In this document: positions 1 through 39,140 of the stretch, piece after piece
How the letters are laid out: the number at the start of each line of letters is the position of its first letter
How positions within the stretch are numbered: position 1 is the first letter of the stretch
Assembly (NCBI GenBank): GCA_020629005.1
Contig: JAHDEE010000022.1
Location: 1 to 39,140, forward strand
Source of the DNA: Chitinophagales bacterium
Lineage (GTDB): Bacteria > Bacteroidota > Bacteroidia > Chitinophagales > UBA2359
Direction: 5' to 3'
Length of the DNA stretch: 39,140 nucleotides
Notes under the pieces: model-generated
The model's input: only the letters and a program-made list of their open reading frames with translations
Told to the model about the DNA's origin: nothing
The model's database searches: none
Made by a program: the position numbers and the translations under genes

Positions 1-68
1 CCAGGCAGCGGGCATCACTGGCGCTGCTGGGCGGCTCATAGCCGCTGCACCCGGGGCTATTCTGCACC
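1..68 (-). ncRNA. Flavo-1-like structured RNA repeat, partial (copy 1)
   Basis: GC-rich intergenic DNA at the window edge. Read on the minus strand it opens with the same block as four other copies in this window (AATAGCCCC followed by a purine-rich stretch and CAGCGG, then a GC stem). Only the 5' half is present; the pairing arm lies outside the window. The family assignment to the Flavo-1 RNA motif rests on memory of its consensus (TAGCCC-GAT-GAAGCGG, long stem, then ACAGCGGA) and was not searched. Confidence 0.5.
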
Positions 69-120
69 TTCCTTCCGCCGCGAAAGAGTGAGTAAAAACT
101 AATTCGCCTCTCTGGCAGCA

Positions 121-1992
121 TCAATACCACCACTGTTCGCGCAGGGCAAAGCGAGGATTACGGAGCCAAATACTGTTACCCTGCAGGTTGCTGAAGTATA
201 ATTTTAGCTCGGTATGCTCATCCAAAGGCACTTCGAGTTCTGGCAATTGAAAGCTGAAGTAGGCCTTGTAGTAGTCCTCAGAATCAAACAGGTACCATTT
301 AACCGTCGCCTGCAATTCATAGACCCGGCGTCCAAATCTTTGGATCTCGATCTTAAACCGTGCTGGGTTGTTTGGAAGATTACTGGCTTTCAATTCAGCC
401 TGCATTTCCAGGCAGTGCCGAGGCAACAAAGCATCAGCCTCCAATTGATTTGAAAAAAAAACGGCTTGACCAGCTATCACTTTGCAAGCCGTGCCAGCAG
501 GCTCTTCAATGCAGGTATATTCTTGATCGTACTCGTCAATTGATTCGAGCACTTCGGGCTTACGAATCCACAAAAATTCAGCAAAATCACCTTCCGGCTG
601 CTTCGAATAGAGAAAACTGCAACTATGCCCAATCTCTCTTTTAGCCAATTGATAGGGATAGACAGATTCAATTATTGACAGCACCTCCGGGTGCACAGTG
701 AGCGAAGACCAGGCAAAAAACAGATAATCCTTGTTCTTGGCCCTTAGTTGATCGGGCAGCCTGGCAAGCTCCATAAAACCAGGCAATTCAACATAGTCAA
801 ACTGATGTTTCTCCAGTAGCTCTCTTTTATAATACTCCAACTCTTGGCTCTTCCTTGGAAAGAATAAGCTGACTAAATTTTCTTCTCCAACATTTGCAAT
901 TTGCTCGCTCAGATGTTGTAGATGCTCTTTGTACACTCCACCTTTCTGCTCGGTTAATGCACCACCTAAAAACAAAGATATCAATGCACCGCCAAGCAAA
1001 AGAAGAGACAGGGCACCAGACAATCTCTGTAATGATTTGTTTTTAAAATTGAGCAGAGAAAATATCAGAATCAATACCAAGGGCCAGGCAAATGCAAGAT
1101 CCATTGGATCTACTCTGTTTCCTTCAGCCAATAGAAAAGGACCAACAATGCCAGGTATTGCCATGGCGATTATCAGCAATTGTGGCCTCCAATTTGTCGC
1201 GCGTAAAGGCAGTTTGCTAAAGAGGCCTATCAGGAAGAGTAAAACGAGAGCCATTAGCAATAGCTTGCTATCATTTAGAAGGACAATGATGGCAGCTGCT
1301 GGTTCGAATCCATCTGCTGTCCAGATCAACCCACTTTTAGCACGATCACCAAAAAGTAAGAAGGTCAAAGGCAGCACCGCTAGTAGCGCTACAAGCAAAC
1401 CTGCAATCTGCTGTTTTCGCTGCTCTGCGGCAATAAAAGGAAACGTCAACAGGCAGAAAAGGGGAATGATGATAGCGAGTGTTGCGCTGCTTAACATAGC
1501 GATCAATCCAACAAGTAGGAGAACAATACCTCGCTTGCTGCTGAAGCTCCTGGATTGATAAAATCCTATCCACAAATAGACGAAGAGAAGATACAGGCAG
1601 GTGCTTAAAGCCAAAGGACTTAGTAACTGACCTGGCCAGATATAGACTTTTGAGAGCAGTAGAATAATAGCCGCACAGAGCCCCGGGAATCGCAGTCTAA
1701 GGCGCTCTCCGATCAGATATGAAAGCCCGACAGCACAGGAGGAAGCCAGTAAAGATGGCAGCCTGAGCGCAAAGTCGTTCTGAGGTGCAATGGAACCAGC
1801 AAGGTCCAGAAGCAGTTTATAGAAAAAGAAGGGTAACTGCCTGAGACTGAAATCATCGGTAAGAAAATTGAGCCACGACAATTCTGTACTGATTAGCGAA
1901 GTCTGAAAGATGGTGGCGCTTCGCAGCAGAAAAGCTAGCAGGACAAGCGTCCCAAAAATAAAATTAGCCGATATTTTTAGCTTTTGTTTCAA
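121..1992 (-). CDS. GT-C-like multi-pass membrane glycosyltransferase
   Basis: A 623-residue protein with about ten or more hydrophobic segments in its first ~350 residues, then a ~270-residue soluble C-terminal part. The N-terminal layout resembles GT-C/PMT-type transferases, which move sugars from polyprenyl-phosphate donors: a first helix, an acidic loop (TDDFSLRQLPFFFY), then a helix beginning FALRLPSLLAS. Those enzymes use acidic residues in the first periplasmic loop, and the D-D pair here sits in the right place. The C-terminal part is mostly beta-rich and unrecognised. The start at 1992 is TTG, with no good in-frame ATG upstream. The acceptor is unknown. It could instead be a divergent membrane protein without transferase activity. 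The neighbour on the plus strand is divergent. Confidence 0.6.
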   Translation of the reverse strand: MKQKLKISANFIFGTLVLLAFLLRSATIFQTSLISTELSWLNFLTDDFSLRQLPFFFYKLLLDLAGSIAPQNDFALRLPSLLASSCAVGLSYLIGERLRLRFPGLCAAIILLLSKVYIWPGQLLSPLALSTCLYLLFVYLWIGFYQSRSFSSKRGIVLLLVGLIAMLSSATLAIIIPLFCLLTFPFIAAEQRKQQIAGLLVALLAVLPLTFLLFGDRAKSGLIWTADGFEPAAAIIVLLNDSKLLLMALVLLFLIGLFSKLPLRATNWRPQLLIIAMAIPGIVGPFLLAEGNRVDPMDLAFAWPLVLILIFSLLNFKNKSLQRLSGALSLLLLGGALISLFLGGALTEQKGGVYKEHLQHLSEQIANVGEENLVSLFFPRKSQELEYYKRELLEKHQFDYVELPGFMELARLPDQLRAKNKDYLFFAWSSLTVHPEVLSIIESVYPYQLAKREIGHSCSFLYSKQPEGDFAEFLWIRKPEVLESIDEYDQEYTCIEEPAGTACKVIAGQAVFFSNQLEADALLPRHCLEMQAELKASNLPNNPARFKIEIQRFGRRVYELQATVKWYLFDSEDYYKAYFSFQLPELEVPLDEHTELKLYFSNLQGNSIWLRNPRFALREQWWY

Positions 1993-2118
1993 GCCAGTGC
2001 TTTGTCTGATTTTAGATTTAGACGATCATTCATTTGTAGGCAGGATTCTACTTAGGTCCCCTGGAAAGATAACAAGGACTTAGGGATTGGGCATCAATAA
2101 CTGTCTGATTTTGACGCA

Positions 2119-2204
2119 GCTAGAAATGATTTAGATGAGGCATTTTTTGACAGCATGCTTGTTGGCTGGCGGAGAAAAATAACGAAGGATAAATCATTTC
2201 TAGC
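2119..2204. repeat. 15-bp perfect inverted repeat in the leader of the CorA-like gene
   Basis: GCTAGAAATGATTTA at 2119-2133 is matched by its exact reverse complement at 2190-2204, with 56 bp between. An inner ATTTTT/AAAAAT pair would extend the stem. The whole stretch from 1993 to 2295 contains no convincing gene. The structure lies just upstream of a metal-channel gene, so it may be a regulatory leader, or the remnant of a small mobile element. Confidence 0.5.
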
Positions 2205-2295
2205 AAGTCAAAATGGACACTATCCCTTAAAACAGAATGTGGTAACTTGCGCCACCGCTGCTGCAAGGTACCGGAAAGGAAGGAAACAACATACA

Positions 2296-3243
2296 TTGAT
2301 ACAGATATTCCATAGCGAGAAAGGAAAGTTACGAGAATTGGAGGGGCTGGAGAGAGGGTGCTGGATCAACATCTATCCGCCTTATACCCGGCAAGAGTTA
2401 GACAATGTAAGCGCTCAACTAGACATCCCGATCGATTACGTAGACGATTCCCTTGATTTTGACGAGCGCCCGCGCTACGAGCAGGAGAATGGTGTGCAAT
2501 TGATCATAGTGAACACCCCAATTCCAAATGATGGCATCGATGATAGCGATGCCCTGTATACCACCATTCCGATTGGAATAATTGAAGTGGATCACTACGT
2601 TTTGACCATTAGCAAATACAAGAATCCGGTAATCGATCATTTTCTGGACGGCCAAAGCAAATCTTTGGACACCTCCGACCATAGTGAGTTTGTGCTGCTC
2701 ATGTTCGAGCGAACCATTTTCAATTACCTTCATTTTCTGAAGATGCTGAACTACCAGCGTAATCTATACGAAAAGGAGCTTTACAATTCCAGTCGAAATT
2801 CAGAGTTGTCTAAGATGCTGAATATCCAAAAGAGTCTTGTCTACTTTGTAACAACTCTGCGAACCAATGAGCTGCTGTTCATGAAGATCAAGCGGACCGA
2901 CTTCATCAAGATTCGGGACGATGAAGACAAGCAGGACTTTCTTGAAGATATTATCGTGGACACGGGCCAGGCGCTAGAAATGTCCAACATATACAGCAAC
3001 ATCCTAAACGGTACTATGGATGCCTTCGCTTCCATAATTTCCAACAACCTAAATATTGTGATGCGTCGTTTGACTGCGGTGACTATTGTGTTGATGGTGC
3101 CGACTCTGGTTGCCAGCTTTTATGGAACTAATCTTGCCTTGCCTTTCGCGGAAAGCAATTATGCCTTTTTGTTGATCATCATCGTATCCATCGTTTGCTC
3201 GGGACTGCTTGTAGGAGTATTCAGAAAGTTGAATTGGCTATAA
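2296..3243 (+). CDS. CorA-like divalent metal ion channel protein
   Basis: Cytosolic alpha/beta N-terminal domain, long helical stalk, and two C-terminal transmembrane helices with a short periplasmic loop, as in the CorA 2-TM GxN family that admits Mg2+ or related ions as pentamers. The signature after the first membrane helix reads FYGTNL, so the usual GMN is GTN here. I chose the TTG at 2296: it gives 315 residues and a family-like opening (MIQIFHSEKGKL), with an AGGAAGGAAA ribosome-binding stretch just upstream. An in-frame ATG at 2155 would add 47 residues that look like no CorA domain and would overlap the inverted repeat. The ion carried cannot be told from sequence. Confidence 0.82.
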   Translation: MIQIFHSEKGKLRELEGLERGCWINIYPPYTRQELDNVSAQLDIPIDYVDDSLDFDERPRYEQENGVQLIIVNTPIPNDGIDDSDALYTTIPIGIIEVDHYVLTISKYKNPVIDHFLDGQSKSLDTSDHSEFVLLMFERTIFNYLHFLKMLNYQRNLYEKELYNSSRNSELSKMLNIQKSLVYFVTTLRTNELLFMKIKRTDFIKIRDDEDKQDFLEDIIVDTGQALEMSNIYSNILNGTMDAFASIISNNLNIVMRRLTAVTIVLMVPTLVASFYGTNLALPFAESNYAFLLIIIVSIVCSGLLVGVFRKLNWL

Positions 3244-3278
3244 TAGTTGAGATGAGCTCAAAGCTACGGAGAAGGCAA

Positions 3279-3458
3279 TGGCAAAATAGCCTCGATAGCA
3301 GCGAATATGAGTGGCTTGGCAGCCGTGGTGAGCGCTTGGCACAGGGTGGCTCGGAGCCTGCGGAGAGACGCACTGTGCCCTGCGCGAACAGGCTGACGAG
3401 CCACGAATAGTAGCGGATAGCGAGCAGACAGCTAATCGAGGGAGCAAAGCTTCGCTCC
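3279..3458 (+). ncRNA. Flavo-1-like structured RNA repeat (copy 2)
   Basis: Begins with GGCAAAATAGCCTCGATAGC. Arms at 3311-3324 (GTGGCTTGGCAGCC) and 3391-3404 (GGCTGACGAGCCAC) pair with two mismatches. Inside, GGCACAG (3338-3344) pairs perfectly with CTGTGCC (3373-3379). After the stem comes GAATAGTAGCGGATAGCGAG, the equivalent of the AACAGCGGA block in other copies. The 3' end is a small hairpin (GGAGC...GCTCC, 3441-3458). It fills the gap between the convergent CorA-like gene and fmt. Confidence 0.6.
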
Positions 3459-3543
3459 AAAAAAACAAAAACGAATTTATATTATGGCTACTATAAGTCC
3501 TTTGTCGACTGTACGATTAAGATTTGACTTAGACTCCGGATGA

Positions 3544-4455
3544 TCATATAAACCTAAAGCCGCGAAGAAAGTCTTTGACGGCCATTCGTTTTTTGCCTGG
3601 CATTTGTAGCTCGAGTATATTGATCCATCCGTCAGCCGCGGCATATCGGAGGAAGGATTTACTGTCTGTTTGTAGCGTTGCAGGTTCCTTTTCGTGATTG
3701 GCTTTTTCCCATGAACTTTTGAAGATTTTGACACGCTGACCCATCAGATAGGAGAAGGCGGTTGGGTAAGGACTGAGTCCGCGAATATGGTTATGAATTT
3801 GATCAACGGAGCGATTCCAATCGATGCGGCAATCCTCTTTGAAAATCTTGGGTGCCGGTTTTGAGACTTTGGGTTCCTTTTGAGGTTTCTCTTTGTAGTC
3901 GCCTGATTCGATTGCTTTGACTGTTTTGAGAACCAGCTTAGCACCGATCTGCATCAGGGAATCGTGCAATTCTCCAGCGGTGGTATCGGGGCCGATGGGC
4001 GTCTTTTCTATGAATAAAATATTGCCCGTATCCACTTTCTTCTTGAGGAAAAAAGTACTGACCCCACTCTCCTTCTCACCATTCATCACTGCCCAATTTA
4101 TGGGTGCTGCTCCTCGGTATTGTGGAAGAATGGAGCCATGCAAATTGAAAGTGCCCATTGGAGGCATGTTAAAAATTTGCTCAGGAAGTATTCTGAATGC
4201 AACCACCACTTGTAGGTCAGCTTTGTAGGATGCCAGCTCTTCCAGAAAGGCTTTTCGCTTCAATCTTGGAGGCTGCAGTACAGGTATATTTTTGGAAAGT
4301 GCGTATTTCTTGACGGGAGACTGTTGAAGCTTTTTGCCTCTGCCAGCTGGTTTGTCGACAGCCGTAATTACCGCCACGACATTGCATCCGTTTTGCACCA
4401 ATATATCCAAACTGGGGACAGCGAAGTCAGGGGTACCCATGAATATTATTCTCAT
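3544..4455 (-). CDS. fmt: Methionyl-tRNA formyltransferase
   Basis: Transfers a formyl group from 10-formyl-tetrahydrofolate to Met-tRNAfMet, making the initiator tRNA. The 303 residues cover the family length. The N-terminal formyltransferase fold starts MRIIFMGTPDFAVPSL. The catalytic Asn and His are in FNLHGSILPQYRGAAPINW, and the conserved Asp is in KVDTGNILF. The C-terminal tRNA-binding domain is present (LSPYPTAFS onward). It is the last gene of the minus-strand polyphosphate operon and begins one base after ppx ends, so the two are probably co-transcribed and translationally coupled. Confidence 0.96.
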   Translation of the reverse strand: MRIIFMGTPDFAVPSLDILVQNGCNVVAVITAVDKPAGRGKKLQQSPVKKYALSKNIPVLQPPRLKRKAFLEELASYKADLQVVVAFRILPEQIFNMPPMGTFNLHGSILPQYRGAAPINWAVMNGEKESGVSTFFLKKKVDTGNILFIEKTPIGPDTTAGELHDSLMQIGAKLVLKTVKAIESGDYKEKPQKEPKVSKPAPKIFKEDCRIDWNRSVDQIHNHIRGLSPYPTAFSYLMGQRVKIFKSSWEKANHEKEPATLQTDSKSFLRYAAADGWINILELQMPGKKRMAVKDFLRGFRFI

Positions 4456-4456
4456 C

Positions 4457-5410
4457 TTAGCTTTGGCTTTTAATTTTGGATTTATTTGCTTTCGTTTTTA
4501 GCTTCAAATGTTTTTGACGCTCGGAGATCATCAGTCTGATCATTCCGTCCGCTAGTCCAACTTTTGGCACAATGACCTGCTGGATACCGGTCACATCCAT
4601 GATCTTCAGGAAAATGTCCATCGCAGGAACGATCACCTCCGCGCGATCTCGCGTAACGTCTTGCTGCAGTACTCTCTCATGTATCGAAAGCGGTGCGAAA
4701 GTATCGTATTCTTTCTTTAGCTCCCTATAGAAAAGCGGCTGTCCGGGGATTTTTCTGGCTCGCTTGAATATGCGATTGATATTGCCACCCGAACCGAGAA
4801 TGGCCAGAGGATTTTCCTGGAGTATGTTTTTGCGCAGCCATTTTTCCATACGCTTCCACTCCGTCACCTTGTCCTTTCCCAAAAAGATTCTGACGGTGCC
4901 AACCTTAAATGATTCAGATTCTGCGACCTTTTTGTGATTGAAGAGGGACAGCTCTGTACTTCCACCTCCGACATCGACATAGAGATAGGAAAATCGTTTG
5001 TCGAGATAAGGAAAATCATTGGAGCTAAGGATCAATTTTGCCTCAGTCTGGCCCGTTATGAGTTCGATTTGCAAGCCTGTATCTTCCCAAACATTTGTGA
5101 TGATACTGACCTGATTTTTGGCTTCACGGAGAGCGGAAGTAGCGTAGATTTTATGCTCTTCGATTTCATATACATCCATTAGCAATCGGAAAGCCTTGAG
5201 CGCCTTTTTGAGTTTGACATAGAGTGGGGGACTGATTTTTCTTGTACTAAATACTTCAGCACCTAGTCGAACCGGCACTCTATACAGCTTGAGCTTTTTG
5301 TAGCTCATAGTTTCCAGATCGTAGGATTCGGCAAGCAGTAGCCTAACGGCATTGGAACCGATATCAATAGCCGCCAAGCGAGTTGCTTTCTTTTCTGTAG
5401 ATTCTTTCAT
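4457..5410 (-). CDS. ppx: Ppx/GppA family exopolyphosphatase
   Basis: Hydrolyses terminal phosphates from polyphosphate or, in some family members, pppGpp. At 317 residues it holds only the two-lobed ASKHA-fold catalytic domain and lacks the C-terminal HD extension of the long enterobacterial Ppx. Visible motifs are the first phosphate loop (AAIDIGSNAVRLLLAE, near residue 15), YATSALREAKN, and the second loop VDVGGGSTELSLF. It lies 54 bp after ppk1 and abuts fmt. Its place beside ppk1 favours polyphosphate as substrate, but pppGpp cannot be excluded. Confidence 0.92.
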   Translation of the reverse strand: MKESTEKKATRLAAIDIGSNAVRLLLAESYDLETMSYKKLKLYRVPVRLGAEVFSTRKISPPLYVKLKKALKAFRLLMDVYEIEEHKIYATSALREAKNQVSIITNVWEDTGLQIELITGQTEAKLILSSNDFPYLDKRFSYLYVDVGGGSTELSLFNHKKVAESESFKVGTVRIFLGKDKVTEWKRMEKWLRKNILQENPLAILGSGGNINRIFKRARKIPGQPLFYRELKKEYDTFAPLSIHERVLQQDVTRDRAEVIVPAMDIFLKIMDVTGIQQVIVPKVGLADGMIRLMISERQKHLKLKTKANKSKIKSQS

Positions 5411-5464
5411 GGTCTTATTAAGGCCCGAAAGTACAGTTTTATTGGAAGAACTGACAAAAGCGCA

Positions 5465-7552
5465 CTAGCCCTGGCGGGCGATATAATCGTAGATGTCGTT
5501 TTGACACCTTACTTTTTGCTCGCTGTTGTTGCGCTTATAGGTGTTCAGTTCCTTGTGACTTTGCCAACGAGCTTTGGTGTTGTCCAGCAGCTGCAATTCC
5601 ACTATTCTGCGAATGGACTGTTGAATCTCCTTGTCATAGATGGGGCAAGCTACCTCCACCCGACGATGAATATTTCGCTCCATCCAGTCGGCAGAGGAAA
5701 GATAGAATTCCTCTTTACCAGCGTTGCCAAAGATCAATAATCGGGAGTGTTCGAGATACTTGTCAATAATGCTAATTGCCTCGATGTTTGATTCACCTCC
5801 TGAGGCATCGGGAACCAGGCAGCATATGGAGCGTATGATCAATTTTATTTTTACTCCTGCCTCTGATGCTTCGTAAAGTTTCTTGATGAGGGTCCGCTCA
5901 TTTAGGTTGTTTAGTTTGACAACGATGTAGGCGGGTTTGCCTTGTTGTTTATTTGCAATTTCCCGATCGATGAGCGCCAGGAGCTTGTCCAGCATTTCGA
6001 TGGGTGCTACAATGAGGTGCTGGAATTTTTGTTCTGTCTTACCCGTTTCTATAAGTTCAAAAACAGCCTCGGCTTCGAGATTTATGCCTTGATTGGCAGT
6101 AAAGAGGCAATCATCACCGTAGAGTGTTGCCGTGCTTTCGTTGAAGTTTCCGGTGCTAAATGCGGCATACCTCACTAGCTCCCCTTGTTCTCTCCGACCG
6201 ACTAAACAGACTTTGGCATGTACCTTTTGATTTGGCGGCCCATGTGAAACTTTGACACCAGCTTGTTGCAAAACTTTGGTCCATTCCACATTGGCTGCTT
6301 CATCGAAACGCGCTTTTAGTTCTAACACTACTTCGACATGTTTACCATTTAAGCGAGCGGATACCAGCGCATTTATGATGGCCGATTTGCTGGCCACCCT
6401 GTAGAGGGTAATTTTTATGAACTCTACATCCGGATCAATTGCAGCTTCACGAAGAAAGTCAATCATAGGATGAAAAGAGTGATAGGGATAATGCAACATG
6501 ATGTCGCGTTTCGCGATCACGGCCAAAAAGCTACTACTGGGCTTGATAAGCGGATGCTGGTTGGGAGGAAAGTTGCGATTAGTCAGTTCAGCTGGCCCTA
6601 ACTTTGGGAAAGACATGAAATCCTTGAAATTGTGATAGCGCCCTCCGGGCAGAATATTATCGTCTTCATCAAAACCGATCTTGGTAGATAGAAAGTGTAG
6701 CAGATCCTGTGGCATAGTCTTATCGTAGATAAATCGAACTGCCTGAGCCACCTGTCGTAGCTTCACACTTTCAGAAATCAATTCAAGATAGCTTTTGTCT
6801 ACATCTGCGTCCAGATCCAATTCAGAATCCTTGGTAATTTTGATCGTGTAGGCTTCTATGTGATCAAAGGGAAATATGAAGAATATATCGCTAAGACACT
6901 TTCGGATAACATCATCAAGTAGAATCACATAGTCTTTTCCGTCTTGGCCTTTTAGCACCTTAAAACGAGAAACCTGATTGGCAGGAATTTCGATTAATGA
7001 GTATCTGGTCGGATGCCGTTCATGATCTGAATGCATCTTAATGGCAAAATAGATGCTTCCGTCCTTCAGGTTGGGAAACTGTTTCATGATGTCAATCATC
7101 AGGGGAACCAGCAGAGGACGTACTTCGGAGTGGAAGTAATGCCTGACCACTTCTGACTGCTCGGCGCTTAGTTCCTTTTCATTGATGATATAGACATTGT
7201 ACTTTTTTAGTTCTTCAGAAATTTTGCGAAAGATGTTTTCGAATTTCTTGTGCAGTTTGGCACTGGTCTGATGGATGCGCGATAAGGTCTTCTTGGGACT
7301 AAATCCCAATGCGGCCTTGGCTTTCTTGTTGACCTGTATTAATCGCTTTAACGAGGCCACTCTAACTCTAAAAAACTCATCCAGATTACTGCTAAAGATG
7401 GCCAAAAACTTAAAGCGGGTCAACAAGGGAACGGTGGGATCTTTTGCTTCCTGAAGCACTCGCTGATTGAAGGCCAGCCAACTCAGCTCACGATTGATAA
7501 ACTGACGGCGCTTTTTGCCGGACTTTTTTGAGCCGCTATCCTTCTTAGTCAT
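5465..7552 (-). CDS. ppk1: Polyphosphate kinase 1
   Basis: Makes polyphosphate from ATP through a phospho-histidine enzyme. The 695 residues are full length. The N-terminal domain opens FINRELSWLAFNQRVLQEA. The first catalytic PLD-like lobe has the phospho-acceptor His445 in NQKVHAKVCLVGRR. The second lobe has IRSICCLVPD and the second conserved histidine, His602, in LEHSRL. The stop of the upstream sixA-like gene is 29 bp away, and ppx follows after 54 bp, so synthesis and breakdown of polyphosphate are encoded in one transcript. A basic lysine-rich N-terminus (residues 1-16) precedes the family start. Confidence 0.97.
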   Translation of the reverse strand: MTKKDSGSKKSGKKRRQFINRELSWLAFNQRVLQEAKDPTVPLLTRFKFLAIFSSNLDEFFRVRVASLKRLIQVNKKAKAALGFSPKKTLSRIHQTSAKLHKKFENIFRKISEELKKYNVYIINEKELSAEQSEVVRHYFHSEVRPLLVPLMIDIMKQFPNLKDGSIYFAIKMHSDHERHPTRYSLIEIPANQVSRFKVLKGQDGKDYVILLDDVIRKCLSDIFFIFPFDHIEAYTIKITKDSELDLDADVDKSYLELISESVKLRQVAQAVRFIYDKTMPQDLLHFLSTKIGFDEDDNILPGGRYHNFKDFMSFPKLGPAELTNRNFPPNQHPLIKPSSSFLAVIAKRDIMLHYPYHSFHPMIDFLREAAIDPDVEFIKITLYRVASKSAIINALVSARLNGKHVEVVLELKARFDEAANVEWTKVLQQAGVKVSHGPPNQKVHAKVCLVGRREQGELVRYAAFSTGNFNESTATLYGDDCLFTANQGINLEAEAVFELIETGKTEQKFQHLIVAPIEMLDKLLALIDREIANKQQGKPAYIVVKLNNLNERTLIKKLYEASEAGVKIKLIIRSICCLVPDASGGESNIEAISIIDKYLEHSRLLIFGNAGKEEFYLSSADWMERNIHRRVEVACPIYDKEIQQSIRRIVELQLLDNTKARWQSHKELNTYKRNNSEQKVRCQNDIYDYIARQG

Positions 7553-7581
7553 ATCGATCGATTTGAGTCTTCAGTTCTCAA

Positions 7582-8097
7582 TTAAAGGTCTGAAGAGAGC
7601 ATTTTGGGGTAGATGTAGAATCTCATTTGCTTGGAAGCCCCTTCAAAATCCTTCCAGGAATCAATTTCGACATCAAAACAGGCTACTGCGGCTGTTGGCA
7701 TGTCGCCTATCTTGCCGCCGGACCAATCTGCGCTTAGCGCACTAAAAGTTGGATTATGTCCAAACAGAATCACTGTCTTATGCGCAGGATCGATTTCGGA
7801 AACGATTTGTTTTACTCCTGACCCGGCAAACGAGAATTCGTATACTTCTTCTCTGACAAGGATTTCCTTTGGCTCATATCCAAGAATCTCTGTCACAATT
7901 CTTCCGGTAGTATGTGCCCTGTTAGCCGGACTGGAAATAGCCAAATCTATCTCAATTCCTAGTTCCTTTAGCTTTGCACCTACAACAGGGGCTGCACGCT
8001 TACCTCTTTTGTTTAAGGGTCTTTGCTCGTCAGAGAGACTCGAATCCTTCCAGCTGGATTTTGCGTGTCTCATAAGAATCAATGTACGTTTTACCAT
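7582..8097 (-). CDS. sixA: SixA-like histidine phosphatase
   Basis: A 171-residue member of the histidine phosphatase superfamily. It shows the RHG-type motif as LILMRHAKSSW near the N-terminus, SPANRAHTT in the middle and the second catalytic histidine in LFGHNPTFSAL. E. coli SixA removes phosphate from a phospho-histidine of a signalling or PTS protein; the target here is unknown. It is the first gene of the operon with ppk1, ppx and fmt, so a role in phosphate or polyphosphate metabolism is a reasonable inference. Confidence 0.88.
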   Translation of the reverse strand: MVKRTLILMRHAKSSWKDSSLSDEQRPLNKRGKRAAPVVGAKLKELGIEIDLAISSPANRAHTTGRIVTEILGYEPKEILVREEVYEFSFAGSGVKQIVSEIDPAHKTVILFGHNPTFSALSADWSGGKIGDMPTAAVACFDVEIDSWKDFEGASKQMRFYIYPKMLSSDL

Positions 8098-8270
8098 CCT
8101 GTTGATTTAGTGTAAGTAAGTGAGCTGCAAGTCTTAACAATCCTTATCTTGCAACAGCTTCTCGACAAAGATGCTAAAGCTGCGGCAATTTCAGAACCGG
8201 AGCAGAGCAGCAATAGGGAAGAAAAACAGCTAAGGTAAAATACAAACATTAACGTACGAAAATAAGCAAG

Positions 8271-9011
8271 ATGAATCTTTTGCAGATACCTACAACCGCT
8301 CCTGAGGAGATGGGCAAAAAGGAGACCAAGGATAAGTTAGATGAGCTTCAGGACCGGCTCAAAGAGCTACAAAATCTCATGTACGCGGAGGGTAAGCACA
8401 GTTTACTGGTGGTTTTGCAAGGCATGGACGCCAGTGGAAAGGATGGTGTGGTGAAGAAAGTACTGGAAAAAGTGAATGCAGGCGGGATTCATGTGGCAGC
8501 TTTTAAGAAGCCTACCGAAGAGGAGATGGCGCATGATTTCCTTTGGCGAGTACACAAACATGTCCCGCGCAGGGGGATGATATCAGTATTCAACCGTTCA
8601 CATTATGAAGATGTGTTAATTTGTCGGGTTAAGGGCTGGGTTTCTGATGAACTAGCTCATAAGCGCTTTGGATGGATCAATGCTTTTGAAGAAACATTGC
8701 AGGAGCGAGACACACATATTTTCAAATTTTACCTCCACATCTCTGAGGCTGTGCAGAATGAACGCTTTGAGGACAGACGAACAGATCCCAGAAAGCACTG
8801 GAAATTCAATTCCGGGGATTTGGTAGAAGCGCAGTCCTGGCCAGAATATCGCAAAATGTACCAAGATGTATTTGAGCACTGCGGGCCAAAGATTCCGTGG
8901 ACCATCATCCCCTCTGACGATAAGTGGTACAAGGAATACCTAATCGCGAAGATATTGGTGGAGCATTTAGAATCTTTGAACATGCAATACCCGCCACTAG
9001 ATGAATCATAA
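8271..9011 (+). CDS. ppk2: PPK2-family polyphosphate kinase
   Basis: Uses polyphosphate to phosphorylate nucleotides (or the reverse). At 246 residues it is a single-domain PPK2. The Walker A is GMDASGKDGVVKK near residue 46. The Walker B region is SVFNRSHYEDVLICRVKGW, and the lid basic motif is RRTDPRKHWKF. Whether it prefers NMP or NDP cannot be settled by eye. It is divergent from the sixA-ppk1-ppx-fmt operon across a 173-bp gap, which could hold promoters for both sides. Confidence 0.94.
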   Translation: MNLLQIPTTAPEEMGKKETKDKLDELQDRLKELQNLMYAEGKHSLLVVLQGMDASGKDGVVKKVLEKVNAGGIHVAAFKKPTEEEMAHDFLWRVHKHVPRRGMISVFNRSHYEDVLICRVKGWVSDELAHKRFGWINAFEETLQERDTHIFKFYLHISEAVQNERFEDRRTDPRKHWKFNSGDLVEAQSWPEYRKMYQDVFEHCGPKIPWTIIPSDDKWYKEYLIAKILVEHLESLNMQYPPLDES

Positions 9012-9082
9012 GCCGAACAGGTGACGTTTGGTTCTGGCTGGAAGCATTATCTTTAAGGGAATCACAATTTAAGCTTGCATCT

Positions 9083-11866
9083 ATGAGTCGAAAGCTACTT
9101 TTGTTACTGTTATCGGTATCAGCCTGCCTAGGGGCCTATCAGTTTTTTCTTTCAAAGAAAGTAAACAGTGAAGAGCAAAAACGATGGGCGAAAGCGCTGC
9201 CGATGGGCATTGGTGCCGGCGAAGACAAAGAAGGAAGGCGGGAATATGAAATAAAAAAGTTTGCCGATCCTGCTACCGGACAAATACCCAGTGATATACG
9301 CAGGCTGGAGTTGGAATTTAGCAAGAAACTTCCTGTTCAATCAAATAAAACTGCGGATTCCAACTACTTCTTGCATGGGCCCTACAATGGCGGAGGAAGG
9401 ACCAGAGCTGTAGCTATTGATGCCACAAATGAGGATATTATTCTGGCTGGTGGCGTTACCGGCGGTATGTTCCGATCCATCGATGGAGGGCAATCGTACG
9501 AAAAAACAACCGCACCTGGACAGCTGCACAGCGTAACCTGTATCGCCCAGGACCTTAGACCCGGAAGAACAAATATCTGGTACTACGGAACCGGGGAGCA
9601 CTACGGTGTGATCAGCTCTGCATCCTTCTCCAACCGATCATCGGGAGATGGATTATATTCAAGTATCAATGGTGGCAAAAACTGGACGCCATTAGCTTCG
9701 ACCGTTTCAAATACACCAGAATCTTGGGCTACCGAACTCTTCGACATTGTATGGAAAATCGTCCTTGACCACACAAATCTCGATGAAAATGTAGTCCTTG
9801 CAGCAGTCAAGAAAGGAATTGTTCGCAGCTCTGATGGAGGGAGTAACTGGGAACCCGTTCTGGGCTTTGGCATAGCCTCAAATGACTACACAGACCTGGT
9901 TATTAGTGAGTCTGGCATCATGTACGCCAGCATAGAAAATGGAACGGACAAGGGCTTTTGGCGATCTACTGATGGCGGCATGGAGTGGACCGATATCACG
10001 CCTGATGATTTACCCGAAAGCATTGATCGCACTGTGATCGCTATAGCCCCCTCCAATGAAGACATAGTATACTTCCTGTCTGATACACCCGGAACTGGCG
10101 AAACGGAACACAGCTTTTGGAAATATACCTACCAGTATGGCAATGGCTCCGGGGCGGGAGGCTCTTGGGAAAATAGATCAAACAACCTTCCGCTTTGCGA
10201 TTGCAGTGGTTTCTACATTTTCGAGTTTTGCACTTTCAACAGCCAAACCTCCTACAATATGTTTGTTAAGGTACATCCAGATGACCCGGATATTGTGTTT
10301 CTGGGCGGCACCAACATTTACCGTTCGGTCAACGGCTGGACAAGCGATGATTATGCCTGGATCGGTGGGTACTACTGCGATGTTGACAGTCTCTCCAACT
10401 ATGTTTATCCAAATCATCACCCAGATCAACATGACTTGCTTTTCTTTGACTCTGACCCTTCGAAGGTGCTTTCAGCAAGTGATGGTGGTCTTGCGATTTC
10501 TGAGGATATTATGGCAGACGAAGTTACCTGGAGACAATCCAGTAAAGGTTATGTAACCACACAGTTTTATACTATCGCCATTGAAAACGGGGAATCCGAT
10601 AGTGACAATCTGGTGGCTGGAGCGCAGGACAATGGGACCTGGTGGACGAATACAAAAACAGAAAATGAAGACTGGGAGTGGATACTTTATGGTGATGGTT
10701 CGTTTGCAGCGATCGAAAATGGCGGAGGACATTATTACCTGAGCTGGCAGACAGGCAAAGTGTTCAAATGTGTCGTACAAGACGATGGCACAATGACACA
10801 TATGCGTCGTATTGACCCACCAGGTGCTAGCGGACACGGATTCATCAATCCACTGATTCTTGATCCGGCAGACGAAAATAAGATGTACTTTCCTGCAGGA
10901 AGGTACATTTGGAGAAATGATGATCTGTCGGAGATAGAAGACGGATGGGACGAATATACCGGAACCGACCAAAACTGGGTAAAGATCAGTGAAAGCGACA
11001 TAGGCATAAGTTTCACAAACAGTATTACCTCGCTTTCCAAACACAAAGACAATGATCATCTTTTTTACGGTACAGCCAATGGGCAACTGTATAGACTCGA
11101 AAACGCCAGTGCAGAGGATCCAATCCGCGTCAATTTAACTGCCGACATATTCCCTTCGGGCTCCTATTTGAATTGCATTGCCATTGACGAACTTGATGCT
11201 CAAAATATTACAGTTGTATTTTCAAACTATAGTATTCGAAGTCTGTTCAACAGCAGTGACGGAGGTGAGACCTGGGTCGACATCAGCGGAAACCTCGAAG
11301 AAGAAAGTGACGGTAGTGGAAGCGGTCCATCTACAATTTGGGCGGCAGTTAGAAATACCACAGAAGGGGAAAAGATTTATTTAGTGGCCACAAGCGTAGG
11401 GCTGTACCAAACCGAAACCCTGGCTGGAAATGACACCGAGTGGATACAGGTGGGTACCGAGAGCATTGGCAACGTACCTGTGAATATGATCGTGACGCGA
11501 GCCTACGATGATCGTGTAACTGTAGCAACACACGGAAATGGCATTTATGAATTTGGAGCGCCTGATGAGCCGATAACTGTAGAAACTATTGAATCGAGCA
11601 TAGGAATGAAATGCTATCCAAACCCATTCCGGGAAACAAGCACCATCGAGTTGACTACAAAAGAGGCCACACAAGTTTCGGTGCACATTTTTTCCGGTAA
11701 CGGTGGCTTGGTTTGGGAAGCAGAAAATCACCGACTTTTGCCTGGCACTAACAATATTCGGTGGAATGGCAATAGCCATGATGGCCAGCAGGTATCACCC
11801 GGGCTCTATCATGTTCGCATCCTGGGAGAAGGTATTCAGCTTGAAGAAAGTCTGGTAAAGTTGTAA
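9083..11866 (+). CDS. Secreted BNR/sortilin-type beta-propeller protein with T9SS sorting domain
   Basis: A 927-residue exported protein. It has an N-terminal signal (MSRKLLLLLLSVSACLGAY). Repeated Asp-box/BNR blades of the form S-x-D-G-G-x-x-W/Y occur near residues 131, 192, 249, 293 and 725 (for example STDGGMEWTDI and SSDGGETWVDI), as in sialidase/VPS10-like propellers. The last ~85 residues form a type A T9SS C-terminal sorting domain (CYPNPF, then NNIRWNGNSHDGQQVSPGLYHVRI), which directs passage through the outer membrane and usually surface attachment. No catalytic residues of a known glycosidase are evident, so binding or scaffolding is as likely as enzyme activity. It stands alone. 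Confidence 0.88.
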   Translation: MSRKLLLLLLSVSACLGAYQFFLSKKVNSEEQKRWAKALPMGIGAGEDKEGRREYEIKKFADPATGQIPSDIRRLELEFSKKLPVQSNKTADSNYFLHGPYNGGGRTRAVAIDATNEDIILAGGVTGGMFRSIDGGQSYEKTTAPGQLHSVTCIAQDLRPGRTNIWYYGTGEHYGVISSASFSNRSSGDGLYSSINGGKNWTPLASTVSNTPESWATELFDIVWKIVLDHTNLDENVVLAAVKKGIVRSSDGGSNWEPVLGFGIASNDYTDLVISESGIMYASIENGTDKGFWRSTDGGMEWTDITPDDLPESIDRTVIAIAPSNEDIVYFLSDTPGTGETEHSFWKYTYQYGNGSGAGGSWENRSNNLPLCDCSGFYIFEFCTFNSQTSYNMFVKVHPDDPDIVFLGGTNIYRSVNGWTSDDYAWIGGYYCDVDSLSNYVYPNHHPDQHDLLFFDSDPSKVLSASDGGLAISEDIMADEVTWRQSSKGYVTTQFYTIAIENGESDSDNLVAGAQDNGTWWTNTKTENEDWEWILYGDGSFAAIENGGGHYYLSWQTGKVFKCVVQDDGTMTHMRRIDPPGASGHGFINPLILDPADENKMYFPAGRYIWRNDDLSEIEDGWDEYTGTDQNWVKISESDIGISFTNSITSLSKHKDNDHLFYGTANGQLYRLENASAEDPIRVNLTADIFPSGSYLNCIAIDELDAQNITVVFSNYSIRSLFNSSDGGETWVDISGNLEEESDGSGSGPSTIWAAVRNTTEGEKIYLVATSVGLYQTETLAGNDTEWIQVGTESIGNVPVNMIVTRAYDDRVTVATHGNGIYEFGAPDEPITVETIESSIGMKCYPNPFRETSTIELTTKEATQVSVHIFSGNGGLVWEAENHRLLPGTNNIRWNGNSHDGQQVSPGLYHVRILGEGIQLEESLVKL

Positions 11867-12159
11867 GACCCAAGTACTGGTTATGATTGCTTTAAGAACT
11901 TGGAAGTGTCAAAGACAAACTAATGTCTACCAAAGACTTAAGGGCTTGCACCACCATAGATTGAAGTAAAATGGAGCTCGGCGTAAAATGGCTCCTTGCT
12001 TATGCGCCACAGATTTGTTAAATTAGCAGAACCGAGACCTTACAAGAATTAGCAGAATCAGCGAGCTTGAACCATGTTTGCCTTTTCGCCTTACACCACT
12101 AGAACAAGCAATTTTGGACAGTAGACCGAGGTCTGCTTTAAACGCAAGTATAAGATCAA
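11867..12159. other. Intergenic stretch with no recognisable gene
   Basis: 293 bp between the propeller gene and the next plus-strand gene. I see no open frame, RNA or terminator here. The only structure is a short direct repeat, AATTAGCAGAA, at 12021-12031 and 12047-12057. Confidence 0.5.
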
Positions 12160-13989
12160 ATGCTCACCCTAGGTAAGGAAACCATTGTACATCTTGCAGA
12201 CCTGAGGACTTTCCTCGAAAAGGAAAAGGATTGGTATTTTTCCCTCTTTGGCAGCAATCAGGCTTTTGAGCTGTTCAAGGATTGGCTTTCGATGCAACCG
12301 GAAACAAATCTGCGCAATTCGCAGATTCAGGCGATGATTGCTAAACACCGCTACCATGTTGATAAGAAATACCTTAAGGAAGCGCTGTTCAGAATGATCA
12401 ATCCGCAAAGGGACATCCGAATCAAAACCCATCATTTACCTTTCAATACCCAAGATGTACGTAGCTCGTTTCTGGAGCATATCGCATTTATCTTCGAGCG
12501 CTGGGATAACCTGACAATCGATGACATCCGCTTTGGCCTCTTTCAGTTAGAAGCATCTCTGACACAAATTGAACAAACAGAGAAATGCCCCGAAAGCAAA
12601 CGAGTACTGGATTCATTCTTCGCTGAATTACGGAAATATCAGAACTATCAGGGCAAGGTTCCCTTTCCGAACCTAAAGGCTGACGAAGCTAGCCTACAGC
12701 GCCTAACAAAGAGCATAATCAACATTTATCAGGACAAAGCAAGTGTGGATATTCTGGTAAATAAAGTATTCGCTGCTTCAGATGGAAAGTACTACCTCAA
12801 TTATGGTATCAAAAAGACGCTCAGACCATTCTTGCAGTCAATCGGACAAAGTAAGAGCATAGCAAGCGAATATGTACAGAAGCAAATGCTCTGGGAACCT
12901 GATCGAACTAAATCTCTGGCAAATTTCAGGGCAATTGCAAAGGAAGCCAGCAATCAGCTAAAAGAACAGGTATTGCAATCCGAAGGCATAGCAATACAGG
13001 ATTTGACCCCAAGCTCGCTCAATTATGAGGAGAACGGCTTGCTCAACTCTTTTGTAGCTTGCGAAAAATTACTATACGATTGCGGGAAAGATTTTGTGCA
13101 ACATGAACTTGCACTCAATAACTTTACCAAAGAGCCAGGCACAGGTGACCTCAAAGTCGGGTACTCTTTGCAATCCAATCTCCGACAGTATCTCAAAAAG
13201 AACGACCTCACAGCCAGCATGCAGGGAAGCTGGATGACCTACTTCTACTATCCGGATAAGACGCAATTGAAAGACTTTGTCAATTTCAAAAAAGGGCTGA
13301 TTCAAGATACAGCGACCAGGCATAATTATCCCAGGAAAGATGCCGAGATCTCGCTGAAAACAGACAGAGCACTTGCGGCAGCCTTCCAAAAAAATGGCAC
13401 TAACAGAGGTAGCCTGGCTAAGCTGCTAATCCTCGGCAGTCTACTGATTGTGTGCACTGTAGCTGCAAGCTCCTTGCTCAATACCAAAGAAAGCGAAGAT
13501 CGCCTGGATTCCTCCACAGACAGCCTTAGTACAGAAGCAACACCACATCTAGGGAATCCAAACACCGAAGTTCGTCAACCGCTGGCACTCTTGCAGGACT
13601 CCGAAGCACAACATAAGCCCCCGTTCATTCTTCGGCCTGAACTTTTGGAAGGTCTGAGCCTCATTGGATCAATGCATAATGACAATGCGCAAACCTTGAG
13701 AATTACCCTTTCTAATGTGGCCACGATGGAAGGAGATGATCGCAAACTACTGTTCGATTACAATGTCAACCACAAAGATTCACGCGGACGCGACAATACC
13801 GGAGGATCACAGCTGGCAGGAGCAATTGACCTGCAAACCAAGCAGATTTACTTCGACAACTTTTACCTTGGCCAGGAAAAGATTCGACTTCGTAAAGGCA
13901 AAATTACCAGCAACGACAATGGGCATCTTTCGGTGGTTTCTCTGAGAGGGTCCCCCGAATGGAAACTTAGCTCACAATCATTGCAATAA
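12160..13989 (+). CDS. Unrecognised single-span membrane protein with large cytoplasmic helical region
   Basis: 609 residues, no family recognised. Residues 1 to ~410 are soluble and helix-rich without motifs I know. A hydrophobic span lies at ~417-438 (LAKLLILGSLLIVCTVAASS), preceded by a positive charge and followed by an acidic, Ser/Thr-rich linker (~440-480). The last ~120 residues are beta-rich with repeated D-N and G pairs (for example IDLQTKQIYFDNFYLGQEKI) and would be periplasmic. There is no N-terminal signal, so the first part should be in the cytosol. It is followed after 11 bp by a coiled-coil lipoprotein gene, so the two products may form a cell-envelope complex. Function unknown. 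Confidence 0.8.
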   Translation: MLTLGKETIVHLADLRTFLEKEKDWYFSLFGSNQAFELFKDWLSMQPETNLRNSQIQAMIAKHRYHVDKKYLKEALFRMINPQRDIRIKTHHLPFNTQDVRSSFLEHIAFIFERWDNLTIDDIRFGLFQLEASLTQIEQTEKCPESKRVLDSFFAELRKYQNYQGKVPFPNLKADEASLQRLTKSIINIYQDKASVDILVNKVFAASDGKYYLNYGIKKTLRPFLQSIGQSKSIASEYVQKQMLWEPDRTKSLANFRAIAKEASNQLKEQVLQSEGIAIQDLTPSSLNYEENGLLNSFVACEKLLYDCGKDFVQHELALNNFTKEPGTGDLKVGYSLQSNLRQYLKKNDLTASMQGSWMTYFYYPDKTQLKDFVNFKKGLIQDTATRHNYPRKDAEISLKTDRALAAAFQKNGTNRGSLAKLLILGSLLIVCTVAASSLLNTKESEDRLDSSTDSLSTEATPHLGNPNTEVRQPLALLQDSEAQHKPPFILRPELLEGLSLIGSMHNDNAQTLRITLSNVATMEGDDRKLLFDYNVNHKDSRGRDNTGGSQLAGAIDLQTKQIYFDNFYLGQEKIRLRKGKITSNDNGHLSVVSLRGSPEWKLSSQSLQ

Positions 13990-14000
13990 AGCACTCGATT

Positions 14001-14885
14001 ATGAAAGCCCCTACCCCACTACTACTCTTGCCATTCCTACTCTGCCTCTACGCTTGCCAGCCGACGCCTCAGAGCAAATTCCCAGGCAAAGCGGAAATGC
14101 TTGCAGCCCAAACCAAAAGCAACCAGGCACTGATGGAAGTCCAGCTGCAAGAACTGGTGAGAAAAGAACAGGCACTTAATGAAATCGAAGACAGCCTGGC
14201 TTCTTTGCTAAAAGTGAGTCAGCACAGATTGGAAAACTTCGGGGCAGACTCAGCCTTGATCACGTCGACCAACAAAAGACTGCTGGCAAAGCAGCGTGAT
14301 GCGGTAATGGCTGATGTGCAACAATTGCAAGGTCAAAACCATTGGCTGTCCTCCCAACTGAGTAATTCCAGAAGAATTAGTGGAAGTCTGCAACAACGAA
14401 TCGATTCGCTGCAAGGTCAAATCCACATGAGAGATCTACACATAAAGAAGCTTTCGCGAGAACTCACAGCTGCAAACGATCGAATAGAACGCATACTGAA
14501 AGTGCAAAGAAAGAAGGAAAGAATCAGGCAAATAGCCACATTGGAAAACAAGCCAGCGCTACGGAAAAGAGAGGACTTGCTCGCGCAATGGCAAAAGGCA
14601 TTCTATACCATTGGCGGTCCCAAAGAACTAAAAATGCTATTGAGCTCGGAAGGCGAAAACCCAAACAGCCTCAGACTCAAAGAAAACTATCTGGAAAATT
14701 TCCCTAGAGACAAAAATCTACACTATACGCGTAACACTTCAATACTCTGCCGAAACAATATCCTCAAGATTCTTCCTGAACCTAGTCAGGATAGCTACCA
14801 GATCGAAGGAAAAAAACTAACCATTACAGAGCCAGAAACATTCTGGAGCATGCCAGAAAGGGCACTAGTCATCGTAACGGACTAA
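14001..14885 (+). CDS. Coiled-coil lipoprotein of unknown function
   Basis: 294 residues with a lipoprotein signal: a hydrophobic stretch ending LYAC, lipidated Cys at residue 19, then QPTPQS. Residues ~30-175 are charged and heptad-like, probably a long coiled coil. The C-terminal ~110 residues are mixed (WQKAFYTIGGPKELK onward) and match nothing I recognise. It starts 11 bp after the 609-residue membrane protein and surely shares its transcript. It should sit in the periplasm, anchored by lipid, where it could reach that partner's C-terminal domain. It is convergent with the next gene. Confidence 0.8.
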   Translation: MKAPTPLLLLPFLLCLYACQPTPQSKFPGKAEMLAAQTKSNQALMEVQLQELVRKEQALNEIEDSLASLLKVSQHRLENFGADSALITSTNKRLLAKQRDAVMADVQQLQGQNHWLSSQLSNSRRISGSLQQRIDSLQGQIHMRDLHIKKLSRELTAANDRIERILKVQRKKERIRQIATLENKPALRKREDLLAQWQKAFYTIGGPKELKMLLSSEGENPNSLRLKENYLENFPRDKNLHYTRNTSILCRNNILKILPEPSQDSYQIEGKKLTITEPETFWSMPERALVIVTD

Positions 14886-14918
14886 ACGGAAACCGATCTT
14901 GGCATTAGCCGAAGGACA

Positions 14919-15530
14919 CTACTCCTTACGATCCCATTTAAGTTCAAGCGTCTTTGCTCGGTCCTTTTCCTCGCAACTCTCACCGGCTTCGCCTTGAATT
15001 AGGGTAAAGTCGCCTTCAAACTTCATCAAGCCATATTGAATTTTGCAGTCACTGCTTTGAGGAAATTCAGCTAACAGACATTCGTTAGCCTTCACAGTCT
15101 TTTCAGTCCCGACTTCAAACATACCGTCGCCGCAAGCAGTGTCTTTAAGATAAGCAGCGGCAGCAGCACTATGAGCAGTGATCAAGGTCTCTCCCGGATA
15201 GAAATTGAAATCCATCACACCCTTCATACCAGCCGCAGGGCCAACATTCTTCCAAACTCCCTTCATCTTGATCGTGGCCAGATGTTCCGTTTTGTTGCTG
15301 CTACTGTAGACTTCGTAGCGCAGGGTATAAGTCTTGCTCTTACTAAATTGCAAGGATCGCTCACAGTAATTTCGGCCGCTGTTCAAACCACCTACATTCT
15401 GCAATGCACTCGTTTCCCAATCCCCGATAAATCCAAGTTTCGTAAACTTTCGAGAGTGGCTACCGGATGTCTGCGCCTCCGCAAATGCGAAAACAAGAAG
15501 CCCCAGAACAATTGCAACTATAGATTTCAT
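14919..15530 (-). CDS. Secreted APCDD1-like domain protein
   Basis: 203 residues with a clean signal peptide (MKSIVAIVLGLLVFAFAEAQ). The mature part starts with a lipocalin-like FIGDWET, followed by a conserved Cys and a YTLRYEVYSS strand. Later come ACGDGMFEVG and a closing YGLMKFEGDFTLIQGE. This order (G-W, Cys, Y-x-L, then CG...G and Y-x-L...L-x-x-G) recalls one APCDD1-like repeat, a beta-barrel that binds lipid in animals. The match is by memory and is moderate; a general lipocalin-like secreted protein is the alternative. Five cysteines in the mature part may form disulphides. It is monocistronic and just downstream of the pgk stop. Confidence 0.55.
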   Translation of the reverse strand: MKSIVAIVLGLLVFAFAEAQTSGSHSRKFTKLGFIGDWETSALQNVGGLNSGRNYCERSLQFSKSKTYTLRYEVYSSSNKTEHLATIKMKGVWKNVGPAAGMKGVMDFNFYPGETLITAHSAAAAAYLKDTACGDGMFEVGTEKTVKANECLLAEFPQSSDCKIQYGLMKFEGDFTLIQGEAGESCEEKDRAKTLELKWDRKE

Positions 15531-15569
15531 ATTAATACTTTACTCGTTTACAAACCTCCGTCTCGACTG

Positions 15570-16763
15570 TCATTCCAAGGCCTCAATTCCCGGCAAAACT
15601 TTACCTTCAAAAAACTCCAGCAATGCACCACCACCTGTAGACACATAGCTAATCTTATCACGCAATCCCAATTTGTTGATCGCCGCAACAGAATCGCCTC
15701 CACCTACTAGCGAAAAGGCTCCCGAAGCCGTCGCCTCGGCAACTGCCTTTCCAACTTCCATGGTCCCTCTCGCAAAAGGCTCCATCTCCGAAACACCAAG
15801 CGGACCATTCCAAAGTATAGTCTTAGAATTGGCAATCACTTCACTATAGCTTTTGAACGCTTCTGGCCCAATATCCAAAGCCATCCACTTGTCCGGTATC
15901 TCCTCACTTCCCGTCACCTGAGTCTTCGCATCCTCCGCAAAAGCATCTGCAGCAACAGAGTCGGCTGGCAGCATCAGATTTACTCCATCCTCCGCCGCCT
16001 GAATCATCAACTCTCTGGCAAGTTCCAATCGATCATCCTCACAAATGGAATTTCCAATCTCACCACCCATAGCCTTAAAAAAAGTATAGGCCATACCACC
16101 GCCAATCAGAATATTGTCTGCGATATCCAGCAGATTCTCTATCAACAATATCTTATCAGACACCTTGGCTCCACCAATGATAGCCGTAAAAGGCTTTTCG
16201 GCATTCTTGTACACATGTGTGGCACTCGCCACCTCACGCTCCATCAGCAAGCCTGCCACTCGTTTATCATCTTCAAACAGCTCCACTACCGTCGAAACAC
16301 TGGCATGTTCCCGGTGCGCTGTACCAAAAGCATCATTGACATATACATCTGCACCAAGATTAAACAATCTACGTGCAAACGATTCATCGCCGGCCTTTTC
16401 TCCCGGATGGAAACGTAAATTCTCCAGCAACAGCACCTGGCCCATCTTCAAATTAGCCACCTTCACAGCTGCTTCTCGGCCAATGCAATCATTGGCAAAA
16501 TCCACACGTCGGTTCAGCAAATCGCCAAGAGCAAACAAGACATTATTCAATGAGTAACGCTCTTCAGGACCCTCCTTTGGTCTCCCAAGGTGGGAGATCA
16601 GAATCACCGCACCTCCGTCAGCCAATATCTTTTCAATAGTAGGAATCGCCGCTTCAATCCTGGTGGTGTCCGTCACCTCTAAATCCTCGTTCAGAGGCAC
16701 ATTAAAATCCACTCTTACCAGCACCTTTTGGCCGGCAAAAGAATAATCCGATGCCTTAATCAT
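15570..16763 (-). CDS. pgk: Phosphoglycerate kinase
   Basis: Interconverts 1,3-bisphosphoglycerate plus ADP with 3-phosphoglycerate plus ATP. The 397 residues are full length. Substrate-binding VRVDFNVPL and SHLGRPKE lie in the N-terminal domain, with LENLRFHPGEK; the nucleotide-binding C-terminal domain has WNGPLGVSE and the glycine-rich GGGDSVAAINK. It begins only 5 bp after gap ends, so the two consecutive glycolytic steps are co-expressed. Confidence 0.98.
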   Translation of the reverse strand: MIKASDYSFAGQKVLVRVDFNVPLNEDLEVTDTTRIEAAIPTIEKILADGGAVILISHLGRPKEGPEERYSLNNVLFALGDLLNRRVDFANDCIGREAAVKVANLKMGQVLLLENLRFHPGEKAGDESFARRLFNLGADVYVNDAFGTAHREHASVSTVVELFEDDKRVAGLLMEREVASATHVYKNAEKPFTAIIGGAKVSDKILLIENLLDIADNILIGGGMAYTFFKAMGGEIGNSICEDDRLELARELMIQAAEDGVNLMLPADSVAADAFAEDAKTQVTGSEEIPDKWMALDIGPEAFKSYSEVIANSKTILWNGPLGVSEMEPFARGTMEVGKAVAEATASGAFSLVGGGDSVAAINKLGLRDKISYVSTGGGALLEFFEGKVLPGIEALE

Positions 16764-16768
16764 CTAAA

Positions 16769-17785
16769 CTACTTTTTCAGCATTCCCTTCATCAGCACAA
16801 CCAAATCAGCCAATCGACAAGCAAATCCATATTCGTTGTCATACCAACCAACAATTTTCACCGCCTTACCAAGGCTCACTGTCATACCAGAATCAAAAAT
16901 ACAGCTATGTTCATTACCTATAATATCAGTGCTAACCAATGGTTCATCACTATACTCAAGCACTCCTTTCAAAGCCTTCTTGCTAGCAGCCTGAAACGCC
17001 GCATTTACTTCCTCTACGGTCACCTTCTTCTTTAGTGTCACGTTCAAGTCTGTCAAGGAACCAGTAATCACAGGAACTCGAGCAGCAATTCCGGTCAATT
17101 TTCCCTTTACAGATGGAATCACCTTCATAACAGCACTGGCTGCACCGGTTGATGTCGGTATGATACTTTGAGCTGCAGCTCTTGCACGACGCATATCACT
17201 ATGAGGAGCATCCTGAATACGCTGATCCGAGGTATAAGCATGCACAGTGGTAAACAAGCCCGTGGAGATACCAAAATTCTCTTCCAAAACCTTGACCATA
17301 GGAGACAGACAGTTAGTTGTACAAGAGGCGTTAGAAACAATGTGATCGCTCTTCTTCAAAGACTTTTCATTGATGCCCAGTACAATAGTCTTTACATCAT
17401 CAGACTTGGCCGGGGCCGAAATCACAACTTTCTTCGCACCTGCTTTAAGATGCTTTGAAGCAGCTTCTTTGGTCCTAAAAATCCCTGTACATTCAATCAC
17501 AATGTCCACACCTAGCTCTTCCCAGGGAAGATTCTCCGGATCTCGCTCACTAAAAACTTTGAAGACCTCAGTGCCAACTTTCAATTTGCCTTTTGCAACC
17601 GAAACTTTGCCGGGATACTTGCCCTGAGCTGTATCATACTTAAACAAATGGGCCAAAGTTTTGGGATCAGACAAATCATTGATCGCCACCACATTCACGT
17701 GCTGTCCCGCACGGCTCAACAATGCCCGCAGCGTTAGTCTGCCAATTCGACCAAAACCATTTATTGCTACATTAACCTGTGCCAT
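16769..17785 (-). CDS. gap: Type I glyceraldehyde-3-phosphate dehydrogenase
   Basis: Oxidises and phosphorylates glyceraldehyde 3-phosphate with NAD(P)+. 338 residues. The Rossmann loop is NGFGRIGRL; the catalytic Cys155 is in SNASCTTNCL; the C-terminal signature is WYDNEYGFACR. An Asp after the second strand (AINDLSD) favours NAD+ over NADP+. First gene of the gap-pgk pair; its upstream gap holds one of the structured RNA repeats on the same strand. Confidence 0.98.
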   Translation of the reverse strand: MAQVNVAINGFGRIGRLTLRALLSRAGQHVNVVAINDLSDPKTLAHLFKYDTAQGKYPGKVSVAKGKLKVGTEVFKVFSERDPENLPWEELGVDIVIECTGIFRTKEAASKHLKAGAKKVVISAPAKSDDVKTIVLGINEKSLKKSDHIVSNASCTTNCLSPMVKVLEENFGISTGLFTTVHAYTSDQRIQDAPHSDMRRARAAAQSIIPTSTGAASAVMKVIPSVKGKLTGIAARVPVITGSLTDLNVTLKKKVTVEEVNAAFQAASKKALKGVLEYSDEPLVSTDIIGNEHSCIFDSGMTVSLGKAVKIVGWYDNEYGFACRLADLVVLMKGMLKK

Positions 17786-17919
17786 TATTTATCTACTTCT
17801 TTTAAACAATTGAAATCACGCGCAAAAGTACGTCTTTTTAGATTCACCGCATAGCATGCTGGCCCAACACTTTACGATGCTTTTACGCTTGCAAATAGGC
17901 AATACCCAATATTTTTTTG

Positions 17920-18101
17920 AAGCGAACTGAAATCCCCCACGTAGAAACGGGCTACCGGCTGTCCGTTATAATGGAGGTGGCTTGCAGGCGCTTCATGTAT
18001 CCAGCTGCCAGGTCTCCTCCTTAGGTCGGAGCCCTGGCAGCTGGCACATTCAGTCGCCTTCAAGCCACCTCCATTTCCACTTCCATCCGGGCTATTTTGA
18101 A
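17920..18101 (-). ncRNA. Flavo-1-like structured RNA repeat (copy 3)
   Basis: The best-paired copy. On the minus strand it starts CAAAATAGCCCGGATGGAAG. Arms 17971-17990 (ATGGAGGTGGCTTGCAGGCG) and 18055-18074 pair over 20 positions with one mismatch. An inner stem, CCAGCTGCCAGG (18001-18012) with CCTGGCAGCTGG (18033-18044), is perfect over 12 bp. After the stem comes ATAACGGACAGCCGG, the equivalent of the AACAGCGGA block. It lies between the divergent gap gene and the signalling cassette. Confidence 0.62.
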
Positions 18102-18196
18102 ACTGAAGTAGGTCGCTGTAGCAAGTACCAGGCACAGGATATCTCTCACTTTGTAGTCCTTGTACGCCTTGCTCCCAAATTATAACTCCTCTATTC

Positions 18197-18237
18197 AACC
18201 CAGCCCACTGGGTTTTGCGCCACATTCCGAAGGAATG
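18197..18237. repeat. Two adjacent short hairpins
   Basis: AACCCAG (18197-18203) pairs with CTGGGTT (18208-18214) around a four-base loop, and CATTCC (18223-18228) pairs with GGAATG (18232-18237) around GAA. They sit between the structured repeat and the signalling cassette. There is no long T run on either strand, so neither is a clear terminator. The second looks like a REP-type palindrome. Confidence 0.45.
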
Positions 18238-18376
18238 ATAAAAGAATAACTCCTCGCTGCCTACGACAAAACCTCAACAGACCCCGGGATTCTCTGATAA
18301 TGCTAAAATTGGAGTAAACTTTGCTCTTGTTGCCGTAGTTCGTGAATTCGAAACAACTACTAAACACTATTCGAAA

Positions 18377-18676
18377 ATGAAACATCAGGAAATAAACAAG
18401 ATTGACGCGATTCGAGAGTTGATAGTTGGAACCGAGATGTCTGCCATTCAGGCTCAAATTGAGCAATTGCAAAGCAACATCAACGCCTCTTCGTCCAATA
18501 CGCAAAAGAAGCTAGCCAAAGAAATCTCCAACAACATGGCGAGAATCGATGGCCGTATTGACGAGCTCATGCAGTCGATCTCAGTCCTTACCAAGCAACT
18601 TGATCAACTTTCAAAAACGAAAGTAGACAAGAAGGGGCTTGCAAGCCTCTTTGTTGATTTGTCAAAAAAAGTATAA
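18377..18676 (+). CDS. Small coiled-coil protein, first gene of GTPase signalling cassette
   Basis: 99 residues, cytosolic, mostly one coiled coil (residues ~18-85). Two short motifs flank it: IRELIVGTE near residue 12 and DKKGLASLFVDLSKKV at the C-terminus. The first is closely similar to LRSIIVGEQ near the start of the next protein, so the two share an N-terminal element. From memory, such elements (LRxLLLGPEQ, and xxLAxLLxEVAxRL at the end) recur in small proteins coded beside Ras-like GTPases in Bacteroidota and cyanobacteria. Its stop codon abuts the next start codon (18677). The likely role is an adaptor or scaffold; this is inference. Confidence 0.75.
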   Translation: MKHQEINKIDAIRELIVGTEMSAIQAQIEQLQSNINASSSNTQKKLAKEISNNMARIDGRIDELMQSISVLTKQLDQLSKTKVDKKGLASLFVDLSKKV

Positions 18677-19456
18677 ATGAGCACAGAGACGATGCAATAC
18701 CAGGAACAGGGAGCCGATTTTGATGAACTAAGGTCCATCATTGTAGGCGAACAAAACTTCGCGCATCAGGAAGAGTTCATCGCTTTTCAAAAGTTGGTGC
18801 TGGAAAGACTGGATCAGCTAGAAGCGAAAATTGAAGACAAGGTAACCTTCGAAACTAAACTGGTAGGCTCAAAGGATAGAATGGTCGATGTAATTAGCCC
18901 TCAAATGGGTAAGATTATTCGTTCAAGTGTCAATCATCAGGTTGAAAAAGTTGTAGAGAAAATAACAGAAACCTCCAATAAGGTCTACAGCATTTTCACA
19001 CTCAAAGGACTCAAACAAAGGCTCTTCGGAGAGCCAAAGACCATCTATGCAAACTATCCTAAAATCATTCAACTGTTCATCATCGAAAAGGATAGTGGAT
19101 TGCTCATTGGAAAATTCGAAAAAGAAAGAATCACAGACCCCGACATGATGACAGGTATCCTGACTTCTGTCAAGGCATTTGCAGAATCATCCCTGGATCT
19201 CAATGATGCAGAAATCGGATTGATAGACTATGGAGAATACTTCATAAAAATGTTCAGCTATGGAACCTATTACTTCGCCCTGGTTCTCACCGGAACCCAG
19301 AATAGAGACTTTGAGGATTTCATCGTCGGCGAAATAGAAGGCTTTGCCAATCTACACGTAAAACATCTTACAAATCCTAACCGAGCAAATATCGATTTCG
19401 ACCTCGAAATCGATACCTATTTTGAAGCAACATGTCAGAAGTTAGAAAAAAAATAA
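18677..19456 (+). CDS. Roadblock/longin-like protein, putative GTPase partner
   Basis: 259 residues. It has three parts: LRSIIVGEQ at residues 18-26; a helical middle with ISPQMGKIIRSSV at about 74-86; and an alpha/beta domain at ~125-245 (IIQLFIIEKDSGLLIGKFE, then MMTGILTSVKAFAESSL, then FIKMFSYGTYYFALVLTG). The strand-helix-strand order and the DSGLL turn resemble roadblock/longin folds that bind or activate small GTPases. From memory, the same three parts occur at the N-terminus of some OmpA-family proteins, but no OmpA peptidoglycan-binding domain is present here. The gene overlaps the following GTPase gene by 25 bp, strong evidence of coupled expression and probably of a physical pair. 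Confidence 0.72.
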   Translation: MSTETMQYQEQGADFDELRSIIVGEQNFAHQEEFIAFQKLVLERLDQLEAKIEDKVTFETKLVGSKDRMVDVISPQMGKIIRSSVNHQVEKVVEKITETSNKVYSIFTLKGLKQRLFGEPKTIYANYPKIIQLFIIEKDSGLLIGKFEKERITDPDMMTGILTSVKAFAESSLDLNDAEIGLIDYGEYFIKMFSYGTYYFALVLTGTQNRDFEDFIVGEIEGFANLHVKHLTNPNRANIDFDLEIDTYFEATCQKLEKK

Positions 19457-19920
19457 TCCTGCTAGGGAAAGTCGGAGTAGGCAAAACCTCCCTGTTTCAC
19501 AAATTTGTGTTCAACAAATTTTCAGAGGTGTACCTAAGTTCTGTTGGTGTACAAATCGAGAAGCAGGTTGTACAGGTAGGAGATACAAAGGTCATACTCA
19601 TGCTTTGGGATTTGGCCGGCGAGATTTTCGAATCAAACATGTACGAGAGTTATATCAGAGGCGCACACGGATTTATAGGAGTCTTTGATGCCCAACGGCT
19701 CGGAACTCTTGATCTTGCCCGTCAAAAACTCGAAGAAGTCAAAGAATCAAATCCCGACACCAAACAGATTTTGATCGGAAACAAAGTCGACATGCTAAGC
19801 CCTGAAGATATAGAACAGATTGATCAGCAATACAGTGTCGATTTCTTCACCAGTGCGAAAACCGGCGAGAAGGTGGCGGACGCATTTTCATCCATCGCCG
19901 AAAAACTGGTACAAAACTAG
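19432..19920 (+). CDS. Rab/Ras-like small GTPase
   Basis: 162 residues, one complete small G domain with no membrane or lipid signal. G1 GKVGVGKTS (12-20); switch I SSVGVQ, with Ser in place of the usual Thr; G3 WDLAGE (59-64); G4 NKVD (117-120); G5 TSAK (140-143). In G3 the residue equivalent to the catalytic Gln of Ras and Rab is Glu64. It is closer in look to eukaryotic Rab/Ras than to MglA or Era and fits the prokaryotic Ras-like (Rup) group. It overlaps the roadblock-like gene by 25 bp and is followed after 5 bp by a histidine kinase, so it probably controls or is read by that kinase. Confidence 0.9.
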   Translation: MSEVRKKIILLGKVGVGKTSLFHKFVFNKFSEVYLSSVGVQIEKQVVQVGDTKVILMLWDLAGEIFESNMYESYIRGAHGFIGVFDAQRLGTLDLARQKLEEVKESNPDTKQILIGNKVDMLSPEDIEQIDQQYSVDFFTSAKTGEKVADAFSSIAEKLVQN

Positions 19921-19925
19921 TCCCC

Positions 19926-21458
19926 ATGTTGGAATACAGCCTGGAATTTGACAGTACAGGGAAAGTAACTTACTCTGAAGCACCTATGATTCCTGTCAAT
20001 CAACAAATAGATCAGCATATTCCCCTCTTTGCAGATCTGGATATACTGAATAGCCTTGCTGATAATCAGATAAGCCCCTACCTTTGCCAGATCAAAGACC
20101 AGACTTACTACTTCGATCTGAGCTGGTCACCGAGACAATCAGACAAGCAGACGAATGGATACACGGTTAGAATGATCGACAAAACAGCTGACTTCGAGCG
20201 TTTGCAAGAAGAACGGACATTAAAAAACCGTTTCAAGATTGAAAACGAGGTCTTGCGAAAAGACATCGAAGAAGAACAAGGGATCAAGGCAAAACTACAG
20301 CAAAAGAATGAAGAGCTGCAAGCCATCTTCAACAATACACACGAAGGTATAATCTACCTCAATGCCCGCGATAAAAAGCTGCTTTCTATCAATGAACGTG
20401 GAATGGAAATTCTTGGGGCTGAATCCCAAGCAGAACTGAGTAGTCGCACACTGATTGAATTTTGTCTTGAAGAACGTTTCAAGACCATGAGCTCCAGGCA
20501 GCTTATGAAGCAGGTAGATCGACGCATTTCTCAGGAAGGAGAATTGAATACGATCGTGCAGATCCAAAAACTCGATGGCAGCGTTGCCTGGATTACCGTT
20601 AGGGCTATATTGGATCAAAGTAATCGCTCGCGTCCCACCAACATCATGTTCATTGGTGATATTACCCAAGAGTACGAAGCAAAAAAACACCTCGAAATGA
20701 AAAACGAGGAGTTGCAGAGATACATTGAGTCCAACATTCAACTAGAGCAATTTGCGCATGTGGCTTCTCACGACCTTAGGGCACCAATCATTACGATCAA
20801 GAGCTTTTCGAAACTATTGAGTGATGAAGCTGCGTCAAAATTAAATGAACTGGAAAAGGAGTCCTTGTTCTTCATTCAGTCGAATGCCGAACAAATGTAC
20901 GAACTGGTCAATGACCTACTAGAATACTCACAGGTCAATTCTCAGGCCATCAAAGTGGTAGAGTTGGATTTGCAAGAGACAGTGCAAAATGTAATCTCTT
21001 TGCTTCAAGCCCAGGCAGTTGAACGCGAGGTTACTGTCCAAATCACCGGTACCCTGCCAACAGTACTGGCCGACAAGGTGAAAATGAAGCGGGTGTTTCA
21101 AAACGTCATCGGCAACTCCATAAAATTTTCAGATCCAGCCAAAGATTCCGTCATTCGAATCTCCTGCAAGGAAACAAAGGAACACTATCGATTTGAAGTA
21201 TTTGACAATGGAATTGGCATCAAGCAAACAAAAGTTGACATCTTTTTACCCTACATCCAGTTAAACAACAAGGCCCACTATAAAGGAACTGGATTGGGCC
21301 TGGCCATATGTAAAAGGATAATATCGCAACATCAAGGCCAGATCTCTTACGATTCCATTGAAGGACAAGAAACGAAGTTTGCCTTCACGATTTCAAAGAA
21401 TCTACAACCACTAAAAGAAAAAGCACACACAAATGCCGAGGCTCAAGCTGCCAAATAG
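19926..21458 (+). CDS. Cytosolic PAS-domain sensor histidine kinase
   Basis: 510 residues with no transmembrane segment. An N-terminal PAS-like region (1-90) is followed by a coiled coil (~92-132), a PAS domain (~133-250; FNNTHEGIIYLNARDKKLL), a HisKA helix pair with phospho-acceptor His282 in VASHDLRAPI, and a HATPase_c domain (N box NVIGNSIKFSD near 397, G1 DNGIGI at 427, G2 GTGLGLAICKR at 454). Since it cannot see the outside directly, its input may come through PAS ligands or the GTPase coded 5 bp upstream. It is followed by a lone receiver gene after 29 bp, which is the probable phosphate acceptor. Confidence 0.93.
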   Translation: MLEYSLEFDSTGKVTYSEAPMIPVNQQIDQHIPLFADLDILNSLADNQISPYLCQIKDQTYYFDLSWSPRQSDKQTNGYTVRMIDKTADFERLQEERTLKNRFKIENEVLRKDIEEEQGIKAKLQQKNEELQAIFNNTHEGIIYLNARDKKLLSINERGMEILGAESQAELSSRTLIEFCLEERFKTMSSRQLMKQVDRRISQEGELNTIVQIQKLDGSVAWITVRAILDQSNRSRPTNIMFIGDITQEYEAKKHLEMKNEELQRYIESNIQLEQFAHVASHDLRAPIITIKSFSKLLSDEAASKLNELEKESLFFIQSNAEQMYELVNDLLEYSQVNSQAIKVVELDLQETVQNVISLLQAQAVEREVTVQITGTLPTVLADKVKMKRVFQNVIGNSIKFSDPAKDSVIRISCKETKEHYRFEVFDNGIGIKQTKVDIFLPYIQLNNKAHYKGTGLGLAICKRIISQHQGQISYDSIEGQETKFAFTISKNLQPLKEKAHTNAEAQAAK

Positions 21459-21487
21459 TCCTTACTCTGCCAACTCCTCAAACTCCA

Positions 21488-21886
21488 ATGCTAATGCCAA
21501 TGTTATTCTTTATCGACGATGATGCCGCTGCCCACACTTTTCACAAGATCATGGCAAAGAAAGCAGAATACAAAGACCAGGACCTGCACTGCTTCATGAG
21601 TGTAGACGAAGCCATGAATTGCATCAATGCTATTATAGAAAGTGGGGATTTCACCTCCTGGCCCAGCCACATCTTCATCGATCTGAATATGCCATTGAAG
21701 ACTGGGTACGACTTTGTAGCTGAATTTGAGGCAGTCTTACCGGCAGCCGACCAAACGCCAGAATTGTATTTCGTATCAAGTTCCAAGAATCCCGTTGACA
21801 TAGAAAAAGTGGCAAAACTTGACTTGATCAAAGGATTCGAAACTAAATTCCTTCAAAAAGAATTCTTCGCAGCGATCAAGAACTAA
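21488..21886 (+). CDS. Single-domain response regulator
   Basis: 132 residues, a receiver domain only and no DNA-binding output. Acidic pocket DDD at residues 10-12, phospho-acceptor Asp65 in FIDLNMPLKTGYDF, Ser97/98 switch in YFVSSSK, and Lys120 in ETKFL, where the usual Pro after Lys is missing. Starts at 21494 or 21500 are also possible because several ATGs are clustered. It is the last gene of the cassette. Without an effector domain it must act by protein contact or pass phosphate on. Confidence 0.9.
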   Translation: MLMPMLFFIDDDAAAHTFHKIMAKKAEYKDQDLHCFMSVDEAMNCINAIIESGDFTSWPSHIFIDLNMPLKTGYDFVAEFEAVLPAADQTPELYFVSSSKNPVDIEKVAKLDLIKGFETKFLQKEFFAAIKN

Positions 21887-22167
21887 TCTCAAAACTTCAC
21901 TCATACTCACCCTAACTTATCCTTTCAATCCATATCCGTTCAGCTGCAGAGCATTATTCGAGACATCGCCTAACATATTAATCAGATTCCCAGCACTTAC
22001 TGACGAATTTAAATTGACCTCGTTCAAATATCCATTCATGCCAGTCTCTGACAACTATCTGCTTTATATTGCGATTGCAAGCAGCTAGCAAGTGCAATCT
22101 GAGCACTCAACATCCCGCCTAGCAATCTAACGCAAAGCTGCATTGCCAAAATCTAAGAAGGCAAAAA
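21887..22167. promoter_or_regulatory. Intergenic region ahead of RiPP export genes, with a short dyad
   Basis: 281 bp without a gene between the response regulator and the exporter. The only structure noted is GATTGCA (22073-22079) facing TGCAATC (22093-22099), about 70-95 bp before the exporter start, which could be an operator or a weak hairpin. I could not identify a Bacteroidota-type promoter (TTG and TAnnTTTG boxes) with confidence, nor a terminator for the signalling cassette. Confidence 0.3.
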
Positions 22168-24357
22168 TTGCGGACTTTGAGCACACTAAAATTCTATAAG
22201 CAAGCTGACTCGGCAGACTGTGGGCCTACTTGCCTGCGGATGATTGCTCAGTTTTATGGCAAAATCCTAAGCACCCGTTACCTTCGCGAAATCTCATTCC
22301 TTGATCGACAAGGGGTGAGCCTATTAGGCATTTCGCATGCAGCTGAACAAATTGGTTTCAGAACACTAGCAGTAAAAGTACTCTATCAGAATAAAGATCA
22401 CGCCTCGCTACTTTCCGCACCGCTACCTTGCATTGCACACTGGAATCAAAATCACTTTGTTGTCATCTACAAGGTCACAAAAGAATTCGTGTGGGTCGCG
22501 GATCCGGCCAGCGGGAAACACAAGCTAAAGCGTAAAGATTTCGAAAAAAGCTGGGCAAGTGATGGCGGAAAGGGCATTTTGCTGTTGTTAGAGCAAACCC
22601 CGGAATTTACCCGGTCAAAAGACGATGTGGCCTCGTACAGCTTTCGCTTTCTGCTACAGTATCTTTCACCCTACAAAAGCCTGATATTTCAGCTCTCTCT
22701 GGGACTTTTGCTTACTGTGCTGTTTCAGCTGCTTTTCCCCTTTCTCACACAATCAGTAGTCGACATTGGAATTCAAAACAACAATTTGAATTTCATCTAC
22801 TTGATTCTTGCTGCACAGCTCATACTATTTGCCAGCCAAACCAGCGTGCAATTCATACAGAATTGGATCTTGCTGCATATCAGCACCAGGGTGAACATTG
22901 CCCTCATTTCGGACTTCCTGCAGAAGCTAATGAAACTACCATTAGGCTTCTTTGACGCCAAAAACATAGGCGATCTACTGCAACGAATTGGTGACCATAA
23001 GCGTATCGAATCCTTTCTCACCGGCACTACTTTGCAAGTCCTTTTCTCCAGTTTTAGTCTGCTGGTTTTCAGTCTGGTACTGTTCCTGTACAACCCTTTG
23101 GTCTTCACAATCTTTGCAGTTGGCGCCATTCTATATATTCTATGGGTAATTCTGTTTCTCAAAAAGCGAAAGGAAGTAGATTACCTGGCCTTTCAGCAAC
23201 TATCTGAGAATCAAGACAGCTTGATCGAGATCATTCAGGGCATGCCGGAGATAAAGTTGCAAAACAGCGAATACAAACGGCGCTGGAATTGGGCCAACAT
23301 TCAGGCGCGCCTTTTCAAAACGCAAATACGATCACTCGCCATTACTCAGTACCAGGACGCAGGCGCCTCGTTCATCAATCAATTCAAAGATATCTGTATC
23401 TCTTTTGTCGTTGCCACTGCCGTAATCAAAGGTGAAATGACCCTTGGGATGATGATCGCAGTCCAGTACATTGTAGGTCAAGTCAATGGGCCGCTAAACC
23501 AATTGATTGGCTTCATCAGAAGAGCGCAAGATGCCAAGATCAGTCTGGAGCGCCTCAACGAAATACACAATCAGGAATCGGAGCATCAAAGTGTTGAGAC
23601 CACCAACGAATTCATCCCAAAAGAAGACATAGTACTGCAAGATCTGCACTTCAAGTACAGTCCGATTTCCCCAACTGTACTGAAGAAAATAAACCTGAGC
23701 ATTCCTAGAGGAAAAGTCACAGCCATTGTTGGTTCCAGCGGCAGCGGTAAAACCACGCTGATAAAGCTGTTATTGGGCTTCTATCCTCCAACTAGTGGCA
23801 AGATCAATATCGGAGACATCAGCCTGGACCAGATTCAGCAAAAGGTTTGGCGAGCCAACTGTGGAGCAGTACTACAGGATGGATATATTTTCTCAGATAC
23901 TATCGCCAACAATATCGCGGAGTCAGATGACATTGTGGACAGAAGCAAACTACTTAAAGCGGTCAAAACGGCAAACATCCAGGAGCATATTGAACAGCTT
24001 CCTCAACGATATAACACAATCATTGGAGCCAAGGGAAAGGGATTAAGTCAAGGGCAAAAGCAAAGAATGCTCATCGCAAGAGCTGTCTATAAAGACCCGG
24101 AAATCCTGTTTTTCGATGAGGCAACCAATGCTCTTGATGCAAACAACGAGAAGATCATCATGGAAAATCTTGAGCAGTTCTTCCAGGGACGAACTGTGAT
24201 TGTGGTTGCTCACCGACTAAGCACAGTAAAAAGTGCTGACCAGATCATTGTACTGGATGATGGAAACATTGCCGAGCTAGGCACGCACCAGGAACTGGTT
24301 GCACTGAAAGGGAAGTATTACACCCTGGTAAAGAATCAACTCGAATTGGGACAGTAA
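22168..24357 (+). CDS. Peptidase C39-containing ABC exporter (RiPP leader cleavage and export)
   Basis: 729 residues. The C39 cysteine peptidase (1-~140) has Cys18 in SADCGPTCLRM, His96 in NHFVVIYK and Asp112 in ADPASG. The transmembrane domain (~155-455) is followed by an ABC ATPase: Walker A GSSGSGKTT at 522-530, signature LSQGQKQR near 625, Walker B ILFFDEAT near 645, and H-loop VVAHRLSTV. Such proteins cut double-glycine leaders in the cytosol and pump out the core. The start is TTG at 22168, with AGAAGG seven bases upstream. Its stop abuts the HlyD-like gene. The nearby precursors end their leaders in GG or GA, which fits its specificity. Confidence 0.95.
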   Translation: MRTLSTLKFYKQADSADCGPTCLRMIAQFYGKILSTRYLREISFLDRQGVSLLGISHAAEQIGFRTLAVKVLYQNKDHASLLSAPLPCIAHWNQNHFVVIYKVTKEFVWVADPASGKHKLKRKDFEKSWASDGGKGILLLLEQTPEFTRSKDDVASYSFRFLLQYLSPYKSLIFQLSLGLLLTVLFQLLFPFLTQSVVDIGIQNNNLNFIYLILAAQLILFASQTSVQFIQNWILLHISTRVNIALISDFLQKLMKLPLGFFDAKNIGDLLQRIGDHKRIESFLTGTTLQVLFSSFSLLVFSLVLFLYNPLVFTIFAVGAILYILWVILFLKKRKEVDYLAFQQLSENQDSLIEIIQGMPEIKLQNSEYKRRWNWANIQARLFKTQIRSLAITQYQDAGASFINQFKDICISFVVATAVIKGEMTLGMMIAVQYIVGQVNGPLNQLIGFIRRAQDAKISLERLNEIHNQESEHQSVETTNEFIPKEDIVLQDLHFKYSPISPTVLKKINLSIPRGKVTAIVGSSGSGKTTLIKLLLGFYPPTSGKINIGDISLDQIQQKVWRANCGAVLQDGYIFSDTIANNIAESDDIVDRSKLLKAVKTANIQEHIEQLPQRYNTIIGAKGKGLSQGQKQRMLIARAVYKDPEILFFDEATNALDANNEKIIMENLEQFFQGRTVIVVAHRLSTVKSADQIIVLDDGNIAELGTHQELVALKGKYYTLVKNQLELGQ

Positions 24358-25674
24358 ATGCCAGAAAGAATCTACATAGAAGATCCGGAAGAAATCGAGC
24401 TGAACCAGCACGATGAGATACAGGAACTATTGGGCCATCCCCCAGGCTGGATGCTCAAATGGGGCATCACAGTAGTCCTGCTCTTTGTTGGTCTGTTTCT
24501 CTTGCTTTCCTGGATTATCAAATACCCGGATACGAACACAGCTGCTGTTACGATCACTACTGTGCTGCCACCTGTATCCGTCGTAGCTGCAAGCTCTGGT
24601 GAGCTTTCCGAGCTCCTTGTGAAAGATCAACAAATGCTGAAGGAAGGAGAACTAATTGGCATCGTCAACAGCGGCGCAAGCTACGATGATATAAGGACTA
24701 TGCTGAACGAGTTCGACAAGCTGGGACCCAAAAACTATGCTGCTGCCAAACTACCGAGATCACTAAGCCTTGGAGTGCTCAATACCGAATACGTTGCATT
24801 GATACAAGCAATAGAGAGTTTCCAACACTTCCAAAGCAAAACAACAAGCCCACAAAAAATCAATTCCCTTGAAGAGGAACTGCTCAGCATAGAAAGAATG
24901 AATGAATACCTAAAGTCTCAAGAAGATTTATTCAGAAACGAGCTGGCATTGACTGAAAAGAACTACCAGAGAAACCTAGAACTCAAGCAAGATCAAATTG
25001 TGAGTGAAGTGGAGCTAGAGCGAATCCACTCGCAGCTCTTGCAGCAACAACAACAGATATCCAACTTCAAAACCAGCCGGATCAACAATGAGGTCAAGAA
25101 GGAGCAAATTCAAACACAGATTTCCTCGGTAGAAAACGATTATCAGCTGGAAGAGTCAACGCAAATGCTCAAAATACAACAACAGATTGATCGCATTCGT
25201 GGAGACGTAAAACAATGGGAAGAAAAATACTTATTCAAATCCCCAGCTGATGGCCAAATTTCTTTCTCTCAAGTATGGTCCAGGAATCAATATATCAAAT
25301 CAGGAGAAGAGATTTTCAAAATTGTACCCACACAAGAAAGCGGGGAAATCATAGCTCGTTGCGAGCTACCTGTAGCTGGAGCCGGAAAAGTGAAGAAGGG
25401 CTCTACTGCCAGTATTCGCCTGGATGCCTTCCCTTACCAGGAATACGGCAGCATTCCTACACAGGTAGATAAAATTTCTCTTATTCCAAACATGATCGGT
25501 GAAGGTGAGTTTGCCTACCAGTTAGAGTTAAACCTCCCACAAAATCTTATAAGTAGCTATGGACGAGAGCTTCCTTTCCGACAACAAATGAAAGGAACCG
25601 CCATTATCATCACCGAAGACAAGAGAATCTTTCATCGGGTATTCGAAAAACTCTACAGTGTAATTAACAACTAA
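24358..25674 (+). CDS. HlyD-family membrane fusion protein of the RiPP exporter
   Basis: 438 residues. It has a cytosolic N-terminus of ~33 residues, one membrane helix at ~34-55, a first biotinyl-lipoyl half (VVAASSGELSELLVKD), a long periplasmic alpha-hairpin coiled coil (~165-290, rich in Gln and Glu), a second lipoyl half (FKSPADGQISFSQVW) and beta-barrel strands to the end. It bridges the inner-membrane C39 ABC exporter to an outer-membrane TolC-like channel, which is not coded in the window. It begins on the base after the exporter's stop codon, so the two are co-expressed. Confidence 0.93.
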   Translation: MPERIYIEDPEEIELNQHDEIQELLGHPPGWMLKWGITVVLLFVGLFLLLSWIIKYPDTNTAAVTITTVLPPVSVVAASSGELSELLVKDQQMLKEGELIGIVNSGASYDDIRTMLNEFDKLGPKNYAAAKLPRSLSLGVLNTEYVALIQAIESFQHFQSKTTSPQKINSLEEELLSIERMNEYLKSQEDLFRNELALTEKNYQRNLELKQDQIVSEVELERIHSQLLQQQQQISNFKTSRINNEVKKEQIQTQISSVENDYQLEESTQMLKIQQQIDRIRGDVKQWEEKYLFKSPADGQISFSQVWSRNQYIKSGEEIFKIVPTQESGEIIARCELPVAGAGKVKKGSTASIRLDAFPYQEYGSIPTQVDKISLIPNMIGEGEFAYQLELNLPQNLISSYGRELPFRQQMKGTAIIITEDKRIFHRVFEKLYSVINN

Positions 25675-25686
25675 AAGCAGAACTGA

Positions 25687-26703
25687 ATGAACACTTTCAT
25701 ATTCTCTCAGGACACCGACCTTACGACCAATAAAGTGATGGACTGGCTGCACTTTCATGGGGCAACCGTTACAAGAGTTAACGGTGAAGCTTTCGGTTCG
25801 GAAAACTGCCAGGTCAGCCTAAAACTAACTGATCACTCTACTGAACATTCATTGATAGTCGACGGAGTAGATGTTTTGCAGGCTAAAGTGAATCGTCTAT
25901 GGATTCGCAGGGACTCCCCATCATCTGCCTGCACTGACTTCAAATACGAAGACAAGGGAGCAGAAAGCCAGGTCCAAAGGCACTTGCAAAAAGAATCGCG
26001 AGAGGCCAAGAGAAGTCTCTTTAGAATGCTAAATCTGCCGGTTCTGGGTGACTTCTTCCAGATGAATGTAGAAAAAACCGATATACTGATGAAGGCCAGA
26101 TCAACTGGACTACAAATTCCGGCTACGCTGATCACCTCGCGTAAATCTGACTTGCTAACATTTATCAAAGAGCACGGATCAGTGATCACAAAGCCATTGG
26201 TAGATCCCATACATGTGCAGCCAAAGAAGCAGTCTGTTTTCCTAAGCTATACCGAGGCATTGGACAAAAAAAGACTTGCCGCAATACCCGAACAGTTCTT
26301 TGTCTCCCTATTTCAGGAACAGATCGAGAAAGCCTATGAGCTTCGCATTTTCTTTCTTGATAATCGATGCTACCCCATGGCCATATTTTCACAGCTCGAC
26401 CAGCAGACAACGGTTGATTTTCGGAGATACAACACAAAAAAAAGCAACAGAAATGTCCCTTATAAACTGCCGGAAAAGATCGAAGCGTCTCTAGTAAAAC
26501 TGATGAATGATATAGGCCTCAACACAGGCTCCATAGATATCATTAGAGCTGTAGACGGACGCTATGTATTCCTGGAAGTCAATCCAGTGGGACAGTTTGG
26601 AATGGTCTCAGGCCCTTGCAATTATTATCTGGAAGAGCAGGTGGCTTTGAGTCTGATCAAAGATACAGCCGCACCTCAAATCAACGGCCAGCAAATAGGC
26701 TAA
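25687..26703 (+). CDS. gwsG: Grasp-with-spasm ATP-grasp peptide maturase
   Basis: 338 residues. The opening (FIFSQDTDLTTNKVMDWL) and the close of the ATP-grasp fold (SIDIIRAVDGRYVFLEVNPVGQFGM) are typical of GwsG, related to the graspetide (microviridin-type) ligases. It should use ATP to activate Asp/Glu side chains of the precursor and join them to Thr/Ser or Lys, giving ester or amide rings. Motifs visible are VITKPLVDP (ATP-binding Lys region), YELRIFFLDN, VDFRRYN and the Mg-binding E-x-N in FLEVNPVGQ. It lies 12 bp after the HlyD-like gene and before gwsS. Confidence 0.9.
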   Translation: MNTFIFSQDTDLTTNKVMDWLHFHGATVTRVNGEAFGSENCQVSLKLTDHSTEHSLIVDGVDVLQAKVNRLWIRRDSPSSACTDFKYEDKGAESQVQRHLQKESREAKRSLFRMLNLPVLGDFFQMNVEKTDILMKARSTGLQIPATLITSRKSDLLTFIKEHGSVITKPLVDPIHVQPKKQSVFLSYTEALDKKRLAAIPEQFFVSLFQEQIEKAYELRIFFLDNRCYPMAIFSQLDQQTTVDFRRYNTKKSNRNVPYKLPEKIEASLVKLMNDIGLNTGSIDIIRAVDGRYVFLEVNPVGQFGMVSGPCNYYLEEQVALSLIKDTAAPQINGQQIG

Positions 26704-26723
26704 GAAACTCTAAGACAAACATT

Positions 26724-26924
26724 ATGGCTAAAAAATTCCTGGAACACTTGCAAGAGCACAAAGAACAGTTGCCAGTGCATCTCTATTACCTCAGCACACC
26801 AGAATTCTTCAAACGCAAGGCAACTGACTCTAAAAGCCAATTTCATAACACCAAGCACTTTGCGGTTAGGATTAGCACCAAACCTGCCTCGTGTACAACT
26901 ATCCAAGACAATGGATCAAAATAA
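26724..26924 (+). CDS. 66-aa protein of unknown function between gwsG and gwsS
   Basis: Fills the gap between the two maturase genes: it starts 20 bp after gwsG and overlaps the gwsS start (26911) by 14 bp, an arrangement that suggests real, coupled translation. The product is basic (about a dozen Lys/Arg and five His), with a helix-like N-terminus (MAKKFLEHLQEHKEQL) and no signal, Gly-Gly site or membrane span. It lacks the MKDSL leader of the precursors, so it is unlikely to be a substrate. It could be a leader-binding helper, but I recognise no family. Confidence 0.6.
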   Translation: MAKKFLEHLQEHKEQLPVHLYYLSTPEFFKRKATDSKSQFHNTKHFAVRISTKPASCTTIQDNGSK

Positions 26925-27942
26925 GTACTTCAGCCTCTTTGCCTGCTGCTTCTGCGTAAAGGGTGCCAAAGAAGGTATCATCATTGATAGTCAGCGTGGA
27001 GCATTTCTTGCAGTTCCAAACGAGTTGATCCCGATTCTCAATAAGTCAAATCAGCATAAAATCCGGGATCTAATCGAACAGCAATACCCGCATCTGGAAC
27101 GTGGTATCCTGGCATACTTTGGGAAGCTAGTCGAGATGGAATATGGATTCCTGACTTCCGAACCCGAGCGATTCCCTGCGATTGATCTACAATGGAAAAC
27201 TCCTTTTCCACTTGCTGCCGGTATAGTCGAATACGATTTCTCTTCTGCCTCCTTCGATCTTATTCATTGTTTGAAGCTTCTCGAAGAACAGTGCTGTGAA
27301 CTGGTTCAGTTTCGATTCTTCAATCAGGTAGATGTAGCGCAGCTGGATAAAACACTAGTGCAATTCTCCCAGTCAAGGTTCAGACGTTTCGAAATTCTGA
27401 TGAATTGGCAATCCTACAAACAGCATAAGGAAGCCCTCAATGAACTGTCAGAAACACATGGACGCATCTCCAACTATGGCATTTTCAATTCCCCGGTTCA
27501 AGAGTCCGACAACAAAATCACGCATTACACTTTCCCGATGGAACCCGGAAAGTATGTAGAAAGGGTGGGCAAGAGTGGCTTTCTCACTTCCCTGAACCAC
27601 TATACCGAATCACTGAAATTCAACACTGGCTTGAATGGAAAAATTGCTATTGACATTACCGGTAGACTGATGAATCATCCAGCACATTCCAAAAGCTTCG
27701 GCATGATTCAGGATACGGAAACATTAAGCCGTCTGCTCGAGCAAGATGATTTTCTTCAACAGCAGCGGATATTAAAGACGGAGGTACAGCCATGCAAGTC
27801 CTGCCAGTTTAGAAACATGTGCCACACAGTCAGTGAACTCATCCCAGGGGAAGAAGGATACAAGATGGCTCATCCCTGTTCCTTCGATCCAGCAGCAAAT
27901 GAATGGAGACGGCAAACCGAATCCAGTTTAAAGCCCGCTTGA
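26911..27942 (+). CDS. gwsS: Grasp-with-spasm SPASM-domain peptide maturase partner
   Basis: 343 residues from the ATG at 26911; an upstream in-frame ATG at 26860 would add 17 residues outside the usual family start. It opens YFSLFACCFCVKGAKEG, as GwsS proteins do. The C-terminal SPASM segment has CKSCQFRNMCHTV near residue 296 and a later Cys in HPCSFDP, the ligands of an auxiliary 4Fe-4S cluster. The middle is radical-SAM-like in flow, but I see no CxxxCxxC for the catalytic cluster; the nearest cysteines are the CCFC group. It probably acts with GwsG, perhaps in substrate binding rather than radical chemistry. Confidence 0.88.
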   Translation: MDQNKYFSLFACCFCVKGAKEGIIIDSQRGAFLAVPNELIPILNKSNQHKIRDLIEQQYPHLERGILAYFGKLVEMEYGFLTSEPERFPAIDLQWKTPFPLAAGIVEYDFSSASFDLIHCLKLLEEQCCELVQFRFFNQVDVAQLDKTLVQFSQSRFRRFEILMNWQSYKQHKEALNELSETHGRISNYGIFNSPVQESDNKITHYTFPMEPGKYVERVGKSGFLTSLNHYTESLKFNTGLNGKIAIDITGRLMNHPAHSKSFGMIQDTETLSRLLEQDDFLQQQRILKTEVQPCKSCQFRNMCHTVSELIPGEEGYKMAHPCSFDPAANEWRRQTESSLKPA

Positions 27943-28033
27943 CCTGGAGCCGAAACTATCAAAACAAAAATCGTGGCCGCGAGAAGACATCAACCCTGTA
28001 CGAGAGGGAATTACTTAACTACAATGTTTTACA

Positions 28034-28210
28034 ATGAAAGATTCATTATTTGAAGCATTTCAGGAATGTGAAATTACCAAGACTGAAGTACAACAAGTAG
28101 AAGGTGGTGCTACCACCATTTGCTACATCGGTATGGATTCTGGTAGAACTTCCTGGAACGCTGATGGCGGTGCATGGCACGCCGACTGTGTCGATGACTT
28201 GATCGACTAG
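28034..28210 (+). CDS. RiPP (graspetide-like) precursor peptide 1, Cys type
   Basis: 58 residues. The leader MKDSLFEAFQECEITKTEVQ ends at VEGG (residues 22-25), the expected C39 cut. The 33-residue core begins ATTICYIG, is rich in Thr/Ser and Asp, and ends DCVDDLID. Thr and Ser near the core start could be joined to the acidic residues near its end by GwsG. Two core cysteines (30 and 52) are matched in precursor 2. It lies 91 bp after gwsS, which fits co-transcription or its own promoter. Confidence 0.88.
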   Translation: MKDSLFEAFQECEITKTEVQQVEGGATTICYIGMDSGRTSWNADGGAWHADCVDDLID

Positions 28211-28251
28211 CAGTTAGGAAAACCCATTATTTAACACATTAATTTTCTATC

Positions 28252-28431
28252 ATGAAAGATTCACTTTTAGAAAAGTTTGAAGAGAGCCGTCTGCAACAGG
28301 CGGCTGTTGAGCAAACTTTCGGCGGTAAGGAAGTTACTTGGTGCATCGACGTCGGAGACGATGGTGTTACCAATGGCCAAGATGATCAAGACAATACCTG
28401 GTCTGATTGCATAGACGACGCTATTCACTGA
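28252..28431 (+). CDS. RiPP (graspetide-like) precursor peptide 2, Cys type
   Basis: 59 residues. The leader MKDSLLEKFEESRLQQAAVE ends at TFGG (22-25). The core starts KEVTWCID, is strongly acidic, and ends SDCIDDAIH. Its two cysteines (31 and 53) match those of precursor 1, the second in the shared context DC(V/I)DD. Thr and Ser supply hydroxyls and the Asp cluster carboxyls for ring formation. An 11-bp perfect hairpin (28419-28443) covers its stop codon. Confidence 0.87.
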   Translation: MKDSLLEKFEESRLQQAAVEQTFGGKEVTWCIDVGDDGVTNGQDDQDNTWSDCIDDAIH

Positions 28432-28443
28432 TAGTGAATAGCG
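28419..28443 (+). repeat. Perfect hairpin over the stop codon of precursor 2
   Basis: CGCTATTCACT (28419-28429) and AGTGAATAGCG (28433-28443) are exact complements around a GAT loop. The stop codon lies at the loop. There is no T run, so it is not a standard terminator; it might protect or delimit the transcript of precursors 1 and 2. Confidence 0.7.
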
Positions 28444-28451
28444 CGTGAGTG

Positions 28452-28511
28452 GGGATTGGTCTTTATTGGCCCTGACAAACCAGGATCAAAAGGACCAATC
28501 CCTTTTCTCTT
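28452..28511 (+). terminator. Terminator-like hairpin between precursors 2 and 3
   Basis: GGGATTGGTC (28452-28461) pairs perfectly with GACCAATCCC (28493-28502), followed directly by TTTTCTCTT. The 31-base loop contains a further CCTG/CAGG pair. The long loop makes it a weaker terminator than usual, so partial read-through to precursors 3 and 4 is likely. Confidence 0.6.
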
Positions 28512-28538
28512 GATTCCCTAATCATCAAACCGTAAACA

Positions 28539-28718
28539 ATGAATGACTCACTTTTTGACAAGTTCAATCAGGAAGAGCTAGAGGAGGAGAAGCAATGTGA
28601 AGTAGTCGGTGCTAAGGCCACTACCTTCACCTACGAGCAAGGTGCACAAGGTGAAACCATGCTGGTAAACGACAATGGCGACTTCCAGGAAGATCATCTT
28701 CCAAACCATATTGAGTAG
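28539..28718 (+). CDS. RiPP (graspetide-like) precursor peptide 3, D-N-G type
   Basis: 59 residues. The leader MNDSLFDKFNQEELEEEKQC ends at VVGA (22-25), so the cut would follow Gly-Ala. The core starts KATTFTYEQGAQGET, then MLVNDNGD, and ends in an acidic stretch with His. Four Thr lie ahead of the Asp/Glu cluster, a donor-then-acceptor layout expected of an ester-ringed peptide. There is no core cysteine; its single Cys is in the leader. It shares T-x-x-T, G-x-G and D-N-G with precursor 4. Confidence 0.85.
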   Translation: MNDSLFDKFNQEELEEEKQCEVVGAKATTFTYEQGAQGETMLVNDNGDFQEDHLPNHIE

Positions 28719-28785
28719 TCAATGATTTTAATGCCAAACTTTGCCTTTGTGAAGTTGGCTATTTTATCACATAAATTCTACCACA

Positions 28786-28965
28786 ATGAAAGATTCACTT
28801 TTAGACAAATTCGAGTCAGAAGAGCTTCAGGAAACGGAAGTACTGGCTACGGAAGGAGCAAAGCAACGGACCAATTTCACAACTGGTTCTGGTGCGGGTA
28901 CCTGGATCCATTATGACAATGGTCTAAGCAGCCCAGATCCTCGACAAGATGACGACTTGCTCTAA
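28786..28965 (+). CDS. RiPP (graspetide-like) precursor peptide 4, D-N-G type
   Basis: 59 residues. The leader MKDSLLDKFESEELQETEVL ends at TEGA (22-25). The core starts KQRTNFTTGSGAGTW, then IHYDNGL, and ends RQDDDLL. Thr-rich first half, Asp-rich end, no cysteine. The leader DNA is almost identical to that of precursor 2 over the first ~20 bases, which points to duplication. The last gene of the RiPP locus. Confidence 0.87.
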   Translation: MKDSLLDKFESEELQETEVLATEGAKQRTNFTTGSGAGTWIHYDNGLSSPDPRQDDDLL

Positions 28966-29019
28966 TCACTCCTGACCACTGCAAATTCGAGGTTGTTCTT
29001 GCTGCTGTACAGACTACCG

Positions 29020-29194
29020 TGGCAAAATAGCCCCGATGGCAGTGGAAATGCAGCTGCCAGCAAGGGGACTGAGCGCTGCGCTGGCGCTGGCTCCCAAAGA
29101 GACAGCGAAAGTGCTGCAGCGAAGCCCCTTGGTGGTAGTTGCATTGCAACGAACAGCGGGACTGCAGGTACAAGAACGAGCGGCGTTTTGCTCC
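29020..29194 (+). ncRNA. Flavo-1-like structured RNA repeat (copy 4)
   Basis: Starts TGGCAAAATAGCCCCGATGG. Arms 29047-29067 (AATGCAGCTGCCAGCAAGGGG) and 29125-29145 pair over 21 positions with a few mismatches or G-U pairs. After the stem comes GCAACGAACAGCGGGACTGC, the second conserved block, and then a GAGC...GCTC hairpin (29178-29193) followed by AAATTTTT, which may end the transcript. It lies just after the RiPP precursors. Confidence 0.62.
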
Positions 29195-29208
29195 AAATTT
29201 TTGATGCA

Positions 29209-29276
29209 GTTTCTAGTAGTTGGTTTCTAGTAGTTGGTTTTTAGTAGTTGGTTTCTAGTAGTATGTTTTTAGTACC
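29209..29276. repeat. Tandem 14-bp repeat, about 4.9 units
   Basis: Units of GTTTCTAGTAGTTG start at 29209, 29223, 29237, 29251 and 29265. The third and fifth have T for C at position 5, the fourth ends AT, and the fifth is cut short. No gene covers it. Such arrays vary in copy number by slippage; no function is evident. Confidence 0.85.
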
Positions 29277-29294
29277 AAAAGAGCACAGGGGCTA

Positions 29295-30134
29295 CTATGC
29301 TTTTCCGAAATACGAAACCAGCCCCTCAATCGGCGCTGTCAGAATTTTTCCCGGCACATAATCTTTCGCTAGCAGCGCCTTTTGAAGTTCCCGTTCAAAG
29401 TGCACAGCAATGGAGCCAACAAAGTGAACCTCATTGCCCTGCTTCACTGCCGCGAGATGGGTATCGATGAAGGTAGTAAAGCCCTTGTCCAAAGTCCTTT
29501 GTACAAAGCTGTGTTCGCGGTGTTTACTGAGAAAACGTGCGAATCCCGCCAGCCAGGTATTAGCCATCTCCTGCTTGTAAAGTCTATTTAATATTTCAGC
29601 ACGAGACAATGGGTAAGTCGCCACAAAATCGCTTTCCAGCTCTTTGGGAAGCAATCCATATACATGAGCCCTCAATACCTGTGTACCAAACCAGCAGCCT
29701 CCGGCTTCATCCCCAAGAGAGTAGCCGTAGCCTCCAATTATTTTTTTGCAGTCTCCCTCTTCGAAATAGCCCAGTACCGATCCGGTTCCAAGGATGCCTA
29801 CATAGCCTTGCCGGGTGCCAAGGCAAGCCAGGCCCGCTGCATTGACATCATGTGATACATTTGCCACGGCATTTTTAAAAACCTGCGACAAGGCAGACTT
29901 GATCGTCTCTTGTTGCGCCAACTGGGAACAGCCGCTGCCAAAGAAGTGAATTTGCTCCACCCAGGAACGTATTTTTGTGATTGCATGATGCTGTTCGAGT
30001 TCAGAGACCATGCTTTCCATGCTGCGGTAAAAGGGATTCATTCCATTGGTTTGGCAACGAAATTCTTCCCGACCGTTGATACCAAGGAGTACCCAGTCCG
30101 TTTTCGTCGATCCACTTTCCGCGATTAATTTCAT
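29295..30134 (-). CDS. N-acetylglucosamine-kinase-like ATPase (BadF/BadG/BcrA/BcrD family)
   Basis: 279 residues with an ASKHA fold. The first phosphate loop is AESGSTKTDWVLL at the N-terminus (Asp-lacking variant typical of Bacteroidota members), and the second is GILGTGSVLGYF. GGYGYSLGDEAGGCWFG is the family's central signature. Relatives phosphorylate N-acetylglucosamine or similar amino sugars, so recycling of cell-wall or chitin sugars is a fair inference. It follows the WbqC-like gene by 9 bp, probably one operon. Confidence 0.87.
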   Translation of the reverse strand: MKLIAESGSTKTDWVLLGINGREEFRCQTNGMNPFYRSMESMVSELEQHHAITKIRSWVEQIHFFGSGCSQLAQQETIKSALSQVFKNAVANVSHDVNAAGLACLGTRQGYVGILGTGSVLGYFEEGDCKKIIGGYGYSLGDEAGGCWFGTQVLRAHVYGLLPKELESDFVATYPLSRAEILNRLYKQEMANTWLAGFARFLSKHREHSFVQRTLDKGFTTFIDTHLAAVKQGNEVHFVGSIAVHFERELQKALLAKDYVPGKILTAPIEGLVSYFGKA

Positions 30135-30143
30135 TCCTTCAGC

Positions 30144-30818
30144 TCATGATTCTAACTGTAGCATTGCTGATCGTAAAACATCAGCGGCATTGGGTCCTGT
30201 CGAAAACAAGAGATCAAGCACACTGAGGTTGGGTAGGAAACCAATCTTCGGCTCAAAAACCTGCTGGTAAGAGGGAGCCTGGTAAATTAGATCTGGTCTC
30301 GATTTCCTGGCATTTGGTAATATAGCAGATCGAAGGTCGACCACTGAGTCACCGTGATCCTTCACAAATCGATCCGTAAAAGATATATCTAAATCAACCT
30401 TTAGTAGTTTCAAGGTTAGTTCGAATGCCTGGAAGCTGAAATCCCAAAGACGCTCATGGGGATTTTGAAACAAAGGTGCCAGTTGATCTTCGTAATACTC
30501 AAAGTAAGGCGAACTGCGGTAAGCTGTACACAAACTCATCCAATGAGCCTGGCGCCATTTGTGGGTATCACAAATTTTCACTTCCGTGATGCTCCGACGC
30601 TGATCTCTACCGTCTTTCAAATGAATACTCAAGGTAAGCGGACCATCAGGCATAGCAATTTGACAGCGATTTCTCCAGGTGGCCTTTTGGTAGTGTTCGT
30701 AGCGTTCGAAGATGACCTTTTCATGAAATAAAAGCCTGGCAAAGTACTGGACCGGACCGAAGTACTGCAATTCTATCAATACTGGTTTTTTTACGCTATT
30801 TTTACTTTTGTCTTGCAT
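30144..30818 (-). CDS. WbqC-like family protein
   Basis: 224 residues from the ATG at 30818 (a TTG one codon earlier is possible). It opens with IELQYFGPVQYFARLLFHEKV and has TWRNRCQI and the HWMSLCTAYRSSPYFEYYED stretch typical of WbqC-like proteins, a family found in polysaccharide and lipopolysaccharide loci whose chemistry is not firmly known. It precedes the sugar-kinase-like gene by 9 bp and is divergent from the GWxTD gene. Confidence 0.83.
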   Translation of the reverse strand: MQDKSKNSVKKPVLIELQYFGPVQYFARLLFHEKVIFERYEHYQKATWRNRCQIAMPDGPLTLSIHLKDGRDQRRSITEVKICDTHKWRQAHWMSLCTAYRSSPYFEYYEDQLAPLFQNPHERLWDFSFQAFELTLKLLKVDLDISFTDRFVKDHGDSVVDLRSAILPNARKSRPDLIYQAPSYQQVFEPKIGFLPNLSVLDLLFSTGPNAADVLRSAMLQLES

Positions 30819-30889
30819 CAATTTGGGATCATTAGACTTAACTTGCTAAGGCACTAAATGCAAATTTAATCAAGATAAAGACATTTACC

Positions 30890-32353
30890 ATGAGAAATCT
30901 CTTTGCGTCCACCCTGTTTCTTCTGCTTTTCGCCCAAATGACCTGTCTGGCTGGGATGAAAGCAGAACTCGACTATGGGATTTTTCACATTCCAGGACAA
31001 GGTGCATATGTGGAGACTTACCTGCTCGTGCCTGGTTCGGGAGTCGAGTTTGTGAGCAACAGTAGTGGAAATCTGCAAGCAAGTGTGGAGATCAGTATAT
31101 TATTCCAACAGGGAGAGCAGGTGGCTGCCTTTGACAAGTTTGTTTTGAACAGCAAAGAAGCAACAAACGAAGAGGAGTTAACATTCAATCTCATTGATAT
31201 GAAGCGCTTCTCACTGAAAGAAGGAAACTATGATTTGGAGGTGAAGCTTAAAGACCTTAATAAGGAGGAAAATGTCGCTGAAATCAAAGAGTCCATCGAA
31301 GTAAAGTCAGCAGGTGATGACATCTCTTTTTCGGACATTACACTGATGGAACACTATGCGGAAACCGGTGAAGAAAATGAGTACAGCAGAAACGGAATTG
31401 ACATGTATCCCTATGTGCTCAACTACTACCCTACCAGCGCCAATAGACTAATTTTCTACTCGGAAATCTACAATACACTTTCTGGCCTGGGCAATCAGGA
31501 GTTTTTAGTTTCCTACTTTATTTCTGCCTACAAGTCGCTTGAGCCGGTTGCCAATCTGCGCAAGTTCAAAAAACAAAGCCCTTCGGAAGTGAATGTAGTT
31601 TTTGGAGAGTTTGACATCACTGATCTTCCTTCTGGCAACTTTATGCTCAACATTGAGGTGAGAAGCAAGATGAACAAGTTGCTCGCTCACAAGCAGGAAT
31701 TTTTCCAGCGAAGCAAATTCTTCGAAAGTGTTGCGCTGGACCAAATAAAGAGCGTGGAATTGCTTGGCTCATTCACCAACGAGTTTGACGCAGTGGAAGT
31801 CGAGTACCACCTGGCTTCCGCTCTTCCAATCGCGGAAGATAGTGAAGTTGATTATATCGACAATTTGCTGAGTCAGCATTCTTTGGAACGAGATGAAATG
31901 CAGCGACAATTTCTACACAACTTCTGGGTGCTTCGCAATCCGGCAAATCCAAAGGCCGAATTTGACAAGTATGCAAAACAAGTAAAGTGGGTGGATGAAA
32001 ACTACTCAACGGCCCTCAAAAAAGGTTTCGAATCAGATCGGGGTATTGCCTACTTGAAATACGGTGCTCCCAATAATCTAATCGACTCAGCAATGGAACC
32101 GGGAGCCTATCCCTACGAGATTTGGCATTACTACTCAGTACCTACAGGGCAAAACGATGTGAAGTTCATATTTTACAATCCTGAAATGGCCGGCAACGAC
32201 TTCCTGCTTTTGCATTCCGATGTTTATGGAGAGGCTAAGGACGACCGATGGGAGTTCACCATCTTCAAAGGATTTAAGGAGCAAAGCGGATTTAAGGATT
32301 TGGACCAAACCAAAATCAAAGAGCACTTTGGCACCAAGGTGAGAAACTTCTAG
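30890..32353 (+). CDS. GWxTD domain-containing secreted protein
   Basis: 487 residues. It has an N-terminal signal (MRNLFASTLFLLLFAQMTCLAG), a long beta-rich middle, and a C-terminal GWxTD-like domain (~365-460). There the usual GWxTDRGRIYIKYG reads GFESDRGIAYLKYGAP, followed by EIWHYYSVPTGQNDVKFIFYNP. The family is common in Bacteroidota and Acidobacteria envelopes, function unknown. Its stop abuts the start of the LpxL-type gene, so it shares a transcript with lipid and sugar transferases. Confidence 0.85.
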   Translation: MRNLFASTLFLLLFAQMTCLAGMKAELDYGIFHIPGQGAYVETYLLVPGSGVEFVSNSSGNLQASVEISILFQQGEQVAAFDKFVLNSKEATNEEELTFNLIDMKRFSLKEGNYDLEVKLKDLNKEENVAEIKESIEVKSAGDDISFSDITLMEHYAETGEENEYSRNGIDMYPYVLNYYPTSANRLIFYSEIYNTLSGLGNQEFLVSYFISAYKSLEPVANLRKFKKQSPSEVNVVFGEFDITDLPSGNFMLNIEVRSKMNKLLAHKQEFFQRSKFFESVALDQIKSVELLGSFTNEFDAVEVEYHLASALPIAEDSEVDYIDNLLSQHSLERDEMQRQFLHNFWVLRNPANPKAEFDKYAKQVKWVDENYSTALKKGFESDRGIAYLKYGAPNNLIDSAMEPGAYPYEIWHYYSVPTGQNDVKFIFYNPEMAGNDFLLLHSDVYGEAKDDRWEFTIFKGFKEQSGFKDLDQTKIKEHFGTKVRNF

Positions 32354-33271
32354 ATGAAGTACATTCAGTATTGCTTTTTTCGTTTGACTGTGGGCTTCTT
32401 TGCCCTGCTTCCTTTTTCTTTATTGTATCGATTGTCAGATTTGCTGGCGACATTGATGGGCTCGATCATAGGCTATCGGTCAGCAGTCATTGAGGGCAAT
32501 CTCAAGCGCAGCTTTCCCGAAAAGTCTGCTGAGCAATTGGGGGAAATCAAGAAGAAGTTTTATCGCAATCTATGCGATATCAGTCTGGAAGCCATCAAGG
32601 GATTCTCACTCAGCAGAGAGGAAATACTGCGTAGATACCGATTTCACAATGCGGAGCTAATGCAACAACTGCATGATTCTGGCCAAAGCTTCATCGCAGT
32701 AGCAGGACATTTCACAAACTGGGAATGGGGAACCATTTGCGGCGGCTTACAATTCCCGCATCACCCCTACGGCTTTTACAAGCCGCTGGTCAACAAATAC
32801 ATCGATCGATACCTACGCGAACACCGTGCAAGATTTCGCATGGAACTGGTGTCTATGGCAGATACCGTTGAGTGCTTTGCCCGGTCACAGACAGCACCCA
32901 CCGTCTACATCATGGTGGCGGACCAAAGTCCTTCAAATGCCAGCAAGAGTTACTGGATCCGCTTTCTAAATCAGGATACCGCCTGCTTGCATGGGCCGGA
33001 AAAGCATGCCCGAGCACGGCAGCTGCCTGTTTATTATATCGATATACAACGAACCAGCCGAGGCTTTTATGAATTTGGAATATCTTTGGTTTCTCAAAAA
33101 CATGAGCAGCTGCAAGAAGGCGAATTGACGGCCCTTTTTATGAAAAAGCTGGAACAGCAGATCGTTAAGCAGCCGCATAATTGGCTATGGTCGCACCGAC
33201 GCTGGAAAAAAGAACTTCCTGCAGGTCGAAGCGTTATTGAGTTAAAAGATTCGAGTCATGAGTCCTCCTGA
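32354..33271 (+). CDS. LpxL/HtrB-type lipid A late acyltransferase
   Basis: 305 residues. N-terminal membrane anchor (FFALLPFSLLYRLSDLLATLMG) and the catalytic HX4E motif in VAGHFTNWEWG, then PVYYIDIQRT, typical of lysophospholipid acyltransferases that add secondary acyl chains to lipid A at the inner membrane. In Bacteroidota such proteins also occur in aryl-polyene or ornithine-lipid loci, but those partners are absent. It starts right after the GWxTD stop and overlaps the GT2 gene by 14 bp. Confidence 0.9.
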   Translation: MKYIQYCFFRLTVGFFALLPFSLLYRLSDLLATLMGSIIGYRSAVIEGNLKRSFPEKSAEQLGEIKKKFYRNLCDISLEAIKGFSLSREEILRRYRFHNAELMQQLHDSGQSFIAVAGHFTNWEWGTICGGLQFPHHPYGFYKPLVNKYIDRYLREHRARFRMELVSMADTVECFARSQTAPTVYIMVADQSPSNASKSYWIRFLNQDTACLHGPEKHARARQLPVYYIDIQRTSRGFYEFGISLVSQKHEQLQEGELTALFMKKLEQQIVKQPHNWLWSHRRWKKELPAGRSVIELKDSSHESS

Positions 33272-34307
33272 GGTTGCCGTGGTGATATTGAACTGGAATG
33301 GAGTTGACTATCTCAGAAAATTTCTTCCTTCTGTTTTGGCCAGCAATTACGAAAACAAAAGAATCATCGTCGCTGACAATGGCTCTACGGATGAGTCGCT
33401 TGCTGTGTTGGAAAGCGAATTTCCAGAAGTTGAAATCATCATCAATAAGGAAAATTACGGTTTCGCAGGAGGCTACAATGAGGCGCTAAAGCATGTTGAT
33501 TCCCCCCTCTATATTCTGCTCAATTCCGATGTAAAAGTAGATCCGAACTGGATACAACCCCTGGTATCTGCGATGGAATCGGATCCTCAGATCGCAGCAG
33601 CACAACCCAAGCTGCTAGCTTTTGATCAACCCGATCATTTCGAATACGCTGGAGCCGCTGGAGGATTCCTGGATCAATTCGGTTACCCATTCTGCCGGGG
33701 GCGCATTTTTGAGCACTGCGAGCCAGACCAGGGCCAATATGATGACTCAGTAGATATCTTTTGGGCCAGCGGAGCCGCTATGTGTATACGATCTGAACGC
33801 TACCACGAGCTAGGAGGATTAGATGCTGACTTCTTTGCACACATGGAAGAAATTGACCTTTGCTGGCGAATCAAGAATCTTGGATACCGAATAGTGTACC
33901 GGCCGGAATCAGTAGTATACCACGTTGGAGGAGGCACGCTCAATAAAGCGAATCCACGCAAAACCTACCTAAACTTCCGCAACAACCTGTCCATGCTCTT
34001 CAAGAATTATACTGCATGGCAGCTGCTCTTTATGCTTCCAATTCGCTACAGTATGGATGTGTTGGCAGCCTATCGGGCCTTATTTTCCGGCGATAGCCGC
34101 ACTTTTAAGGCCATAGCGAAAGCCCACTTTAGCTTCTTTGGGGCTATACCCAAACTTGTAAGCAAGCGAAGAAAGATCAATCGGCAACGCAAACAGCTGA
34201 CCAGCAGATCTCGGAATCTTGCAGGATATTACGAGGGTAGCATCGTATGGAAGCACTTTGTCTCGGGTCTCAACCGGTTCTCAGAGCTTGAAGAAGTTCG
34301 ACGCTAA
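33258..34307 (+). CDS. GT2-family glycosyltransferase
   Basis: 349 residues, GT-A fold. VAVVILNWNGVDYLRKFL at the start, VADNGSTDES for nucleotide-sugar binding, YILLNSDVKVDPNW carrying the D-x-D-type metal site (NSDVKVD), and FFAHMEEIDLCWRIKNLGYRI with the catalytic-base ED-like motif. Resembles rhamnosyl- or WcaA-type transferases of surface polysaccharides. Overlaps the acyltransferase gene by 14 bp, so the pair may modify the same envelope lipid or glycan. Donor and acceptor are unknown. Confidence 0.92.
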   Translation: MSPPEVAVVILNWNGVDYLRKFLPSVLASNYENKRIIVADNGSTDESLAVLESEFPEVEIIINKENYGFAGGYNEALKHVDSPLYILLNSDVKVDPNWIQPLVSAMESDPQIAAAQPKLLAFDQPDHFEYAGAAGGFLDQFGYPFCRGRIFEHCEPDQGQYDDSVDIFWASGAAMCIRSERYHELGGLDADFFAHMEEIDLCWRIKNLGYRIVYRPESVVYHVGGGTLNKANPRKTYLNFRNNLSMLFKNYTAWQLLFMLPIRYSMDVLAAYRALFSGDSRTFKAIAKAHFSFFGAIPKLVSKRRKINRQRKQLTSRSRNLAGYYEGSIVWKHFVSGLNRFSELEEVRR

Positions 34308-34468
34308 GAGATCTTTTGACCTATTTGCCCATATTCCGAACTATGTATATCTGAACCGGGCTTGCAAAAAAATCCTTAAATTGCTTGCGATTCCAACACT
34401 TAGCAAACCTCCAGCTTTCCGCATGGGTTTTCTAATTATATTCTATCACAAACAAATCAAAACTAGAG

Positions 34469-35203
34469 ATGGGAAAGAATAACTTCTTTGACTTGCTGAA
34501 AAATGCTGTCGATAAGGTTCAAAAGGACAATCACGATAATCCCGAAGAAAAGACAGCCCCTTCAAACTTGTTTGACCGAATCCGAGAAAACCTGGCCAAT
34601 TCCAGAGAGAAAAGAGAGGAAACCAAAGACTCCGGAAAAGGACTCTTTGACGTATTCCGTGAGAAACTACAGGAAGCAAGAAAACAGAACGAGGAAGATC
34701 CAAATGAAGAAACAGCGGAGCCAACTGTTTTTGAACAGCTTCAGGCGGAGATTGAACGACTGAAAGAGGAAAAGGCCATCGCCGAAGCAAACCAGCCGGA
34801 ATACGGTCCACAGCAAGCCCCGGAAGGCTATGTAGAATACGGCCCCGATCCTGAGCCAACTCCGACACCAAGAGAACGTCCGGCTCCGGTAGATCCTATA
34901 CCATCGCAACGTATCGATCACATACCTCCTCCTAAACCCGATCCTATTCCTGCGCCAAGCAGCAAACCACGCGCAATACCCCCAGGAATGAGATCAATTA
35001 TTTCCGGTGGAAGCATTGCGGTACGTACCGAACCTAAGATGGCCGCTCCTCAGTTGCCGGAAAGAATTCCTGCAAAAACCAATCTACGCGTGCTTGAACA
35101 TACCATGGACAATGCCATCAAGCTAGATGGAAAACTAACTGGCTGGTGTCTTGTAGAGCATGGCGGTATGCGGGGCTGGGTGCTCGACTTCTATGTCAGT
35201 TAG
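34469..35203 (+). CDS. SH3-like domain protein with charged linker
   Basis: 244 residues, no signal or membrane span. Residues 1-110 are acidic and lysine-rich, with three spaced F-D-x-[LIV] blocks (NFFDLLKNAVDKV, LFDRIRENL, LFDVFREKL) that look like degenerate repeats. A Pro-rich linker spans ~110-170. The end (~175-244) is a bacterial SH3-type beta-barrel: SIAVRTEPKM near its start and GWCLVEHGGMRGWVLDFYVS at the end. SH3b domains often bind cell-wall peptides, but lacking a signal this one may act inside the cell. It ends in a strong terminator. Confidence 0.8.
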   Translation: MGKNNFFDLLKNAVDKVQKDNHDNPEEKTAPSNLFDRIRENLANSREKREETKDSGKGLFDVFREKLQEARKQNEEDPNEETAEPTVFEQLQAEIERLKEEKAIAEANQPEYGPQQAPEGYVEYGPDPEPTPTPRERPAPVDPIPSQRIDHIPPPKPDPIPAPSSKPRAIPPGMRSIISGGSIAVRTEPKMAAPQLPERIPAKTNLRVLEHTMDNAIKLDGKLTGWCLVEHGGMRGWVLDFYVS

Positions 35204-35239
35204 GTGCTTTCCCACTCAAATGAAATATCTACAAACAAC

Positions 35240-35273
35240 AGAGGGGCCTCATTTGGCCCCTCTTGCGTTTTTA
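35240..35273 (+). terminator. Rho-independent terminator
   Basis: AGAGGGGCC (35240-35248) and GGCCCCTCT (35255-35263) pair perfectly around TCATTT, then TGCGTTTTTA. It lies 36 bp after the SH3-type gene and ends its transcript; it may also help separate the convergent nuclease gene. Confidence 0.9.
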
Positions 35274-35302
35274 TGTCTTCAATGTAATCATCGCCTTGGC
35301 TC

Positions 35303-36970
35303 CTAATATCGAACCTTAGGCACCGACATCAGCGTCCAGTTGAGCTTGTACCAATTGTAATCAGCAACAGTCACCAGGCCATCCATATCCACATCGGCAT
35401 TGAGATAAGTGTAGATCGCTGAAGGATTTACCATATACAGACCGTAATCTCCAAATTCAATCACACCATTGGCCGTAAAATCCCCTGCAGGAATCACAAA
35501 ATCTGCTCCGGCCTGCTTAGCAATGCTACCCATCGTTTGGTCAGCTAACGTGAAGTCATACATCAACAATCCCCCTCCCAATGGCTGAGGCAATCTACTA
35601 ATCACCGGCAAGTGATTTCTACTTCTTAGCGCCACGAAATAGTTGGCACCAGGCAAGGACTCAAACTCAATTGTATGCGTAGCATTGGCGTTTACCACAC
35701 TGCCATCCTCCAGCAGCATCGCGGCTTGCTGTGCTACCAAACTAGTATCAGCTTCCGCATACAACTCGATCAAGACCCAGTCTACTAAAGGATCTCCCGC
35801 ACTAACTGGATAGCTTTCTGTTCCTGCATAGTTCCACGGAGCTCCGGAAAACACCTGTGTTCCGGGCAGCAAACTTAGTTCATTCAGCTCCGCCTGCATG
35901 CCCCCGGCACCATCATAAACAGCTTCCATCAAAGCCCGCACCTCAAGACGCAAGTCACAAGAACCCACCGGATCTATTACCAATTCTGCGAGCACAGGAA
36001 AATGATCGCTCATTTCAAATAAGGCATTGGCAACCGCATCAGAAACCTCAGCATTCAAGCCTCCTCCAGGCACACTGACCGATGGATCAATCAAAGCTTT
36101 ATCATAATGCAATCCATCATTGCCATATACCTCGTAGCTGCCACTAAGCAAACTCACCTCACCTGTGCCACTCATAATTTCATCCGCAAAGAATATCATA
36201 TCGAAACGATCATCAATCCCCCCCGGACTGCCACCCCAGGAGCCAGGATAATCATCAGATCTGGTAGACTGAGTAAAAACGTCTCGGTAAGCATAATTCT
36301 TCCGCAACCAACCAGGCACTACGTCCTGCAGCACCTGCGAGTTACCCGGATCAATTAGCGCATGATAGCCAGGCTCCTCCCCTGTCGAGTTATCACTGTA
36401 AAAATTAAAGTCGCCCCCAACCAGCACATTTTCCAAATTTGGCAATCCATCCATATAGGCATACAAGACATCCACCGCATCGGCTCTAGCCTCCGCATTT
36501 GTGGCACCCTGGGAAGCCTTCAAATGACAAGAAAACACATTCAAAAACATCGTATCCTCATGACAAGCCAATTGCGGATCGTTATAGTATAACTCATAGT
36601 GGGTTATGTCTCGGGGATAAACATAAATATCGGTTTGAGCCTTCAACACCAACTTGGTAGAATTATAATACAACATGTTTCCAAACCAGCCTCCGTTATC
36701 GTTCATCAAAGGAGCGCGATTGTAACTGTTTACACCACCTACATTGAGTGCATTATTTAAAAGCATATCTGCACCAGCCAAACTAGCCACTTCCTGCGCG
36801 ATCAATATATCCGGTTGCACCTCTTCCATAATTACTCGGAAGTCCACATCTCGAGTATCTCCAGCCTGCGGATAATTAAGTACATTATAAGTCATCATCT
36901 TCAGGGTATCCTGGGCATGCACCGAACATACCAGCGCCAAAAGAAGCAGCGCTACTGTCATTTTTTTCAT
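35303..36970 (-). CDS. Secreted endonuclease/exonuclease/phosphatase with dockerin-like tail
   Basis: 555 residues with signal peptide MKKMTVALLLLALVCSVHAQ. The EEP (DNase I-like) domain spans ~22-330. Its active residues are Asn29 in TYNVLNY, Glu60 in IAQEVAS, Asp/Asn in VGGDFNFYS near 166 and the terminal SDH in MSDHFPVLAE near 320. A beta-rich middle follows. The last ~60 residues hold two EF-hand-like dockerin loops (DFTANGVIEFGDY and DVDMDGLVTVADYNWY). No T9SS tail is apparent, so the dockerin-like part may anchor or sort it. The substrate could be DNA, RNA or a phosphoester. Confidence 0.87.
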   Translation of the reverse strand: MKKMTVALLLLALVCSVHAQDTLKMMTYNVLNYPQAGDTRDVDFRVIMEEVQPDILIAQEVASLAGADMLLNNALNVGGVNSYNRAPLMNDNGGWFGNMLYYNSTKLVLKAQTDIYVYPRDITHYELYYNDPQLACHEDTMFLNVFSCHLKASQGATNAEARADAVDVLYAYMDGLPNLENVLVGGDFNFYSDNSTGEEPGYHALIDPGNSQVLQDVVPGWLRKNYAYRDVFTQSTRSDDYPGSWGGSPGGIDDRFDMIFFADEIMSGTGEVSLLSGSYEVYGNDGLHYDKALIDPSVSVPGGGLNAEVSDAVANALFEMSDHFPVLAELVIDPVGSCDLRLEVRALMEAVYDGAGGMQAELNELSLLPGTQVFSGAPWNYAGTESYPVSAGDPLVDWVLIELYAEADTSLVAQQAAMLLEDGSVVNANATHTIEFESLPGANYFVALRSRNHLPVISRLPQPLGGGLLMYDFTLADQTMGSIAKQAGADFVIPAGDFTANGVIEFGDYGLYMVNPSAIYTYLNADVDMDGLVTVADYNWYKLNWTLMSVPKVRY

Positions 36971-37119
36971 ATGGAAGGCAATCCGTTTTAAAATGGATCA
37001 ACAAGATAAAGCTATCTAGCCAAAACCACCTGTCAGCAAGTAGGCAGCATCGAGCCTATTACCCATAGCCTAATACGTGGGTTTATTTAATTTATAAAAG
37101 GATTAGGAGCGATACGGTC

Positions 37120-37283
37120 ACCATCGGGACAGTGCCTTCCCGTGCTTTGTTCCAATGGAGGCCCCGCCTGCCTGCTCATGGTCTGCCACTGCTATCTCTC
37201 CTATCGTCGAGCTAGCATTGGCAGCCATTCGCCACGGCAGCCAGGGCCCCCATTTCCTCGTCGCCCGGGGCTATTTAGCTGCT
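37120..37283 (-). ncRNA. Flavo-1-like structured RNA repeat (copy 5)
   Basis: On the minus strand it begins CTAAATAGCCCCGGGCGACG. Arms 37154-37172 and 37236-37254 pair at 16 of 19 positions; an inner ATGG-GCC pair continues the stem. After the stem comes ATTGGAACAAAGCACGGG, the counterpart of the AACAGCGGG block. Most of the 453-bp gap between the nuclease and DUF4159 genes is this element; the rest shows nothing. Confidence 0.58.
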
Positions 37284-37423
37284 GCCTCCCCCCCATCACC
37301 AACCAGTCTCAAACGAGCACGGCTTCTTGCAGCATTGTTAACAGGATAGAGACTCCCAGGTCACATAATCAGAATGACTGCGAGACGGAATAGTACAATA
37401 AGAATAAAAAGATAAACGAGCGG

Positions 37424-38083
37424 CTATTGCTCAAACGCAAACTGCACAACATTGGCTCCCATCTGTAGTGCCTGGCGACGCACAGTTGCCGGATCATTGT
37501 GTACCGAGGGATCTTCCCAGCCGTCACCCAAATCGCACTCATAAGTATAAAAGCACACCACCCTGCCATTGTGTATCAAAGCAAAACCCTGTGGCGGTTT
37601 ATTATCGTGCTCATGAATTTTTGGAAGCCCTTGCGCAAACTTGAAGTTCTGATGATAAATCTCGTGACTATGCGGCAGCTCCACAAAATCCAAAGCCGGA
37701 AAAACCTTTTTCATTGCCGTCCTTACAAACGGATCCATCCCATAATTATCATCGATGTGCAGGAATCCTCCTGCCATCAGGTAATTGCGAAGATTCTCCG
37801 CCTCCTGCTCTGAAAAAACGACATTGCCGTGGCCAGTCATATGGACAAAGGGAAGATTAAATATTCCCGGACTGCCAACCTCCACTTCAACAGGATTTGT
37901 GTCTATGTTCATATCCAGCTCCTTATTGCAAAACTCTGCAAGATTGGGCAAAGCTGTCGGATTTGCATACCAATCGCCACCACCCTTATACTTCAGCAAG
38001 CCAAACTTAAGTGTGCCTTCACCGGCAGGACTGACCGTCATAAACAAGGTGCATATAATAACTAATCCAAATAACCTCTTCAT
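37424..38083 (-). CDS. DUF4159 domain-containing exported protein
   Basis: 219 residues from the ATG at 38083; a TTG at 38101 would only lengthen the signal. The signal peptide is MKRLFGLVIICTLFMTVSPAG. The mature part opens KFGLLKYKGGGDWYANP and has FVHMTGHGNVVFSEQEAENLRNYLMAGGFLHIDDNYGMD, GFALIHNGRVVCFYTYECDLGDGWED and a conserved C-terminus, all DUF4159. The fold resembles class I glutamine-amidotransferase-like proteins, but its function is unknown. In Bacteroidota it often sits beside MoxR/BatA-type genes, which are not seen here. Divergent from mltG. Confidence 0.88.
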   Translation of the reverse strand: MKRLFGLVIICTLFMTVSPAGEGTLKFGLLKYKGGGDWYANPTALPNLAEFCNKELDMNIDTNPVEVEVGSPGIFNLPFVHMTGHGNVVFSEQEAENLRNYLMAGGFLHIDDNYGMDPFVRTAMKKVFPALDFVELPHSHEIYHQNFKFAQGLPKIHEHDNKPPQGFALIHNGRVVCFYTYECDLGDGWEDPSVHNDPATVRRQALQMGANVVQFAFEQ

Positions 38084-38169
38084 AAGCAGATGTTTGCGCA
38101 AATGTACCGCAATTTATTGCAAGAATGCTGCCATTGTTTCTTGTAGATTATCTCTAAATTTATGGCCGC

Positions 38170-39140
38170 ATGAGCAAAGTGAAAAAACTCTTCAAAGTAC
38201 TGGGAATTCTGTTGATTCCCTTGGGTTTGCTGGCAGCCGCCGCCGCCTGGTACCTCAATCAACAAATCAACGTTCCCAACGTTCGAACGCCTAAGGAGGG
38301 AAATTCACATATCGTCTATCTACGTTCAGGATCTGATTTGGAAGACATACGACAAGCACTGACAAAAGATTCTGTGCTGATTGATCCGGCTTCCTTTGCC
38401 TGGACCGCCTCCAAAATGAACCTGAAAAAGCATATCTACCCGGGTAAGTATGAGATCCCTTCAGGGTTAAACAACCGGGAACTAGTCCGTATCTTCAGAT
38501 CCGGAAACAGCCTACCTGCTGATGTAACCATAATCAGCCAAAGAAACCTTGAGCGCGTTGCCGGAGCGGTGAGCAAGCAAATCGAAGCAGATTCAACAGA
38601 AATCATGCAACTGCTCTCTAACCCGACTTTCATCGACTCACTTGGATTTGATTCCGTCTCTATCAGCACACTAATTGTACCGGATACCTACAGATTCCGT
38701 TGGAGCACAGATGCCAGGGGATTCATCAAGAGAATGAAAAAAGAGTACGACAGCTTTTGGAATCAAGAACGCAAAGCACTGCTCGAAAAAAATGGAATTG
38801 ATCAATATGAAGCAATGATTCTTGCCTCTATCATTGAGTCCGAAACAAACCAGGTCTCTGAAATGAAAACCATTGCGGGAGTATACCTGAATCGCTACAA
38901 GAAAGGTTGGAAACTGGAAGCAGACCCCACCGTGAAGTTTGCAATGGGCAACTTTGCCTTGAGGCGTATTTTGCTGAAGCACCTCGAGTATGACTCTCCC
39001 TACAACACATACATGTATGAGGGCTTTCCTCCTGGTCCCATCTGCATTCCCTCAAAGAGTGCGATCAAAGCTGCTATCCGCCCTGATGAGCACCAGTACA
39101 TGTACTTTTGCGCCCGCGAAGACTTCTCCGGATTTCACAA
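38170..39140 (+). CDS. mltG: Endolytic murein transglycosylase MltG, 3' end beyond the window
   Basis: At least 323 residues, cut by the window edge. A single N-terminal membrane helix (FKVLGILLIPLGLLAAAAAW) is followed by a LysM-like domain (SGSDLEDIRQAL) and the YceG catalytic domain: PDTYRFRWST, ASIIESETNQVSEMKTIAGVYLNR with the catalytic Glu, LEADPTVKFAMG and YNTYMYEGFPPGPICIPS. It cuts nascent glycan strands at the inner membrane and so sets their length. Only the last part of the domain is missing. Confidence 0.93.
   Translation, partial: MSKVKKLFKVLGILLIPLGLLAAAAAWYLNQQINVPNVRTPKEGNSHIVYLRSGSDLEDIRQALTKDSVLIDPASFAWTASKMNLKKHIYPGKYEIPSGLNNRELVRIFRSGNSLPADVTIISQRNLERVAGAVSKQIEADSTEIMQLLSNPTFIDSLGFDSVSISTLIVPDTYRFRWSTDARGFIKRMKKEYDSFWNQERKALLEKNGIDQYEAMILASIIESETNQVSEMKTIAGVYLNRYKKGWKLEADPTVKFAMGNFALRRILLKHLEYDSPYNTYMYEGFPPGPICIPSKSAIKAAIRPDEHQYMYFCAREDFSGFH

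Follow-up and report, generated by a model that had tools for sequence, protein, structure and literature searches.

The groups of graspetides were reportedly defined in Ramesh 2021. The class of system considered here is already known: its families are held in NCBIfam as TIGR04192/04193, and it corresponds to branch 5 of Makarova et al. 2022 (PMC8939145), where several diverse precursors per locus and the LPL family were described, the SPASM protein was named a radical SAM enzyme, and thioether bonds were proposed. These systems are probably the SPASM-associated group 14 of PMC13097080. In the literature examined, no characterized product was found for any member of this Bacteroidota branch.

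The window, that is, the entire stretch of 39,140 nucleotides analyzed, contains a compact locus of nine genes that encode an exporter, an adaptor, a maturase, an LPL protein, a SPASM protein and four precursors:

22168..24357, plus strand: C39 peptidase/ABC exporter, 729 aa; TTG start, uncertain
24358..25674, plus strand: HlyD-family periplasmic adaptor, 438 aa; TIGR01843 8e-30, Pfam HlyD_3 3e-10
25687..26703, plus strand: GwsG, ATP-grasp peptide maturase, 338 aa; TIGR04192 283.9 bits, cut-off 230
26724..26924, plus strand: LPL-family small accessory protein, 66 aa; between gwsG and gwsS, overlapping the gwsS start
26911..27942, plus strand: GwsS, 343 aa; RRE, rSAM-like barrel and SPASM domain; TIGR04193 167.8 bits
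28034..28210, plus strand: precursor 1, 58 aa; leader 1-25 ending GG; core ATTICYIGMDSGRTSWNADGGAWHADCVDDLID; T39-x4-D44; two Cys
28252..28431, plus strand: precursor 2, 59 aa; leader ending GG; core KEVTWCIDVGDDGVTNGQDDQDNTWSDCIDDAIH; T40-x4-D45; two Cys
28451..28503, plus strand: hairpin followed by TTTTCTCTT, terminator-like; between precursors 2 and 3
28539..28718, plus strand: precursor 3, 59 aa; leader ending GA; core KATTFTYEQGAQGETMLVNDNGDFQEDHLPNHIE; T40-x4-D45; core without Cys
28786..28965, plus strand: precursor 4, 59 aa; leader ending GA; core KQRTNFTTGSGAGTWIHYDNGLSSPDPRQDDDLL; T39-x4-D44; no Cys

The locus shares with the branch 5 grasp-with-SPASM systems the ATP-grasp maturase, the SPASM partner, an LPL gene directly upstream of the SPASM gene, and multiple, diverse double-glycine precursors; the C39-ABC/HlyD exporter is shared with part of the branch 5 loci. 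Unlike in branch 5, the precursor genes follow gwsS instead of preceding gwsG, the precursor family lies outside Pfam and NCBIfam, GwsS is a one-site form (see below), and the lipoprotein-like 'cluster 23' gene was not noticed. An earlier note on this DNA had described a complete locus, and the exporter with its C39 domain, HlyD, GwsG, GwsS and the four small ORFs are all found where it placed them; however, it overlooked the LPL gene as well as the hairpin. The histidine kinase and response regulator encoded upstream (19926-21886) were not counted as members of the locus because this pair was not found beside the sister locus C438 in the same genome.

The exporter matches Peptidase_C39 (7e-33), ABC_membrane (1e-31) and ABC_tran (1e-31) of Pfam, and the C39 site, read from the sequence, is intact, with Cys in ADCGPTC, His in NHFVVIY and Asp in ADPASG. 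GwsG, one of four encoded in this genome, scores above the curated TIGR04192 cut-off, and its profile finds the solved structures of MdnC (5ig9, 2.5e-34), AMdnB (7m4s) and CdnC (7mgv), in agreement with the original assignment to the graspetide-type ATP-grasp ligases. The microviridin and chryseoviridin systems to which these homologs belong employ two synthetases (MdnB/MdnC, CdnB/CdnC), whereas a single one is encoded here; the precursors lack the PFFxRFL leader motif, and GwsS and LPL are added.

The four precursors start with M[KN]DSL[LF]xxF, and residues 24-25 are GG or GA in every one, so that the shared leader and the common boundary reported previously are borne out. Six-frame translation of the window yields four instances of the leader motif, compared to none in 300 simulated windows. 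Codon differences among the leaders (315/226/420 at positions 1/2/3; pN/pS 0.51) are most numerous at third positions, as expected for real genes. Pfam and NCBIfam contain no model that recognizes these precursors, which were thus aptly called unrecognized. No fifth precursor was found downstream of 28965, where the ORFs at 28993-29244 overlie a structured repeat.

Conservation of the small ORFs in related genomes, on which the earlier note staked its proposal, was found in part. Three additional precursors with the same leader are encoded elsewhere in this genome, two beside gwsG (C438 and C170) and one at a contig end (C74), the latter recovered by a profile built without it; one more is encoded beside gwsG in Lewinella cohaerens. 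The C438 locus has the same gene order (C39-ABC, HlyD, gwsG, LPL, gwsS and one precursor), and at C170 the precursor sits between gwsG and LPL. No such precursor was found in 19 further genomes of the family and, accordingly, the precursor family is narrow. A weak match in another genome (G114; E 4e-5) was rejected, being different in sequence and not adjoining gwsS of that genome.

Among the eight precursors, M1, D3, L5, F9, G24, T39 and D44 are invariant. The Thr/Asp pair T-x4-D is present in all eight cores compared to 0.2% of shuffled sets, or 1.1% once the selection of residues and spacing is taken into account. The only counterpart outside this genome is that of L. cohaerens, so the ring residues are predicted from eight sequences, of which four are tandem paralogs. 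An ATP-grasp ligase is encoded next door; our best guess from the sequences is that T-x4-D marks one ring, most likely the conserved one. The four ORFs might instead be precursors that GwsG leaves unmodified, for example, plain double-glycine bacteriocins or pheromones that use the exporter. Their leaders do show a double-glycine pattern, a feature not confined to graspetides, and precursor 1 has weak ComC/BlpC-like matches (E 0.06-0.1); nevertheless, the close association of the precursor genes with gwsG/gwsS, seen at three loci of this genome as well as in L. cohaerens, the conserved Thr/Asp pair and the acidic cores make this explanation very unlikely. The assignment to the graspetide type is supported by the family models, the solved relatives of GwsG, the paralogous loci, and the conserved leader and donor/acceptor pair, so the proposal of up to four related graspetide-type peptides holds up well, with the rings themselves predicted.

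For GwsS, the ATG at 26911 was preferred as the start over the upstream TTG at 26860. The protein, encoded next to gwsG, matches TIGR04193 over its full length (4e-49), 7 bits below the NCBI naming cut-off of 175; in the tree, it belongs to the starred clade of 14 (98), in which the members from outside this genome, save one, score above 175 bits. In the confident AlphaFold2 model (mean pLDDT 94.9), a leader-binding RRE domain is followed by a barrel of the rSAM-like type and by a SPASM domain. The PqqD-like winged-helix fold modeled at the N-terminus matches the RRE in the lasso B1-leader complex 6jx3 (Z 9.1, 2.2 A over 76 residues) and TbiB1 5v1v (Z 8.3, 3.1 A over 79), and matches of the model to rSAM-SPASM structures have Z of 10-12. 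The whole protein aligns with TigE at Z 12.2 (rmsd 7.0 over 278) and with CteB at Z 11.0 (rmsd 6.5 over 266). RRE and SPASM folds are common to GwsS and SuiB, CteB, TigE and PqqE, but GwsS lacks the radical-SAM cluster motif and has lost one of the two auxiliary Fe-S sites. The CX3CX2C motif is missing in all 97 GwsS homologs, and C129 is the only widely conserved cysteine in the first half of the barrel. The lost site retains all four cysteines in 59 of 81 homologs and lacks at least three in the other 22, including this GwsS, where the respective positions are V216, G240, H256 and V307. The second site (C295, C298, C304 and C323), the only one kept here, is invariant among the homologs; this invariance could reflect a redox rather than a structural role.

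A working radical SAM enzyme that would install carbon or thioether links at the cysteines of precursors 1 and 2 in addition to the rings made by GwsG is what the designation and the thioether proposal in PMC8939145 would suggest, and the SPASM domain, the still rSAM-like barrel and the Cys-containing cores are compatible with it. We rejected this reading, and consider it extremely improbable, given the missing motif, the lone C129, the model, and the cores of precursors 3, 4 and the C438 precursor, which contain no Cys. Neither its motifs nor its model make GwsS a radical enzyme, and in our interpretation it serves GwsG as a recognition scaffold; if it is such a non-radical scaffold, the proposal of thioether chemistry at these loci becomes unlikely. 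There is a precedent in the rosaritide system (PMC13097080), where the graspetide synthetase MirB likewise requires a partner with an RRE-like domain, MirC, although MirC is a PPIase/chaperone-type protein whereas GwsS is a SPASM protein.

The LPL gene lies directly upstream of the SPASM gene. An LPL profile built here matches its product with E 1.9e-13 and has only four matches in the genome, each adjoining a gwsG/gwsS pair, and a small ORF occupies the same place in 91 of 94 GwsS loci. Within the LPL family, P17 and K53 show almost no variation. LPL was considered as a precursor and dismissed: it has no GG boundary and is present in one copy per locus, beside gwsS. No natural fusions of LPL with GwsG or GwsS were detected among the retrieved loci. 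Conceivably, LPL itself switches on GwsG, its LPxxx[FY] helix substituting in trans for the PFFxRFL motif of microviridin leaders; GwsS would then do no more than hold the precursor. The restriction of LPL within this genome to the four loci, each of which has it, the near-invariance of P17 and K53, the resemblance of LPL to the Phh motif that the precursors do not have (PMC8939145), and the known activation of RiPP tailoring enzymes by leaders in trans (PMC13003496) all speak for such a role. However, the model of LPL alone shows no compact fold (pTM 0.36), and the precursor leaders, too, contain a hydrophobic helix-like stretch (SLLxKFE), so we regard direct activation by LPL as possible but doubtful.

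We retain, with good confidence, the reading of a complete grasp-with-SPASM graspetide locus in which GwsS is the scaffold, GwsG makes the rings, LPL assists as a partner, and the C39 exporter cleaves and exports the peptides. The 25-residue leaders would be bound by the RRE domain of GwsS, which, without catalysis of its own, would present the core to GwsG, with LPL as a small partner of the GwsS/GwsG complex. GwsG would use ATP to activate the side chains of Asp/Glu and couple them to those of Thr (or Ser/Lys), each ring lowering the mass by 18 Da. Cleavage by the C39 domain would fall after GG/GA at residue 25, and the exporter with HlyD would release up to four different stapled, acidic peptides of 33-34 residues; the Cys pair of precursors 1 and 2 probably forms a disulfide once exported. 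For the family as a whole, we lean moderately towards the view that GwsS is a retired radical SAM enzyme turned leader-binding scaffold (RRE, inert barrel and SPASM) that presents the precursor to GwsG with the help of LPL, that one of its two Fe-S sites was lost as a unit in some lineages, including this one, and that these loci make partner-dependent graspetides without radical chemistry. If GwsS is a scaffold, expression trials without GwsS or LPL should fail. The locus offers one maturase with four natural cores and a sharp ring prediction, T-x4-D.

The hairpin between precursors 2 and 3 has a predicted energy of -33.6 kcal/mol (z -4.65 versus shuffles) and may keep precursors 3 and 4 off the main transcript; promoter scans found sites no more numerous than in shuffles. 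Precursors 3 and 4, with GA at the boundary, cores devoid of Cys and a position behind this terminator-like element, might be decaying copies, with only precursors 1 and 2 in use. We consider decay unlikely: both ORFs are open, with leader, boundary position and T-x4-D all retained, and a comparison of their leader codons gives pS 0.74 versus pN 0.32.

The locus is a grasp-with-SPASM system of the type already published as branch 5 in PMC8939145, and the exporter with a C39 peptidase, HlyD, GwsG and GwsS named in the earlier note were all confirmed at the positions claimed. One gene absent from that first reading, LPL, was added.

22168-24357, forward: exporter with C39, ABC membrane and ATPase domains (domain search)
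24358-25674, forward: HlyD, directly after the exporter
25687-26703, forward: GwsG, the ATP-grasp maturase (TIGR04192, 283.9 bits)
26724-26924, forward: LPL, 66 aa, between gwsG and gwsS, overlapping the gwsS start
28034-28210, forward: precursor 1
28252-28431, forward: precursor 2
28539-28718, forward: precursor 3
28786-28965, forward: precursor 4

The Cys, His and Asp of the C39 peptidase are all readable in the exporter. The curated cut-off of TIGR04192 is 230 bits; GwsS, the SPASM partner, scored 167.8 bits with TIGR04193, slightly below the cut-off of 175 bits. The genome (6.89 Mb, 96.7% complete) carries four GwsG genes. A PAS-type histidine kinase and, behind it, an ORF resembling a response regulator (19926-21886) lie 280 bp upstream of the exporter; this pair has no equivalent at the sister locus on contig C438.

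Of 76 retrieved loci exceeding 9 kb, C39-ABC was found nearby in 28, and C39-ABC together with HlyD in 23, so that complete sets of the present kind are in the minority among them. Group 14 of PMC13097080, described as always containing a SPASM protein, is a candidate match. Another locus (L097; genome G004, contig C733) contains three tandem gwsG/gwsS pairs on 16.8 kb, each with a different precursor family, and one C39 exporter at the end.

The CX3CX2C motif was detected in none of 97 GwsS homologues. Cysteines C295, C298, C304 and C323 are invariant in 81 aligned homologues, whereas a second set (here V216, G240, H256 and V307) is complete in 59 of the 81 and wholly absent from the other 22, except for a lone cysteine in one row. 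In terms of the anSME structure, the invariant set corresponds to AuxII and the second to AuxI. With CX3CX2C missing throughout and the second set missing here, the GwsS family has no radical-SAM site, and in this branch one auxiliary Fe-S site out of two is absent too. In the tree, the 22 one-site forms fall into a few groups, with three changes; they may instead have a single origin. The GwsS of the window belongs to a supported clade made up of 14 one-site forms; beyond this genome it is closest to the GwsS of Lewinella cohaerens, whose precursor has the same leader.

In the AlphaFold2 model of GwsS (81 sequences, mean pLDDT 94.9), residues 5-81 resemble the RRE of lasso peptide protein B1 (6jx3, leader complex; Z 9.1, rmsd 2.2 A over 76 residues), and residues 96-327 resemble the rSAM-SPASM enzymes PqqE (Z 10.8, rmsd 4.6 over 181) and SuiB (Z 10.5, 4.7 over 208). 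The same protein has been described as a radical SAM enzyme (PMC8939145); the evidence presented here, which is new, suggests a scaffold, not a radical enzyme. Among the 81 homologues (alignment A3), 76 keep cysteine 13, which lies in the RRE part, and 70 keep C129.

From its kinship with MdnC, AMdnB and CdnC, GwsG is expected to link Asp/Glu side chains with those of Thr/Ser/Lys. In the best-supported division of labour, which we infer beyond the identity of the genes, the GwsS RRE would hold the precursor leader, GwsG would form the rings, LPL would act as partner of either, and the C39 exporter would trim the precursor after residue 25 and then export it. The graspetide synthetase of rosaritide is known to require a partner that has an RRE-like domain (PMC13097080).

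The 66-aa ORF belongs to the LPL family of PMC8939145, for which a chaperone role was proposed. Of the 94 GwsS genes inspected, 91 have a small ORF at this position, in most cases bearing an LP motif and, at the C-terminus, a motif resembling FYKPIS; the family profile matches exactly four times in the genome, once at each gwsG locus. Modelled alone, LPL lacks a compact fold (pTM 0.36), consistent with its being a partner that would fold on binding.

The four small ORFs are, as first described, 58-59 aa long, with a common M[KN]DSL[LF]xxF start and GG or GA at residues 24-25 in all four, and, consistent with their being called unrecognised, none has a convincing Pfam or NCBIfam match. The leader motif did not occur in 300 simulated windows generated from the dinucleotide frequencies of the window, and leader codon differences are greatest at third positions (pN/pS 0.51). 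As for conservation in related genomes, by which the ORFs were to be judged, further copies exist in the same genome and in L. cohaerens (one, adjoining gwsG), and none in other genomes of the family (n=19). Within the genome, a seven-precursor profile matched the four in the window and one each at C438, C170 and C74, the last at E 1e-14 despite its omission from profile building. The C74 copy (L116:262-465, reverse), near the end of a contig without a maturase, has the same leader and T-x4-D, and may be part of a fifth locus or an orphan. As 395 genomes sampled across the phylum yielded no further convincing member either, the precursor family, which is new here, is narrow as judged by these searches; narrow precursor families were already described for this branch (PMC8939145).

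In the eight-precursor alignment, M1, D3, L5, F9 and G24 are invariant, as are T39 and D44 in the core. T-x4-D occurs in all eight cores, which was the case in 0.2% of shuffled sets (1.1% allowing any single donor, acceptor and distance), and is put forward here as a new predicted pair; T-x15-D is likewise found in every one of the eight. Net charges of -2 to -9 make the cores acidic. Two cysteines are common to precursors 1 and 2, the second within DC[VI]DD, a motif also present in the C170 and C74 precursors; the cores of precursors 3 and 4 have none.

Precursors 2 and 3 are separated by a strong hairpin with a T-rich stretch behind it (28451-28503; -33.6 kcal/mol, z -4.65), so the last two precursors may be transcribed as a unit of their own or at a lower level. 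Scans for promoters gave no more sites than chance. Just after precursor 4 lies a highly structured repeat of ~140 nt (29022-29162, forward; second copy at 17953-18100, reverse), with 41 pairs, 32 of them showing compensatory changes in 19 copies. The genome holds at least 150 copies of it, and five relatives hold many, including at least 79 in a same-genus relative. Its score against Rfam Flavo-1 (RF01705), 40.7 bits, falls slightly short of the gathering score (42), which makes an expanded Flavo-1 RNA family the probable identity of the repeat. Directly after this element, a 14-bp unit, GTTTCTAGTAGTTG, is repeated in tandem in about five copies (29209-29278).
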